Shown: piece by piece, positions 1-64,000 of the stretch
Layout of the letters: each line of letters begins with the position of its first letter
Position numbering within the stretch: position 1 is the first letter of the stretch
NCBI RefSeq assembly: GCF_029961155.1
Contig: NZ_JASBRH010000003.1
Span: forward strand, 62,001 to 126,000
Origin: Pontibacterium granulatum
GTDB lineage: Bacteria; Pseudomonadota; Gammaproteobacteria; Pseudomonadales; Balneatricaceae
Direction: 5' to 3'
DNA: 64,000 nt
Notes under the pieces: model-generated
Database searches by the model: none
What the model saw: the letters and a program-made list of their open reading frames with translations, nothing else
Told to the model about the DNA's origin: nothing
Program-made: the position numbers and the translations under genes

Positions 1-2001
1 GAACGGCGGGAAACCGATACCCATGATCAGGCCCATATCCGCTTCCGCCGGGGACGCCACGATGCCATTTTCAAGACAACGTACGGTTTCGATGCACAGC
101 GGCACCATCATGCGCTCGATAATCTCTTCGTCGGAGAAGTCGGTCGCGGTACCCACCACGCCTTCGAGCAGCGCATCCACTTCGTCATCCTGCAGTTTCT
201 TCGGTTTGCCCTTACGGTCCATCTCGTAGCGGTAGAAACCTTTGCTGTTCTTCTGACCAAAGCGTTCCAGCTTAAACATGCGGTCGATGATGTTTTCACC
301 TTCGTGCTCCATACGGTCCGGGAAACCCGCCGCCATCACACGGTCCGCATGGTGCGCGGTATCCACACCCACCACGTCAAGCAGGTAGGCAGGCCCCATC
401 GGCCAGCCGAAACCTTCCATCACCTTGTCGATCTTGCGGAAGTCAGCGCCGTCTTTGATCAGCGCGGCAAAACCACCGAAGTATGGGAACAGGATGCGGT
501 TAACCAGGAAGCCCGGGCAGTCATTCACAACGATCGGTGTTTTGCCCATCGCCTTGGCGTAGGCCACGGTACGTGCAATTGCGGCTTCAGACGTTTTCTC
601 GCCACGGATAACTTCCACCAGCGGCATTTTGTGCACCGGGTTGAAGAAGTGCATGCCACAGAAGTTTTCCGGTTTTTCCAGTGCCGTTGCCAGCTCGGTT
701 ATCGAGATGGTGGAGGTGTTGGAGGTCAGCACCGCGCCTTCTGGCAGTTGCTTCTCGGTTTCGGCCAGGACGGCTTTTTTCACGTTCGGGTTTTCAACCA
801 CCGCTTCCACCACCAGATCCACGCGGTTGAAATCGCCGTAGCTCAGGGTTGGCGTAATGCGGTTGATAATCTGCGCCATCTTGGCTGCGTCGATGCGCTT
901 ACGCTTCAGCTGGCCGCCCAGCAGTTTGTTGGCTTCGTCCAGACCCAGCTGCAATGCGGGCTCCGCGATGTCCTTCATCAGGATCGGCGTGCCTTTGGAG
1001 GCAGATTGATAAGCCACGCCACCACCCATGATGCCCGCACCCAGTACGGCGGCCTGTTTCACAGGTTCAGCCTGGGCTTCGTATTTGCCGGTGATCTTCT
1101 TGATCGCCTGGTCTTTCAGGAACAGCCCCACCAACGAGCGGGTGACGTCGTTACGCGCCAGTTTGGCAAATCCGGCCGCTTCGATCGGCAATGCCTTGTC
1201 ACGCGGCAAGTTGGCGTGTTTCTGGATCGTTTTCAGGGCCGCTAGCGGAGCCGGATAGTGAGGACCGGCCTTGGCACCGATCACACCCTTAGCACTTTCG
1301 AACGCCATCATCTGCTCGATCTGGTTCAGCTTGATCGGTGATTTCTTCTCTTCACTACGCGCCTGGTAGTCGAACTTGCCGTCGATACATTTGCGCAACA
1401 GGTCAAGACCTGCTTCGTTCACTTGTTCAACTGCAACCACCGCATCCGCCGCGCCGTCTTTCAGCGCCGCATCCGCTCGCTTTTCCACACCGCCGCAGAT
1501 CCACTCGTTGGCGTTATCCACACCGATCAGACGTGGCAGTCGAATGGTGCCGCCCCAACCCGGGTAGATACCCAGTTTCACTTCAGGCAGACCCACTTTG
1601 GCGCCTTCTGCCATCACGCGGTAATCGGTACTCAGACTGAGCTCGAAACCACCACCCAACGCGATTCCGTTGATCGCCGTCACGGTTGGGCATGGCAAAT
1701 CTTCGATGGTGTTGAAGATCTGGTTCATCTCCAGCAGTGCCGCAACGATCGCCTCCTCTTCGTGGGAGAACATCTTGTTGAATTCGGTAATATCGGCACC
1801 GACGATAAAGCAGGACTTGGCACTGGAAAACAGCACCCCTTTTAGATCGTCCCGGGCTGACAGTAGGTTGACTGCTTCGCGCAGCTCACCCAACGTCGCC
1901 TGATCCAGCTTGTTGATGGATTCGTTCTGGTTATCGAACACCAGGTTGAAGATACCGCCTTCAACCTCTTCCACACGGATCGACTGACCTTGATAAAGCA
2001 T
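1..2001 (-). CDS. fadB: Fatty acid oxidation complex subunit alpha FadB (3' end outside window)
   Basis: Multifunctional beta-oxidation protein: an N-terminal enoyl-CoA hydratase/isomerase and a C-terminal L-3-hydroxyacyl-CoA dehydrogenase. The crotonase part shows [18 protein letters not shown] near residue 110 and the glycine-rich [17 protein letters not shown] near 150. The NAD-binding fold begins near residue 320 with [16 protein letters not shown] and is followed by [17 protein letters not shown]. The start ATG at 2001 has a CGGAG Shine-Dalgarno about 9 bases upstream. 667 codons are visible of the roughly 715 usual in the family, so the last 50 or so residues lie beyond the left edge. 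The thiolase partner fadA would be expected there. Downstream neighbours on the same strand upstream of it are etfA and etfB, which take electrons from the dehydrogenases of the same pathway. Confidence 0.96.
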
Positions 2002-2029
2002 TGGTTTGCTCCGTTTATTTTGGATACCT

Positions 2030-2155
2030 TGAGAATCCTGCTGCACGATCCGATAGCTACGTTACGCGGTGCTCGCTCCCTCGCCTATCTTCAGATATGT
2101 CTCGGTTGCTGCGCGCCGGGCGCCTTGCTCTCGAACCGCTCGCGATGGATTCTCA
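2030..2155. repeat. Palindrome-ended intergenic element between etfA and fadB
   Basis: TGAGAATCC at 2030-2038 is repeated in inverted orientation (GGATTCTCA) at 2147-2155, a perfect 9-bp terminal inverted repeat. The interior is GC-rich, carries the small dyad ATCTTCAGAT around 2088-2097, and has no credible gene. It fills almost the whole fadB-etfA spacer. It resembles a short palindromic intergenic repeat or a MITE-like sequence, but no second copy lies in the window, so family membership is unproven. It could also simply fold in the transcript between etfA and fadB and separate their expression. Confidence 0.4.
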
Positions 2156-2219
2156 GATACCCTTTTTTATTTTCAGCCGCCCTATCCAGGACGACTGCTA
2201 ATTGAAAAGGTTTTTTCGG

Positions 2220-3149
2220 TTACAGCTTGCCCGACATCTCAGGCACCACATCGAAGAGATCCGCGACCAGGCCATAATCCGCTACCTGGAAGATCGGTGC
2301 CTCCTCATCCTTATTGATCGCGACGATCACTTTGGAATCCTTCATACCCGCCAGATGCTGGATCGCGCCGGAGATACCTACTGCAATGTATAGCTCAGGC
2401 GCGACCATCTTGCCGGTCTGGCCCACCTGCATATCGTTCGGTACAAAGCCCGCATCCACTGCGGCACGGGACGCACCCACAGCAGCCCCCAGCTTGTCAG
2501 CCAGGGCGTAAAGCAGGTCAAAGTTTTCACCGTTCCCCATACCGCGGCCACCGGAGACCACAACGGATGCCGCGGTCAGCTCAGGACGGTCGCTCTTCGC
2601 CAGTTCTTCACCCACAAAGCTGGAAAGACCCGCATCACAGACTTCGCCAAAGGTTTCCTGAGTCGCACTGCCACCCTCTGCTGCAACGGCATCAAAGGCG
2701 GTACCACGCACGGTGATCACTTTCACCGGATCAGACGACTGTACAGTGGCAATGGCGTTGCCCGCATAGATCGGGCGGGTGAAGGTATCAGCGCTCTCAA
2801 CACCGGTAATGTCGGAGATCTGGTTCACATCCAGCAATGCCGCTACACGTGGCAGCAGGTTCTTACCACTGGTGGTGGCTGGCGCCAGTATATGACTGTA
2901 ATTGCCCGGCAGCGCCAGGATCAGCTTGGTCACGTTCTCCGCCAGCTGGTGTTCGTAAACCGGGGCATCGGCTGTGATCACGTTGCTGACACCCGCCGCT
3001 TTAGCTGCCGCGTCAGATACCGCCTGACAGTTGTGACCTGCCACCAGCAGATCGATGTCACCACCAATCTGTTGGGCGGCTGCCAGCGTGGTCAGGGTGA
3101 CCGGTTTCAGTTCGTTGTTGTCGTGTTCTGCAATGACCAAAATACGCAT
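2220..3149 (-). CDS. etfA: Electron transfer flavoprotein subunit alpha
   Basis: FAD-carrying subunit of the heterodimeric ETF, which passes electrons from acyl-CoA dehydrogenases to ETF:ubiquinone oxidoreductase. It is 309 aa, the usual length. The C-terminal FAD domain is clear: [20 protein letters not shown] near residue 197, [20 protein letters not shown] near 245 and [20 protein letters not shown] near 274. The start has a strong GGGAGG Shine-Dalgarno. It follows etfB by 15 bases, so the two are one operon. The gene for the final quinone reductase is not in the window. Confidence 0.97.
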
Positions 3150-3164
3150 CTGAATTACCTCCCC

Positions 3165-3914
3165 TTAAACCACTTTGGCTTCGTTTTTCAGCTTGTCGAT
3201 CAGCTCATCCACGGAGCCCACTTTGATACCGGCCTGACGCTGTGGTGGAGTTTCCACTTTCAGCAGCGTCAACGCGGATTTGACGGTCACACCGAGCTCA
3301 TCGGTGCTGAGGATATCCAGCGGTTTACGCTTGGCTTTCATGATATTCGGCAGGGAGGCGTAACGTGGTTCGTTCAGGCGCAGGTCGGTGGTCACCACTG
3401 CTGGCAGGTTGAGCGCAACGGTTTGCAAGCCGCCGTCTATTTCGCGGGTTACATTCACTTTGCCGTCCGCCAGCTTCACTTCAGAGGCAAAGGTACCCTG
3501 TGGCATATCCAGCAGTGCAGCCAGCATCTGACCGGTCTGGTTGTTGTCGGAGTCGATCGCCTGCTTACCCAGGATGATCAGCCCCGGCTGTTCCTTTTCT
3601 GCGACCTTCGCCAGCAGCTTGGCGATGGTCAGCGGATCCATCTGCTCTTCGCAATCCACGCGGACACCACGGTCGGCACCCAGCGCCAGTGCGGTACGAA
3701 TCTGCTCTTCACACTGTTTACCACCGATGGACACCACAACCACTTCATCGGCAACACCGCTCTCTTTCATGCGCACCGCTTCTTCAATCGCGATTTCACA
3801 GAACGGGTTCAGGGCCATCTTTACGTTAGCCAAATCAACATCGGAGTTATCTGCTTTCACGCGCACTTTGACGTTGTAGTCAATCACGCGCTTTACTGCG
3901 ACCAGTACTTTCAT
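3165..3914 (-). CDS. etfB: Electron transfer flavoprotein subunit beta
   Basis: AMP-binding subunit of ETF. The protein begins [20 protein letters not shown] as other proteobacterial EtfB do, and ends KNEAKVV. The nucleotide-binding stretch [20 protein letters not shown] lies near residue 117. Two ATGs are in tandem at 3917 and 3914; the second is chosen because the family starts MKVLV and the AAAGGG ribosome site is better spaced. The gene leads the etfBA unit. The upstream region to 4096 is AT-rich and would hold the promoter. Confidence 0.97.
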
Positions 3915-4096
3915 CATCGGCCCTTTTCATGCTCAGGTTATACGTCAATACTAATCCGGGGGCCGATATCAACAATGACAAATAACAGCTGATTTACTGA
4001 CAAAAAATTTCAGAATAGCTAAAGGCCAATAAAATCAGTGATTAATTTGCATATTAAAAACTAACACAAAGATTCAAAAATCAACCTATCACTCTC

Positions 4097-4120
4097 GTAG
4101 CAGCCCGCTCTGAGGGCGAC
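4097..4120 (+). repeat. REP sequence, type I, upstream of RAYT
   Basis: 24-bp unit beginning GTAGCAGCCCGCTC and ending GAGGGCGAC, with an internal GCCC/GGGC hairpin. It is the same unit as those at 4706-4729 and, as an inverted pair, 9837-9893; this copy has T instead of C at the centre of the loop. It lies directly upstream of the transposase gene that is expected to act on such sequences. Confidence 0.85.
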
Positions 4121-4140
4121 AAGCTATTGATCTTCGAATT

Positions 4141-4164
4141 GTCGCGGTCAGAGCCCGCTGCTAC
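4141..4164 (-). repeat. REP sequence, type II variant, upstream of RAYT
   Basis: 24-bp unit opposite in orientation to the REP at 4097. It keeps the outer GTCG and GCTGCTAC ends, but its hairpin is GCGG/CCGC in place of the GCCC/GGGC of the other copies. Both sides of the stem changed together, so base pairing is preserved. A 20-bp spacer separates it from the type I unit. Confidence 0.8.
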
Positions 4165-4199
4165 AGTGAACGTGCCAATAACAAACAAGGATGTTGAAT

Positions 4200-4658
4200 A
4201 TGGCGACCTCAAAATTTCGTACGCAAAACCTGCGTATCGGCAGGCATTCTGCGCCTCATCAGATCTATATGATCACCACGGTTGCTCACCGACGGTCTCC
4301 GTTGTTTGAAGATTTGTTTTTGGGTCGGTGTGTGGTTAATGCGCTTAGGCAAGCCGAATCATCTGCGCACACACTCGCTTATGTCGTAATGCCGAATCAT
4401 CTGCATTGGCTGATGCAATTGAGGGAAGAAGCATCGTTGGCAACAACCGTGCAATTCATGAAAACCCTGTCGGCTAGATCCGTTAACGAATACAACGGCT
4501 CAAAAGGGAAAGTCTGGGCTAAAGGCTATTACGATCAGGCATTACGAGATGAGGGTCAGGTTAGAGATTTTGCCCGATATATCGTGGCTAATCCCTTAAG
4601 ATCTGGTTTGGTAAGGTCCGTCAAAGATTACCCATTATGGGATGCGGTTTGGTTATAG
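4200..4658 (+). CDS. REP-associated tyrosine transposase (RAYT, Y1_Tnp / IS200-like family)
   Basis: Single-strand DNA nuclease of the HUH superfamily, known to bind and cut REP sequences in gammaproteobacteria. It is 152 aa. The metal-binding HxH motif is in VVMPNHLHWLMQL near residue 63. The tyrosine-bearing region is WAKGYYDQALRDEGQVRDFA near 106, and the family ending YIVANPLRSGLV follows. The ATG at 4200 is chosen over the one at 4191 because AAGGA lies 8 bases before it, whereas the 4191 ATG overlaps that ribosome site. The gene is flanked on both sides by REP units, the classical REP/RAYT arrangement. No catalytic residue is visibly missing, so it may be active. Confidence 0.93.
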   Translation: MATSKFRTQNLRIGRHSAPHQIYMITTVAHRRSPLFEDLFLGRCVVNALRQAESSAHTLAYVVMPNHLHWLMQLREEASLATTVQFMKTLSARSVNEYNGSKGKVWAKGYYDQALRDEGQVRDFARYIVANPLRSGLVRSVKDYPLWDAVWL

Positions 4659-4669
4659 AGCGTGGACCG

Positions 4670-4693
4670 GTCTTGGTCAGAGCCCGCTGCTAC
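4670..4693 (-). repeat. REP sequence, type II variant, downstream of RAYT
   Basis: Begins GTCTTGGTCAGAGC and ends CGCTGCTAC, matching the type II unit at 4141-4164 except for TT in place of GC at positions 4-5. It begins 11 bases after the transposase stop. The two type II copies are therefore the inner pair around the gene and the type I copies the outer pair. Confidence 0.75.
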
Positions 4694-4705
4694 AGGACCG
4701 TGCTT

Positions 4706-4729
4706 GTAGCAGCCCGCTCCGAGGGCGAC
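4706..4729 (+). repeat. REP sequence, type I, downstream of RAYT
   Basis: 24-bp unit GTAGCAGCCCGCTCC...GAGGGCGAC, identical in sequence to the unit at 9870-9893 and in the same orientation as the upstream copy at 4097. Twelve bases separate it from the type II unit. Confidence 0.85.
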
Positions 4730-4740
4730 ATCCCACCAAC

Positions 4741-4763
4741 AAAAAAACCGGCACAAGGCCGGT
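4741..4763 (-). terminator. Intrinsic terminator of the fadD-DUF2889 unit
   Basis: ACCGGC/GCCGGT hairpin (4747-4752 with 4758-4763, 5-base loop) followed on the minus strand by seven T. It lies 24 bases past the stop of the DUF2889 gene. Confidence 0.85.
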
Positions 4764-4786
4764 AACGAAGTACGACAGGTAATTGC

Positions 4787-5338
4787 TCAGGTGGATGAAG
4801 CGTCTTGGTACAAGTCAGGCAGGTAGGTTTTGATCACCTCACTGTCCTGGGCCCAGGTGCGGCAGGTATTAAGCATAAACTGCCCACCCAGGGTCATGAC
4901 ATCCTCTTTAGCACTCGGCCAGAGGGTTTGAACCGCGGTGGTCGCGATGGGGATCAGCAATTCGCTCAGATGGGTGCAGCCATGCACACCACCCAACAGC
5001 TCCTTGGTCTGGCGCTGCCAGCCTGGACCGATACGGGTGCCTTCCAGCTTTTTGAATGCCCCCACGACTCCCGGACACATACGAAACGGGGACTGGTCGA
5101 TATAGGCTTCCACTTCATGGATCTGCAGGGTCGCGTCGATGGTGACCCTTAAACCCATATCGTGGAACGGTTCACCGGCCCCGACGTAACCATCACGCTC
5201 GGGATTATCAACCGACTGGGTTTTCACGTCGATCAAGTGACCCTCGATATCCCAGAGACCATCTTCACGCTGGTATCCCAGACATCGAACGTTGCGCTGA
5301 TGCGCCAGGTTACGACGCACCGGTTTTGATAGTGGCAT
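4787..5338 (-). CDS. DUF2889 domain protein
   Basis: 183-aa protein of the DUF2889 family, biochemical role not known. Recognisable stretches are REDGLWDIEGHLIDVKT near residue 25, an acidic/polar core, and GCTHLSELLIPIATTAVQTL near 119 with a conserved Cys-Thr-His. There is no signal peptide and no membrane segment. Its ATG shares one base with the fadD stop codon (TGATG), so translation is probably coupled to the ligase. Placement behind an acyl-CoA ligase suggests a role linked to acyl-CoA metabolism; that is inference. Confidence 0.88.
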   Translation of the reverse strand: MPLSKPVRRNLAHQRNVRCLGYQREDGLWDIEGHLIDVKTQSVDNPERDGYVGAGEPFHDMGLRVTIDATLQIHEVEAYIDQSPFRMCPGVVGAFKKLEGTRIGPGWQRQTKELLGGVHGCTHLSELLIPIATTAVQTLWPSAKEDVMTLGGQFMLNTCRTWAQDSEVIKTYLPDLYQDASST

Positions 5339-7017
5339 CAGCTCACCTCGTCCAGTTGATCCAGGGTCGGCATCGGTTGTTTGAGCATGCGCCGCAGGAT
5401 CTTACCTACGTTGGACTTGGGCAGTTCGTCGGCAAACTCCACGTATTTCGGTACTTTGTAGCGGGTCAGGCGCTCTTTGCACCAGTCGCGGATCTCTTCC
5501 CGGTTAAGGTCAGGGTTCTTGCTCACCACAAAGAGTTTCACCGCCTCACCGCTCACCGTATCTTCAACACCTACTGCCGCGCATTCAATCACATCCGGGT
5601 GGGAGGCCACCACGTCCTCGACTTCGTTTGGATACACGTTGAAGCCGGAGACGATGATCATATCCTTGGCCCGGTCAACGATGCGGAAACGCCCGTCGGG
5701 CTGACACAGTGCGATATCCCCGGTCATGAAGAAACCGTCAGGTGTAAAGACATCGCGCGTATCCTGTTCACGCTGCCAGTAACCACGCATCACCTGTGGG
5801 CCTTTAACACAAAGCTCTCCTGGTTCATCGATCGGCTGCTCTTCGCCGTCTTTGATGATGCGCACGTCGGTGTGGATCACCGGAATGCCGATGGTACCGA
5901 TCTGCACCGCTCCAGGTTCGTTCGCACATACCGCGGGAGAGGTTTCGGTCAGGCCATAACCTTCAATGATCTCGCAGCCGGTGGTGTCTCGCCACAAATC
6001 AGCCGCGGCATGGGTTAGCGCCATCCCCCCAGAGATGGTGAGTTTCAGAGGGCTGAAATCCAGCGTCTTAAAAGCGTCTTTATTGCACAGGGCAACAAAC
6101 AGCGTATTCAGTCCGATAAAGCCGGTCGGGCGCCAGTTACCCAACTCTTTTACAAAGCCATCGATATCCCGCGGATTCGGAATCAGTACCGAATGACCGC
6201 CGGAAAGCAGTACCACCTGGGCAATGGTAAAGGCGTAGATATGGTAGAGCGGCAACGGTGAGATCACCTGATCGTGCCAAGCGGCGCCCACGCCACTGAC
6301 TCGATCCTGTAACTGCATCATGTTGGCGAGCAGGTTGGCGTGGGTAAGCATCGCCCCTTTGGATACCCCGGTTGTGCCGCCGGTGTACTGCAGTGCTGCG
6401 ATATCACCCGGCTTGCGGTACGTGGGTTTTGGCGTTTCACCGTGGAATTTCAGCAAAGCAGCGCGCAATGGGATCGCCCCCGGCAGATGGTACTTAGGCT
6501 CCATCTTTTTCAGGTACTTTACCGCTGCATTCAGCAGGGTGCGTTTAACAAAACCATGCAGATCACCCACCTGTGTGACAAAGGTGTGTTTAATGTCTGT
6601 ATTGTGCAGAATCTTGTCGGCCTTGTGGGCCATACTCTTATGGATCACCAGCGCTCTGGCGCCGGAGTCTGAGAACTGGTGTTCCATCTCCGCCGCCGTA
6701 TAAAGCGGATTGGTATTAACCACAATCAGGCCTGCACGCAAGGCGCCGTAAACCACCACCGGATACTGAATCAGGTTGGGTAGTTGAATTGCAATACGGT
6801 CGCCCGGTTGCAGATCGGTCTCCTGCTGTAGATAGACCGCAAAAGCCGCCGACAAACGATCCAGCTCGCTAAAACTCAAGGTCCGGCCAAAGCTGGTAAA
6901 AGCCGGCGCATCCTTGTACTGAGCTACGGCGTAGGCCAGCACATCGGGGATAGTCTCAAACCCCTGTGGATTAATATCCGCAGGGATGCTGTCCGCAGCA
7001 GGGATCTGCCCGTCCAT
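5338..7017 (-). CDS. fadD: Long-chain fatty acid--CoA ligase (FadD type)
   Basis: Activates fatty acids to acyl-CoA through an acyl-adenylate; 559 aa, a normal length. The ATP-binding P-loop reads YTGGTTGVSKGAML near residue 212. The adenylate motif is GYGLTETSPAVCANEPG near 355. The hinge is VDRAKDMIIVSGFNVYPNEV near 448 and the catalytic lysine is in KSNVGKILRRML near the C terminus. A GAGG ribosome site precedes the ATG. It heads a two-gene unit with the overlapping DUF2889 gene and lies 55 bases downstream of the SCP2 gene. Confidence 0.95.
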   Translation of the reverse strand: MDGQIPAADSIPADINPQGFETIPDVLAYAVAQYKDAPAFTSFGRTLSFSELDRLSAAFAVYLQQETDLQPGDRIAIQLPNLIQYPVVVYGALRAGLIVVNTNPLYTAAEMEHQFSDSGARALVIHKSMAHKADKILHNTDIKHTFVTQVGDLHGFVKRTLLNAAVKYLKKMEPKYHLPGAIPLRAALLKFHGETPKPTYRKPGDIAALQYTGGTTGVSKGAMLTHANLLANMMQLQDRVSGVGAAWHDQVISPLPLYHIYAFTIAQVVLLSGGHSVLIPNPRDIDGFVKELGNWRPTGFIGLNTLFVALCNKDAFKTLDFSPLKLTISGGMALTHAAADLWRDTTGCEIIEGYGLTETSPAVCANEPGAVQIGTIGIPVIHTDVRIIKDGEEQPIDEPGELCVKGPQVMRGYWQREQDTRDVFTPDGFFMTGDIALCQPDGRFRIVDRAKDMIIVSGFNVYPNEVEDVVASHPDVIECAAVGVEDTVSGEAVKLFVVSKNPDLNREEIRDWCKERLTRYKVPKYVEFADELPKSNVGKILRRMLKQPMPTLDQLDEVS

Positions 7018-7072
7018 TTCAACCTCGCATACTGTTATTTTTATTGTTAGGTGTTGATTAGCCGGATTGACG

Positions 7073-7390
7073 TTAGCTCACCGGGAACAGGGCAGCAAGT
7101 TTAGTGGCGACCATGATGTCACCTTCAGCCTGTATACGGCCGGTCATAAACGCCTGCATGCCATCGGTTTCACCGGACATTACCTCTTCCAGCGTGGTGG
7201 CATCCATGTTGAGGGTTACGGTTGGGGCATCATGCTCACCTTCAGCAACCTGACACTCACCATCGGCCACCGCCACGCTCCAGTGTGCATCACCGTCGAT
7301 CACATACTGGAACACTGCATCGGTGTCGGTCGCAGCTGCAGGGTTAAAACGTGCCTTCATCTGGTCAAAGATTGCATTCAGATCAGCCAT
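7073..7390 (-). CDS. SCP2 sterol-binding-like protein
   Basis: Small SCP2-fold lipid carrier domain, about 105 aa: MADLNAIFDQMKARFNPAAA at the start, FQYVIDGDAHWSVAVADGEC in the middle, and the amphipathic end FMTGRIQAEGDIMVATKLAA. Such proteins bind fatty acyl-CoA or similar lipids. The start at 7390 is chosen because AGAGGA lies 9 bases before it. The same frame stays open to an ATG at 7504 that overlaps the dehydrogenase stop as TGATG; it would add 38 basic residues and has no clear ribosome site. The gene lies between the acyl-CoA dehydrogenase and the acyl-CoA ligase. Confidence 0.88.
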   Translation of the reverse strand: MADLNAIFDQMKARFNPAAATDTDAVFQYVIDGDAHWSVAVADGECQVAEGEHDAPTVTLNMDATTLEEVMSGETDGMQAFMTGRIQAEGDIMVATKLAALFPVS

Positions 7391-7503
7391 GGAGTTTGTC
7401 CTCTCATTATTTTTTTTGCGGTAACGTTTGGCATTCAGTTTTAGCAGGCCAGTCGCCAGTGACTGACCCGCGGATGTTTTCAAAAAACGGGTTACGATCT
7501 TCA

Positions 7504-9297
7504 TCAGAACTGGAAGTGCTCTTCTTCGAGCGCCATCAGGTTATCGGAGCCGGACAGCATGGTGTCCACCAGGCTGCGGGTACGTGGCAGCAGACGCTGG
7601 AAGTAGAAGCGTGCAGTGGCCAGCTTCGCTTTGTAGAACTCCGCCTCACCCTCACCGGCATCCAGCTTCTGCTGGGCGGTTTCCGCCATGCGTGCCCACA
7701 GGTAAGCCAGGGTCACGTAACCGGAGTACATCAGGTAATCCACCGATGCGGCACCCACTTCGTCGCGGTTCTGCATCGCTTTCATGCCCACCTGCATGGT
7801 GAGCTCGCCCCACTCCTTATTCAGTTTGTTGAGCGGATCGATAAACTCTTTCAGGCCTTCGTTATCGGACTGCGCCTGACAGTATTTGTGGATCACCTTG
7901 GTGAAACGTTTCAGGGATTCACCCTGGGTCATCAGTACTTTACGGCCCAGCAGGTCCAGCGCCTGAATCTGCGTGGTGCCCTCATACAACATGGAAATAC
8001 GGCTATCGCGTACGTTCTGCTCCATGCCCCACTCAGCGATATAACCGTGGCCGCCAAAGACCTGCAGGCCGTGGTTGGCGGATTCGAAACCGACTTCCGT
8101 CAGGAACGCTTTAGCGATTGGCGTCAGCAGGGCCAACAGGCCATCCGCTTCAGCACGCTCTTCCGGTGATGCCAGGTGTACCTTGTCCACCATCTGTGCG
8201 GTGTAGTAGATCAGTGCACGACCGCCCTCGGCGAATGCCTTCTGAGTCAGCAGCAACTTACGCACTTCCGGGTGCACGATGATCGGATCCGCCGGTTTGT
8301 CCGGATTCTTAGGTCCGGTCAGGGAACGCATCTGCAGACGGTCTTTGGCGTAGTCCAGCGAGTTCTGGAACGCCCACTCCGCATGCGCCAGCCCTTGCAG
8401 GGCAGTACCGATACGTGCGGTGTTCATAAAGGTGAACATGCAGTTTAGGCCTTTGTTCGGCGGGCCGATCAGGTAGCCGGTCGCTTCATCGAAATTCATT
8501 ACACAGGTGGAATTACCGTGGATACCCATTTTGTGTTCGAGGGACCCACAGCTCACGCCGTTACGATCACCGATACCGTCACCGGATGGCAGGAACTTCG
8601 GCACGATAAACAGGGAGATACCTTTGGTGCCTTCCGGCGCATCCGGCAGGCGGGCCAGGACGATATGTACGATGTTATCGGCCATGTCGTGCTCACCGGC
8701 TGAGATAAAGATCTTGGTGCCGCTGATGCGGTAGCTGCCATCTTCGTTGGGCTCCGCCTTGGTGCGCAGCATGCCCAGGTCGGTACCGCAGTGCGGCTCC
8801 GTCAGACACATGGTGCCGGTCCATTCACCGGATACCAACTTGGTCAGGTACGTTTCCTTCTGCTCCTGCGTCCCGTGGGCTTCCAGAGTATTCATGGCAC
8901 CGTGGCTCAGCCCCGGGTACATGCTCCACGCCCAGTTCGCGGTGCCCACCAGCTCATTGATTACAATCCCTAAGGATTCCGGCAGCCCTTGACCACCCCA
9001 TTCGGTGTCATGCGCCAGGGAAGGCCAACCGCCTTCCACAAACTGCTGGTATGCATCGCGGAAACCTTCAGGAGTTTTCACCCCCTCTTCGCTCCACTGA
9101 CAGCCTTGCTGGTCACCCACCTGGTTCAGCGGTGCCAGAACGCGCTCGGCAAACTTGGCCCCCTCTTCCACGATGGCAGACACCATATCCGGGGTTGCTT
9201 CCTCACAGCCGGGCAGGCTCGCATAGTGCTTATCCATCTCAAGCACTTCATTCAGCACAAAACTCATGTCACGCAAAGGGGCCTTATATTCCGGCAT
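7504..9297 (-). CDS. Acyl-CoA dehydrogenase with extended C-terminal domain
   Basis: Flavoenzyme making the first oxidation of beta-oxidation, donating electrons to EtfAB. At 597 aa it belongs to the long bacterial class with an extra C-terminal domain (about residue 470 on), not the 380-aa short class. Signatures are CLTEPHCGTDLGMLRTKAEP near residue 160, FGGHGYIAEWGMEQNVRDSR near 417 and MLYEGTTQIQALDLLGRK near 438, the latter holding the expected catalytic glutamate. The ATG at 9297 is preferred over an in-frame TTG two codons earlier because GAGGGA is correctly spaced. The SCP2 and fadD genes follow on the same strand. Confidence 0.95.
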   Translation of the reverse strand: MPEYKAPLRDMSFVLNEVLEMDKHYASLPGCEEATPDMVSAIVEEGAKFAERVLAPLNQVGDQQGCQWSEEGVKTPEGFRDAYQQFVEGGWPSLAHDTEWGGQGLPESLGIVINELVGTANWAWSMYPGLSHGAMNTLEAHGTQEQKETYLTKLVSGEWTGTMCLTEPHCGTDLGMLRTKAEPNEDGSYRISGTKIFISAGEHDMADNIVHIVLARLPDAPEGTKGISLFIVPKFLPSGDGIGDRNGVSCGSLEHKMGIHGNSTCVMNFDEATGYLIGPPNKGLNCMFTFMNTARIGTALQGLAHAEWAFQNSLDYAKDRLQMRSLTGPKNPDKPADPIIVHPEVRKLLLTQKAFAEGGRALIYYTAQMVDKVHLASPEERAEADGLLALLTPIAKAFLTEVGFESANHGLQVFGGHGYIAEWGMEQNVRDSRISMLYEGTTQIQALDLLGRKVLMTQGESLKRFTKVIHKYCQAQSDNEGLKEFIDPLNKLNKEWGELTMQVGMKAMQNRDEVGAASVDYLMYSGYVTLAYLWARMAETAQQKLDAGEGEAEFYKAKLATARFYFQRLLPRTRSLVDTMLSGSDNLMALEEEHFQF

Positions 9298-9381
9298 AAC
9301 CAATCCCTCATTCCTATTATTTTTGTGGTCGGTCCGGGCCAGGGTGTGCCCACAATCAGATACAGACCAACATCGTTTATG

Positions 9382-9646
9382 GAAACCTTCTAATAAGTCC
9401 TATAGGCACTCTGGCGTTCGAGATGATTCATAGTCGAGGCGGAGCTTTGCGGGCATGTCAGGACATGTCAAAAAGCTCCAACGAAGAGAATGAATCATCT
9501 CGATCGCCCCGAAGGGCAAGTCCAGAAGCCCGCACCTCCTGCGTTGCAGTTCTTGGTAAGGACTACGGCCATTACCTGCAAACTTCGCCTTGTATCTGCG
9601 GGCTTCTGAACTTGCAGAGCACGCATAGGACTTGTTAGCAGGTTTC
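9382..9646. repeat. Structured intergenic repeat, copy A (three-way junction)
   Basis: 265 bp bounded by a 22-nt inverted repeat (9382-9403 with 9625-9646; 20 pairs, one G.T). Inside are two arms. Arm 1 pairs 9413-9430 with 9491-9508 (17 of 18), with nested GGAGCTTT/AAAGCTCC (9441-9448, 9472-9479) and CATGTC/GACATG at the tip. Arm 2 pairs 9518-9534 with 9597-9613 (16 of 17) and encloses a core with TTGCA...GGTAA...TTACC...TGCAA at 9544-9581. The core is strongly similar to that of copy B at 54267-54533, while the stem sequences differ. No ORF or transposase is inside. Confidence 0.85.
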
Positions 9647-9836
9647 GTAATAACAGAATGGTTCAAGAGCCCTTTGCGGCCAATAACAAAAGCTACCAGT
9701 TTTAGTAACAAAAATTGTCAACAGACTAAATACCAACACCAACACATTGAAATTAATTGATTTTTCAAAAGAACTGGCATCGACCATCTCTACCATCTTC
9801 TGGCAAAAATAATTCAGAAAGGACTATAAGTTGATT

Positions 9837-9893
9837 GTCGCCCTCGGAGCGGGCTGCTACGAAGCACCTGTAGCAGCCCGCTCCGAGGGCGAC
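9837..9893. repeat. Inverted REP pair (BIME-like)
   Basis: Two 24-bp type I REP units face each other: GTCGCCCTCGGAGCGGG... at 9837-9860 and its exact reverse complement at 9870-9893, separated by 9 bases. They can form one long hairpin. They match the REP units around the RAYT gene at 4.1-4.7 kb, which probably mobilised them. They lie past the end of the usp operon and may also stop or stabilise its transcript. Confidence 0.88.
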
Positions 9894-9945
9894 ACAAATA
9901 GAAAATAGATTTAAGTGAGGGGACTCAGAAAGATGCCGTTTCCGG

Positions 9946-10788
9946 CTATGTCATCAACGGCGGCAGCGGCTGATCGATCCCGGCACGCAGGACGAGGATA
10001 TCGGTATTCAAGCGATCGAGAATGCGTTCGGCGGTATTACCCAGCAGGGCAGCGGATACCCCTTTACGGGCAAGGGTGCCCATCACCACCAGCGAGGCAT
10101 CAATCTCGGTGCTGACATGAGGAATCCAGTGTTCCGGCGGCCCTTCACCCACATGGAGCTGAGCCACCCGCAGATTCATTTCTGACAGCACGTTTTCAGC
10201 ACAACGTTGCGCCCGTTGGTCAATCAGTACCTGGGATTGCAATTCAGGTTCAACGCCCTGCATCGCCATAGGTGTCGCCACCGCCGCGTGCAAAGGTGCG
10301 TTTAGAGCGTGGGCGATAAAACCTGCCAACATCAGAATGCTTTGGTTGTGTGCCCGTAATTGCGGGTCATGAGTGACCGTATTCACCGCGGCCAGGATAC
10401 GACCATCCGCCCAATGCTGATCCTGTTTTACCAGCAGTACCGGACAAGGCGTTTCACGCAACAACTGCCAGTCACGAGGGGCAAGTAAGCGGCGGTTGTT
10501 ATGCCGTAGATCGCAACCTTTCACCAGAAGTGCAAAGTGATCCTGCTGCCACCGCTCCACAACCAAATCGATCAGGTCCTTGGTGATCACCTCTTGGGTA
10601 AAACGTACCGCGCTGGATTGAAGTACTGCCAGATCCTGCGCCAGTCCTGTCCAGGGTTCCGATTTTCCAACCCAAAGCAGCTCCAGTTCACAGCCCATCC
10701 GCTCGGCGATCAGCTGCGCCCGATGCAATGCTTTGGGACTGTGTTCACCACTGTCCAGAATCACCAGAATACGTTTACTGAACAACAT
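9946..10788 (-). CDS. Tandem universal stress protein (UspE-like)
   Basis: 280-aa protein made of two UspA-type domains. The first begins KRILVILDSGEHSPKALHRA; the second ends with SLVVMGTLARKGVSAALLGN then TAERILDRLNTDILVLRAG, the usual Usp nucleotide-binding G-x9-G(S/T/N) type ending. The first domain has DHFALLVKGCDLRHNNRRLL in the corresponding place and lacks a clear glycine loop, so only the second is likely to bind ATP. The start overlaps the end of the RND gene by 14 bases, so the three genes 14286-9946 are one operon. Confidence 0.9.
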   Translation of the reverse strand: MLFSKRILVILDSGEHSPKALHRAQLIAERMGCELELLWVGKSEPWTGLAQDLAVLQSSAVRFTQEVITKDLIDLVVERWQQDHFALLVKGCDLRHNNRRLLAPRDWQLLRETPCPVLLVKQDQHWADGRILAAVNTVTHDPQLRAHNQSILMLAGFIAHALNAPLHAAVATPMAMQGVEPELQSQVLIDQRAQRCAENVLSEMNLRVAQLHVGEGPPEHWIPHVSTEIDASLVVMGTLARKGVSAALLGNTAERILDRLNTDILVLRAGIDQPLPPLMT

Positions 10789-13135
10789 GTACCCGCTCCT
10801 TCTCCTCGGTATGCAGCAGACAAGCCAATGCCGGTAGCAGAATCAACGCACCCAGCATGTTCCAAATGAACATAAAGGTCAGCAACACGCCCATATCCGC
10901 CTGGAAACGGATGGGCGAGAACACCCACAACACCACGCCAATCGCCAGGGTCAGGCCGGTGAAGGCAACGGACTTACCGGTGCTCTGCAGAGTTTCCAGA
11001 TAAGCCTCCGACAGACTATGGCCCTGCACCAGATAGGTGTTGAGTTTGGAATAGATGTAGATGCCATAGTCCACACCGATACCCACGCCTAATGCGATTA
11101 CCGGCAGTGTTGCCACCTTCACACCGATACCCAACTGGGCCATCAATGCCTGACAGAGCAGCGAGGTCAGTGCCAGCGGCGTGATAATACAGAACACGAC
11201 TTTCAGGGAGCGGAAGGTCAGCAGACAGAGGAAACTCACCACACCGTATACCCAGAACAGCATCTCGTACTGGGCCACGCTGATCACCTCGTTGGTGGCA
11301 GCTTCAAATCCAGCATTGCCGGCCGCCATCAGGAACTCAATATCATCGGTGTTATGTTGCTTAGCAAACGCCTCCACCGCCGCAGTTACCCGTAGCAGGG
11401 TTTCAGCCTTGTGGTCGTCCAGGAAGATAATCACCGGTAGCAGGGAACATTTGGCATTCATCAGGCCCGCAGGTACATAGGCCAGCGAAGCGTTGATCAC
11501 CATCCGGTTACGGCTTACGGAGCGCCACTTCAGGCTGCCCTCATTGAGGCCCGCAGTGACCCGCTCGGATACATCCGCCAGCGAGATACTGCTCTGTATA
11601 CCGGCCACATTTTTCAGGCCGTGCTGGAACTGATCCACCAGCGACAGCGTTTGGTAGCTGCTGCACTGCTCATCGCCGGTTTTCACCATCACCACAAAGG
11701 TGTCGCTGGAGGTGGAGTAATTCTCGGTAATAAAGGCATTATCCAGGTTGTAGCGGGAGTCCGCACGCAACTCGGGCGCCCCGGAATCCAGGTCTCCAAT
11801 TTTAAGGTCGCTGCTGTAGATAAAACCCAGCCCCGCCATAAAGACCGCCACCGCGAGTGCGGAAAATGCCCCCTTAGGACGGCTAAATACGGTAAGCAAC
11901 TGCCAGCGACTGTGGGTTCGGTTGGCGGCTTTTTGTGCACGCTTAATCGCCTTCGCCCCCACACCAAAATAGGACATCAGCACCGGCAACAGCAGCAGGT
12001 TGGTGAGGATAATCACCGCTACACCCACCGATGCCGCCACAGCCAGATCCTGAATCACTTCAATTTCGATTACCTGCAGGGTAACAAAACCGATGCCGTC
12101 GGAAAGCAGTGCGATCAGGCCGGGGATAAAGATCGCACGGAAGGCACGCTGTGCCGCCAGGCGCTTATCCGCCCCCTGCGCCGCCTCCAGGGTGGTGGTA
12201 TTTACAATCTGCACACCGTGGCTGACTGCAATCGCAAACACCAGAAACGGCACCAGCATGGAGTACGGATCAAGACCGAAACCCAGCACATTCAGCAGCC
12301 CCAACTGCCAGATTACCGCAATTACGGAACAGGTCAGCGGAATGAGCGTACCGGTGACACTGCCAGAGTAGAGGTAGAGCAGTACCAGCGTCACACCAAA
12401 GGCGATGGCAAAGAACACCGCCACCTGCACCGCACCGTCGATCAGATCACCGACAATCTTGGCAAAGCCGGTAATATGAATTTCAATGCCCGGACGCGCG
12501 TATTTATCGCGAATCAGTTCTTCCAGCTGATGGGAGAACTGCTGGTAATTGAGCTTTTCACCGGTCTGGGGATGACGATCAAACAGCGGCACCTGGATAA
12601 TGGCGGATTTAAAGTCGTTCGCCACCAGGCGCCCCACCTGACCGGAACGCAGGATATTAATCCGCACCTGCTCCAGGCTTTCGTCCGATCCATCGTAAGT
12701 TGGCGGAATCACCGGCCCGCCGACAAAGCCCTCTTCGGTCACTTCGGTCCAGCGGATGTTGGGTGTCCAGATCGACTTCAGTGCAGAACGATCCACGCCG
12801 GGAATGAAGAATACCTCGTCGGTAACCTGTCGCAGGGTTTCCTGAAACTCGGCGCTAAAGATATCTGCGTCGGTGGCTTCCACGGAGATACGCACGCTGT
12901 TGCCCAGGCCTACCAGGTCATCCCGGTATTGCAGGAAGTTACTCACATAAGGGTGACTGGATGGGATCATCTTCACGAAGCTGGCATCCGGGCGAATCAT
13001 GCTCGCCTGCCAGACAAAGATGATCGTCAGCAGCGCAAACAGGCCCACGACCAACCCGCGACGATAGAACAGAAAACGCTCCAGCAGCTGTTCACTGGCG
13101 CGGATTGGTGCCAGCAGTTGACGGGAGAAACTCAT
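10775..13135 (-). CDS. RND-superfamily transporter (MMPL/HpnN-like)
   Basis: 786-aa inner-membrane protein with the RND layout: a first membrane helix near residues 30-48, a periplasmic domain to about 215, a block of helices 215-395, a second single helix near 425-445, a second periplasmic domain and a final helix block from about 625. Helix 4-like sequence VVILTNLLLLPVLMSYFGV and the late GVGIGVDYGIYIYSKL are typical of MMPL/HpnN-type members. These usually export lipids or hydrophobic compounds, driven by protons. There is no adjacent membrane-fusion protein or outer-membrane channel. Its start overlaps the BNR gene stop as TGATG. Substrate unknown. Confidence 0.9.
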   Translation of the reverse strand: MSFSRQLLAPIRASEQLLERFLFYRRGLVVGLFALLTIIFVWQASMIRPDASFVKMIPSSHPYVSNFLQYRDDLVGLGNSVRISVEATDADIFSAEFQETLRQVTDEVFFIPGVDRSALKSIWTPNIRWTEVTEEGFVGGPVIPPTYDGSDESLEQVRINILRSGQVGRLVANDFKSAIIQVPLFDRHPQTGEKLNYQQFSHQLEELIRDKYARPGIEIHITGFAKIVGDLIDGAVQVAVFFAIAFGVTLVLLYLYSGSVTGTLIPLTCSVIAVIWQLGLLNVLGFGLDPYSMLVPFLVFAIAVSHGVQIVNTTTLEAAQGADKRLAAQRAFRAIFIPGLIALLSDGIGFVTLQVIEIEVIQDLAVAASVGVAVIILTNLLLLPVLMSYFGVGAKAIKRAQKAANRTHSRWQLLTVFSRPKGAFSALAVAVFMAGLGFIYSSDLKIGDLDSGAPELRADSRYNLDNAFITENYSTSSDTFVVMVKTGDEQCSSYQTLSLVDQFQHGLKNVAGIQSSISLADVSERVTAGLNEGSLKWRSVSRNRMVINASLAYVPAGLMNAKCSLLPVIIFLDDHKAETLLRVTAAVEAFAKQHNTDDIEFLMAAGNAGFEAATNEVISVAQYEMLFWVYGVVSFLCLLTFRSLKVVFCIITPLALTSLLCQALMAQLGIGVKVATLPVIALGVGIGVDYGIYIYSKLNTYLVQGHSLSEAYLETLQSTGKSVAFTGLTLAIGVVLWVFSPIRFQADMGVLLTFMFIWNMLGALILLPALACLLHTEEKERVHVVQ

Positions 13136-14286
13136 CAGGAACGCCCTCCCTGTGGATTATTTGAGAGTTGCACGCGGGTAATACCGGCTTCACCCACCAG
13201 AATCAGTTGTTGCCCTACACGCACGCCGGACGAGAAGCTGGTGCGCATAGGCACTTTCAGCGACTCAAAGTGAGTGTTCTGCTGCTGGAGCAACAGGCCA
13301 CCCTGCCCGATCAGGATTAACCCACCCTGGGCATCACTCAGCCCCGCGTTAATACTGCTGGACGTTGGCAATGCCACCTGCGCCCAGTGCTCACCGTCTC
13401 CGGATCTGAACAGATGGCCGCGCAACCCCATTAGGTTAAGCCCCTCTTCGCCTTCCTGCAGTGCAAAGAAGGAGCCTTCATAGCCGGTATCCAGCTGATA
13501 CCAGCTGCCAGAGCCTTCATGCGCATAATCGACGGCATCACGCTTAAAAAGTGAACCCGCTTCACCAGCCAGATACAGGTCACCGTTACGGGCGGCGTAT
13601 ATGGCATTCAGATGAAGACGGTCAGGGTTAGGCAACAGGTGATCGGCACTCTGCCAATTCTTGCCGCCATCACGGGTCTGCAGGAACGTGCCGTAAGCCC
13701 CCACCAGATAACCGGTATTTCGGTCGGTAAACCACAGATCCAACAACGGTACGCTGGCGCCGTCTTCCTGTGCGATTTGGGCATCCTCCAGCGCGTACTC
13801 CAGATCCTCCAAGGTAAGATCGCCGTTGTCCCGGTTTTCATCCCATTGCTGGATTGTGCTGTTCAGATCGTGGATGCGGGTCTGGTTGATCTGGTTACCA
13901 TCCAGCTTAAACTGCCAGCTTTCGCCGCCATCAACGGTCTGCAATGCAACGCCGTCATGCCCCACAGCCCAACCAACCTGCCCATCCACAAACTGCACCG
14001 CGGTCAGCAATACACTGGACGGAACCCTGGCCTGGCGCCAGCTTGAGCCCTGATCATCGGAAATCAAAATAACGCCCTGCTCCCCTACGGCGACAAGCCG
14101 GTTGCCCACAACCGTGATATCCAGCAGAAGCAGTTGACGGGTCATCGCGGCATCGACCACGTCAAGTGGGGTCGTATCCCGCACCAAGCGATCGGCAGTT
14201 CCGGCTGATACAGCCGGTGATGACAAACAAAAAAAAGACAGGAGCGACCAAATGGCCACCCGAAAAATTGCTGCGCGTTCTCTCAT
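13135..14286 (-). CDS. Exported BNR/YCF48-like beta-propeller protein
   Basis: 383 aa with an N-terminal signal peptide (hydrophobic AIWSLLSFFCLSSPAVSAG, about residues 11-29). The mature part has repeated Asp-box-like turns: DDQGSSWRQA near residue 77, VDGGESWQFK near 121, RDGGKNWQSAD near 207 and SGDGEHWAQV near 303. This is the layout of the photosystem-II-stability YCF48-type propellers that bacteria often encode beside an RND transporter. A periplasmic partner of the transporter is likely; no enzyme residues can be named. It is the first gene of the three-gene operon. Confidence 0.87.
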   Translation of the reverse strand: MRERAAIFRVAIWSLLSFFCLSSPAVSAGTADRLVRDTTPLDVVDAAMTRQLLLLDITVVGNRLVAVGEQGVILISDDQGSSWRQARVPSSVLLTAVQFVDGQVGWAVGHDGVALQTVDGGESWQFKLDGNQINQTRIHDLNSTIQQWDENRDNGDLTLEDLEYALEDAQIAQEDGASVPLLDLWFTDRNTGYLVGAYGTFLQTRDGGKNWQSADHLLPNPDRLHLNAIYAARNGDLYLAGEAGSLFKRDAVDYAHEGSGSWYQLDTGYEGSFFALQEGEEGLNLMGLRGHLFRSGDGEHWAQVALPTSSSINAGLSDAQGGLILIGQGGLLLQQQNTHFESLKVPMRTSFSSGVRVGQQLILVGEAGITRVQLSNNPQGGRS

Positions 14287-14526
14287 ATACGACCCGGTTA
14301 TTATATTTGTTGGGTAATCTGCGCCCGAGAGCTTTCTAGACTGTTACGCAGTTTCTTAGAAGACCAGCCGTTCAGCAATGACATTTCAACGCAGGTTTAG
14401 TGACATAAATCGCTAAAACACCTTTAAAGCACGAATTCAGCGGGAGCAAACGACAATCCAAGCCAAGTGAGGACTAACGTATTTGTGCAACCAAGCGATG
14501 TTAAAACGCTGAATGGAACAAACAAA

Positions 14527-14545
14527 GGGCACCTTAAAGATGCCC
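14527..14545 (-). terminator. Probable terminator of the isomerase-fadH operon
   Basis: GGGCA/TGCCC hairpin 3' of fadH, followed on the minus strand by TTTGTTTG. The rest of the 14287-14578 spacer shows no gene; it holds the promoter side of the BNR-RND-Usp operon near 14287-14330. Confidence 0.5.
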
Positions 14546-14578
14546 CACACGTTGTTTTGAAAGATTGGGCGCGTGATG

Positions 14579-16672
<2,094 letters not shown>

Positions 16673-16682
16673 TTAAAAGCAA

Positions 16683-17522
16683 TTACTTAAGCGGCTCGGT
16701 AACCGGGCGGAGCCCTTCATAGTCCGGTGTTTGCTGTGTCATCTTGGCGCTGAAGGTTTGCACCATATCGGTTGGCTGGAACATTCCTGCCTGCCAGGTC
16801 GCCATCATGGTCAGGCTGTCTGCCATGCTGTGATCGCGCGCATAATTGATCATCTGCTTGGTACCGGTGACGGCCAGCGGCGAGCGCTCGGCAATCTGCC
16901 TGGCAATAGCCAACACTTCGGTGAGCATGGTTTCCTGGTCGGCAAATACCCGGTTTACAAAACCACTGCTTGCCGCCTCATTTGCTGCCATCTTGCGCGC
17001 AGTGTAGGCCAGTTCCCGCGCCAGGCCCGGCGCAATCAGTTGCGGCAGGCGCTGCAGGGTGCCCAGATCGGCGGACATCCCCAGCTCGGTCTCTTTCACC
17101 TGGAAAAACGCATCTTCGGTGCAGTAACGCATATCCGCCGCACACACCATATCCACAGCGCCACCAATGCAGCCACCCTGGATCGCGGTCAGCACCGGCA
17201 TACGCACCTCTTCCAGCACGTTAAAGCAAGCCTGCAGCTGCATCACCAAGCGACGCATACCTTCCGCCTGGCGGCCGCGCTCGCCCTGAAACAGGGTCGG
17301 GTTTGGATTACTGAACACCTCCAGATCCATACCCGCGGAAAAATGCTTGCCGCTGGAGCTGATCACAATCACCCGCGCCTCCGCAGCCTCATCAATGGCA
17401 CGTATAGCAGCGGGCAGTTCACGCCAGAACGCCTGGTTCATGCTGTTGTAGGCATCGGGGCGGTTCAGCTGCAGATGCGCAATATGATCCTCAACCGTCA
17501 GATCAAACGTGGTGTAACTCAT
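16683..17522 (-). CDS. Probable delta3,5-delta2,4-dienoyl-CoA isomerase (crotonase family)
   Basis: 279-aa crotonase. The oxyanion-hole region is HFSAGMDLEVF near residue 59. The segments GGCIGGAVDMVCAADMRYC (near 117) and FQVKETELGMSADLGTLQRL (near 140) match the dienoyl-CoA isomerase subgroup, keeping its three acidic positions: Asp in GAVD, Glu in KETE and Asp in SADLG. Ordinary hydratases lack the ADLGTLQRLP string. Working next to FadH fits: the isomerase moves double bonds so the reductase can act. The gene is divergent from a tetR gene across a strong operator. A generic enoyl-CoA hydratase remains possible. Confidence 0.85.
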   Translation of the reverse strand: MSYTTFDLTVEDHIAHLQLNRPDAYNSMNQAFWRELPAAIRAIDEAAEARVIVISSSGKHFSAGMDLEVFSNPNPTLFQGERGRQAEGMRRLVMQLQACFNVLEEVRMPVLTAIQGGCIGGAVDMVCAADMRYCTEDAFFQVKETELGMSADLGTLQRLPQLIAPGLARELAYTARKMAANEAASSGFVNRVFADQETMLTEVLAIARQIAERSPLAVTGTKQMINYARDHSMADSLTMMATWQAGMFQPTDMVQTFSAKMTQQTPDYEGLRPVTEPLK

Positions 17523-17597
17523 ACATCCTCCTGTGATCCGGTCGTTTTTATCGCGTATTCAAACCCTTGAAACAGTGTAGACAAGCGCGACCGATCA

Positions 17598-17643
17598 ATC
17601 TTGACACCGTCAAGTTATTACTCATTCTTGACGGTGTCAAGAT
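17598..17643. promoter_or_regulatory. Double palindromic operator between the isomerase and tetR genes
   Basis: A perfect 17-bp inverted repeat, ATCTTGACACCGTCAAG at 17598-17614 and its reverse complement at 17627-17643, 12 bases apart. Each arm is itself a dyad, TTGAC-N3-GTCAA (17601-17613 and 17628-17640), centres 27 bp apart. This is the expected form of two TetR-dimer sites. The right arm also supplies a -35 (TTGACG, 17628-17633) with TAGATT at 17651-17656 after 17 bases, so bound repressor would cover the tetR promoter. Confidence 0.9.
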
Positions 17644-17662
17644 GCATTGCTAGATTCCGCTC

Positions 17663-18274
17663 ATGACTCAGGATAAGAAAACCTACCACCACGGCGACCT
17701 GCGCCAGTCCCTGTTGCAGGCGGCGACTCAGATCATTCGGGATGGCGGTGTAGACGCCCTCTCGATGCGTAAATTGGCCGATAACGTGGGCGTATCACGC
17801 ACCGCGCCGTATCATCACTTCAAAGATAAAAACGAGCTGTTGTGCGCCATTGCAGAGGCGGGATTTGCCGACCATATCCGCGCAGTGAGTGAGCTGCCGC
17901 AGCAACATCCAGATTTGGAACCTCGTTTGCTATTTGAACTCTACGTGCTGGGGTATATCCGTTTTGCGGATGCAAATCCGGAAACCTACGATCTGATGTT
18001 CGGCAAGGAGATCTGGAAACTGGGTCAGCCCACCGAGTCCCTGAAAGGGATCTCAAAATGCTGTTTCCAGCACTGGCTGGAGTGGATCGAAACCCTGCAG
18101 GACGCAGGCATACTCACAGATAAGCATCCGACGCTACGGGTCGCACAGGCCAGTTGGGCGACACTGCACGGTTTGTGTCGTTTGCTGAACGACGGCATCT
18201 ACGTCAACCGGGAAGATTTGGAAGAGATGGGAAAAACAGCGGCGGCCATGTTGTTGGCACAAGCTGGGACGTAA
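17663..18274 (+). CDS. TetR/AcrR-family regulator, WHG-type C-terminal domain
   Basis: 203 aa. The N-terminal helix-turn-helix is clear: DALSMRKLADNVGVSRTAPY followed by HHFKDKNELLCAIAEAGF, residues 31-68. The ligand domain (about 80-195) resembles the WHG-type TetR C-terminal family. It is divergent from the dienoyl-CoA isomerase-fadH operon, with the double palindrome between them, so it most likely represses that operon and itself; an unsaturated acyl-CoA would be a logical inducer (inference). No Shine-Dalgarno precedes the ATG, and the predicted transcription start falls on or very near it, so the mRNA may be leaderless. Confidence 0.93.
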   Translation: MTQDKKTYHHGDLRQSLLQAATQIIRDGGVDALSMRKLADNVGVSRTAPYHHFKDKNELLCAIAEAGFADHIRAVSELPQQHPDLEPRLLFELYVLGYIRFADANPETYDLMFGKEIWKLGQPTESLKGISKCCFQHWLEWIETLQDAGILTDKHPTLRVAQASWATLHGLCRLLNDGIYVNREDLEEMGKTAAAMLLAQAGT

Positions 18275-18524
18275 CGGGAAAGAGCGGAGGTTGAGGGTAT
18301 ATGCCCAAGCTGCAGAACACCGGCGTCCCGATATTCCTTAAACGTCAGCCAAAAGCATATACCCTGCGGTAAACAATCCTGCATTGAGGTCGCCAGGGAT
18401 GACCTCAGAAATTGCCTACCGAAGCCTGAATGACCGGTAGCGTTCACTCAGGCGGAATAAAAGAGGCCCGTGCGTCCAATTGGCATCGGCGGATCAACGG
18501 GCTTCTTCCTGCAAGCGACGATTC
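18275..18524. other. Hairpin-rich convergent spacer with ridA terminator
   Basis: Shared 3' region of tetR (+) and ridA (-). Inverted repeats: AGGGTATATGC/GCATATACCCT (18294-18304, 18355-18365, perfect); GAGGTC/GACCTC (18386-18391, 18401-18406) inside CGGTA..CAAT/ATTG..TACCG; and GCCTGAATGA/TCACTCAGGC (18424-18433, 18444-18453). TACCG near 18417 could pair instead with CGGTAG at 18435. On the minus strand GCCCGTT/ACGGGC about 18466-18502 followed by CTCTTTTATT is a plausible ridA terminator. No gene seen. Confidence 0.6.
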
Positions 18525-18911
18525 TTATTCGCCGGTTACCATGATTGCTTCAACTTCGATATCCGCATCCTTTGGCAGCTGTTTAACTGCGTATGCAGCA
18601 CGCGCTGGGTAAGGCTCTGCGAAGTAACGGGACATCACTTCGTTCACGATACCGAAGTATTTCAGGTCAGACAGCAGGATGGTTACTTTAACCACGTCAG
18701 CTAGGCTACCGCCCGCTGCTTCAGAGATTGCCTGCAGGTTCTGGAAAACACGCTCAGCCTGAGCTTCAAAAGACTCGGTTACCATCTCCATAGTTTCTGG
18801 TACCAGTGGGATCTGGCCGGAGATGTATACGGTGTTACCCGCTTTCACTGCCTGAGAGTAGGTACCGATAGCGGAAGGTGCCTTTTCAGTGCTGATAATG
18901 CTTTTGTTCAT
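18525..18911 (-). CDS. ridA: RidA family 2-iminobutanoate/2-iminopropanoate deaminase
   Basis: 128-aa RidA/YjgF/UK114 protein, which hydrolyses reactive enamine/imine intermediates to keto acids. It starts [20 protein letters not shown] and has [17 protein letters not shown] near residue 28 and the conserved arginine in [20 protein letters not shown] near 100. 2-Aminoacrylate, its best-known substrate, is produced by PLP-dependent serine dehydratases; dsdA lies 3.3 kb away in the same cluster. Its leader (18912-19040) is unusually rich in inverted repeats. Codon use looks like that of a well-expressed gene. Confidence 0.95.
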
Positions 18912-18967
18912 TGTTATTCCTTAAAAGACTGATAGTTGAATTCTTTAGGGACGCTTAACGCCTCTGA

Positions 18968-19038
18968 GAGACTATCGGGCTTGACCGATTTTTAAGTGCG
19001 ATAGTCTCCTGGAACCCGGTGCAGGATAAGTCGGGTTC
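18968..19038 (-). promoter_or_regulatory. Structured leader upstream of ridA
   Basis: Read on the minus strand: GAACCCG/CGGGTTC (19032-19038 with 19012-19018), then a perfect 10-bp stem GAGACTATCG/CGATAGTCTC (18999-19008 with 18968-18977). Inside the second loop ATCGG and CCGAT could form a competing stem using part of the same strand. The structure ends about 57 bases before the ridA ATG. No known riboswitch consensus was recognised. Confidence 0.45.
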
Positions 19039-19073
19039 TATCACGTAACGCCCATATAATGACAGCATAATCG

Positions 19074-19178
19074 AAAAAAAAAACAGAGGCGTGTCCGGGT
19101 AAGTTGCGAACTAGCCAGAAAACGACTCTGAAATTCAGAGCCCGGCCCAGTCCCAACCTAAGACCCGTAGCGCCTCTT
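19074..19178 (-). ncRNA. Candidate small RNA between dadA and ridA
   Basis: On the minus strand AGAGGCG (19171-19177) pairs with CGCCTCT (19085-19091) and is followed immediately by ten T (19083-19074), an intrinsic-terminator arrangement. The closed region also contains CCGGG/CCCGG (19141-19145 with 19095-19099) and the hairpin CTCTGA-ATT-TCAGAG (19126-19140). The dadA terminator at 19213-19240 lies upstream, so this would need its own start. No convincing promoter was found and no Rfam family was recognised. Confidence 0.4.
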
Positions 19179-19214
19179 AAAGGTCATTGGACGTCATGAT
19201 TAGGGGTAAACGGT

Positions 19215-19240
19215 AAAAAAACGGACGGGCGAACCCGTCC
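19215..19240 (-). terminator. dadA terminator
   Basis: Perfect GGACGGG-CGAA-CCCGTCC hairpin (19223-19240) 30 bases past the dadA stop, followed on the minus strand after two bases by six T. Confidence 0.9.
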
Positions 19241-19270
19241 AAAGGGCTTATGTTCAGTTTGCAGGGCAGC

Positions 19271-20524
19271 TTAGCTGTAACGCGCTACGCTCAGGCCCGC
19301 TGTGTCGATATCCGGCTTGCGACCGCAGATGATATCGGCAACGTATCGGCTGCTGCCCAGAGACATGGTCCAACCCAGGGTACCGTGACCGGTATTCAGG
19401 ACCAGACTCTTGTATTTGGTTTCACCCAGTACCGGTACACTGTCTGGCGTCATCGGACGCAAGCCAGTCCAGAACTCGGCGTTCTTCAGGTCACCAGCGC
19501 CGGTGAACAGGTCATCCACCACGAAGTCGACACTTTTACGGCGCTTCTCTGGCAGACCCAGATCGTAACCGGTGATCTCTGCGGTACCACCCACACGGAT
19601 ACGGTCGTCAAAGCGCGTTACTGCAACCTTGTAGGTCTCATCCATTACTGTGGACACCGGCGCGCGGCTTTCATCAATGATCGGCAGGGTCAGGGAGTAC
19701 CCTTTCACTGGATATACCGGCACCTTGATGCCGATCTGAGCCAGCAGCAGCGGGCTGTAACTGCCCATCGCAACCACGTACTTGTCAGCGGTCAGCAAGC
19801 CTGCGGAGGTGTGCACACCGGTGACATCACCCTTCTCTACCTGCAGCGCGTCTACGCTGGTATTGAAGATGAATTTAACGCCCAGTCGCTCACACTCTTT
19901 GGCCAGTGCCTGCGTAAACTTGAAGCAATCACCGGTCTCATCACCCGGCAGACGCAGACCACCCACAATCTTGTCTTTTTTGTATGCCAGCGCAGGTTCA
20001 GCGTCGACACAACCTGCAACATCCAGCACTTCGTGACGGACGTTGCACTCTTTCAGGATGGCAACGTCAGCCCCACAGGCATCCATCTGTTTCTGGGTAC
20101 GGAATAGCTGCAGAGTACCTTGGGTACGCTGCTCGTAGTTGATATCCAACTCGTTACGCATATCAACGAAGCAGTCGCGGCTGTACTCGGCAATACGCAG
20201 CATCCGTTCTTTGTTCACGGCGTACGCAGATTCAGTACAGTTGCGCAGCATCTTGCTCATCCAGGAATACATGGAGCCTTCCAGCTTTGGCTGGATCGCC
20301 AACGGCGCCAGATCCTGCATCATCCACTTCACGGCTTTTTTCGGTACACCCGGAGCCGCCCAAGGCATCGCGTAACCTGGTGAGATCATTCCTGCATTGC
20401 CATAGCTAGTTTCCAGCGCGGCCTCTGGCTGACGATCTACCACAGTTACCTCATGACCTTCTTTAGCCAGATACCAAGCGTTGGTTACACCAATTACACC
20501 ACTGCCAAGCACAAGAACTTTCAT
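19271..20524 (-). CDS. dadA: D-amino acid dehydrogenase
   Basis: Membrane-associated FAD enzyme that oxidises D-amino acids, chiefly D-alanine, to keto acids and ammonia, feeding electrons to the respiratory chain. 417 aa, normal for DadA. The FAD-binding N terminus is VLGSGVIGVTNAWYLAKEGH; near residue 42 follows TSYGNAGMISPGYAMPWAAP, a DadA hallmark, and near 380 GHGTLGWTMSLGSSRYVADI. The ATG at 20524 has AAGGTGAG upstream; a TTG one codon earlier is not needed. It is divergent from an Lrp-family gene, the usual DadA arrangement. No alanine racemase gene (dadX) is adjacent. Confidence 0.96.
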   Translation of the reverse strand: MKVLVLGSGVIGVTNAWYLAKEGHEVTVVDRQPEAALETSYGNAGMISPGYAMPWAAPGVPKKAVKWMMQDLAPLAIQPKLEGSMYSWMSKMLRNCTESAYAVNKERMLRIAEYSRDCFVDMRNELDINYEQRTQGTLQLFRTQKQMDACGADVAILKECNVRHEVLDVAGCVDAEPALAYKKDKIVGGLRLPGDETGDCFKFTQALAKECERLGVKFIFNTSVDALQVEKGDVTGVHTSAGLLTADKYVVAMGSYSPLLLAQIGIKVPVYPVKGYSLTLPIIDESRAPVSTVMDETYKVAVTRFDDRIRVGGTAEITGYDLGLPEKRRKSVDFVVDDLFTGAGDLKNAEFWTGLRPMTPDSVPVLGETKYKSLVLNTGHGTLGWTMSLGSSRYVADIICGRKPDIDTAGLSVARYS

Positions 20525-20527
20525 CAA

Positions 20528-20659
20528 CTCACCTTCTGGTTATTATTTGATCAATGCGAGATATATAACCATTCTATTCCAGGTTCGTCAGAATATTTCT
20601 TTGTATTTATGCTATTATTAGCTGATATTACGAGAATAATAAAAATTGCAGAAAATATT
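20528..20659. promoter_or_regulatory. AT-rich divergent promoter region, dadA / lrp
   Basis: 132 bp, strongly AT-rich between dadA and the Lrp-family gene. It must hold both promoters. Lrp-type proteins bind degenerate AT-rich sites, so this is the likely target of the adjacent regulator; no single exact operator could be read. Confidence 0.5.
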
Positions 20660-21157
20660 ATGGAAAGTAAGCGTAAGCCTTTGAAAAAAAGAAAGTTTGA
20701 CCGTATTGACCGCAACATTTTGCGCATCTTGCAGCGCGAGGGCCGCATTTCGTACACGGAACTTTCCGACCGGGTCGGTCTATCGACTACGCCCTGCATG
20801 GAACGTGTAAAACGTTTAGAGAAAGACGGTGTGATTGAGGGCTACTACGCCCGCATCCATCCTGAAGCTCTAGACTACCACATGCTGGTGTTTGTTGAGA
20901 TATCTCTCTCGTACCAGTCACCGGATGCCTTTGGTGCTTTTAACCAGGCAGTTAAAAAGCTGCCCTATATCCAGGAATGCCACCTGGTATCCGGTGACTC
21001 CGACTACCTGCTGAAAGCGCGTATCAGTGACATGTCCCAGTACCGTGAGCTGCTGGGCGACATGCTGCTGACCCTTCCCGGCGTAAAAAACTCCAAGAGT
21101 TACATCGTGATGGAAGAGGTGAAGGAATCTCAGGAGCTGCCGGTACCCGAGCGCTGA
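20660..21157 (+). CDS. Lrp/AsnC-family regulator (DadR-like)
   Basis: 165 aa. It starts MESKRKPLKKRKFDRIDRNI, with an unusually lysine/arginine-rich first 15 residues. The helix-turn-helix is REGRISYTELSDRVGLSTTP then CMERVKRLEKDGVIEGYYAR, followed by the RAM effector domain (ECHLVSGDSDYLLKARISDM near residue 108). An open frame extends further upstream but the sequence there is AT-rich and non-coding in character, so the ATG at 20660 is used. It is divergent from dadA, which it probably activates in response to alanine, by analogy with DadR of pseudomonads. It overlaps the LysR gene tail-to-tail by 28 bases. Confidence 0.93.
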   Translation: MESKRKPLKKRKFDRIDRNILRILQREGRISYTELSDRVGLSTTPCMERVKRLEKDGVIEGYYARIHPEALDYHMLVFVEISLSYQSPDAFGAFNQAVKKLPYIQECHLVSGDSDYLLKARISDMSQYRELLGDMLLTLPGVKNSKSYIVMEEVKESQELPVPER

Positions 21158-22050
21158 GCCAACGCACGCAACCAATCCCGCAATACCCGCGCATTGGATA
21201 CGTCCGGTGTGCCTTTTGGCAGCAGCAGGTAGTAGTCACAGCAGGATTTCACGGCTGGAAACGGGGCGATCAGGCGCCCTGTCTCCAGCTCGTCCTTTAC
21301 CAGTGCACTGCGCGCCAGCGCCACCCCCAAGCCAGCCCCCGCGGCTGCAATCGCCATATCCACGCGGTTAAAGTAGTGGCCGGAACCGCTGCACACATCA
21401 TTCAGCCCCCGCTGATCCAGCCAATATCGCCACTCGGCATCGCGCCGCGAATTCGGCCATGGCATCGAATCATGCAGCAGGGAGATCTTGCTCCAGATAT
21501 CCGGGTCCGACCAGTCCGCTTCCGGCATGTAGTTAGGGCTCGTCACCGGCCGTAACGTTTCCTCCATCAGCAGCAACGTTTCGAAGTCGGTGTACTCGCC
21601 ATTGCTGTAATCGATGGCCAGATCAAAGTCCCCGGTAGTCAGGTCCAGCAGCGCAGCATCGGCAAAAGTCTCTACACGGATCTCAGGGTGGCTTTGATCA
21701 AAGGCCTGTAAATGCGGAATCAGCCATTTGAATACAAAAGATGGTGTCGACTTTAGTCTAACTACAGACTCCCCCGCCTGTCCCTGCAGTTTTTCTAATA
21801 CCGTCTCAATCGCCTCTACTGAGCTTTGGGTAACTTTTAGTAACTCTGTCCCCTCAGCGGTGAGCTCAATCCCCCGAGGCTGACGCTCAAACAGTTTAAA
21901 GCCCAGAACATCCTCCAGCTTGCGAATCTGCTGACTTACAGCCCCGGTTGTGAGAGACAGTTCTTTCGCTGCGTCGGAAAAACTGAGAAGGCGACCACAG
22001 GCTTCAAAGTGAACCAGTGATGCCAGTGTGCGGGAGTTAAGCTTTGCCAT
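21130..22050 (-). CDS. dsdC: LysR-family regulator, DsdC-like
   Basis: 306 aa with the N-terminal winged helix (LVHFEACGRLLSFSDAAKEL, then LTTGAVSQQIRKLEDVLGF, residues 12-52) and a periplasmic-binding-type effector domain. It belongs to the GcvA/DsdC/AmpR-like group. It is divergent from dsdA, with a 17-bp LysR-type palindrome between the two, so it most likely activates dsdA with D-serine as co-inducer. The D-serine assignment rests on position and family, not on residues. Confidence 0.88.
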   Translation of the reverse strand: MAKLNSRTLASLVHFEACGRLLSFSDAAKELSLTTGAVSQQIRKLEDVLGFKLFERQPRGIELTAEGTELLKVTQSSVEAIETVLEKLQGQAGESVVRLKSTPSFVFKWLIPHLQAFDQSHPEIRVETFADAALLDLTTGDFDLAIDYSNGEYTDFETLLLMEETLRPVTSPNYMPEADWSDPDIWSKISLLHDSMPWPNSRRDAEWRYWLDQRGLNDVCSGSGHYFNRVDMAIAAAGAGLGVALARSALVKDELETGRLIAPFPAVKSCCDYYLLLPKGTPDVSNARVLRDWLRALAQRSGTGSS

Positions 22051-22074
22051 CTATACTCTACAGAAACATTTATC

Positions 22075-22091
22075 GTTTAGTAAAACTAAAC
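22075..22091. promoter_or_regulatory. LysR-type operator between dsdC and dsdA
   Basis: Perfect palindrome GTTTAGT-AAA-ACTAAAC, 25 bases upstream of the dsdC ATG. It fits the T-N11-A form of LysR sites. A related half site, GTCTAAAC, sits near 22142-22149, close to the dsdA start; a recognition site plus an activation site is the normal pattern. Confidence 0.75.
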
Positions 22092-22169
22092 AGCCTTTAA
22101 GAAACTATCGTTTGTTTTGGGCAAGTTTTGTTCAGACAATAGTCTAAACACATTGAGGCAGGAATAGCG

Positions 22170-23483
22170 ATGACAAACCTGAATCTGACCCAACAAGAAA
22201 AAGAAAAACTCAGTTCCGGACACCCTCTATTCTGGCTTAACCCCGCTTACCAAAACGCACATGCTGCGCCTGATACACCGGATGTAGCAGGCATCTACGA
22301 AGCGGAAGCGCGTTTGGCGCGCTTTGCACCGCTGCTGATCGACCTGTTCCCTGAGCTGAAAGACACGGGCGGCTTGATCGAATCTCCGCTGCTGCCAACC
22401 GATGCGTTGAACAAAGAGATCAACCCGATCGGCGGGCGCTTGTTTCTAAAAGCGGATCACGCATTGCCGGTTGCGGGTTCCATCAAAGCCCGTGGCGGTA
22501 TTCACGAAGTCCTCTGCTTTGCGGAACAACTGGCATTAAAGGAAGGACTTATCGCAGGTCCCGATGATGATTATCGGAAACTTGGCTCCGACGAGAGCCG
22601 CACCCTATTCGCGCAACACACCATCGCCGTGGGTAGCACCGGCAACCTGGGCCTGAGCATCGGCATTATGGGCGCTGCATTGGGCTTCAATGCCGTGGTA
22701 CACATGTCTTCCGATGCCAAGGAGTGGAAGAAAGAGCGCCTGCGTAAACGTGGCGTCAAAGTGGTGGAACATACCGCAGACTACGGCGCGGCCGTCGCAG
22801 CAGGTCGCGCAGAATCGGACGCAGATCCTCACAGCTATTTCGTCGACGATGAGAACTCACCGCGCCTGTTTATGGGATATGCGGTGGCCGCACTGCGTCT
22901 GAAGACACAGCTCGATGCTGCAGGTATCGAAGTGAGCCCGGAGCAGCCATTGATCGTTTACTTACCCGCTGGAGTCGGTGGCGCACCAGGCGGCATTACT
23001 TTTGGCCTGAAAGCCCTGTTTGGCGACAACGTACATTGTTTCTTCGCCGAACCGGTACAGGCTCCCTGCATGCTTCTCGGCATGGCGGGTGAAGCGGGAC
23101 AGGAGCCTGTTCCGATCTACGAATTGGGGTTGCAGATCGATACCGATGCCGACGGACTGGCGGTGGGTACTGCATCCCAATGGGTGTGTGATGCAGTGCG
23201 TCATCAGGTGTCCGGTGTTTACACCGCCACCGATGATGAGCTGTATCAACACCTTTTTTCGCTCAAAAACCTAGAAAATGTCGAAGTTGAGCCTTCAGCA
23301 GCTATAAGTTGTTGTGGTCCAGCTATGCTTAACACAGGTCCGGGCCGTCAGTACCTTGAAGCCCAAAACATCGCTAACTCATTGAAAAACGGGGTACATG
23401 TTGCCTGGTTAACCGGTGGGTCGTTCGTACCTGATAAGGAATATCAACGTTATCTAGAAAAAGCGATAAAAATTTCCAATTGA
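22170..23483 (+). CDS. dsdA: D-serine ammonia-lyase (D-serine dehydratase)
   Basis: PLP enzyme converting D-serine to pyruvate and ammonia through 2-aminoacrylate. 437 aa, as in the family. The Schiff-base lysine is in PVAGSIKARGGIHEVL near residue 115, the phosphate-binding loop is VGSTGNLGLSIGIMGAALGF near 156, and LPAGVGGAPGGITFGLKALF lies near 268. The start follows GAGGCAGGAATAGCG. It is divergent from the DsdC-like regulator and followed 142 bases later by an alanine/glycine symporter gene. No dsdX permease is present, so uptake may depend on that symporter. Confidence 0.96.
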   Translation: MTNLNLTQQEKEKLSSGHPLFWLNPAYQNAHAAPDTPDVAGIYEAEARLARFAPLLIDLFPELKDTGGLIESPLLPTDALNKEINPIGGRLFLKADHALPVAGSIKARGGIHEVLCFAEQLALKEGLIAGPDDDYRKLGSDESRTLFAQHTIAVGSTGNLGLSIGIMGAALGFNAVVHMSSDAKEWKKERLRKRGVKVVEHTADYGAAVAAGRAESDADPHSYFVDDENSPRLFMGYAVAALRLKTQLDAAGIEVSPEQPLIVYLPAGVGGAPGGITFGLKALFGDNVHCFFAEPVQAPCMLLGMAGEAGQEPVPIYELGLQIDTDADGLAVGTASQWVCDAVRHQVSGVYTATDDELYQHLFSLKNLENVEVEPSAAISCCGPAMLNTGPGRQYLEAQNIANSLKNGVHVAWLTGGSFVPDKEYQRYLEKAIKISN

Positions 23484-23506
23484 AAACAATTTCAATAAGA
23501 GATAAT

Positions 23507-23586
23507 TTGTTTCCTATTGGAAATAAAACATCCAATACAAGAAACAAAAAGCAAGACCACTTGCTACTGTCCGTCCCTCTGGACAA
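23507..23586 (+). promoter_or_regulatory. Three consecutive hairpins between dsdA and agcS
   Basis: Hairpin 1: TTTGTTTC (23507-23514) with GAAACAAA (23542-23549), enclosing TATTGGA/TCCAATA (23516-23522, 23532-23538), all perfect. Hairpin 2: AGCAAG-ACCA-CTTGCT (23551-23566). Hairpin 3: TGTCC/GGACA (23569-23573, 23582-23586). They end 40 bases before the agcS start. There is no T run after them, so this is not a plain terminator. Glycine riboswitches are known before such symporters, but I do not see their conserved core. Confidence 0.5.
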
Positions 23587-23625
23587 CCAGCGACTATAAA
23601 AATAACAAGGGGAGGTATCCTTCTG

Positions 23626-25002
23626 ATGGAAGCTCTAAGTTCCATAATTGGTGAAATTAACGGTATTGTGTGGGGTTGGCCGATGCTGATCCTGATTTTA
23701 GGTGTAGGTTTCTTCATGAGCCTGGGCCTGAAGCTGATGCCGATCCTGAAACTCGGTACGGGTTTCAAACTGCTCGCTAGCGGCACGTCCGCTAAAAAAG
23801 GCGAGGAAAGCGAAGGTGAGATCCCACCTTACCAAGCTCTGATGACTGCAATGTCCGCTACCGTTGGTACCGGTAACATCGCAGGTGTTGCAACGGCTGT
23901 ATTCCTGGGTGGCCCTGGTGCCCTGTTCTGGATGTGGCTGACCGCTCTGGTTGGTATGGCAACCAAGTACTCCGAAGCCGTTCTGGCTGTTAAATACCGT
24001 GAAGTTGATGAAGAAGGTAACCACGTTGGTGGTCCGATGTACTACATCAAAAACGGTATGGGCAAGAACTGGGCTTGGCTGGGTACTGCATTTGCTATCT
24101 TCGGTGCGATTGCCGGTTTCGGTATCGGTAACACCGTACAGTCCAACTCCATCGCTCAGGTAATCGAAGCTAACTTCCAGATCCCAACCATCGTTACCGG
24201 TGTTGTTGCTGCGGTTCTGGTAGGTGCTGTACTGATGGGTGGTATCAAGCGTATCGGTCACGTTGCCGGTGCCCTGGTTCCATTCATGGCGGTTGCGTAC
24301 ATCGTTGCAGGTCTGGTGGTTCTGTCCATCAACGCTGACCAGATTGGTCCTGCGTTTGCCCTGATCATCGATGCGGCATTCACCGGTCACGCTGCCGAAG
24401 GCGGTTTCGCTGGTGCTGCTATTTGGGCAGCTATCCGTTTCGGTGTTGCACGTGGTGTATTCTCTAACGAAGCTGGTCTGGGTTCTGCGCCAATCGCTCA
24501 CGCGGCGGCACAGACTAAAGATCCAGTTCGTCAGGGTCTGATCGCGATGCTGGGTACTTTCCTGGACACTCTGATCGTTTGTACTGTAACTGGTCTGGTT
24601 ATTGTAACCTCCGGTGTATGGACTTCCGGTGAGTCCGGCGCAGCGCTGACTTCTGCAGCATTCGCAAATGCTCTGCCTGGCGTAGGTAACTACCTGGTAG
24701 CTATCTCTCTGGCAATCTTTGCTTTCACCACCATCATCGGTTGGTCTTTCTACGGCGAGAAATGTGTTGAGTTCCTGCTGGGCGTTAAAGCTATCAAACC
24801 ATACCGCATCCTGTGGATCCTGGCTGTACCGGTAGGTGCAACCCTGAGCCTGGACTTCGTATGGCTGGTGGCAGACACCCTGAACGCTATGATGGCGATC
24901 CCTAATCTGATCGCAATCGCAGTACTGAGCCCAGTTGTATTCCGACTGACTCGCGAGTACTTCGAGCGTCAGAACGGCATTCCGGCTTCTCAGCCTAAAT
25001 AA
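23626..25002 (+). CDS. Sodium:alanine/glycine symporter, AgcS family
   Basis: 458-aa inner-membrane Na+-coupled amino acid carrier with about ten hydrophobic helices. Family signatures are MSATVGTGNIAGVATAVFLG near residue 78, FWMWLTALVGMATKYSEAVL near 103, and FGVARGVFSNEAGLGSAPIA near 272. The start has a GGAGG ribosome site. Codon choice is more strongly biased than in neighbouring regulators, suggesting high expression. Lying behind dsdA and near dadA, it plausibly brings in alanine, glycine or serine (perhaps D forms) for the cluster; the substrate is inferred. Confidence 0.95.
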   Translation: MEALSSIIGEINGIVWGWPMLILILGVGFFMSLGLKLMPILKLGTGFKLLASGTSAKKGEESEGEIPPYQALMTAMSATVGTGNIAGVATAVFLGGPGALFWMWLTALVGMATKYSEAVLAVKYREVDEEGNHVGGPMYYIKNGMGKNWAWLGTAFAIFGAIAGFGIGNTVQSNSIAQVIEANFQIPTIVTGVVAAVLVGAVLMGGIKRIGHVAGALVPFMAVAYIVAGLVVLSINADQIGPAFALIIDAAFTGHAAEGGFAGAAIWAAIRFGVARGVFSNEAGLGSAPIAHAAAQTKDPVRQGLIAMLGTFLDTLIVCTVTGLVIVTSGVWTSGESGAALTSAAFANALPGVGNYLVAISLAIFAFTTIIGWSFYGEKCVEFLLGVKAIKPYRILWILAVPVGATLSLDFVWLVADTLNAMMAIPNLIAIAVLSPVVFRLTREYFERQNGIPASQPK

Positions 25003-25021
25003 CCGTTAATCTGCACACGTT

Positions 25022-25050
25022 AAAAAAGGGGCCTCCGGGCCTCTTTTTTT
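25022..25050 (+). terminator. agcS terminator
   Basis: AAAAAAGGGGCC-TCC-GGGCCTCTTTTTTT hairpin with a T run, 20 bases after the agcS stop. It has A/T tracts on both sides. Confidence 0.92.
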
Positions 25051-25118
25051 ATGCTCCTGTCCCGTCCTGTATAACGTTGATACTTTTTCAGCTTCAATTC
25101 AGGTCCATTCCATACTAT

Positions 25119-25342
25119 GAGCACACAACGCGGTGACCCTCAATCACCTTGTTGTGCGCGTGGGAACCAGCATGGCTTAATTCACTGCCTTGATCTCGAA
25201 TCGCTCTGAACACCAGCGCGTAGTTCGGACGTGTTCGCAGGTTCCCTATGACCTTCTATCCAGTCCTTTGAGTTCATGAAGGTCATACTCAGAGCTCTCA
25301 ATAAACCCTACTTCAGCCGCCTACCCCGGGCGGCTGTCTTTT
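25119..25342 (+). ncRNA. Hairpin-rich segment ending in an intrinsic terminator (candidate RNA)
   Basis: Between the agcS terminator and the DsbA-like gene. Hairpin GCACACAAC..GGTGA/TCACC..GTTGTGC (25121-25157); GGGAACC/GGTTCCC (25162-25168, 25240-25246) enclosing GAACAC/GTGTTC (25208-25213, 25231-25236); TATGACCTTC/GAAGGTCATA (25247-25256, 25278-25287, perfect); then AGCCGCC/GGCGGCT (25315-25321, 25329-25335) followed by GTCTTTTT. The last is a terminator with no coding gene before it on this strand. No promoter or known RNA family was recognised with confidence. Confidence 0.4.
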
Positions 25343-25393
25343 TACGATTTGCGAACGCTTAGTACAATGTAGAGACCTTATAGGGAGAAGGTT

Positions 25394-26050
25394 ATGACAA
25401 ACGTTATCTTTATTACCGATCCGCTGTGCGGATGGTGTTGGGGCGCTGCGCCTATGGTGTCTGTAGTACACCAGACAGCACTTGAAAGCGGTGCACAGTT
25501 TGAACTGCTGCATCGCGCACTGTTCACCGGTGAAATGACCCGCTGGATGAGTAACAGCTTTTCCGACTATGTGACCGAAGCTGACAAACGCATTCATGCG
25601 GTATCGGGCCAACCATTTTCCGACACCTATAAAGAAAACCTGCTCTATAACAACAGCCTGATTTTTGACTCCTGGCCCACCGCAGTAGCCAATCAGGTTG
25701 TAAAGCGGCTGGCACCGGAATTGATATTCCAGTATTACGAACGCCTGCAGCATAAACGCTTTATTGAAGGCCGCGTGATCTCCGATGCTTCGGTACTCAC
25801 CGAAACCGCTGCAGAGATCGGCATCAGGGCGATCGACTTCCACAACTGTTTTACCTATGACGACGCTATACGTGATACCGCCACACAGGAGCAGTGCCGC
25901 GCGATCGACCTGCAAAACCAGGTACTGAGCCAGGGTGTACCCTGTTTACTGCTGGAGCGCGATGACAGCCTGGAGCGCTTACCGCACGAATCCTGGCTGG
26001 GTGATCCGAACGGCTTTGCCCGAATAGTCCAGCACCAGTTGCGGTCTTAG
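25394..26050 (+). CDS. DsbA-family thiol oxidoreductase-like protein
   Basis: 218 aa, thioredoxin fold with an insertion, of the DsbA/FrnE-like cytoplasmic group. The redox motif is CGWC in FITDPLCGWCWGAAPMVSV at residues 13-16. There is no signal peptide, so it is not the periplasmic DsbA. Near the C terminus VPCLLLERDDSLERLPHESW is typical (cis-proline VP). The start has AGGGAGAAGG upstream. It probably stands alone. The physiological partner is unknown. Confidence 0.9.
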   Translation: MTNVIFITDPLCGWCWGAAPMVSVVHQTALESGAQFELLHRALFTGEMTRWMSNSFSDYVTEADKRIHAVSGQPFSDTYKENLLYNNSLIFDSWPTAVANQVVKRLAPELIFQYYERLQHKRFIEGRVISDASVLTETAAEIGIRAIDFHNCFTYDDAIRDTATQEQCRAIDLQNQVLSQGVPCLLLERDDSLERLPHESWLGDPNGFARIVQHQLRS

Positions 26051-26109
26051 CTTTCCCCCTGGCAGCCGTTTATAATGGCCGCCGCTTATCTGTCCGACGG
26101 AAACTTCCC

Positions 26110-26868
26110 ATGCAACGCGCCGACATCTTGCTCACCGAAAAAGGTTACGCCCAGTCCCGTACTCACGCCCAGCGCCTTCTGAAGGGTCGTAAGGTCTCTG
26201 TACGTGCAGGCGATGGCTGGCAGGTTATCACTAAACCGGGCGTCAAACTCGATCCTGATACCGAGTTTCAGGTGGAAGTGGATGAAGCTGATCGTTTTGT
26301 TTCCCGTGGTGCGTTGAAACTGTTGGGTGCACTGGAACGCACGCGACTGGATGTTACCGACATGATCGCCATCGATGTGGGCCAATCCACCGGGGGGTTC
26401 TCCGATTGTCTTGTGCAGTCCGGTATTCGCAAAGTAGTCGGTATTGAGGTTGGACATGATCAGTTGGCGGAAAAGCTGCGCAACAATGAGCGTGTACTCT
26501 GCTTTGAAGGCGTTAACGGCCGCGATCTTCCTGCAGAGATGCTGCTGACGCATAGCCATGCGGACGGCTTTGATCTGGCTGTTATGGACGTTTCCTTCAT
26601 CTCCCAGACCAAGATCCTGCCGTCGCTCATCCCTTTGATCCGCCCAGGCGGTCACCTGATCTCGCTGGTTAAACCCCAATTTGAAGTGGGTAAGGCGGGT
26701 GTCGGCAGTGGTGGTATCGTGCGGGACCCATCGCTGTATCCAAAGGTAGAACACACCATCAAGCAACACTGTGAAGAACTGGGTATGGAGATCCTCGACT
26801 ACTTTGAAAGCCCAATCAAAGGCGGTGACGGAAACCGGGAGTTCCTCATTATCGGCCGAAAACAGTAA
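26110..26868 (+). CDS. tlyA: TlyA-family rRNA 2'-O-methyltransferase
   Basis: 252 aa. An N-terminal S4 RNA-binding domain (RADILLTEKGYAQSRTHAQR, residues 3-60) is followed by an FtsJ-like SAM methyltransferase domain with MIAIDVGQSTGGFSDCLVQS near residue 87 and VMDVSFISQTKILPSLIPLI near 158. TlyA proteins methylate 16S and/or 23S rRNA cytidines; the old name hemolysin A should not be taken literally. Full length, monocistronic. Confidence 0.94.
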   Translation: MQRADILLTEKGYAQSRTHAQRLLKGRKVSVRAGDGWQVITKPGVKLDPDTEFQVEVDEADRFVSRGALKLLGALERTRLDVTDMIAIDVGQSTGGFSDCLVQSGIRKVVGIEVGHDQLAEKLRNNERVLCFEGVNGRDLPAEMLLTHSHADGFDLAVMDVSFISQTKILPSLIPLIRPGGHLISLVKPQFEVGKAGVGSGGIVRDPSLYPKVEHTIKQHCEELGMEILDYFESPIKGGDGNREFLIIGRKQ

Positions 26869-27071
26869 ATCTGACGATTCCACCTTTTCCGGAATCAAGG
26901 CATCAACACAGTTCCAGACCATTTACTTTTAGGATAAAGATCAATCAAAACCCGATATATACAATTTTATTATTGTTTTTGATATTTCACTGAAACCAGC
27001 TTATTTTGACGCTTGAAGCCGGATTGCAGGCTGTATAAGGTAATCACATAACGGTTGTTGGACGGCTTCCT

Positions 27072-27389
27072 ATGTATATCGATCTGCAGGATCTCTTTTG
27101 GCTGACACTGATCTCCCTGTTCTGTTTGCACTGGTGGCACGCACAGAAGGTAAAAGAGATCGCGTTCAAGCATACCGTGCGTCACTGTAAGGAGATGGAC
27201 CTTCAACTGCTGGACGGCAGCATCGGTTTACGCGCGTTCTGGCTGAAACGAGGAGACGATGGCCGCCTGCACTTCTGGCGCTCGTACGTGTTTGAGTTTA
27301 CCGCCACCGGCGATGACCGTTACAAAGGACGGGTTGTAATGCTGGGCCAGAAGGTTACTAACATCCAGCTGGATCCACACCGCATCTAA
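27072..27389 (+). CDS. DUF3301 protein
   Basis: 105 aa. One N-terminal hydrophobic helix (LFWLTLISLFCLHWWHAQKV, residues 8-27) acts as an anchor, followed by a basic cytoplasmic domain with FWLKRGDDGRLHFWRSYVFE. It matches the DUF3301 family of gammaproteobacteria, whose function is unknown. It lies between tlyA and a dinB-like gene on the same strand, but the gaps of 203 and 140 bases give no operon evidence. Confidence 0.85.
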   Translation: MYIDLQDLFWLTLISLFCLHWWHAQKVKEIAFKHTVRHCKEMDLQLLDGSIGLRAFWLKRGDDGRLHFWRSYVFEFTATGDDRYKGRVVMLGQKVTNIQLDPHRI

Positions 27390-27529
27390 TCTCCCCTTCT
27401 TTCACTGAAAGCTGTTGATCCGCGTCACCTCTATCACCGATTCTATGCCTGCTTGAGTAGCACTGGACTAGACTGTGAGAGTCCCTGATTTGGGGACCGA
27501 TCTGCCCACCACGTTTAGAGGACACGCCG

Positions 27530-28066
27530 ATGAGTGAGCTTCAGAATTTCCGCTTAATGGCCCGGTATAACCAGTGGATGAACGACACCCTTACCGAGGC
27601 TGCCGGGACACTACCGGAGACTGTTCTGCTGCAGGATCAAGGTGCATTTTTCGGATCGATCATGGGTACGCTGAACCACCTGCTAATCGGGGATATCATC
27701 TGGTTACAGCGTTTCAGCACCCACCCTTCAGGTTTCCATTCTCTACACCCTCTGGAAACCATGAAAAAACCCGCCACTCTCAACACCATGCTGTATGACG
27801 ACCTCGAAGCCTTCGCGGTTGAACGCCAGGGGTTGGATATCATTATTCAGGAGTGGTGCGAAGAACTGACCGACGCCGACCTGGAACATAACCTGCGCTA
27901 CTCCAACATGGCGGGCGTGCAATCGTGCAAACGGTTCGGTTTTCTGGTGCAGCACCTATTTAACCACCAGACCCACCACCGGGGTCAGATAACCACCCTG
28001 CTCTCCCAGCACGACGTGGATGTCGGTATCACTGACCTGCTCACACTGATCCCGGAAGCACACTGA
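27530..28066 (+). CDS. DinB-family protein
   Basis: 178 aa, four-helix DinB/YfiT fold. The expected metal-ligand histidines are present: one in GTLNHLLIGDIIWLQRF near residue 45 and two in FNHQTHHRGQITTLLSQH near 145. Members include thiol S-transferases and damage-inducible proteins; the exact reaction cannot be told from sequence. AGAGGA precedes the ATG. It ends at a terminator shared with the convergent selO gene. Confidence 0.9.
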   Translation: MSELQNFRLMARYNQWMNDTLTEAAGTLPETVLLQDQGAFFGSIMGTLNHLLIGDIIWLQRFSTHPSGFHSLHPLETMKKPATLNTMLYDDLEAFAVERQGLDIIIQEWCEELTDADLEHNLRYSNMAGVQSCKRFGFLVQHLFNHQTHHRGQITTLLSQHDVDVGITDLLTLIPEAH

Positions 28067-28090
28067 AAAACGGACAAAGACTCCACACAC

Positions 28091-28119
28091 AAAAACGCCG
28101 GTTCAAAGACCGGCGTTTT
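28091..28119. terminator. Bidirectional terminator, dinB-like / selO
   Basis: AAAACGCCGGT-TCAAAG-ACCGGCGTTTT, a perfect 11-bp stem with A and T tails, between the convergent dinB-like gene and selO. Confidence 0.95.
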
Positions 28120-28142
28120 GCGTTATATGGATCTGTTTTCTG

Positions 28143-29618
28143 TCATGATGAACAGGTCAGGCAGATAGCGCCCGCCCAATCAGGCGGCGTATCGGCAAAG
28201 CGCTGCACCTCCGGGTGATCATCGCCGGGATGACGCAACACCCCCAACAGCTGATTCACCAATACATAGTTGCCGTCATGCGCCTCGCGGATCGCCTCCT
28301 CTGCCATGTAGTTACGGAGGATGTATTTCGGGTTTACCGAGCGCATCTGTTGACGGCGAATTGGAAAACTGGCCGCTTCGGCAGCCAAGCGTTCATCATA
28401 CTGATCCAGCCACTGATCCAACACAGCGGCATCACACAGGAACGGATAGAGCAGATCGCGAGCGGCCCCCGCCCCTTCGTAATCACATAGCGTGCGGAAG
28501 AAGCGGTTAAAATCGACCTTATGCTCCGCAAAAAGGGTCAGCAACGACTCAATCAGCGCGGCATCACCCGCTTGCTCCGTCTGCAACCCCAGGCGCGCCG
28601 CGAGGCGTGCATTGCGGTACGCCACGAATTTGTGCGAGTAAGCACGCAACACAGCCTTCAGATCCTCCTCACCCACCATCGGTAAAAAGGACTCTGCCAA
28701 TGCGGTGAGATTCCACTGCACGATGTCCGGTTGCTGCTTAAAGGCGTAACGACCGGCTGTATCATTCTGGTTCGCCACAAAGTCCGGGCGATACTCGTCC
28801 AGGAAGGTGTAAGGTCCGTAGTCGAAGGTCTCACCGAGGATCGACATATTGTCGGTATTCAGAACCCCATGTACAAAGCCATACGCCTGCCACTGGGCAA
28901 CCAGTTGCGCGGTGCGCTCCGCGATCTGCTGATACATCGCCAGGTAGGGATTCTCGGCGTCTTTCACATCCGGGTAGTAACGCTCGATACAGTAATCCGC
29001 CAAACGACGCAGGTCTTCATGCTGCTTGCTGTAATAGAAGTACTCAAAGTGGCCAAAGCGGATATGACATGGAGTCACACGCAGAACGGCAGCACAGGGC
29101 TCCATGCCGTTGCGCATCACTTGCTGTGTACTGCCGATCAAGCACAACGCTCGTGTAGTGGGAATCCCTAAACCATGCATCGCTTCACTGACCAGATACT
29201 CGCGGATGCTGGAGCGCAGCACCGCACGGCCGTCACCAAAACGGGAATACCGGGTTTTACCCGCTCCCTTGAGGTGCAGGTCCCAGCGCTCGCCGTTTTG
29301 ATTCACCACTTCACCCAGCAACAAGCCACGTCCATCACCCAGGTCCGGGTTGTAGTAGCCAAACTGGTGACCGGTATACTTCATCGCGATCGGCTCGCTG
29401 CCCGGTAACAAGTTTCCGCCCCCAAAGTAGTTCGCCAGATCCGACGGATTGATCTCACAGGGGTTCAGGTCCAGCAACGCTGCCACTTCCGGGTTGAAGC
29501 TGATCAGGTGTGCATCAACCAACGGCTCAGGTGTAACACGGTGAAAGAAATGTTCTGGAAAGCGGGTATAACTGTTATCAAAGTTCAGCGTTTCCAGCGT
29601 GGCGAAAGAGTCGGACAT
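28143..29618 (-). CDS. selO: Protein adenylyltransferase SelO (YdiU family)
   Basis: Pseudokinase-fold enzyme that transfers AMP from ATP to Ser, Thr or Tyr of target proteins, linked to redox stress. 491 aa, full length. Motifs are NPDLGDGRGLLLGEV near residue 90, LKGAGKTRYSRFGDGRAVLR near 115 and FVHGVLNTDNMSILGETFDY near 247. The C terminus is CLTCSS, a Cys-x-x-Cys, where eukaryotic SelO has Cys-x-x-Sec and many bacteria keep only one Cys. The real stop is TGA directly after the final Ser, with no sign of a selenocysteine codon. Confidence 0.95.
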   Translation of the reverse strand: MSDSFATLETLNFDNSYTRFPEHFFHRVTPEPLVDAHLISFNPEVAALLDLNPCEINPSDLANYFGGGNLLPGSEPIAMKYTGHQFGYYNPDLGDGRGLLLGEVVNQNGERWDLHLKGAGKTRYSRFGDGRAVLRSSIREYLVSEAMHGLGIPTTRALCLIGSTQQVMRNGMEPCAAVLRVTPCHIRFGHFEYFYYSKQHEDLRRLADYCIERYYPDVKDAENPYLAMYQQIAERTAQLVAQWQAYGFVHGVLNTDNMSILGETFDYGPYTFLDEYRPDFVANQNDTAGRYAFKQQPDIVQWNLTALAESFLPMVGEEDLKAVLRAYSHKFVAYRNARLAARLGLQTEQAGDAALIESLLTLFAEHKVDFNRFFRTLCDYEGAGAARDLLYPFLCDAAVLDQWLDQYDERLAAEAASFPIRRQQMRSVNPKYILRNYMAEEAIREAHDGNYVLVNQLLGVLRHPGDDHPEVQRFADTPPDWAGAICLTCSS

Positions 29619-29768
29619 CCATAAAACCCCTGCTATCTAATTGCCAATTACCCTACCATTTTAATCAAGTATTTTCACCCCATAGGTTATCGGGTCATTT
29701 GGGTTTTATGGGTTCAAATACACTGTGGTAGATTTAGCGGATCGACAACCACGACCAGTGATATTACT

Positions 29769-30080
29769 TTGGAAGACGTAAGCTATCAGGAAAGGTTCTG
29801 GCAGGTGATCAGCCTGATCCCACCGGGTTCGGTGGCCACCTACGGCCAGGTGGCAGAACTGGCAGGGTTACCGCGCATGGCAAGAGCCGTCGGTCGAACC
29901 CTCAGTCAATTGCCCAAGGACTCCACCTTGCCCTGGTTCCGGGTGATCAACGCCAAAGGTGAGATCTCGTTCCCTAAAGACAGCCCCGCCTACACGCGCC
30001 AGAGGTCCTTGCTGGAAGCGGACGGGATTGTTTTTATGAACGGAAAAGTTTCACTCAAACGGTACAAGTGGCAGCCTTAA
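29769..30080 (+). CDS. Alkyltransferase-like protein (ATL, MGMT family without active cysteine)
   Basis: 103 aa. It has the DNA-binding part of O6-alkylguanine-DNA alkyltransferase: IPPGSVATYGQVAELAGLPR near residue 17 and ARAVGRTLSQLP near 38. The active site PCHRV of MGMT is replaced by PWFRV (near 55), so it cannot take up the alkyl group; ATLs flag such lesions for nucleotide excision repair. The start is TTG; no ATG exists upstream in frame, and the ribosome site is weak, so the start is the least certain part. Confidence 0.9.
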   Translation: MEDVSYQERFWQVISLIPPGSVATYGQVAELAGLPRMARAVGRTLSQLPKDSTLPWFRVINAKGEISFPKDSPAYTRQRSLLEADGIVFMNGKVSLKRYKWQP

Positions 30081-30096
30081 GGCAGCCACTTTGCGC

Positions 30097-31101
30097 TTAG
30101 AGGTGCAGCAGCGCGATCTTCAGTGGGAACTGGCCATCCGGCGATGGAAAGTCTGCTTCCGGGGTGATGATTTCATAATCCCGTATGGGACGACCGGCCT
30201 TGTTGCCACAACGCTGTACAGTATCCAGCCATTCATCCAACGGTACCTTGGCCACGTTGTTCACACAGATCAGGGTGCCGCCTTCCTTAGTTGCCAGGAG
30301 CGAGGGTTTCAGCACACTCGGGTAGTCACGTACCAGATCCACGGTGCCAAAGTAACTTTTTGCCCAACGCGGTGGATCCAGGTACACAAGATCAAACTGG
30401 CGCTCATCAATCCGTGGGAAAGGTCGCGGTTTCTGCCCACGTTTCACACGCTGCTTCACCGGCAGACCCGCATACTGTTTTACCGCAGTAAAGAAATCGC
30501 TCTGTATGAACGCGATCTGATCTTCATTCAAACCGTTAAGCTCGGCGTTTTCCCGGCCAACCTCCAGGTTACGGGTGGAAAAGTCCACGTTTACCACATC
30601 CGATGCACCGGCCTTTGCGGCACATACGCCCACTCCGCAGGTGTAAGAAAACAGGTTCAGTACGCTCTTATCCTGGGCTATCTCCACAATGCGACGACGC
30701 CCCGCACGCATATCCAGAAACAGCAATGGATCCTGTCCCATGTGCTTGCCGCGTACGCGGTATTTAACGCCTATTTCGTGCCCCACATACTCCGTACCCA
30801 GTACCCGGGAATCGTCACTGCGACGGGAGTTACTGGCACTGCGATCGTTGTAGACCACCTCTTCCGGCTCAAAAACCTGACGACAGTGTGTCTCGATCAA
30901 CGCGAGATCCTGCTCAGACACGGGCGCATGGAAACTTTGCACCAGCAACTGCGGGCCGTAACGGTCAACGGTAAGACCTGGCTCACCTTCATTTGTACCG
31001 TGAAACAGACGGTAGCAGTCGGTTTGCTCAGCGTGCAGGGATGCCAAAAGCTCGGCGCGGGCGTCTAACGCATGAGAAAGTTTGTGTTGTAGATCGTTCA
31101 T
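30097..31101 (-). CDS. SAM-dependent methyltransferase, RlmI/RlmK-like
   Basis: 334 aa, class I methyltransferase related to 23S rRNA m5C/m7G enzymes. The SAM-binding loop is LNLFSYTCGVGVCAAKAGAS near residue 170 and the catalytic-type DPP motif is VYLDPPRWAKSYFG near 240. The N-terminal part (GLTVDRYGPQLLVQSFHAPV near 42) resembles RlmI after its PUA domain, but a PUA domain is missing, so it is not RlmI itself. It follows the Lon-N gene with a 4-base ATGA overlap. Likely substrate RNA; unproven. Confidence 0.88.
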   Translation of the reverse strand: MNDLQHKLSHALDARAELLASLHAEQTDCYRLFHGTNEGEPGLTVDRYGPQLLVQSFHAPVSEQDLALIETHCRQVFEPEEVVYNDRSASNSRRSDDSRVLGTEYVGHEIGVKYRVRGKHMGQDPLLFLDMRAGRRRIVEIAQDKSVLNLFSYTCGVGVCAAKAGASDVVNVDFSTRNLEVGRENAELNGLNEDQIAFIQSDFFTAVKQYAGLPVKQRVKRGQKPRPFPRIDERQFDLVYLDPPRWAKSYFGTVDLVRDYPSVLKPSLLATKEGGTLICVNNVAKVPLDEWLDTVQRCGNKAGRPIRDYEIITPEADFPSPDGQFPLKIALLHL

Positions 31102-31682
31102 CGGGCACCTAACTGCTGCAGTAGTGATTGAATTGCCTCAAGGCGCAGGAGCGGATCATCACTTTCCAATAGCAGCTGCTTCTCGGCATGGGTAAATGGC
31201 AGGAGTTCAGCTAGCAGGTAACCCACCTGCGCGGCATCCCGGTAGTCGATATCGGTATCAAACGTCTCCACCATCGGATGCTCTTCCAGCTCCATTGCAA
31301 GCTTAACCAGCAGCTGGTATTTCTCTGCAACCAACACACCTGATGGCTCCTCAATAGGTTCACACTGGCCAACCAATAAGCTGTCTGGTTCGGCCCGGTA
31401 GTCATGAATACGAACCCGAAACTGCCCTTCCACTTCTATGCCCAGCATGTCATTGGCTTGCGGGTGCCAATCGATAACCTTGGCATAACAACCCACGCGG
31501 TAGAACGACCTGTCGCCGTTTTGAACCTTCTCTTCTGGCAAAGACTGAACAATGACAAAGCCAGTCTGATTTTGCAGCGACTCCTTTACCATCCGCAGGT
31601 AACGCGGCTCGAAAATCTGCAGAGGCATCACCGTCATGGGGTAAAGTACGACCGGAAGCGGAAAGAGAGGGAGTTCAACCAT
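31098..31682 (-). CDS. Lon N-terminal (substrate-binding) domain protein
   Basis: 194 aa, made only of the Lon protease N-terminal domain: MVELPLFPLPVVLYPMTVMP at the start and LQIFEPRYLRMVKESLQNQT next, with no ATPase or protease domain. Such stand-alone LonN proteins are common in proteobacteria and of unknown role. The ATG at 31682 is chosen since AAAGGTGG lies just upstream and the family starts here; an open frame runs further up without support. It overlaps the methyltransferase start by 4 bases. Confidence 0.9.
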   Translation of the reverse strand: MVELPLFPLPVVLYPMTVMPLQIFEPRYLRMVKESLQNQTGFVIVQSLPEEKVQNGDRSFYRVGCYAKVIDWHPQANDMLGIEVEGQFRVRIHDYRAEPDSLLVGQCEPIEEPSGVLVAEKYQLLVKLAMELEEHPMVETFDTDIDYRDAAQVGYLLAELLPFTHAEKQLLLESDDPLLRLEAIQSLLQQLGAR

Positions 31683-31924
31683 AAGACCACCTTTAGCTGG
31701 GGATGGCAGTATAACAGAGGGTTTATAAAGCGACGCGCTAAAACGCAAAAAGGGCAGCCAGAGCCACCCTCCATTTGAGATTGCGTATTGAGTGTTCCTC
31801 AACAAACAATCTCATCGTGTATTCCATGCTGTGTCGGAAAACACTGTTGTGGATCTACCCCACATTTTCGCTGCCGCCGGACCGGTGCTGAGCATTCTGC
31901 TCCATACCCGCCCGACGGCGAAAT

Positions 31925-32140
31925 TTATTTTTGCTTCTCCCGTTGGCAGAGCCTCACCTTCAACTCCTTCTCAGTGGCCACAAGATCGTCTTCAGGCACT
32001 ACGACACCGTTTTCGATACGAAGACCGATATCTTTTAACTGTGCGGACGAGAGGTCGCGCAGTTCATAGTATGTCTGGCGCTGCTTCAGGGCGATGTTCA
32101 GTTTACGGAAACAAGATACAAACAGAGCAAAAACAGTCAT
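31925..32140 (-). CDS. DUF1127 (YjiS-like) small protein
   Basis: 71 aa, ending in the arginine/lysine-rich DUF1127 segment: RQTYYELRDLSSAQLKDIGL near residue 21. An N-terminal hydrophobic-basic stretch precedes it. DUF1127 proteins are small regulators, some binding RNA in alphaproteobacteria; here the role is unknown. The GGAG ribosome site 6 bases before the ATG is entirely inside a perfect hairpin formed by its own leader, so translation is probably gated. The spacer 31683-31924 to the LonN gene holds nothing else visible. Confidence 0.85.
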   Translation of the reverse strand: MTVFALFVSCFRKLNIALKQRQTYYELRDLSSAQLKDIGLRIENGVVVPEDDLVATEKELKVRLCQREKQK

Positions 32141-32141
32141 G

Positions 32142-32186
32142 GTTTTCTCCTTTGGATTTAAGCCCGGAACGCTTAGAGGAGAAAAC
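32142..32186 (-). promoter_or_regulatory. SD-sequestering hairpin in the DUF1127 mRNA leader
   Basis: On the minus strand GTTTTCTCC (32186-32178) is the exact complement of GGAGAAAAC (32150-32142), which is the ribosome site ending one base before the ATG at 32140. Inside, TAAGC/GCTTA (32175-32171 with 32163-32159) forms a second stem with a 7-base loop. In the closed form the Shine-Dalgarno cannot pair with 16S rRNA. The rest of 32187-32422 has no gene and must hold the promoter. Confidence 0.7.
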
Positions 32187-32422
32187 AGAAGATAAGAGCA
32201 TTCAGATTCACCGCGAAGAGTTCCGCGGCTACAGGGTGGTTTAAACGATCAGATAGCACGCAGACAGGCAGAAGTACGCTTATGCCAAGGGGCAGAAACG
32301 TGAGACATAATATTTCGCTGAGACGTATGCAGCTGGAACATTACGTTGCCTATCCAAAAGGTTGATATCTGAGAAAGACCGATTTCACCGTTTCAGTGCA
32401 AACAAGTCAAGCCTTCAAAAAC

Positions 32423-32448
32423 AAAAAAGGCAGCCGAAGCTGCCTTTT
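32423..32448. terminator. sucD terminator
   Basis: AAAAGGCAGC-CGAA-GCTGCCTTTT perfect hairpin 23 bases past the sucD stop, closing the TCA operon; A and T tracts on both sides let it work in both directions. Confidence 0.93.
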
Positions 32449-32470
32449 CTCAGAACTGAATGGTCAGCAA

Positions 32471-33343
32471 TTACCAGCCAGTTACTTCTTTCAGTGCGTC
32501 GCCGATCTGAGCTAGGGAACGTACAGTCTTAACGCCTGCATCTTCCAGAGCTGCAAATTTCTCGTCAGCAGTACCTTTACCGCCAGAGATGATCGCACCG
32601 GCGTGACCCATACGCTTACCCGCTGGAGCAGTTACACCAGCAATGTAAGAAACTACAGGCTTAGTTACGTTTGCTTTGATGTAAGCAGCCGCTTCTTCTT
32701 CTGCAGTACCACCGATCTCACCGATCATTACGATCGCTTCGGTCTGTGGGTCGTTCTGGAACATTTCCAGAATGTCGATGAAGTTAGAACCTGGGATCGG
32801 ATCACCACCGATACCTACACAGGTAGACTGACCGAAACCGTAGTCAGTAGTCTGCTTAACAGCTTCGTAAGTCAGAGTACCGGAACGGGATACGATACCT
32901 ACTTTACCCGGCAGGTGGATGTGACCTGGCATGATACCGATCTTACATTCGCCCGGAGTGATAACACCTGGGCAGTTAGGACCGATCAGGCGAACGCCCA
33001 GCTCGTCACACTTAACTTTACACTCCAGCATATCCATTACTGGGATGTGCTCAGTGATACATACGATCAGTTTGATACCTGCGTTCGCAGCTTCCAGGAT
33101 GGAATCCTTACAGAAAGGAGCTGGTACGTAGATAACGGAAGCGTCAGCGCCTGTTGCTTCAACAGCTTCAGCAACAGTGTTGAACACAGGCAGGCCCAGG
33201 TGCTCAGTACCACCTTTGCCTGGAGTTACACCACCCACCATCTGAGTGCCGTAAGCGATAGCCTGTTCAGAGTGGAAGGTACCCTGACCACCAGTGAAAC
33301 CCTGACAGATTACTTTGGTGTCTTTGTTAATCAGAACGGACAT
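32471..33343 (-). CDS. sucD: Succinate--CoA ligase subunit alpha
   Basis: Converts succinyl-CoA to succinate with nucleotide phosphorylation, with SucC. 290 aa. The CoA-binding Rossmann fold starts [20 protein letters not shown] near residue 15. The phosphohistidine is in [20 protein letters not shown] near 241. Its ATG shares a base with the sucC stop (TAATG), so the two are translationally coupled. Confidence 0.98.
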
Positions 33344-34509
33344 TATTTACCCTCCGCTGCTTTAACTGCCTGCTGAGCTGCGTCAGTCAGGCTGGTTGCC
33401 GCGATGATATCCAGGCCAGATTCCGCCAGAAGCTTGGAGCCCAGATCAGCATTGTTACCTTCCAGACGTACAACAACTGGTACGTTTACGCCTACTTCCT
33501 TAACTGCACCGATGATACCTTCTGCGATCAGGTCGCAACGAACGATACCGCCGAAGATGTTAACCAGTACGGTTTTCACCTTGTCGTCAGCCAGGATCAG
33601 CTTGAATGCTTCGGTAACACGCTCTTTAGTCGCGCCGCCACCAACGTCCAGGAAGTTAGCTGGGAAGCCACCGTGCAGAGCCACGATGTCCATAGTACCC
33701 ATTGCCAGGCCAGCACCGTTAACCATGCAGCCGATGGTACCATCCAGGGCTACGTAGTTCAGATCCCACTCAGCAGCGTGCGCTTCGCGCTCGTCTTCCT
33801 GAGATGGATCGTGCATAGCCTGCAGATCTTTGTGGCGGTATACAGCGTTACCGTCGATTACCACTTTAGCGTCCAGACAGTGCAGGTTGCCTTCGTCAGT
33901 GATAACCAGTGGGTTGATTTCCAGCAGTGCCAGGTCTTTTTCCTGGAACATCTGCGCCAGACCCAGGAAGATCTTAACGAACTGCTTAATCTGGTCGCCC
34001 TGCAGGCCCAGTTTGAAAGCCAGCTCGCGACCCTGGTATGGCTGTGCACCAGTCAGAGGATCGATAGTTGCTTTCAGGATTTTTTCTGGAGTTTCTTCTG
34101 CAACCTTCTCGATTTCCACGCCACCTTCAGTAGATGCCATGAATACGATGCGGCGAGTAGAACGGTCTACAACCGCACCCAGGTACAGCTCGGAAGCGAT
34201 ATCTGTGCAGGTCTCAACCAGAATTTTGGATACTGGCTGACCGTTTTCGTCAGTCTGGTAGGTCACCAGGTTTTTGCCCAGCCAGTTTGCAGCGAATTCC
34301 TGCGCTTCCGCAGGGCTGTCTACCAGCTTAACGCCGCCCGCTTTACCGCGGCCGCCGGCGTGCACCTGGGCTTTAACTACCCACTTGTCACCGCCAATTG
34401 TAGTTGCTGCTTCTGCTGCAGCTTCCGGAGTATCTACCGCGATTCCTTTGGAAACCGGCAGACCATATTCGGCAAACAGTTGTTTACCCTGGTACTCGTG
34501 AAGGTTCAT
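33343..34509 (-). CDS. sucC: Succinate--CoA ligase subunit beta
   Basis: ATP-grasp subunit carrying the nucleotide site; 388 aa, standard length. It starts [20 protein letters not shown], with [20 protein letters not shown] near residue 43 and the conserved [13 protein letters not shown] near 264. It is separated from lpdA by 152 bases with no evident terminator, so it may belong to the suc operon or have its own promoter. Confidence 0.98.
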
Positions 34510-34661
34510 GCTCTAATCCGTTGTGTTGTCACTAGTGTGTGTTTCTGCAACGCAGTATGGAGAGATTACGTTGTTGCAGCCCTGTTGGGATCTCAACGAC
34601 AAACTCAGAATCGACCGGATACCCCCGAAATGATACCCGGCCGACAGTTTAAAACGTCAGG

Positions 34662-36107
<1,446 letters not shown>

Positions 36108-36148
36108 TTACCTATCCTATCAATTCACTCGTTATAATTTGGGCTGAC

Positions 36149-37369
36149 TTAGACTTCCAGCAGCATACGTGCAGGATCTTCCAGAAGGTCTTTAATAGTC
36201 ACGAGGAATTGTACAGCTTCCTTGCCATCAATCATACGGTGGTCGTATGACAGGGCCAGGTACATCATTGGCAGGATTTCAACCTGACCGTTAACCGCCA
36301 TTGGACGCTCCTGGATCTTGTGCATACCCAGGATTGCAGTCTGAGGTGGGTTCAGGATAGGGGTAGACATCAGGGAACCGAATACACCACCGTTAGTGAT
36401 GGTGAACGTACCGCCCTGCATGTCGTCCATACCCAGCTTGCCTTCGCGACCACGCTTACCGAAGTCAGCGATAGTTGCTTCAACGTCAGCCAGGCTCATG
36501 CTGTCGGTGTCACGCAGCACAGGCACCATCAGACCACGATCGGTAGATACTGCTACACCGATGTCCTGGTAGCCGTGGTAAACCATGTCGTTGCCGTCGA
36601 TAGACGCGTTTACAGCCGGGAATTTCTTCAGCGCTTCAGTAGCCGCTTTTACGAAGAAGGACATGAAGCCCAGACGAGTACCGTTGTGGGTTTTCTCGAA
36701 CAGGTCTTTGTACTGCTTACGCAGTTCCATAACCGGCTTCATGTTGACTTCGTTGTAAGTGGTCAGCATCGCAGCGTTCTGCTGTGCTTCAACCAGACGC
36801 TTGGCGATGGTTGCACGCAGACGAGTCATAGGAACGCGCTTCTCTACGCGATCGCCTGCCGCGATGTTCAGAGCCGCAGCAGTTGCAGATGCAGCTGGAG
36901 CAGGCGCTGCTGCAGCTGCAGCTGGAGCGGGAGCTGCAGCAGGTTTGTTTTTCAGGAAGTTCTGTACGTCTTCCTTAGTGATACCGCCGTTTTTGCCGGT
37001 ACCCGGGATCTGGGATGCATCCAGACCGTTTTCATCGATCAGTTTGCGTGCTGCAGGACCGATCTTATCAGCGTCACCAGCTGGCGCTGCTTCTGCAGTT
37101 GCTTCAGCCGCAGGTGCTGCTGCACCCGCTGCGCCTGCAGTGAAGGTTGCCAGTACTTCTTCGCTCAGTACGGTGTCACCTTCGCCTTTCAGGATCTCTG
37201 TAACAACACCGTCTTCTGGTGCTACTACTTCCAGAACGACTTTGTCAGTTTCGATGTCTACGATCAGTTCGTCCGCAGAGCATGCTTCACCTGGCTGTTT
37301 GTGCCAAGTTGCAACTGTACCGTCTGCTACTGATTCAGGGAAAGTCGGCGCTTTGATTTCGATGGACAT
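36149..37369 (-). CDS. sucB: 2-Oxoglutarate dehydrogenase E2, dihydrolipoyllysine succinyltransferase
   Basis: 406 aa with one N-terminal lipoyl domain (lipoyl lysine in [17 protein letters not shown] near residue 43), a short E1/E3-binding domain ([20 protein letters not shown] near 106), an Ala/Pro-rich linker near 145-165, and the catalytic domain ending [20 protein letters not shown] with the active His-Asp. Gene order sucA-sucB-lpdA. The 50-base gap to sucA shows no terminator. Confidence 0.98.
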
Positions 37370-37419
37370 GTTTTTTCCTTTACCGTTGCTCCGTCGGGTG
37401 ATTACTTTCGATCACCCGA

Positions 37420-40254
37420 TCAACCGTTGATTGCTTCGTTAACCAGTTTTTCCTGCTGTTCAAGGTGTACGGATACGTAACCTACAGCAGGTGCCGCTGC
37501 GTGCGGACGACCTACACCTTCAAGGTGCAGATTAGGGTTATGCTTGTGCAGCACAGAACGCATGTGATGCTGGCTGCAGTACCAAGCCCCCTGATTCATA
37601 GGCTCTTCCTGACACCAAACTACAGACTCCAGGTTGGTGTAAGGTGCGATTGCTCGCGTCAGATCCTTCTCAGGGAATGGGTACAGCTGTTCGATACGAA
37701 CAATTGCAACATCGTCTTTTTCCAGCTCTGCACGGCGGTTGTACAGGTCGTAGTAAACCTTACCGCTACACAGCACCAGGCGTTTAACCTTGGCTGGATC
37801 AAGCTGATCGGTTTCAGCGATCACAGGCTTGAACATGGTGCCTTCTGCCAACTCTTCCAGAGTAGAAGTAGCCTGCTTGTGACGCAGCAGACTCTTCGGT
37901 GACATCACTACCAGCGGCTTACGCAGCGGTCGAACGACCTGGCGACGCAGCAGGTGGAAGATCTGTGCCGGAGTAGTCGGAACACACACCTGAATGTTGT
38001 GTTCAGCACACAGCTGGAGATAACGTTCCAGACGCGCAGAAGAGTGCTCAGGCCCTTGACCTTCAAAGCCGTGAGGCAGGAGCATGGTCAGGCCGCACAG
38101 GCGCTGCCACTTCTGTTCGCCACTTGTAATAAACTGGTCAATAACAACCTGAGCGCCGTTGGCAAAGTCACCGAACTGAGCTTCCCAGATTACCAATGCA
38201 TTTGGTGTAGTGGTTGCGTAACCGTATTCAAACGCCAGCACCGCTTCCTCAGACAGGAAGGAGTCGTGCAGCGTCAAAGGCGGCTGCTCTGAAGACAGAT
38301 TCTCCAGCGGCACATAGGTAGATGCGTCTTTCTGGTTATGCAGGACCGCGTGACGGTGGGAGAACGTGCCTCGACCTACGTCCTGACCGGTGATACGAAC
38401 CGGGTGGCCCTCGGCCAAAACGGATGCATAAGCCAGAGACTCAGCCATACCCCAGTTCAGCTCCATGGCACCTGCAGCCATGCGCTTACGGTCATCAATA
38501 ATTTTCTGAACCTGACGCTGAACAGAGAAACCTTCCGGCGCTTCACACAGTTTGTTGCCAAGCTCCTGAAGGAGTTTCAGATCAACACCGGTGTCGTGGT
38601 CGAAGGTCCACTTATGACCCAGATAAGGTGTCCAGTCTACGAACAGTTCCTTATTTGGCTCTGTCACCAGAGACTGAACCACGTGCTCACCGCTTTCCAG
38701 TGCAGCACGGTAATCCTTCTCCATCTGCTTGCTCTGTTCCGCAGTGATCACGCCTTCTTCGATCAACTGCTGAGCATACAGCTCGCGGGTGGTTTTCTGT
38801 TTCTTGATCTGCGCGTACATCAGTGGCTGAGTACCGGATGGTTCATCCGCCTCGTTGTGGCCACGACGACGGTAGCAGACCAGATCGATTACAACGTCTT
38901 TGTTGAATTCGTTTCGGTAATCAACCGCCAGTTGCGTTACGAAACGCACGGCTTCAGGATCGTCACCGTTTACGTGGAAGATTGGTGCGGACACCATCTT
39001 CGCAACATCGGTACAGTATTCGGAAGAGCGGGAGTCTTCTTTCTTGTTGGTGGTAAAACCAACCTGGTTGTTGATTACGATGTGGATCGTACCGCCGGTT
39101 TTGTAGGCACGGGTCTGGGACATCTGGAATGTCTCCATTACCACGCCCTGGCCAGCAAACGCCTGGTCACCGTGAATGTTAACTGGTACGACCGTTGTAC
39201 CCACAGCATCTTCGCGACGGTCCTGACGGGCACGTACGGAACCTTCAACTACAGGCGCGGCGATCTCCAGGTGGGATGGGTTAAACGCCATCGCCAGGTG
39301 GACCTCACCGTCACGGGTCATCACGTTGGAAGAGAAGCCCTGGTGGTACTTCACGTCACCGGAAGACTCCACCATCTTCTTACCTTCGAACTCGCCGAAC
39401 AGTTCAGCAGGGTTCTTACCAAAGATGTTAACCAGCGTGTTCAGGCGACCACGGTGCGCCATGCCGATTACAACTTCTTTCGCACCCTGTTTACCCGCGC
39501 GCTGAATCAAAGAGTTCAAGGACACGATCAGGGATTCGCCACCTTCCACACCAAAGCGCTTCGCACCGGCATAGCGGGAACCCAGGTACTTCTCAAGACC
39601 CTCGGCGGCCGTCAGGCGCTCGAGGACCATCATCTTTTTCTCAGGCTCAACCACCGGATGGGAGCGGCTTGGTTCCAGACGGGACTGGATCCAGCGTTTT
39701 TCCTGAGTGTCAACGATGTGCATGTACTCGGCACCGACAGTACCACAGTACGTTTTCTTCAGATCAGCCAGAATATCCTTCAGTGGCGCTTCTTCCGGTC
39801 CGAAGAACAGAGAGCCCAACTGGAAGACAGTGTCGTAGTCTGCTTCAGACAGTTCATGGAAGCGCGGATCCAAATCTGGCACGTCTTCACGTTCCAGCAG
39901 ACCCAGCGGATCGATATTCGCTACCTGGTGACCACGCACGCGGTACGCGTTGATCATACGCAATACACGAACCTGCTTCTTCTCGTGCTCAGAGCTTACA
40001 GAGCTCACGGAAGCTGGTGCTGCGCGTTTCTGGTTTTTAGCGAGGTAGAGGAAATGTTCCTGGATAGGAGAGTGAGGAACATCTTGGGTGAGATTTTCAC
40101 CCACTTTAGGCAAACGATCGAATTCTTCGCGCCACTCTTGTGGAATTGCGCTCGGATCCATCAGGTAGGTTTCGTACAGTTGTTCGATGTAGGAAAGGTT
40201 GCCACCATATAGGTGTGCATTCTTCCACATCAACTCCATGATGCCTTCTTGCAT
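37420..40254 (-). CDS. sucA: 2-Oxoglutarate dehydrogenase E1
   Basis: Thiamine-diphosphate E1 subunit, 944 aa. Key stretches are KEVVIGMAHRGRLNTLVNIF near residue 258, FNPSHLEIAAPVVEGSVRAR near 328 and VICYRRRGHNEADEPSG-type sequence near 458. The N terminus MQEGIMELMWKNAHLYGGN matches family members when started at 40254; a second ATG at 40239 has the better AGAAGG ribosome site and cannot be excluded. It is preceded by a 277-bp spacer after the sdhB terminator, so it has its own promoter. Confidence 0.97.
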   Translation of the reverse strand: MQEGIMELMWKNAHLYGGNLSYIEQLYETYLMDPSAIPQEWREEFDRLPKVGENLTQDVPHSPIQEHFLYLAKNQKRAAPASVSSVSSEHEKKQVRVLRMINAYRVRGHQVANIDPLGLLEREDVPDLDPRFHELSEADYDTVFQLGSLFFGPEEAPLKDILADLKKTYCGTVGAEYMHIVDTQEKRWIQSRLEPSRSHPVVEPEKKMMVLERLTAAEGLEKYLGSRYAGAKRFGVEGGESLIVSLNSLIQRAGKQGAKEVVIGMAHRGRLNTLVNIFGKNPAELFGEFEGKKMVESSGDVKYHQGFSSNVMTRDGEVHLAMAFNPSHLEIAAPVVEGSVRARQDRREDAVGTTVVPVNIHGDQAFAGQGVVMETFQMSQTRAYKTGGTIHIVINNQVGFTTNKKEDSRSSEYCTDVAKMVSAPIFHVNGDDPEAVRFVTQLAVDYRNEFNKDVVIDLVCYRRRGHNEADEPSGTQPLMYAQIKKQKTTRELYAQQLIEEGVITAEQSKQMEKDYRAALESGEHVVQSLVTEPNKELFVDWTPYLGHKWTFDHDTGVDLKLLQELGNKLCEAPEGFSVQRQVQKIIDDRKRMAAGAMELNWGMAESLAYASVLAEGHPVRITGQDVGRGTFSHRHAVLHNQKDASTYVPLENLSSEQPPLTLHDSFLSEEAVLAFEYGYATTTPNALVIWEAQFGDFANGAQVVIDQFITSGEQKWQRLCGLTMLLPHGFEGQGPEHSSARLERYLQLCAEHNIQVCVPTTPAQIFHLLRRQVVRPLRKPLVVMSPKSLLRHKQATSTLEELAEGTMFKPVIAETDQLDPAKVKRLVLCSGKVYYDLYNRRAELEKDDVAIVRIEQLYPFPEKDLTRAIAPYTNLESVVWCQEEPMNQGAWYCSQHHMRSVLHKHNPNLHLEGVGRPHAAAPAVGYVSVHLEQQEKLVNEAING

Positions 40255-40531
40255 TCTTGATCACCCTGGCTCAGGGGGCTTTCTTAAGTCGGCACAGCAT
40301 TGTATCTGTCGCGCGACTGCCCCTCTTTGACGTTACCGTATGTATACTCCGCAAACATAAGCGTCCCTATGTTCGGCGGTTGGTATTCTATAGCTTTTCA
40401 CAGAAAGCTTTAAATAATTCTTTGTGTGAATATCACAGAATTGACATTATTTTCTTATCTGCCAAAAAGTGTTTCTTATTTCGCACAAATTTAGGTCAAA
40501 AAAAAGCGGTGCATGAGCACCGCTTGTTCGA
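40255..40531 (-). promoter_or_regulatory. sucA upstream region
   Basis: 277 bp between sdhB and sucA. The sdhB terminator occupies 40498-40525; the rest is AT-rich and must carry the sucA promoter. A TATACA on the minus strand near 40340 is the only -10-like sequence noted, without a convincing -35. Confidence 0.4.
40498..40525 (-). terminator. sdhCDAB terminator
   Basis: AAGCGGTGC-ATGA-GCACCGCTT hairpin followed on the minus strand by a run of T (A run at 40498-40505), 7 bases past the sdhB stop. It separates the sdh and suc units. Confidence 0.93.
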
Positions 40532-41236
40532 TCAGGTCGCCTGCTGAAGTAGCATGTTGCGAATCTTGCCGATCGCCTTGGTCGGGTTAAGACCTTTAGG
40601 ACAAACGTTCACACAGTTCATGATGCCGTGGCAACGGAACACACTGAACGGATCGTCCAGATCTGCGAGACGCTCGCGAGTTGCGGTGTCGCGGCTGTCC
40701 GCCAGGAAGCGGTAAGCCTGCAGCAGACCGGATGGGCCGATAAACTTGTCCGGGTTCCACCAGAAAGATGGGCAGGACGTGGAGCAGCAAGCACAGAGAA
40801 TACACTCGTACAGGCCGTCCAGCTCCGCACGCTCTTCTGGAGACTGCAGACGTTCGATCGCCGGCGCCGGCGTGTTGTTGATCAGGTATGGCTTGATCTT
40901 TTCGTACGCGCTGTAGAACTGAGTCATATCTACAACCAGGTCGCGGATAACCGGCAGACCAGGCAGCGGACGCAGTACCAGCTTGTCGTTTTCAACCACT
41001 GCGGACAGCGGAGTGATACAAGCCAGACCGTTCAGGCCGTTCATGTTCATACCATCGGAACCACATACACCTTCACGGCAGGAGCGACGGTACGCCAGCG
41101 ATGGATCTTTGTCCTTCAGCAACTGAAGCAGATCCAGCACCATGATGTCTTTACCGCCAGGGATATCGATGTGGATATCCTGCATGTACGGTTTGTCATC
41201 AGTCTCAGGATTGTAGCGATATACACTTACCAGCAT
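40532..41236 (-). CDS. sdhB: Succinate dehydrogenase iron-sulfur subunit
   Basis: 234 aa; carries the three Fe-S clusters linking FAD to quinone. The 2Fe-2S cysteines are in RRSCREGVCGSDGMNMNGLN near residue 53. The 4Fe-4S and 3Fe-4S cysteines are in CILCACCSTSCPSFWWNPDK near 148 and CHGIMNCVNVCPKGLNPTKA near 205. The last gene of sdhCDAB, 12 bases after sdhA. Confidence 0.98.
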   Translation of the reverse strand: MLVSVYRYNPETDDKPYMQDIHIDIPGGKDIMVLDLLQLLKDKDPSLAYRRSCREGVCGSDGMNMNGLNGLACITPLSAVVENDKLVLRPLPGLPVIRDLVVDMTQFYSAYEKIKPYLINNTPAPAIERLQSPEERAELDGLYECILCACCSTSCPSFWWNPDKFIGPSGLLQAYRFLADSRDTATRERLADLDDPFSVFRCHGIMNCVNVCPKGLNPTKAIGKIRNMLLQQAT

Positions 41237-41248
41237 GCTATCTACCCC

Positions 41249-43021
41249 TTAGTAGGTTCGTACTTTAGGTGGGAACGCATCAACAGTCTTAGGCGCGAAG
41301 TTTACAGCGCGCTTAGCGATACGTTTTTCACCTGGGAAGTACATGGAGTGGCACAGCCAGTTCTCATCGTCACGCTCCGTGAAGTCGTTACGTGCGTGAG
41401 CACCACGGGATTCCTTACGCTCTTCGGCAGCGATCGCAGTTGCTTCAGCAACTTCCATCAGGTTCTGAAGTTCCAGAGCCTCGATACGTGCAGTGTTGAA
41501 CGCCTGGCTCTTGTCTTCCAGATACAGGTTGTCAACTTTAGCGCGGATACCCTCAAGCAGTCCCAGACCTTTCTGCATGCTTTCGCCGTCACGGAATACA
41601 CCGAAGTACAGCTGCATGGTGTCCTGCAGTTCTTTACGAACAGCAGATACACTCTCACCACCGGTAGAGTTGTTCAGCTTGTTCAGACGAGCCATTGCTT
41701 CATCAAGGTTAGCTTCGGTTGCGTCTTTAACTTCGTAACCTTCTTTCAGCTGCTTCTCGATGTGCATACCTGCTGCGCGACCGAATACAACCAGGTCAAG
41801 CAGAGAGTTACCACCCAGACGGTTTGCACCGTGTACAGATACACATGCAACTTCACCACATGCAAACAGGCCTTCAACGATGTAGTCGTTACCTTCTGCA
41901 TCCTGAGCGATCGCCTGACCACCAATGTTGGTAGCAACACCACCCATCTGGTAGTGACAGGTTGGAACAACAGGGATTGGCGCTTTAACCGGATCAACGG
42001 CAGCAAAGGTCTTGGACAGTTCACAGATACCCGGCAGACGGGATTGCAGGACCTCTTCGCCCAGGTGATCCAGTTTCAGGAATACGTGATCGCCCTCTTC
42101 GCCACAACCACGACCGTCCAGGATCTCCAGGATCATGGAACGTGCAACCACGTCACGACCTGCCAGGTCCTTCGCGTTTGGAGCATAACGCTCCATGAAA
42201 CGCTCGCCGTCTTTGTTGATCAGGTAACCACCTTCACCACGACAACCTTCTGTTACCAGTACACCCGCACCCGCAATACCGGTTGGGTGGAACTGCCACA
42301 TTTCCATATCCTGCGCAGGAACGCCTGCACGCAGAGACATACCCATACCGTCACCGGTATTGATCAGAGCGTTGGTAGTGGAAGCAAAGATACGACCCGC
42401 ACCACCAGTCGCCAGTACAGTTGCCTTGGACTTGATGTATACGGTTTCACCGGTTTCGATGCAGATAGCGATAATACCGACGATCGCACCGTCGTCATTC
42501 TTCACCAGATCGACAGCGTACCATTCGTTCAGGAAGGTAGTACCGGCTTTGATGTTACCCTGGTACAGGGTGTGCAGCAGTGCGTGACCGGTACGGTCAG
42601 CAGCAGCACAGGTACGGGCAGCCTGACCGCCCTCACCGAAGTTTTTGGACTGACCACCGAACGGACGCTGGTAGATACGACCAGTTTCAGTACGGGAGAA
42701 TGGCAGACCCATGTGGTCCAGCTCAAATACAGCCTGAGGACCTACGGAACACATGTATTCGATAGCGTCCTGGTCACCGATGTAATCGGAACCTTTAACG
42801 GTATCGTACATGTGCCAACGCCAATCGTCGTTCGGATCAGCAGAAGCGATCGCACAGGTAATACCACCCTGCGCAGATACAGTGTGAGAACGGGTCGGGA
42901 AGACCTTCGTTACACAAGCGGTGTTCAGACCGGACTGAGCCAGCTGAAGTGCGGCACGCATACCAGCACCGCCGCCACCGACAACAATTGCGTCAAAAGT
43001 TAGCGTACGCAGCTTAGACAT
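41249..43021 (-). CDS. sdhA: Succinate dehydrogenase flavoprotein subunit
   Basis: 590-aa FAD-binding catalytic subunit. The FAD fold is [20 protein letters not shown]; the covalent flavin histidine is in [18 protein letters not shown] near residue 46; the active-site [20 protein letters not shown] is near 241 and [10 protein letters not shown] near 352. It lies 3 bases from sdhD and is in the same operon. Confidence 0.99.
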
Positions 43022-43024
43022 CTT

Positions 43025-43378
43025 TTAGATACCCCACAGAATCTGGATGCCCCAAACGACGTAAATAAACGTCACCAGTCCAGAGCCTGATTGAAACAGA
43101 AAACGCAATCCGGTTGCCTTGATGTAGTCAGTAGATACAGACCACAGGCCAATCCATACGTGTGCTGCCATAGACAGCAGTGCCAGCAGGGTAAAGATGC
43201 GCATCGCTGTGCCTTCAAACAGCGAGTTCCACATTTCATAAGTCAGCTCGGCGCCAAACGCCAGATAACCGATCATGAAAACGGTGTATGCTGCAAGAAC
43301 AACGGCGGTAACGCGCTGAATCATCCAGTCATACAGGCCACTACGGCCAAAGCTAGTAATGCTAGTTACCATATCCAT
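43025..43378 (-). CDS. sdhD: Succinate dehydrogenase membrane anchor SdhD
   Basis: 117 aa with three hydrophobic helices; VTAVVLAAYTVFMIGYLAFG near residue 23 and LLALLSMAAHVWIGLWSVST near 64, the latter holding the heme-ligand-type histidine. It overlaps the end of sdhC by 13 bases. Confidence 0.95.
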   Translation of the reverse strand: MDMVTSITSFGRSGLYDWMIQRVTAVVLAAYTVFMIGYLAFGAELTYEMWNSLFEGTAMRIFTLLALLSMAAHVWIGLWSVSTDYIKATGLRFLFQSGSGLVTFIYVVWGIQILWGI

Positions 43379-43755
43379 ACTCCCGCCAGGAGGATTGCTA
43401 CAACGCTAACAACCAGAGTTGCTTTCGCTGCTTTCCGACCACTTTCAAGTTCTTCACAGTGGCCAAAATCCATTACCAGGTGTTTGATGCCCGCAAAGAA
43501 GTGATACAGCAGTGCTGATACACATCCCCACGCAATCAGCTTCGCGAAGAAGCCATTCTCGAACATTTCAACGGCTTCGTTGAAGCCAGCTTCTGATTCC
43601 AGAGACAGACCCAGTGCATACAGCATGAACGCAGCAGCAACAAAAAGTGCTACCCCGGTCGCGCGGTGCAAAATGGATGTGATCGCCGGAAGCGGCTGTT
43701 TGATTGTTCGCAGATCTAGGTTTACAGGTCTTTTCTTATTCACGGCTCTTGTCAC
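43366..43755 (-). CDS. sdhC: Succinate dehydrogenase cytochrome b556 subunit SdhC
   Basis: 129 aa, three membrane helices. The SdhC signature RPVNLDLRTIKQPLPAITSI and LHRATGVALFVAAAFMLYAL begins near residue 10, and LLYHFFAGIKHLVMDFGHCE near 81 supplies the heme histidine. The first gene of sdhCDAB; the promoter lies at 43885-43913. Confidence 0.96.
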   Translation of the reverse strand: MTRAVNKKRPVNLDLRTIKQPLPAITSILHRATGVALFVAAAFMLYALGLSLESEAGFNEAVEMFENGFFAKLIAWGCVSALLYHFFAGIKHLVMDFGHCEELESGRKAAKATLVVSVVAILLAGVWIW

Positions 43756-43884
43756 ACTTTGCTGCCCTCTTGCAGGGCATGGTTGCTAGGAAGTGCTATA
43801 AAGATAAGTACCTCGTCCAAAAAGCTCACGTCCCTTTATTTCGGCACTTGTAGCGCTTTTAAGGCACATAAACTTCGGTGCGAG

Positions 43885-43913
43885 AGTATAAGCATTTAAT
43901 AACCACAATACAA
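43885..43913 (-). promoter_or_regulatory. Predicted sdhC promoter
   Basis: On the minus strand TTGTAT (43913-43908) and TATACT (43890-43885) with a 17-base spacer; the transcript would start near 43878, about 120 bases before the sdhC ATG. Confidence 0.65.
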
Positions 43914-43998
43914 CGCGGGGCTCCTTCTCTACACCCTTTGTCTAGGTCCGGCGGGGTAATGTCTGTTTAACTACAACTAAATATCTATACAGGCGGTG

Positions 43999-44012
43999 GT
44001 TAAAAATTGTTA
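43999..44012. promoter_or_regulatory. ArcA-like direct repeat in the sdhC-gltA divergent region
   Basis: GTTA repeated with a 10-bp period (43999-44002 and 44009-44012) in an A/T-rich stretch, upstream of both promoters of the 448-bp spacer 43756-44203. Direct repeats of this kind are bound by ArcA in enterics, where sdh and gltA are ArcA targets. The match is short, so this is tentative. Confidence 0.3.
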
Positions 44013-44052
44013 AAAGTTTGTCACAATTTGCTGCAACGCAATAAACGACGCG

Positions 44053-44080
44053 TTGACAAACGCTTCGTAAACTCTATATT
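44053..44080 (+). promoter_or_regulatory. Predicted gltA promoter
   Basis: Consensus -35 TTGACA (44053-44058), 16-base spacer, -10 TATATT (44075-44080). The leader to the ATG at 44204 would be about 115 bases. Confidence 0.75.
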
Positions 44081-44203
44081 GGGTGAGCCCTTAAACTGGG
44101 TAAACTCCAACAAGTGATTCTGATTTAGTCGCCTAAGTCAATGATAAGAGATCTTTTACCTGGTAAGAGATCCATATAATTAACAAAATGATAGGAGCCT
44201 GTA

Positions 44204-45481
44204 ATGGCTGATAAGAAAGCACGTTTGACCATCGACGGTCTGGATGAAGCAATCGAACTTCCTGTCTATTCCGGCACCGAAGGTCCTGATGTAGTTGACG
44301 TTCGCCCACTGACTGGCAAGGGCTGCTTCACTTATGATCCAGGGTTCGTATCCACCGCTGCATGTGAGTCTAAAATCACATACATCGATGGCGGTGCAGG
44401 TGTGCTCTTACACGGTGGCTACCCAATCGAGCAGCTGGCAGAACACTCCGACTACCTGGAGACCTGCTACCTACTGCTGAACGGTGAACTGCCAACTCCA
44501 GAACAGAAAGAAGAGTTCGTCAACACCATCAAGCGCCACACCATGGTGCACGAGCAGATGAGCGACTTCTTCCACGGCTTCCGTCGTGACGCTCACCCGA
44601 TGGCTATCATGGTTGCAGTTGTGGGCGCCCTGTCTGCGTTCTACCACGACTCCCTGGACATCGATGATGCGTACCACCGCGAAGTATGCGCATACCGCCT
44701 GGTAGCGAAGATGCCTACGATCGCAGCAATGTGTTACAAATACAGCATCGGCCAGCCTTTCCAGTACCCACGTAATGATCTGGACTACGCTGAAAACTTC
44801 CTGCAGATGATGTTCGGCAACCCATGCGAAGACTACAAACCAAGTCCGGTTCTGTCCAAAGCCATGGACAAGATCTTCCTGCTGCACGCTGACCACGAAC
44901 AGAACGCGTCTACTTCTACTGTACGTCTGGCTGGTTCTTCCGGCGCTAACCCGTTTGCATGTATCGCTTCCGGTATCGCTGCACTGTGGGGACCTGCGCA
45001 CGGTGGTGCGAACGAAGCAGTACTGAACATGCTGGAAGAGATCGGCGACGAATCCAACATCGAAGAGTTCGTTGCACGCGCGAAAGATCCGAATGACTCC
45101 TTCCGCCTGATGGGCTTCGGTCACCGTGTATACCGTAACTTCGACCCTCGCGCGAAAGTTATGAAGAAGACCTGTGACGAAGTGCTGGCAGAGCTGGGCA
45201 TCGAAGACGAGCCGCTGCTGAAGATCGCTAAGCGCCTGGAACAGATCGCACTGGAAGATGAGTACTTCGTAGAGCGTAAACTGTACCCGAACGTAGACTT
45301 CTACTCCGGTATCATCCTGAAGGCAATCGGTATCCCAACCACCATGTTTACCGTGATCTTCGCGCTGTCCCGCACTATCGGCTGGATCTCTCACTGGAAC
45401 GAGTTCCACAGCAGCCCGAACAAGATCGGTCGCCCACGCCAGTTGTACACTGGCCCAAGCAAACGCGACTACCCTGCATAA
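44204..45481 (+). CDS. gltA: Citrate synthase (type II)
   Basis: Hexameric-type citrate synthase, 425 aa, condensing acetyl-CoA and oxaloacetate. Active-site regions: [20 protein letters not shown] near residue 223, [20 protein letters not shown] near 262 and [20 protein letters not shown] near 302; the catalytic Asp lies in [18 protein letters not shown] near 362. The ribosome site is AGGAG. It is divergent from sdhCDAB, the standard gammaproteobacterial arrangement. Confidence 0.99.
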
Positions 45482-45497
45482 CGTTTTGTTTTGCTCT

Positions 45498-45526
45498 AAA
45501 AAGCCACCTTTTAAGGTGGCTTTTTT
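45498..45526 (+). terminator. gltA terminator
   Basis: AAAAAGCCACCTT-TT-AAGGTGGCTTTTT, a 13-bp perfect stem with T run, 17 bases past the gltA stop. Confidence 0.95.
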
Positions 45527-45907
45527 GTGCGCCCACTGCTTTAAACCTCAACCCCCATCCCCTTGGAAGTTCAGGCCACCTCCACACCCTTTAGCCGACC
45601 TGGTGCAAACGACCGTAACACTGACTCATTGAGACCGATTCCCCCTGCCCAAAGGGTCTCAACGGCACTCAGCACGCTACAGTCCTTCAACCCCACTTCT
45701 CTCACCACTAAAGCCAACACAAGGCCTGAGCCACTCTCATAAGCACTGCCATTCATCCATATTTTCGCGCATACCCCAAACGCAATCGCCACTAGAGAAT
45801 TATGACAACAGCTTCAACTTCGGTTCCAGTTTGTGCCTGCCGATTCTCGCCATCAGTACCAAACTCATCACGCATTCCTTCCCATGGCTAGCTACAAACC
45901 ACAGACA

Positions 45908-45935
45908 CAAAAAAGCCGGCACTCCGCCGGCTTTT
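45908..45935 (-). terminator. amtB terminator
   Basis: AGCCGGC-ACTCC-GCCGGCT hairpin with five A/T extra pairs and T tail, 20 bases past the amtB stop on the minus strand. Confidence 0.93.
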
Positions 45936-45954
45936 TCCTCACAGAACGAGGAGA

Positions 45955-47163
45955 TCAATCCAGAGATGTAGACTCGATCTTGTGGATACTTAGGTCGGCA
46001 CCGTTGAACTCCTGCTCTTCATCCAAGCGCAGACCCACAACTGTCTTGATTGCACCGTACACAACCAGACCACCGATCAGAGCCACTGCAATACCTGCTA
46101 GCGTACCGACCACCTGGGACATCAGGCTCACTCCACCCAGTCCACCCAGCGCTTCGCTACCGAAAATACCTGCAGCAATCCCGCCCCAGGCACCACACAG
46201 GCCGTGCAGCGGCCATACACCCAGCACATCATCGATCTTCCACTTATTCTGCTGGATGGTGAACAGCCACACAAAGATCACACCGGCCACACCACCAACA
46301 ACCAATGCACCAATCGGGTGCATCACATCAGACCCCGCGCACACAGCCACCAGGCCTGCCAACGGACCGTTATGAATAAAGCCCGGGTCATTACGCCCCA
46401 CGATTAGCGAGGTGACAATGCCACCTACCATCGCCATCAACGTGTTCACTGCTACCAACCCCGAGATACCGTCCAGCGTCTGTGCCGACATGACATTAAA
46501 GCCGAACCAACCGATACACAGTATCCACGCCCCGAGCGCAAGGAACGGAATATTGGATGGAGGGAATGCAATCAACTTACCGGAACGGTAACGGCCTTTA
46601 CGGATACCCAGCAACAGCACCGCCGCCAAAGCAATCCAGCCACCCACTCCGTGCACAACAACAGAACCCGCAAAGTCATGGAACCCGGCTCCAAAGGATA
46701 CTTCCAGCCACGCCTGAAAGCCGTAGTTACCATTCCAGATAATGCCTTCAAAGAATGGGTATACAAACGCCACACTCAGCGCAGACGCCGTCAGAATTGG
46801 CCAGAAACGCGCGCGCTCAGCAATGCCGCCAGACACAATCGCCGGAATTGCTGCTGCAAACGTCATCAGGAAGAAAAACTTTACCAGCTCATAACCACTG
46901 CCTTCCGAGAGCGTCGCCGCGTCCTGGAAGAAGGTGGTGCCGTACGCCACCCAGTATCCAATAAAGAAATAGGCGATCGCCGACACGCCAAAGTCAGTCA
47001 TGATTTTAACCAGGGCGTTTACCTGGTTTTTATGACGAACGGTTCCCACCTCCAAAAATGCAAAGCCCGCGTGCATGGCAAATACCATGATGGCACCCAC
47101 CAGAATGAAGAGCGTATTGGAACTTTGAATAAGCGTTTCTACGGCACTGTTAACGTTTTCCAC
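45955..47163 (-). CDS. amtB: Ammonium transporter (Amt family)
   Basis: 402-aa membrane channel with eleven helices. MVFAMHAGFAFLEVGTVRHK near residue 25 and DFAGSVVVHGVGGWIALAA near 168 are Amt signatures; the latter holds the first pore histidine. The start is GTG at 47163: AGGAG stands 8 bases before it and family members begin ENVNSAVETL. An open frame to 47232 would add 23 residues without support and would cross an NtrC-type site. No glnK is adjacent, unlike most amtB loci. Confidence 0.94.
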   Translation of the reverse strand: MENVNSAVETLIQSSNTLFILVGAIMVFAMHAGFAFLEVGTVRHKNQVNALVKIMTDFGVSAIAYFFIGYWVAYGTTFFQDAATLSEGSGYELVKFFFLMTFAAAIPAIVSGGIAERARFWPILTASALSVAFVYPFFEGIIWNGNYGFQAWLEVSFGAGFHDFAGSVVVHGVGGWIALAAVLLLGIRKGRYRSGKLIAFPPSNIPFLALGAWILCIGWFGFNVMSAQTLDGISGLVAVNTLMAMVGGIVTSLIVGRNDPGFIHNGPLAGLVAVCAGSDVMHPIGALVVGGVAGVIFVWLFTIQQNKWKIDDVLGVWPLHGLCGAWGGIAAGIFGSEALGGLGGVSLMSQVVGTLAGIAVALIGGLVVYGAIKTVVGLRLDEEQEFNGADLSIHKIESTSLD

Positions 47164-47225
47164 AGTTAACTCCTGCAAGTAAGTATGACCTTTTGCACCA
47201 TTAGCTAGCCCAGGACCTAGAACCA

Positions 47226-47240
47226 GCACCATTATGGTGC
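47226..47240. promoter_or_regulatory. NtrC-type binding site upstream of amtB
   Basis: GCACC-ATTAT-GGTGC is a perfect match to the NtrC dyad GCACC-N5-GGTGC. A degenerate second site, CGTCCATTATGGTGC, lies at 47278-47292, centres 52 bp apart, about five DNA turns. The first site centre is only about 70 bases before the GTG. No good sigma-54 -24/-12 pair was found between it and the gene. Confidence 0.75.
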
Positions 47241-47432
47241 ATTATTTTTAGTTATTTGTGCTCCGTTTTTGCATCAACGTCCATTATGGTGCGCAACTCC
47301 AGAAACGCCCGACCCTTATATACAGGGCCTGACAGCCGAAGAAGCGCTATTTCAGTGCATGCCATCACAATGTTGATGCAGAAACAGAGCACGTTTGGGT
47401 CTCTTAATATGCAGAGAGTGTGCCAAAAGAGA

Positions 47433-49592
47433 TCACGCTTTGTGCGTGATCTCGAAGCAGACGTGTATACGCTGGTTACGTTTAAAGTCAGGATCCAGCG
47501 TCTGGGTTGTGATATCGCGAATCTCGAACGCGGCCAATGCATCGTAGTCGAGCTTGAAGCGACGATAATTGTTGGAGAAGATCAGTTTACCACCCGGGCG
47601 CAACAGCCCCATGGCAGCCTCCACCAGCTCCACATGGTCACGCTGAACATCCAGAATATTGGACATCCGCTTAGAGTTAGAGAACGTTGGCGGATCCATA
47701 AAGATCAGGTCGTATTCCGGTTTAAACTGACTGTGCAGCCACTTGAAACAATCGGAACGGATAAAGCGGTGCGCCTTGCCTTTACAGCCATTCAGCTCCA
47801 GGTTGCGCTCAGCCCAGTTCAGATAGGTGGACGACATATCCACACTGGTGGTTGATTTCGCCCCACCCACCGCTGCGTGCGCAGACGCAGTACCGGTATA
47901 GCAAAACAGGTTCAGGACATCTTTACCCTTTGCTTCCTGCTGAATTAGGTGGCGCACCGGACGGTGATCCAGGAACAAGCCGGTATCCAGATAGTCCTTC
48001 AGGTTGACCAGCAGGCGCACGCCGTGCTCATTCACCTCGAAGAAGTGATGGGTTTGCGACTGCTTTTCATACTGGGACGTACCCTGCTGACGCTTACGCT
48101 GCTTCAGGGTGATACGCTCTGCCGGCATATCCAACACCACCGGCAGCGCGGTCATGACTTCATTCAAGCGCGAGAAGGACTTCACCTTATCCACCGACTT
48201 CGGCGGCGCATACTCCTGCAGGTGCACCTGATCACCATAGATATCCACAGCGACCTGATACTCCGGAATATCCGCGTCGTAGGCACGGTAAGCCTGGATG
48301 TTCTCACGTTTCACCCACTTAGCCATCTGCTTGAGGTTCTTGCGCAGACGGTTGGCGAACATCTGTGCTCCTTCACTCAGCTCAACCTCACCCGACTCTG
48401 ATGGTTGCTCTGCACCCTGTTCAGCCTGCTCAGCGATGCTATAGATAAACAGGCGACTCTCGATCGGGCCGTTGAAGAACTTATACTGTTTATCCGCACG
48501 CAGCCCCATCACTTTGCACAGCTCAGGATTGCCGGTAAAGATCGCCGCCTGCCAGCCCGGGAATTGACGCTTCAGCAAATCGCCCAGGTGACGGTAGAGA
48601 AACATCAATTGCGACTCTTCACCCAGACGCTCACCGTAAGGTGGGTTAGTGAGCATCAAGCCGGTCTCGGCTTCCGGCAGATCGCTGCGCTGTAGATCCT
48701 CTACACGCCCGTTACGGAACTCGATAAAGGCATCCACACCCGCGCGTGCTGCGTTCTCTTTGGCCGTGCGCAGAACCTTGGAATCCATATCACGACCCGA
48801 GAACTTAACGCTCAATGTCGCCAGACCAGCATCCCGCCGACCTTCGGCTTCAGCTTTTAACGCCTGCCAAATATCACGCTTATGCTGCAACCAACGGTTA
48901 AATCCGTAATAGCGACGCTGCAGGCCCGGCGCTATATCGGCCGCCATCAATACAGCTTCTATCAACAGGGTGCCGGAACCACACATCGGATCCACCAGCA
49001 CCGGTGTCGATTCAGCTGCGTTCGGCCAGCCACAGCGGATCAGCAAGGCAGAGGCCAAGTTCTCTTTCAGCGGCGCTTCACCGGAACGCAGACGGTAAGC
49101 GCGACGGTGCAGGCTGTCACCAGACAGATCGAGGCTTAGTGTTGCCACACCACGCTGCAGGTGGACGTTGATACGAATATCGGGTGTCTGGCGCTCAACC
49201 GCCGGACGGCGACCGGTCTGCGCTCGGATCTGGTCAACGATCGCATCCTTGGTTTTCTGAGCACCAAAGCGGGTATTGTTGATACCTTCCGTACGGCCGG
49301 TGAAATCGATCGCCAGGGAGCCTTCCGGACGCATGTGCTCCAACCAATTGATCTGCTGAACACCAGCGTACAACTGGTCGGCAGATTCAGCTTCGAACTG
49401 GTGCAGATTCATTAATACCCGGTTAGCCAAGCGGGACCATAAACAGACGCGATACGCATCCTCCAGCTCTCCCTGAAAGTAGACACCAGCAACCGTCTGA
49501 CGGGTTTCCTGAATGCCGAGGCCGTGTAACTCCTCTTCCAGCAGTAACTCAACGCCCTTTGGACAGGTGAGAAAAAAGTTCATGGTTGTCAT
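47433..49592 (-). CDS. rlmL: Bifunctional 23S rRNA methyltransferase RlmKL
   Basis: About 719 aa, the fused enzyme making m2G2445 (RlmL) and m7G2069 (RlmK). An N-terminal THUMP domain and the RlmL domain carry MLTNPPYGERLGEESQLMFL near residue 315. The C-terminal RlmK part has NLFCYTGTASAHAAVGGAKS near 575 and IFMDPPTFSNSKRMSNI near 645. Start choice lies between ATG 49592 and ATG 49583, both near AGGTG; the family begins at MNFFLTCPKG, so either is acceptable. The frame is open to 49637 without support. Confidence 0.95.
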   Translation of the reverse strand: MTTMNFFLTCPKGVELLLEEELHGLGIQETRQTVAGVYFQGELEDAYRVCLWSRLANRVLMNLHQFEAESADQLYAGVQQINWLEHMRPEGSLAIDFTGRTEGINNTRFGAQKTKDAIVDQIRAQTGRRPAVERQTPDIRINVHLQRGVATLSLDLSGDSLHRRAYRLRSGEAPLKENLASALLIRCGWPNAAESTPVLVDPMCGSGTLLIEAVLMAADIAPGLQRRYYGFNRWLQHKRDIWQALKAEAEGRRDAGLATLSVKFSGRDMDSKVLRTAKENAARAGVDAFIEFRNGRVEDLQRSDLPEAETGLMLTNPPYGERLGEESQLMFLYRHLGDLLKRQFPGWQAAIFTGNPELCKVMGLRADKQYKFFNGPIESRLFIYSIAEQAEQGAEQPSESGEVELSEGAQMFANRLRKNLKQMAKWVKRENIQAYRAYDADIPEYQVAVDIYGDQVHLQEYAPPKSVDKVKSFSRLNEVMTALPVVLDMPAERITLKQRKRQQGTSQYEKQSQTHHFFEVNEHGVRLLVNLKDYLDTGLFLDHRPVRHLIQQEAKGKDVLNLFCYTGTASAHAAVGGAKSTTSVDMSSTYLNWAERNLELNGCKGKAHRFIRSDCFKWLHSQFKPEYDLIFMDPPTFSNSKRMSNILDVQRDHVELVEAAMGLLRPGGKLIFSNNYRRFKLDYDALAAFEIRDITTQTLDPDFKRNQRIHVCFEITHKA

Positions 49593-49917
49593 ACACCTAT
49601 GTACGTTTTCAGCCGTCAGCTGAACAAAATTCAACAAACAAAAGAATTAAATAAAAACTATTCACTCAAATCGTGCACTTTGAACGAAATACTTAACTTA
49701 ATGAATCTTCTCACTTTTTTGCACCAGCACTCTGATCATATTTATGACAGTACTGTAACAAGATAGTTAATTTAAATCGTACAACGCCACGTTTTTCGAT
49801 ATGAATATAGGTCTGTGAAGCAAATCACGAAGGAACGCGTCACAGCACACAGACAGGATACCAAGTCTCTGGTATCTGCTCTCAACACGATTAAAACAGA
49901 CAGAGAGGCTCCATCAG
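49593..49917. other. Divergent rlmKL-rmf spacer with rmf leader hairpin
   Basis: 325 bp without a gene. It contains the two promoters and a perfect hairpin GATACCA-AGTCTC-TGGTATC at 49857-49876 in the presumed rmf leader, ending 41 bases before its ATG. The dyad GACAGTACTGT near 49745 is a possible regulator site. The 49680-49800 part is very AT-rich. Confidence 0.5.
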
Positions 49918-50124
49918 ATGAAGAGACAGAAACGAGATCGTAGCTCTTCCCTTTTCAACCGTGGTTTTAAGGCAGGTCTTGATGGCAAATCCCGGGACAA
50001 TTGCCCAGTTAACACTTCAGAACTGCGCAGCCACTGGATGAGCGGCTGGCGTGAAGGCCGTGAAGCCCATTGGGGTGGCCAAACCGGCGTATCAGCGATA
50101 CAGATGAATCCGTCACTTCACTAA
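49918..50124 (+). CDS. rmf: Ribosome modulation factor
   Basis: 68-aa basic protein that dimerises ribosomes in stationary phase. It starts MKRQKRDRSSSLFNRGFKAG and has the RMF signature RDNCPVNTSELRSHWMSGWR near residue 28. It ends before a perfect hairpin terminator. Its place next to pyrD and rlmKL is the conserved gammaproteobacterial context. It is slightly longer than the 55 aa of E. coli because of its C-terminal tail. Confidence 0.96.
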   Translation: MKRQKRDRSSSLFNRGFKAGLDGKSRDNCPVNTSELRSHWMSGWREGREAHWGGQTGVSAIQMNPSLH

Positions 50125-50147
50125 CACGTATATATAAAGATTTCCCG

Positions 50148-50178
50148 GAAGCTCCCTCTCTAGGGAGCTTCATTTATT
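50148..50178 (+). terminator. rmf / pyrD terminator
   Basis: GAAGCTCCCTCT/AGGGAGCTTC palindrome at 50148-50171 followed by ATTTATTTG, between the convergent rmf and pyrD genes. Confidence 0.8.
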
Positions 50179-50186
50179 TGGGCGCT

Positions 50187-51212
50187 TTACACCTTCAGCG
50201 CTTTAATTGCATTAGCAGCATCCGCGACCAGTTGCGGACCATGGTAGATAAAACCGCTGTAGATCTGAACCAAGGTAGCTCCCGCCTCGATTTTCTCCGC
50301 CGCATCAAAGCCTTCAGTAATACCACCTACACCAATGATTGGCAGCGCACCATCCAGGGCATTGGCTAGCACACGAATCGCACGGGTCGATTTGTTACGT
50401 ACCGGCGCACCGGACAAACCTCCCGCCTCTTTTGCAAATGGCGAGTTTTCCACACCTTCACGGGACAGCGTGGTGTTGGTTGCAATCACCGCATCCATCT
50501 CATACGCCTTCAGTGAAGATGCTACCAGCTCCAACTCCTCTTCCGTCATGTCCGGTGCGATTTTCACTGCGATAGGTACGTAACGATCATGCAGACGCGC
50601 CTGACGCACCTGTTCGGTTTTCAGCGCATCCAACAAGCTGTTCAGAGATTCACCGTACTGCAGGGTACGCAGCCCCGGAGTGTTTGGCGAAGATACATTG
50701 ACGGTAATGTATGACGCGCGGTCATACACCTTACGCATGCAGTACAGGTAGTCGTCGTTGGCTTTCTCATTCGGGGTATCTTTATTCTTACCGATGTTGA
50801 TTCCCAGAATGCCCTTATAGGTGCTGTTCTGCAGGTTCTTCAACAGCTGATCAACGCCGTCGTTATTAAAACCCATGCGGTTGATGATTGCCGTCTGCTC
50901 AGGCAGGCGGAACAGACGCGGTTTCGGGTTACCCGCCTGTGGACGCGGTGTAACCGTACCCACCTCAACAAAGCCGAAGCCCATCGCCGCCAGACCGTCC
51001 ACAGCGATGCCGTTTTTGTCCAGACCAGCCGCCAGCCCCACACGGTTCGGGAAGGACAGCCCCATCACCTCAACCGGATCACTTACTTCCGTAGCCCCCA
51101 GCAGTTTGTTCAGACCAAGGTCTGCTGCCAGATTCATGGAGCGCAACGCCACCTCGTGAGAGGTCTCTGGGTCAAAACGGAACATCAGGGATCGGGCAAG
51201 AGGGTATAGCAT
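50187..51212 (-). CDS. pyrD: Dihydroorotate dehydrogenase (quinone), class 2
   Basis: 341-aa membrane-associated FMN enzyme of pyrimidine synthesis. The N-terminal helix ([20 protein letters not shown]) typical of class 2 is present. [20 protein letters not shown] near residue 55 and [20 protein letters not shown] near 80 bind FMN; the catalytic base Ser is in [20 protein letters not shown] near 171. Full length. Confidence 0.98.
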
Positions 51213-51299
51213 GCGGGTTACTCTGCTCTGTCTGCACTTGAAAAATTTTGCCGCAGATTATAGGCGACCCGGCCATTTATTAACAGGCCGCGCGCCCTT

Positions 51300-51521
51300 T
51301 CAAGAGAGCTTCTCGATCTTCTGAAAACGGCCACTGCGGTCGAAGGTAATGCAGAAACGGCCAAAGATACCTGCATGGAGCAAGTATGGTTGCAAAATAT
51401 TTGCAGGAAAGCGCACGGTTCGCCCATCCAGCGCCCGGGTCACCACATCGCGCGCACTGCCTTTATATACCTGCAGATACTCATCCGCTGGCAGACGGAT
51501 ATCAAATACAATTTTGTTCAT
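51300..51521 (-). CDS. DUF2835 protein
   Basis: 73 aa: MNKIVFDIRLPADEYLQVYK at the start, then GSARDVVTRALDGRTVRFPA, and ending FDRSGRFQKIEKLS. This is the DUF2835 family, function unknown, usually found near pyrD/rmf in marine gammaproteobacteria. The ATG at 51521 is used since the family begins here; the open frame upstream to 51569 is unsupported. Confidence 0.85.
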   Translation of the reverse strand: MNKIVFDIRLPADEYLQVYKGSARDVVTRALDGRTVRFPANILQPYLLHAGIFGRFCITFDRSGRFQKIEKLS

Positions 51522-51736
51522 ACACAGCCAAAGTAACCTACCGGATGTGAAACAGCCGGCAATGACCAATCAAATTCAATCACACAACTTTATATAGGCG
51601 ATAGAGATCTGCCAAGCACTACAATACGCCCCTGCCACTCATCAACTCGGCCCTGTGGTCTGCATGGTTTGATAAGCTCAGACGCTTTACCCATAATAGT
51701 CTGGTTTTGAATCTGGCCTGTTGGAAAGCCCACTCT

Positions 51737-53359
51737 ATGCGAAAGTTGTTATTGCTCTGCTCCCTGATCAGCCTTCCCCTGCAGGCGGCTGTAAATGCTC
51801 AGGTGAATGTGCAGACACTGGAGTTGGGTGAAACACTGCAACTAACCCTCGAGGCCGATCAGAAAGTTAAGCAGAACCCGGATCTGTCTGCCCTGCATAA
51901 GCAGTTCCGGATTGTAGGCAGCAAACAGATGACCATCTCCAGCTACACCGGCGGAGAACCCCGTTTTACCACCCGCTGGCGGGTCATGTTGCGTCCGCTA
52001 AAACAAGGCCCGCTGACCATCCCGGCAATCCGCATTGGCGGTGAAAGCACTTTCCCGATCTCGCTCAACATCCTGCCTAGCCAGCGGGATAGCAGCCCAC
52101 TACTGGGGCACCAACTGGTGCTTGAAACCGAGCTGGATACCAACGAGATCTACCTGCACAGCCAGGCCATTCTGACGGTTCGCCTGTTTCACCAACAGCC
52201 GCTGCCGGACCAGGCACGCCTTGGCCACCCGATTACCACCGATGCCATCGTCAAACCGTTGGGTGAAGAACGGCGTTACTCTACCCGGTTACGTGGGCAA
52301 AACTATCAAGTCCTTGAGCGACGCTACGGTATCTACCCACAACAAACCGGCCTGATCCGCTTGGAGCCGATCAGCTACAACGATGGCAAATCCGGTAGCG
52401 TTGACCAGAATCTGCAGAAGACACCAATCGAAGTCGCAGTGCTACCCGAAGCGCTGCAGAAACGACCGGGATACTGGCTGCCCGCTACCCTGGTAAGCCT
52501 CGAAGACAACCTGCAGCCGCGCAACAGTGCTTCAATGGGTGAGGCCCTGACCCGCAAGATCACTCTGGAAGCACACGGCATTGTCGCGTCAGAGCTCCCC
52601 GCACTAAGCCCGCTGAAGAACGAACTGGCAGATATCCAGCTCGACAACGTCATCCTTGAAGAGCGTATGACCGACAAAGGGATAATCAGCACTCGCACCG
52701 AAGAGCTGACCGTTACACCTTACGAGCGCGGAGAGATCACCCTGCAGGCTATTCGCATTCCTTGGTGGGACGTCAGTCAGGACCGTGAGAAGGATGTCGC
52801 TATCGAGGCTCGCCTCATTAATGTGTCAGCAGCCAAATCCACACCAGCCCCGGTAGCGATTGAACCCACCTTAGCGGACACACCTGCGGCAACCGATCCG
52901 GACGTGCCAGCATCCGACAACAGTACGCTATTGATCTGGTTGCTCACCGGTCTGGCGATCGTGTCCAGCCTCGGCTGGCTCTACTCCTTCAATCGTATTC
53001 GTATCGGCAAGCGAAAAGAGCAGGCTCTACCTCCGCCACTGGAAGAGAGTGTCGAGGATATCGACTATTACGACCTGTCCGAAGCCAACAGTTTTGAAGA
53101 ACTCAGCCTAGCCTGCACTCAGAATCAATGTGCAACCAGCCAGCTACTTCTGTTGGAGTGGGCGCAACACACCTGGCCCAATGATGATATCTACGACAAC
53201 GAAGATATTGCCCGTGCATCCGGCAGCCAGACTCTGCAACTACTATTAATGGATCTGGAGCACCATATTGATCACGGTGAAGAGCACCTGTGGCGCGGGG
53301 ATCTACTTCTGGAAGCATTGGACAAGATCCGTGAACGCCGCCTTACCGGCAGTTACTGA
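51737..53359 (+). CDS. BatD-like protein
   Basis: About 540 aa. Signal peptide MRKLLLLCSLISLPLQAAVN, a periplasmic BatD domain (QVNVQTLELGETLQLTLEAD onward, with several Ig-like beta segments), one membrane helix near residues 395-415 (STLLIWLLTGLAIVSSLGWL) and an acidic cytoplasmic tail. BatD is normally encoded with batA/batB (VWA-domain) and a MoxR ATPase; none is next to it here, so it is either orphan or a distant part of the system. Its end overlaps the convergent TIGR01777 gene by 7 bases. The ATG at 51737 precedes the signal peptide; an earlier TTG is rejected. Confidence 0.87.
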   Translation: MRKLLLLCSLISLPLQAAVNAQVNVQTLELGETLQLTLEADQKVKQNPDLSALHKQFRIVGSKQMTISSYTGGEPRFTTRWRVMLRPLKQGPLTIPAIRIGGESTFPISLNILPSQRDSSPLLGHQLVLETELDTNEIYLHSQAILTVRLFHQQPLPDQARLGHPITTDAIVKPLGEERRYSTRLRGQNYQVLERRYGIYPQQTGLIRLEPISYNDGKSGSVDQNLQKTPIEVAVLPEALQKRPGYWLPATLVSLEDNLQPRNSASMGEALTRKITLEAHGIVASELPALSPLKNELADIQLDNVILEERMTDKGIISTRTEELTVTPYERGEITLQAIRIPWWDVSQDREKDVAIEARLINVSAAKSTPAPVAIEPTLADTPAATDPDVPASDNSTLLIWLLTGLAIVSSLGWLYSFNRIRIGKRKEQALPPPLEESVEDIDYYDLSEANSFEELSLACTQNQCATSQLLLLEWAQHTWPNDDIYDNEDIARASGSQTLQLLLMDLEHHIDHGEEHLWRGDLLLEALDKIRERRLTGSY

Positions 53360-54246
53360 AAGATCTGCGCCAGCGCCTGATCAAGTTCGGGATATTTAAA
53401 CTCAAAACCTGCCTGCATTAAACGTTGGGGATACACTCGCTGGCCTTCCAACAGGAGTTCAGCGCCCTCGCCCAACATCAACTCCACCACAAACGGTGGC
53501 AATGGCAATTTTGCCGGGCGCTTGAGTGATCTTCCCAGCGCCTGCGCAAACTCCGCGTTTCTGCGCGCCTCCGGCGCGGTCAGATTAAACGCCCCCTGCA
53601 ATGTTTGGTGACGCAACAGGAAATCTATGGCCCGCAGTTCATCTTCCAGATGGATCCACGACATCCACTGCCTACCCGTACCTATCGGACCACCAACGCC
53701 CATCTTGAATGGCGGTAACATCTTCTTCAGTGCGCCACCTTCGCCCAATACCACACCGGTTCGTATCAAGCACACACGTACACCCAGTTCGGCTGCACGC
53801 ATAGCTTCCTCTTCCCAATCGGCACACAGCGAATGGGTAAAGCCCTGGCGTACCGCGCTGGCTTCAACCAGCAGATCATCACCGGGGTGGGTACCGTAAT
53901 AACCGATGGCCGATCCACTGATAAACACCGAGGGTTTTTTCTCGGACATTGCCATCCAATCCACCAGCGCATGCGTCATCGTAAGACGGCTGTAACGCAA
54001 CAAATTCTTGCGTTTATCACTCCAGCGTCGATCCGCAATCGGCTCACCACATAGATTGATCACCGCGTCAAACGCTTCATCATCCACTTCCATCAAAGAG
54101 GACACCGTGCGCACATCAGGGCCCAGGATTTTTTTGGCCCGATCTGGGTTACGCGTTATGCAGGTGAAGTTCACGCCGTGAGGCTGACGCCACTTGATGT
54201 AGGCTTGGCCGATAAATCCGGTACCGCCGGTGATAAGCACTTTCAT
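53353..54246 (-). CDS. TIGR01777 family NAD-dependent epimerase/dehydratase-like protein
   Basis: 297-aa extended short-chain dehydrogenase (YfcH/SulA-like). The NAD(P) motif is MKVLITGGTGFIGQAYIKWR at the very start. VFISGSAIGYYGTHPGDDLL near residue 110 has the active-site Tyr-type region, and the C terminus carries the DUF1731-type ending RLMQAGFEFKYPELDQAL. GGGAG precedes the ATG at 54246. Function not established in any member I can name with certainty. The structured repeat copy B begins 20 bases upstream of its start. Confidence 0.92.
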   Translation of the reverse strand: MKVLITGGTGFIGQAYIKWRQPHGVNFTCITRNPDRAKKILGPDVRTVSSLMEVDDEAFDAVINLCGEPIADRRWSDKRKNLLRYSRLTMTHALVDWMAMSEKKPSVFISGSAIGYYGTHPGDDLLVEASAVRQGFTHSLCADWEEEAMRAAELGVRVCLIRTGVVLGEGGALKKMLPPFKMGVGGPIGTGRQWMSWIHLEDELRAIDFLLRHQTLQGAFNLTAPEARRNAEFAQALGRSLKRPAKLPLPPFVVELMLGEGAELLLEGQRVYPQRLMQAGFEFKYPELDQALAQIFQ

Positions 54247-54266
54247 GCCACACTCCCTTGAATCTG

Positions 54267-54533
54267 AAGAAGGTACGAACAAGTCCTGAAGGCACTCTGG
54301 CTTTCGGGAAGGTTCACAATCAAGGAAGCGTTTTGCTGTAATGTTGAAACCTTACAAAAAGCGCTGACACCGAGTGTGTATCTTCCCGAAAGCCCCTTAG
54401 GGCAAGCCCTTAAGCCTGCATCTGCGGTGTTGCAGTTTTTGCCAAGGGCTACGGCCATTACCTGCAAACTGCGCCTTGCATCTACAGGCTTAATGGCTTG
54501 CAGAGCACTATCAGGACTTATTCGTACCTTCTT
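54267..54533. repeat. Structured intergenic repeat, copy B (three-way junction)
   Basis: 267 bp closed by a 23-nt inverted repeat (54267-54289 with 54511-54533, 22 pairs). Arm 1 pairs 54299-54311 with 54382-54394 (13 of 13), with a nested AGCGTTTT.../AAAAAGCGCT stem. Arm 2 pairs 54404-54418 with 54485-54499 (14 of 15) and encloses the core shared with copy A (TTGCA...CTACGGCCATTACCTGCAA). The closing stem differs from copy A outside AAGTCCT, yet each copy remains self-complementary. It fills the divergent spacer between the TIGR01777 gene and ribE. Confidence 0.85.
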
Positions 54534-54593
54534 TAACTGATAGGCTTACGATAGATTTTAGACGTCAGATTCGTAGTTTGAGAGAAATAAGCC

Positions 54594-55205
54594 ATGTTTA
54601 CCGGCATCGTTCAGGGCAAAGCCACCATCACATCCATCGAAAAATATGACCAGTTTATGCGACTGCAGCTAGAACTGCCTGCAGAGCGCGCAGACAATCT
54701 CCAACTGGGTGCCAGCATCGCAGTGAACGGTACCTGCCTGACTGTTACAGCGTTTGAAGGCAACCTCGTCAGCTTTGACCTGATTATGGAAACCTTGCGG
54801 GTTACCAACCTTGGTACATTGTCGGCAGGTGATCAGGTGAACTTTGAGCGTGCTGCGCGCTTTGGTGATGAGATCGGCGGCCACTTGTTGTCAGGCCACG
54901 TGCATGATCAGGTCACCATCTGTCAGATCGAGAAACCGGAGAACAACTGCATTCTATGGTTTGAGGTGAGCGAAGAGTGGATGAAATACATCTTGCCGAA
55001 AGGCTTTGTCGCCCTCAACGGCTGCAGCCTCACCATCGGCGAAGTGGAAAACAATCGCTTTAATGTGTATCTGATTCCGGAAACCCTGGGGCTGACCGTG
55101 TTCGGCAATGCGGTGATCGGCAACAAAGTGAATCTGGAAATCGATCCCCAGACCCAGGCTGTGGTCGATACCGTTGAACGCTACATGCGCCAGAACCAGA
55201 ACTGA
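54594..55205 (+). CDS. ribE: Riboflavin synthase subunit alpha
   Basis: 203 aa, trimeric riboflavin synthase dismutating lumazine to riboflavin. It is made of two similar domains: MFTGIVQGKATITS / LGASIAVNGTCLTVTAFEG with SFDLIMETLRVTNLG, then HLLSGHVHDQVTI / PKGFVALNGCSLTIGEVE with YLIPETLGLTVFGN. The ending EIDPQTQAVVDTVERYMRQ matches E. coli RibC. The gene is alone, apart from other rib genes. Confidence 0.97.
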   Translation: MFTGIVQGKATITSIEKYDQFMRLQLELPAERADNLQLGASIAVNGTCLTVTAFEGNLVSFDLIMETLRVTNLGTLSAGDQVNFERAARFGDEIGGHLLSGHVHDQVTICQIEKPENNCILWFEVSEEWMKYILPKGFVALNGCSLTIGEVENNRFNVYLIPETLGLTVFGNAVIGNKVNLEIDPQTQAVVDTVERYMRQNQN

Positions 55206-55520
55206 GTTACCGTTGAACAAGTTCTGAACAATGCCAGGTCGAAACCAAGGTCTCAGGCTCAGTCATCAATCTGTAACTGAGGCCTGATAATGAAAAAATT
55301 TTATTTGCAATAATGTTGATTTTTTAAGTTGCTACTTGTTGTTTATGGCGTATACTGACTTAGCTTGAAATTTAGGCAGTGTTCGTGTGCACTACTACGA
55401 AGTACCATTGGAATACCTCGTCAGGGCCTCATTAGTAACACCACCATTTCTTAGCAACCCGGCCTTTAAAAAATAAAAAAGGCTTAATTTTCAAAACGTA
55501 ACAAGAAGGTAAGACTAATT
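55206..55520 (+). promoter_or_regulatory. Promoter and long leader of the cold-shock gene
   Basis: TTGCTA (55329-55334), 16-base spacer, TATACT (55351-55356) gives a start near 55363 and a leader of about 158 bases, typical of cspA-type mRNAs whose leader folds differently in the cold. A GCCTTT/AAAGGC hairpin lies near 55471-55490, and AAGAAGGT stands near the ATG. The part before 55325 is the ribE 3' flank with no gene. Confidence 0.6.
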
Positions 55521-55721
55521 ATGGCTACTGGCATCGTAAAATGGTTTAACGACGAGAAAGGTTTCGGTTTCATTCAGCAGGAACAGGGCCCAGACGTATT
55601 CGTACACCATACTGCTATCCAGTCCGACGGCTTCCGCTCCCTGCAGGAAGGCCAGAAAGTAGAATTCACCGTTGCTCAGGGTCCTAAAGGCCCACAGGCA
55701 GAGAACGTAACCAAGCTGTAA
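55521..55721 (+). CDS. CspA-family cold-shock protein
   Basis: 66-aa single cold-shock domain: [20 protein letters not shown] holds RNP1 (KGFGFI) and [17 protein letters not shown] holds RNP2 (DVFVHH). RNA chaperone. The coding sequence uses frequent codons, suggesting strong expression. A hairpin AGGGCGAC/GTCGCTCT near 55745-55768 follows, possibly a terminator though without a T run. Confidence 0.97.
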
Positions 55722-55851
55722 TAGCTGTACGTTCACCGGTACATCAGGGCGACTTCCCGGTCGCTCTGATCTATATTCCCCTGCTCATTTATTTTTGGAC
55801 GTGTCCAAAGATAGTCTTCGTTTTATATCTATTTTCCTGAAAAGTAGATAT

Positions 55852-56541
55852 TTAGAACATCGCAACCTCATCTGCTGTTAATTGACGGTATTCACCCGGC
55901 TGCAATTTCGGGTCCAGCACCAGTCCGCCTATTCTTTCCCGGTGCAAGTCGATCACCTTGTTATCAAAATAACCGAACATTCTTTTTACCTGATGATAGC
56001 GTCCTTCAAACAGGGTCAAGCGCGCACTGTGTGATGACAACCTGTCCAGATCAGCAGGCAATGTCGTTAATCCTTCATATGCAAAGTGAATCCCCTGCCT
56101 GAACACCTCAGCGTAACCGGCCTCAATCGGATCTTCCGTCTGGACATGGTAGACCTTGGGAATACGCGTTTCCGGTTGTGTGACCCGTCGTGACCAGCGA
56201 CCGTCGTTGGTTAACAGCATCAGTCCGGTCGTATTCAAATCCAAACGCCCCGCTATGTGCAGGTCAGTGCGGACCTCCGCAGCAAACAGATCAGTGACGG
56301 TACGATGCTTATCATCCTTGGTGGCACTGACAACACCAACTGGCTTGTGCAGCATAAAGTACTTGGCTTGGCCGACCTGCAGTACTCGATCATCCAGAAT
56401 GACCTCCATCATCGGCGCCATTTTCAGCGAGCCATCGCGGGTGATTACACCATCCACACGTACACGGCCTGCCAACAGAAATTGGCGAACCTGACGGGAG
56501 CTCTCACGGGTTTGCTGGGTTAAGAATCGGTCTAATCGCAT
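55852..56541 (-). CDS. rsuA: 16S rRNA pseudouridine(516) synthase
   Basis: 229 aa. An N-terminal S4 domain (MRLDRFLTQQTRESSRQVRQ) is followed by the RsuA catalytic domain, with the active aspartate in AGRLDLNTTGLMLLTNDGRW near residue 97 and GRYHQVKRMFGYFDNKVIDL near 180. Length and the ending PGEYRQLTADEVAMF match RsuA rather than RluB/E/F. An ATATCTA/TAGATAT stem lies immediately after the stop (55825-55851). Confidence 0.95.
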   Translation of the reverse strand: MRLDRFLTQQTRESSRQVRQFLLAGRVRVDGVITRDGSLKMAPMMEVILDDRVLQVGQAKYFMLHKPVGVVSATKDDKHRTVTDLFAAEVRTDLHIAGRLDLNTTGLMLLTNDGRWSRRVTQPETRIPKVYHVQTEDPIEAGYAEVFRQGIHFAYEGLTTLPADLDRLSSHSARLTLFEGRYHQVKRMFGYFDNKVIDLHRERIGGLVLDPKLQPGEYRQLTADEVAMF

Positions 56542-56644
56542 AGGCGCCTATTATGCCAGAACCTTTGTAACCTCACCTGATAACTTGCCCGCTCAAAAGA
56601 ACACACGTAACGTAAAAGCACCATCTCCAACAGAGCCTCTCTTT

Positions 56645-57121
56645 ATGACATCCGCTATTAATATTCGCCCAGCCACTATGGAAGAGATCGATGCAGTGTG
56701 CGCTTTATGGCAGCGGCTGGAGGCAAGCAAAAAACAACAACCGTTTGGTGGGGACAAAGAGGATGAAATTCCGGTACGTACCCGCAATGTGGTAGCCCAC
56801 AGTATTACTTCGGAGACCGCGATCTCTTTGGTTGCAGAAAATAACGACCAGCTCATTGCTACATTATCGGCCTATATCTACGAAAAACCTGCCGTGCAAC
56901 TGCCAACCGTAGCCGTGCTGTATTCTTTGTGGGTAGATCCTGAGCACCGGCACAAAGGGATTGCCCAGTCGTTGCTAGCTACAGCGGAACAGTCACTGAA
57001 GCAGATGGGCGCCCAGTCCCTTCAGGTGGCCTGGGACTCGGGAAACCTTCCCGCAGAGCGGTTCTGGCAACAAGCCGGGTTCAGCCCGTACGAGGTCATT
57101 GCCAGCAAAATTTTGAAATAA
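56645..57121 (+). CDS. GNAT-family N-acetyltransferase
   Basis: 158 aa. Acetyl-CoA-binding motif A is VAVLYSLWVDPEHRHKGIAQ near residue 84, with the R/Q-x-x-G-x-G/A type loop HRHKGIAQSLL, and a C-terminal WDSGNLPAERFWQQAGFSPY typical of the fold. The ATG at 56645 is chosen because the GNAT fold begins with MTSAINIRPATMEEIDAVCA; an open frame extends 20 codons upstream. Substrate unknown. Confidence 0.88.
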   Translation: MTSAINIRPATMEEIDAVCALWQRLEASKKQQPFGGDKEDEIPVRTRNVVAHSITSETAISLVAENNDQLIATLSAYIYEKPAVQLPTVAVLYSLWVDPEHRHKGIAQSLLATAEQSLKQMGAQSLQVAWDSGNLPAERFWQQAGFSPYEVIASKILK

Positions 57122-57240
57122 TCCCTCCAAAACCACGAATTTAGGACAATTTCCGCTGATCCTTTGTCCAAAAGGCATTACAATGGCTATCTTTGAGAAG
57201 ATTGTTCCACCACACACCGAATCAGAGAAATAATTTACCG

Positions 57241-57699
57241 ATGAAGCTCGACGAACTCGACCGCGCAATCCTTGATCAACTGCAAAAAGATGCTCGCCTG
57301 TCCAACCAGGAACTGGCGGACAAGGTCGGTCTGTCGCCTTCTCCCTGCTGGCGTCGCGTTAAACGTTTAGAGGAGGTGGGTGTGATTCAGGAGTATGTCG
57401 CCCTGCTGTCACCCAAAGAGATTGGTGTTCCGGTGCTGGCATACGCTCAGGTCTCCTTGAATGACCACCGCCCTGAATCAAGCGAACGGTTCGACGCCTT
57501 TGTGAAAGCAAGCCCGCAGATTCTGGAGTGTTGCGCCGTCAGCGGACAGTACGATTACCTGCTGAAGATTGCATGCGCCAGCATGGAAGCCTACGAACTG
57601 TATATTAACCAGGAGCTGCTGGTGCAAACCGATATCCGCTCCATGAATACCAGCTTTGTATTGAACCAGAAAAAGTCGACAACCGCGCTTCCGCTTTGA
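57241..57699 (+). CDS. Lrp/AsnC-family regulator next to iorAB
   Basis: 152 aa. The helix-turn-helix MKLDELDRAILDQLQKDARL then SNQELADKVGLSPSPCWRRV is at the start; the RAM domain includes QILECCAVSGQYDYLLKIAC near residue 92. It precedes iorAB on the same strand by 310 bases; Lrp genes are commonly found beside aromatic or branched amino acid catabolism, so regulation of iorAB by an amino acid is likely but inferred. A second Lrp paralog is near dadA. Confidence 0.94.
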   Translation: MKLDELDRAILDQLQKDARLSNQELADKVGLSPSPCWRRVKRLEEVGVIQEYVALLSPKEIGVPVLAYAQVSLNDHRPESSERFDAFVKASPQILECCAVSGQYDYLLKIACASMEAYELYINQELLVQTDIRSMNTSFVLNQKKSTTALPL

Positions 57700-58009
57700 T
57701 GCTGTACGGCCCCTTCCGGGGCCTCGCTTTCACTTCCTTGCTCCACTCCTTCAAATCCCCCCCTTTTCCACCTCATACATCCAAGGGCACGGCTTTTTAT
57801 TCGCCAAACCCAGAAAGACAAATAATTCCAATTTAAGCATAAAAACAAAACAGGATTTCAAAACCAATCAGATTAATGGATGTTTTGACCATTTGTTGAT
57901 CTATGTCTAAAGCACCGCTCCTTACTCTGCGTAACATGCTCAATATGATTCACTTTTGAAATACATATGCGACCAAAAGCTATCACAAGCACAACATAAG
58001 GAGCCGACA
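57700..58009. other. Spacer between lrp and iorA with lrp terminator
   Basis: GGCCCC-TTCC-GGGGCC hairpin at 57708-57723 (followed by TCGCTTTC) is the likely lrp terminator. The rest is A/T-rich from about 57790, consistent with a regulated iorA promoter. No gene or sharp operator recognised. AAGGAG at 57998-58003 is the iorA ribosome site. Confidence 0.55.
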
Positions 58010-59875
58010 TTGAATGCCGTAGAACCCAAATCCGCAGATCTGCGCCAGTTTATCTCCGGAAACGAAGCCGTTGCCCTGGCCGCCCGTGATGCAGGTGTAA
58101 AAGTTGCGGCAGCGTATCCAGGAACGCCATCAACCGAAATTCTCGAATACGTTTCCAAGTACCCGGATATGTATTCTGAGTGGTCGATCAACGAGAAGGT
58201 CTCCTTGGAAGTGGCCATCGGCGCCTCCCTTGCCGGCAGCCGCGCTTTATGTGCCATGAAACACGTGGGCATGAACGTCGCGTCTGACGCTTTTATGACA
58301 CAAACCCTGATCGGTGCGGTCGGTGGCTTGGTCATCGTGGTAGCTGACGACGTCGGTCTCTCCTCCTCTCAAAATGAACAGGATTCACGTTACTGGGGAC
58401 GGTTTGCCCACCTGCCAGTACTGGAACCCAGTGATGCCCAGGAAGCATACGAGATGACCCGAGCCGCATACGGGATCTCGGAACAGTTTGAAGTGCCCGT
58501 CATCGTGCGCCTGACAACCCGTATCTGCCATGTAAAAAGTGTCGTGGTCACCGGCGAACCTGAAACCCATGCGAGCACTGGATTTAAGAAAGACCCTTCG
58601 CGCTACGTGATGGTACCGGGGAATGCCAAAGGGCGTATTCCGATGATGATGAAGCGTGACGAGGCACTGCAAGCGTATGCCCTGAACACCTCCCTCAACC
58701 GCGTTGAACCCGGCAGTGACAACCGTGTGGGTTTCGTGACCTCCGGTGCCGCCTACTATCACGTGAAGGAGTCCTTCCCGGACGCACCGGTATTTAAACT
58801 GGGTTTCAGCCATCCGGCACCGATCGACGCGATCCGCGATTTCGCCACCACGGTAGACAACACGGTGGTGATTGAGGAGGTGGAGCCCCTGCTGGAAACC
58901 GAACTGCGTGCCGCGGGGGTGGAGGTTCACGGCAAAGACCTGGTGCCAAAGATCGGCGAGATGTCCCCGGCCGTGATTACGCCACCGGTCAGCAAACTGA
59001 TCGGTGAGGCCATCACAGAGGGCACCCTGATCCCAACCAGTGAAGTTTTTCCCCGTCCACCAACTATGTGTGTGGCTTGTCCGCATCTCGGGATCTACTA
59101 CTGCCTTTCACACATCAAGAACACCATCATATCCGGTGATATAGGCTGCTACACACTGGGCGCGGGCCATCCATGGAATGCACTGGACACCACCATTAGC
59201 ATGGGTGCCTCCCTGAGCGTTGCTCAGGGCCTCGACAAAGGTCGTGCGGAATCGGATGCCAACAAGAACGTACTGGCCGTAATCGGTGATTCAACCTTCC
59301 TTCATATGGGGATGCAGGGCCTGCTTGATATCACCTACAACAAGGGCAATGTCACTATCCTGCTGCTCGATAACCGCGCTGTGGGGATGACCGGCGGCCA
59401 GGATGCCCCCTCCTCCGGCCTCAACTTGCAGGGTGAAAAAACGACGCAGGTGGATTTCCGTAAGCTGTGTGAGGCATTGGGGGTCAAACCTGAGCGTATC
59501 CATGAAGTGAACCCATACGAGATGCCTGTGCTGTTTAAGGCACTGCGCACCGAGGTCAAGATCCCGGAACCGTCGGTCATTATCACCAACCAGCCCTGCG
59601 TTCTCACCGAGCGCTACAGCAAACTTCCACCACTGAAAGTGGAAACGGACAAATGCACGGGTTGTAGCAACTGTCTGGACGTGGGCTGCCCGGCCATCCT
59701 GGTTGACCGCCGCGAAACCGTGGTGAAACCCAACGGCAAAGAGAAGGAGCTGGCGTTCGTCAGCATAGATACCGCGGCCTGCACCGGTTGTGGCCTCTGT
59801 ACCAAACCTTGTGCGCCGGATGCGATTGTTCCTGCGTTTAATGTAAGCAAAATCGATGCGGTGGAGATCAAGTGA
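58010..59875 (+). CDS. iorA: Indolepyruvate ferredoxin oxidoreductase subunit alpha
   Basis: 621-aa ThDP and Fe-S enzyme subunit that decarboxylates arylpyruvates (from aromatic amino acids) to aryl-acetyl-CoA, reducing ferredoxin. N-terminal pyrimidine-binding part (AAAYPGTPSTEILEYVSKY near residue 30), ThDP domain GDIGCYTLGAGHPWNALDTT near 378, then two C-terminal 4Fe-4S clusters: KCTGCSNCLDVGCP near 548 and ACTGCGLCTKPCAPDAIVP near 590. The start is TTG at 58010 with AAGGAG 6 bases before it; an earlier in-frame TTG has no ribosome site. Coupled to iorB. Confidence 0.95.
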   Translation: MNAVEPKSADLRQFISGNEAVALAARDAGVKVAAAYPGTPSTEILEYVSKYPDMYSEWSINEKVSLEVAIGASLAGSRALCAMKHVGMNVASDAFMTQTLIGAVGGLVIVVADDVGLSSSQNEQDSRYWGRFAHLPVLEPSDAQEAYEMTRAAYGISEQFEVPVIVRLTTRICHVKSVVVTGEPETHASTGFKKDPSRYVMVPGNAKGRIPMMMKRDEALQAYALNTSLNRVEPGSDNRVGFVTSGAAYYHVKESFPDAPVFKLGFSHPAPIDAIRDFATTVDNTVVIEEVEPLLETELRAAGVEVHGKDLVPKIGEMSPAVITPPVSKLIGEAITEGTLIPTSEVFPRPPTMCVACPHLGIYYCLSHIKNTIISGDIGCYTLGAGHPWNALDTTISMGASLSVAQGLDKGRAESDANKNVLAVIGDSTFLHMGMQGLLDITYNKGNVTILLLDNRAVGMTGGQDAPSSGLNLQGEKTTQVDFRKLCEALGVKPERIHEVNPYEMPVLFKALRTEVKIPEPSVIITNQPCVLTERYSKLPPLKVETDKCTGCSNCLDVGCPAILVDRRETVVKPNGKEKELAFVSIDTAACTGCGLCTKPCAPDAIVPAFNVSKIDAVEIK

Positions 59876-60465
59876 ATAACGACGTAACCAATATCCTCGT
59901 AGTCGGCATCGGCGGTCAGGGAGTCATGACTGCAGCCGAAATTCTGGCCACCACGGCCCTCTCTCTGGGTTATGACGTGAAAAAGACCGAAGTCGCCGGC
60001 ATGGCGCAACGCGGCGGTGTCGTGACGTCCCATGTACGTTTTGGCCCTAAGGTGTACTCCCCGGCGATAAAACCAGGTACCGCCGACCTGATGCTGGCTT
60101 TTGAACCCGCCGAAGCACTGCGCTGGGCACCACACCTCAAGCAGGACGGCCTGTTGATGGTCAATACCTACGCCCAGGAACCACCGGTGGTATCCATCGG
60201 ACTGTTCGACTATCCGGATTCACCGCTGGACACAGTGCGGGCAATGGGTATTGAAACCCATGATTACAACGCCGGTCAGTCAGCCATCGAGCTGGGCGAC
60301 CGCCGGCTGATCAACAGCATCATGCTGGGTGCCATCTCCGATCACCTCCCCTTCCCTGCAGAAACACTGGAAGAGTCTCTACTGGATCGTTTCCGTCACA
60401 AAGGAGAAAAGTTGGTTGCCCTTAACCAACAGGCTTTTGAGCTGGGCCGCAAAGTCTTTGCCTGA
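59872..60465 (+). CDS. iorB: Indolepyruvate ferredoxin oxidoreductase subunit beta
   Basis: 197-aa gamma/beta-type subunit of 2-oxoacid:ferredoxin oxidoreductases. It begins with a GTG overlapping the iorA stop (GTGA). ILVVGIGGQGVMTAAEILAT near residue 9 and VAGMAQRGGVVTSHVRFG near 42 are the family signatures. A CGGGTACCC/GGGTACCCG hairpin follows 20 bases after the stop (60485-60505). Confidence 0.95.
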   Translation: MNNDVTNILVVGIGGQGVMTAAEILATTALSLGYDVKKTEVAGMAQRGGVVTSHVRFGPKVYSPAIKPGTADLMLAFEPAEALRWAPHLKQDGLLMVNTYAQEPPVVSIGLFDYPDSPLDTVRAMGIETHDYNAGQSAIELGDRRLINSIMLGAISDHLPFPAETLEESLLDRFRHKGEKLVALNQQAFELGRKVFA

Positions 60466-60484
60466 TCCCTTACCGCTCCCTCTA

Positions 60485-60526
60485 CGGGTACCCCTCGGGT
60501 ACCCGCGCCTACGCGCCTGATTTTTG
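60485..60526 (+). terminator. iorAB terminator
   Basis: Perfect CGGGTACCC-CTC-GGGTACCCG hairpin (60485-60505) with a second small GC stem and then GATTTTTGC. Confidence 0.65.
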
Positions 60527-60609
60527 CAGTTCCTTCCGAATTAAAATGGCTTTATATTTGTCACAGTTCGCCGATAGTATTTCAGTACGGGGACGAAACC
60601 GGGGACAGG

Positions 60610-61746
60610 ATGAGCAAACAATCGCTGGAACGGGAAAACAGAGAACTCAAACGATCAATGCGCATCTTGGCGTCTAAAGCCGAGCGCAATGAAGCCATCG
60701 TAAAGAGTTTCTTTGAGATGGAGCTCCGCTTGCTCTCCTGTACCACACTGTCAGAACTGCTCGACCTGATCCTGATAGAATTCCGTGAATACTTCCGCCT
60801 TGATGCTGTAAACCTGATCCTGTTTGACCCGGAACAGGCAGCCCGCAGTCTTCTGGAAGACTATGTCCCACCATCCCCTGCAAACTCGCTGCGTTTTGTT
60901 GAAAACCAGCGTCTGCTGCAGTCGATCTATCCCGACCGTAAACTCACGGTGGGCGAGCCGGATGAGCAGGTTAAGAAAGCCGCGTTCCCATCTACACACT
61001 ACATTCTTTCCTGTGCCCTGCTACCGCTGGAGCGCCACAATTGCCTGATCGGCAGTCTGCATCTGGGCAGCCGTGATCCAAGCCGATATTCCAGTGAGAT
61101 GTTGTACGACTACATCAAGCATCTGGCCTCGGTAATCTCGATCTGTATCGAGAACTGCATCAACTACGAAAATATGAAACGGATGAGCATCATCGACATG
61201 CTCACCAAGGTCAACAATCGACGCGCGTTCGAGATCGAGATCCAACGGGAAATATCACGGGCCAGCCGCAGTGAATACCCTCTGAGCTGCCTGTTTCTTG
61301 ATCTGGACTACTTCAAGCTGGTGAATGACAAGTACGGACATATTACCGGTGACCGGGTACTGCGCACGGTGGGGAGCTTCCTGAAACAGCAACAACGAAA
61401 ATCAGACGTGGTTGCCCGTTATGGCGGTGAGGAGTTCTCGATCCTGCTGCCAAACTGTAACGAACAACAAGCGATGCAGCTGGCCGAAAACCTGCGCAGA
61501 AAATTTAACGCACTGATCTTCCGCAGTGAGCTGGGTGAGCCGTTCCGAATGACAACATCCATTGGGGTATCCACCTGCCACCCCGCCAGCTACAAACGGG
61601 ACACTTTTGAGAAGCTCTCCTACAGCCTGATCTCAGCAGCAGACAAAGCGGTATATCATTCAAAAGCATCAGGACGCGACCAGGTTAACTATGTGGCAAC
61701 GGCGGGGTCTGAACCACCCCAGAAGCTGCAACTTGAAGTTGTCTGA
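60610..61746 (+). CDS. Diguanylate cyclase with DUF484/GAF-like sensor
   Basis: 378 aa, cytoplasmic. An N-terminal coiled segment (about 1-45) leads into a GAF-like DUF484-type sensor (about 45-190), then a GGDEF domain. The active site is RYGGEEF near residue 275, intact for c-di-GMP synthesis. RKSD sits five residues before it, the RxxD inhibitory site, so product feedback is expected. No EAL domain. The signal sensed is unknown. Confidence 0.93.
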   Translation: MSKQSLERENRELKRSMRILASKAERNEAIVKSFFEMELRLLSCTTLSELLDLILIEFREYFRLDAVNLILFDPEQAARSLLEDYVPPSPANSLRFVENQRLLQSIYPDRKLTVGEPDEQVKKAAFPSTHYILSCALLPLERHNCLIGSLHLGSRDPSRYSSEMLYDYIKHLASVISICIENCINYENMKRMSIIDMLTKVNNRRAFEIEIQREISRASRSEYPLSCLFLDLDYFKLVNDKYGHITGDRVLRTVGSFLKQQQRKSDVVARYGGEEFSILLPNCNEQQAMQLAENLRRKFNALIFRSELGEPFRMTTSIGVSTCHPASYKRDTFEKLSYSLISAADKAVYHSKASGRDQVNYVATAGSEPPQKLQLEVV

Positions 61747-61800
61747 CTCCCAAGGTTATTCAGCACAAATTTGTATGCGGTGAAGCCCACCCGCAGGTGA

Positions 61801-62349
61801 TTATTCGTTCATATCCACAATCAGCTCTTTGTACAGATCACTGTACTGAACCGCTTGTTTTTCACCAAACAGTGGATCGTCGGATTTTGGTAACTCAGCA
61901 ACCAGCTGCTGCCAGTCCGCTTCACTGGCTACGCCCTGCAGCAACGGGAATACAGAACCCTCTTCCAACTTCAAGTGCTCACTCTGCTCGTCCAGGAAGG
62001 CTTCAAGCTTATCGGTGAACTCGTCCATCGGAATGACCGCATCATGCAATATGCCATCAATGGTATCGGCCAGCTCATGGCAGGTGGTACGCATATTATG
62101 ATGAGCTTGTTCACAACTTTCGATCATCGCGTCAAGCTCATCGCTACGCCCTTTGAAGTGAGCATACATACTGTCTTCACGCGGGTGATGATACACATCG
62201 GCGTAGTTGGAGATGTAGTCGACGACATCCGCCATCAAACTGAAATTCGGGTGGTTTCCTGCGCGCAGCTTTTCCACCTTCAGGCGCAAAACTGCAAGCA
62301 GCTTGTTCAGATTAATGTGATCCTGGTGCAGCTCATTCAAGATGGTCAT
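61801..62349 (-). CDS. Hemerythrin-domain protein
   Basis: 182 aa, four-helix di-iron fold. Histidine ligands are visible in MTILNELHQDHINLNKLL at residues 8-11, DVYHHPREDSMYAHFKG near 54, and SCEQAHHNMRTTCHELAD near 80; a later EQSEHLKLEEGSVFPLLQG near 126 completes the site. Members sense or carry oxygen or NO, or aid iron-sulfur repair. The ATG at 62349 has a GGAGG site; an upstream extension is rejected. The spacer 62404-62592 shows nothing. Confidence 0.92.
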   Translation of the reverse strand: MTILNELHQDHINLNKLLAVLRLKVEKLRAGNHPNFSLMADVVDYISNYADVYHHPREDSMYAHFKGRSDELDAMIESCEQAHHNMRTTCHELADTIDGILHDAVIPMDEFTDKLEAFLDEQSEHLKLEEGSVFPLLQGVASEADWQQLVAELPKSDDPLFGEKQAVQYSDLYKELIVDMNE

Positions 62350-62592
62350 AATGGAGCCTCCAATGATTGTGTACATCTGACTAACTATATAGTCCGGTCT
62401 CACCCGGTAGTTTTGATACCTGTCAATCCTCTAGGAAAGATAGCTACAAAACGTTCACTTACCACGAAGGGCAACGACCGGGATCAGTCATCAGGTCAGG
62501 ACAGAGCTTAGCAAGGGCTTATGACACCTTTCCTTTGAATACAATACATGGGCAAACCCATACCTTGTATGAGTACAACGAAGCCATTCCGT

Positions 62593-64000
62593 TCACGATA
62601 AACGGAGGCATTCACCTATCAGTGCGCGCATCCGTCGCATCAGAGATTTTCGGCCTGCTCCGGCGTCTATCTCCTCCCAGCTACGCATCTGTAAAGCTTT
62701 TGATACAAGTAAGGATAGCTCGTCTGGTGTGAGTGCGTGCCAAACGGAGCGGTTTTTCAAAGAACGGATCACCAACTTGCGGATTGGCACGATACAACTC
62801 TCGTAACTGCGGTTATGTTGTACAAACGCCTCCAGATCGCGCATATCATGACTACTGAGATCCGTATCAAAACGCATCCCCTGCAGTAACATTGGTAATA
62901 CCTCCACCTCCAGGTCGCGCAGGTTGTAGCCCAGCAACAACGGCAGCTGCTGGGTAAAGCGGTCACGCAGGTGGTTGTACATCAAACGCCCCGGATCAGA
63001 CAGCGGCCGGCACACCAGTGCTGCATGGGTGCCACTCACCGCATCACGGGTTTCGCCCAGGCGGATAGTGCCAAAGCCGTTATTCTGCCAAAACAACAAC
63101 AGCTCCTCTGTCGCCCCAAAGCTGGAACCCAGATAATCCCATCCAAGCCTGGCCCCTGCATTGGCGATCTCACGCAGCATCTGGCGCGCAACCCCACGGC
63201 GCTGCAGGGCCGGATGCACGGCGATACGCATGATACGGCCACACCTTAACGGCGCAGCCTCCAGGTAACCTTCCTGACCGATAACAGTTTGAGGCATCAG
63301 GTGACCTTTCGGACGCCGCTTGCCTTCCCACACCGCCTGGGCCAAATTGATGGCAATGGGTCCTTCCTCTGCAATTAATGCGGCCCCCACCACCAGCTTA
63401 TTTTGGCGGGCGATCCAGACCCTCAGGTTTGGGCTGTCTAACAGTATACGCAGATCACCCGGAGTGGTCCGGTAGTGGGCAATCACCAGCAAACCAAACA
63501 ACTGGTTCAGCAGGCTTTCATCCGTTACCAGTTGATCACGTTCAATTTCGAATATTTCAGGATCAAGCGCTGCGCAGGAGGCAATCTCGTCGGTGGGAGC
63601 CGCCTCCGCATTCAGCAGTAAGCTCTCAAACACAAAGGACTCCAACGGATCTTCAGCGGCCCAACGTACCGGCTCACTCAGCTCTACGGCACGCCAGTTG
63701 GGGGTACGTCGGTCAAGTTCGCGCCGGAAGCGAACGGCAAAGCCCTGGCCAGTCCCTTCATAACCGTGGATGGTTGAGGAAAATACGATACGCGGAAACC
63801 GTTCCAGCAATCGGGCCAGTACCGGCGAGGGGATGGCCGCAGCCTCATCCACCAGCATCACTGCGCCCTCCCCATCCAGACGACAGGCCTCATCGGGTGT
63901 CACATACCGGAGCGTGGCATTGCCACAGGTAATACTTCCGGCTTCAATACGTGTATCACTGAGGTGGCTGGCAGCATGGGCGAACACCTCTGCTACGTTG
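62593..64000 (-). CDS. tmcA: tRNA(Met) cytidine acetyltransferase TmcA (5' end outside window)
   Basis: C-terminal 469 codons of TmcA, which makes ac4C34 in the elongator tRNA(Met) anticodon using an ATP-driven RNA helicase and a GNAT domain. The helicase part shows VMLVDEAAAIPSPVLARLLE (Walker B, DEAA) and IVFSSTIHGYEGTGQGFAVR near the visible start; the GNAT part shows RIMRIAVHPALQRRGVARQM. The Walker A lies beyond the right edge. The TGA stop is at 62593-62595. Confidence 0.95.
   Translation of the reverse strand, partial: NVAEVFAHAASHLSDTRIEAGSITCGNATLRYVTPDEACRLDGEGAVMLVDEAAAIPSPVLARLLERFPRIVFSSTIHGYEGTGQGFAVRFRRELDRRTPNWRAVELSEPVRWAAEDPLESFVFESLLLNAEAAPTDEIASCAALDPEIFEIERDQLVTDESLLNQLFGLLVIAHYRTTPGDLRILLDSPNLRVWIARQNKLVVGAALIAEEGPIAINLAQAVWEGKRRPKGHLMPQTVIGQEGYLEAAPLRCGRIMRIAVHPALQRRGVARQMLREIANAGARLGWDYLGSSFGATEELLLFWQNNGFGTIRLGETRDAVSGTHAALVCRPLSDPGRLMYNHLRDRFTQQLPLLLGYNLRDLEVEVLPMLLQGMRFDTDLSSHDMRDLEAFVQHNRSYESCIVPIRKLVIRSLKNRSVWHALTPDELSLLVSKALQMRSWEEIDAGAGRKSLMRRMRALIGECLRLS

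Follow-up and report, generated by a model that had tools for sequence, protein, structure and literature searches.

The question raised by this locus is why a short intergenic element of Pontibacterium granulatum should keep three long stems whose sequence changes while their pairing does not. In the window (the whole stretch of 64,000 nucleotides that was analysed, i.e. positions 62,001 to 126,000 of contig NZ_JASBRH010000003.1), the original prediction had placed one such element at 9382-9646 and a second copy at 54267-54533 (267 bp), and a direct reading bore out the first pair of coordinates exactly; the second copy is also present, but its true limits are 54268-54532 and its length is 265 bp. 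The parts of the two elements are collected in Table 1.

Table 1. Location of the two elements, and of their parts, in the window.
Feature	Position	Strand	Remark
Copy 1, complete element, predicted non-autonomous two-armed MITE	9382..9646	+	265 bp
Copy 1, left terminal inverted repeat GAAACCTTCTAATAAGTCC	9382..9400	+	12/19 bases common with copy 2
Copy 1, conserved junction CTCT	9409..9412	+	partner AGAG 9616-9619
Copy 1, arm 1, long hairpin	9413..9508	+	plus strand is the inward-reading strand
Copy 1, mini-hairpin CC-GAA-GG, dyad centre	9509..9515	+	
Copy 1, arm 2, homologous hairpin, inverted	9516..9615	-	minus strand is the inward-reading strand
Copy 1, right terminal inverted repeat GAAACCTGCTAACAAGTCC (minus-strand reading)	9628..9646	-	
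Copy 2, complete element	54268..54532	+	265 bp
Copy 2, left terminal inverted repeat AGAAGGTACGAACAAGTCC	54268..54286	+	
Copy 2, right terminal inverted repeat AGAAGGTACGAATAAGTCC (minus-strand reading)	54514..54532	-	

Instead of the single pair of copies initially described, the two elements represent a high-copy family, with at least 11 full-length, dispersed copies in the source genome and hundreds elsewhere. A DNA search of the whole source genome (G000) returned nine full-length copies sharing 72-100% identity, and a covariance model added two further copies belonging to a second subfamily (G000:C5:69849-70111 and C2:116770-117032). The same genome also harbors an internally deleted copy of 69 bp in which both terminal repeats are intact (L030). 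As for the surroundings of the two copies in the window (gene names were assigned by eye), copy 1 is found on the upstream side of a minus-strand gene of acyl-CoA dehydrogenase-like type, past which there is a universal-stress-like gene, and copy 2 is flanked by an epimerase-like gene (minus strand) and a riboflavin synthase-like gene (plus strand), the starts of which diverge. About 850 bp past copy 2, at 55375-55773 (+), there is a cspA-type thermoregulator RNA (RF01766, 87.6 bits).

The analysis of the ends disclosed a transposon nature, visible in terminal inverted repeats, YTAR duplications and resident IS5-type elements, which the original prediction had missed, describing a structure of an unrecognised family. 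In an alignment of 25 copies, the ends vary around one of two sequences, GGAAGGTGCGAAYAAGTCC or GGAACCTGCGAAYAAGTCC, and in most of the scored copies the two ends match each other at 15-18 of 19 bases. The closing stem is paired as predicted, but its outer part consists of these terminal repeats, so that the outer 13 or so bases, which had been judged unrelated between the two copies, actually represent a single terminal inverted repeat in diverged form. The direct flanks are frequently identical tetranucleotides (CTAG, CTAA, TTAG or TTAA). Indeed, an exact 4-bp target duplication, mostly YTAR, was detected in 55/137 copies (40%), compared with a mean of 9.7 and a maximum of 19 when the right flanks were shuffled among the copies 1000 times, and YTAR occurs on at least one side of 85/137 copies. 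If the boundary is shifted by 1-3 bases, CTAG or something close to it appears in some copies that had been scored as lacking a duplication (L137, L148, L154-L156). For one copy with a CTAG duplication no empty site was recovered; its relatives retained one flank only. Judging from these sequence features, we firmly regard the element as a MITE that has ends of the IS5 type and uses YTAR as its target.

Which resident insertion sequences (ISs) might serve as helpers is suggested by the ends that they share with the element. The source genome contains an IS5-family IS with ends GGAACATGCGAATAAGTCC / GGAACCTGCGAATAAGTTC and flanks CTAG and CTAA. In other genomes the ends of the MITE and of the IS match at 18/18 bases (G295), or the MITE end matches the resident IS end, as in G314 (GGAACCTCTGAAAAATA) and in G078 (GGTAACTGCGAATAAGTCC); the transposases at L041 (G018) and L168 (G314) are assigned to the IS5 family by NCBIfam. 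The ends are not exclusively of the IS5 family, since the MITE end found in G379, CAGGCTGCTGAAAAACCCC, agrees at 15/18 bases with each end of an IS1182-family IS, the transposase at L173 being assigned to that family by NCBIfam. The terminal repeats are all that the element and the ISs have in common: a model of the arms found none in the interiors of 17 IS loci, and an autonomous, arm-carrying version was not found among them either. A simple internal deletion of an IS5-family element was therefore rejected as the origin of the MITE.

Three further observations concern these ISs. The sole IS5-family IS found in the source genome (L038 / L043, contig C66 of G000, approximately 27,490-28,650) has an in-frame stop in its transposase; since this is the only IS5-type transposase frame found here, the local copies may be immobile now, their helper having perhaps been lost. 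In the same genome, a degenerate IS-like gene with in-frame stops (L039, contig C73) lies beyond an apparent tRNA gene, recognised by eye. Finally, a separate stretch of about 70 bp with the same type of ends (L041, 1942-2012) is located beside the IS5-family IS of G018 and is possibly another minimal derivative.

The core enclosed by the ends is an inverted dimer, made of two homologous arms of one module, a relationship that the original prediction had not pointed out. A profile HMM of arm 1 gave 86 matches to arm 2, all of them on the minus strand (best E 1.6e-8), the best E for reversed arm 2, used as a control, being 0.21. The repeat unit, of about 130 bp, comprises the terminal repeat, CTCT and a long hairpin arm, and two such units are joined at a short centre, CC-GNA-GG; the joint consensus of the two halves reads, from the outside inwards, TIR, CTCT, long stem, CAAGGCG, inner hairpin, CAACRC, long stem and CCC. 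The length of the element is nearly fixed (262-266 bp in 122/137 copies, most covariance-model matches being 258-270 bp long), and the unpaired motifs (AAGG, CAAC, the junction and the centre) are conserved across the phylum. The apical loop of arm 2 tolerates growth, as several copies from one genome (G021; L022, L024, L026) carry there a 17-base, partly self-complementary insertion, AAAGTGCCCTTTAGGGT. No frame is open in more than 20/137 copies, and a hidden ORF was rejected, there being no open frame conserved across these 137 copies; an ordinary intrinsic terminator was likewise rejected, because arm 1 terminates in GCCCC-GNA-GGGC without a T run. To our knowledge, none of boxA/boxB, attC, dif, the K-turn and the put-site would fit the conserved positions.

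The family is found well beyond the source genome. Owing to its dyad, each copy is matched by the covariance model on both strands, so that matches per genome do not equal copies, and the candidates in each genome were counted up to a fixed maximum; in terms of genomes, the model detected the element in 47/116 of the family, in 109/391 of the order (54/143 genera), in roughly a quarter of the class (93/369 genomes, 76/274 genera) and also in other classes of the phylum. The ranks follow the taxonomy used in the genome search, the class and the phylum being read as Gammaproteobacteria and Pseudomonadota from the cspA thermoregulator and the gene content of the window. In distant relatives the core is retained, with quite different terminal repeats and a longer outer stem. 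One genus from another part of the phylum harbors abundant one-armed elements of 160 bp with YTAR duplications (at least 17 and at least 24 matches in two genomes; L311-L315, L331-L395), and thus one arm and two ends suffice for multiplication. Plasmids, phages and viral contigs gave no match by BLAST or by exact words, two approaches that are insensitive to this element family, and the 7 matches of an exact core word in genome contigs, all from other taxa, do not correspond to the element.

As regards the genes around the copies, a crude ORF rule placed 36 of 127 two-armed copies between convergent, 61 between tandem and 30 between divergent neighbours, with no clear position bias. One-armed copies located between tandem genes are skewed 12:4 against inward-sense reading (p = 0.08), a hint that would fit an arm harming downstream expression when it is transcribed inward.

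The closing stem, the two arms and their compensating changes were all recovered as described by the original prediction, through folding and through the 25-copy alignment, which was built from sequence alone. Both copies in the window fold far better than their dinucleotide shuffles (z = -8.8 for copy 1 and -9.2 for copy 2; in each case 0/100 shuffles reached the same energy and the gap exceeded 50 kcal/mol). In the alignment, 96.0% of the cells are paired and double changes affect 56/91 pairs, compared with a mean of 35.5 after shuffling, none of 500 shuffles reaching 56; the covariation score is 0.434, versus 0.162 for shuffled and at most 0.086 for slid controls. Moreover, single paired positions may show all four Watson-Crick pairs among the 137 copies (e.g. 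GC 51, CG 37, AT 36, TA 11). The stems covary very strongly, and the idea that structure rather than sequence is kept is strongly supported by the 56 doubly changed pairs. The outcomes that had been named as speaking against this idea, a lack of further copies and arms diverging without compensation, were not encountered, the copies being many and their arms compensated.

What kind of molecule is folded can be approached through the mismatches, as equal numbers of G-T and A-C would be expected if double-stranded DNA or arm-to-arm copying alone mattered. This is what the terminal repeats show (G-T:A-C 35:35). In arm 1 the ratio is 79:29. Arm 2 shows the reverse (22:43), but reading it on its own inward strand reveals the preference already seen in arm 1. 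When both arms are read on the inward strand, the ratio becomes 122:51 (p = 7e-8, an optimistic value, because distinct states per cluster, and not events on a tree, were counted), and it reaches 67:15 in the inner hairpins. The excess of G-T derives from G-C pairs (82:33) and A-T pairs (40:18) alike, and the unpaired sites exhibit no bias that could explain it (C>T 74 vs G>A 89; A>G 60 vs T>C 51). Among the clusters, 23 agree with the inward-strand bias, 4 disagree and 3 tie (23/27 informative), and the arms of the one-armed elements lean the same way (13:6, not significant). The G-T excess in the arms, its absence from the terminal repeats and the lack of mutation bias at unpaired sites together argue strongly that the arms are selected as a single-stranded fold, formed in each arm by the strand that reads into the element from that end.

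The original prediction had offered RNA, a DNA cruciform or arm-to-arm conversion as causes. Conversion alone is disfavoured by the conserved unpaired motifs and by a strand-specific G-T excess that concerns the arms and not the terminal repeats; RNA and single-stranded DNA remain, and RNA is favoured, since G-U in RNA is almost equal to a standard pair, although single-stranded DNA also tolerates G-T better than A-C. The selected fold is thus probably RNA.

Taking these data together, we consider it quite probable that the element is a MITE moved in trans by an IS5-type transposase, the arms of which are kept as a strand-specific fold, probably an RNA and perhaps one that acts on read-through transcription. 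A resident IS5-type transposase would act on the terminal repeats, and, less surely, each arm would act as a folded RNA made when transcription enters from its own side, so that the first arm transcribed would be the functional one, whichever side the transcript comes from. The likeliest use of such an arm would be the control of read-through transcription, by blocking, cleaving or taming the incoming transcript; in this way the far end of the transposon would be protected and the insertion site would suffer less harm. More tentatively, we can speculate that the core might be a selfish structured RNA module older than its carriers, which would swap IS5- and IS1182-type ends and act on transcripts entering from either side through a block, cleavage or antitermination. 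If this were true, we would be dealing with a transposon bearing an RNA-level insulator at each end.

A different reading of the same transposon, which we regard as rather unlikely but which survives better than the others, is that the arms work as single-stranded or cruciform DNA and that a host protein or the transposase recognises the hairpin with the CAAGGCG / CAACRC internal loop, e.g. in the course of replication or transposition, in the manner of REPINs and of the ends of IS200/IS605. Recognition of a hairpin on one strand would likewise yield the G-T/A-C asymmetry, the layout as an inverted dimer is REPIN-like, and the fold is retained irrespective of gene orientation. However, the arms are absent from autonomous ISs that have these ends, and are then not needed for IS5-type transposition; HUH (Y1) transposases do not generate 4-bp target duplications such as those of the element; and the 67:15 bias of the inner hairpins would seem to exceed what the modest difference in stability between G-T and A-C in DNA can account for. 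REPINs, in turn, depend on a Y1 transposase and have neither IS-type inverted-repeat ends nor 4-bp target duplications, and an assignment of the element to them, with a Y1/RAYT-type mobility that leaves no target duplication, was rejected in view of its 4-bp duplications.

It is also necessary to consider that the pairing might have no function, if template switching during replication (quasipalindrome correction) kept inverted repeats complementary by copying changes across the stem. In agreement with this, double changes abound even when the copies are closely related, with 289 compensated cells where shuffling inside clusters of copies at least 85% identical predicts 86.5. Of the double changes found in the arms when copies sharing 85-93% identity are compared, half are transversions that have no G-T intermediate. 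Nevertheless, such a process would not account for the conservation throughout the phylum of the unpaired AAGG, CAAC, junction and centre, which have not been corrected, nor for the rigid length of the arms, nor for an asymmetry that is present in the arms and absent from terminal repeats that covary as well. We judge it improbable as the whole explanation, even though template switching may add to the speed of compensation.

A host-encoded structured or cis-regulatory RNA family, kept for the benefit of the cell and duplicated by chance, would be in keeping with the deep conservation of fold and length and with the intergenic location of the copies, but it appears extremely improbable given the target duplications, the IS-matching ends, the unbiased orientation of the neighbouring genes, the existence of deleted and one-armed mobile forms, the lack of any relevant Rfam match (either in the window, searched at the gathering cut-off, or in 11 loci searched with E values of up to 1) and data that so far suggest no orthologous copies beside the same genes across genera.

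Several known systems share part of these features with the MITE described here. The closest in its ends is MITEPsy1 of Pseudomonas syringae, a non-autonomous element that transposes in vivo, is thought to derive from ISPsy2 and has an IS5-type terminal repeat (GGAAGGTCTGAAAAAGCC) and a 4-bp duplication of CTAG or YTAA, but is 100 bp long and is not known to carry a two-armed covarying core (PMC3189936). IS5-family ISs (NCBIfam NF033581) have terminal repeats up to 18/18 identical within one genome and YTAR flanks; unlike the MITE, they code for a transposase and have no arms. MITEAba12 is also short, non-autonomous, of near-fixed length and spread throughout a bacterial family, with only its ends common to ISs, but measures 111-114 bp, produces 9-bp duplications and has another terminal repeat, no covarying fold being described in the available portion of that report (PMC6382973). 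ERIC, NEMIS/Correia and YPAL are mobile intergenic repeats whose transcripts fold, the Correia/NEMIS RNA being cut by RNase III and ERIC altering mRNA stability; they are, however, stem-loops of about 100-200 bp with narrower host ranges, for which no inverted-dimer core has been described (PMC2229807, PMC10969869). In REPINs / REP-RAYT systems the mobile unit consists, as here, of two homologous hairpins in inverted order (PMC3116915, PMC2817692). The CIR repeats of Caulobacter, too, possess two long-stem arms and a linker, but they are about 110 bp long, alphaproteobacterial and devoid of terminal inverted repeats, with GANTC in a loop (PMC2229807). We found no description of the element in the published literature; an overlap with an unnamed entry among the 250 mobile or repeat motifs listed by Narunsky et al. 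2024 is possible (PMC11109978).

It is already known that there are MITEs with folded transcripts, such as ERIC, NEMIS and CIR (PMC2229807, PMC10969869). What is new, as far as the literature and Rfam show, is that the range spans the phylum, that the two-armed inverted dimer is rigid and that the element does not depend on any single IS. Bacterial MITEs are usually viewed as short-lived scraps of one insertion sequence, found in one genus. The element analysed in this work keeps its length and its fold in many genera throughout the phylum, appears to outlast its helpers and seems to be selected as a folded strand. Its annotation is warranted, as it is abundant in the class, adjoins many genes and may pass for a regulatory RNA. 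Lastly, it offers a convenient case in which to test whether a conserved RNA device can reside in a selfish DNA.
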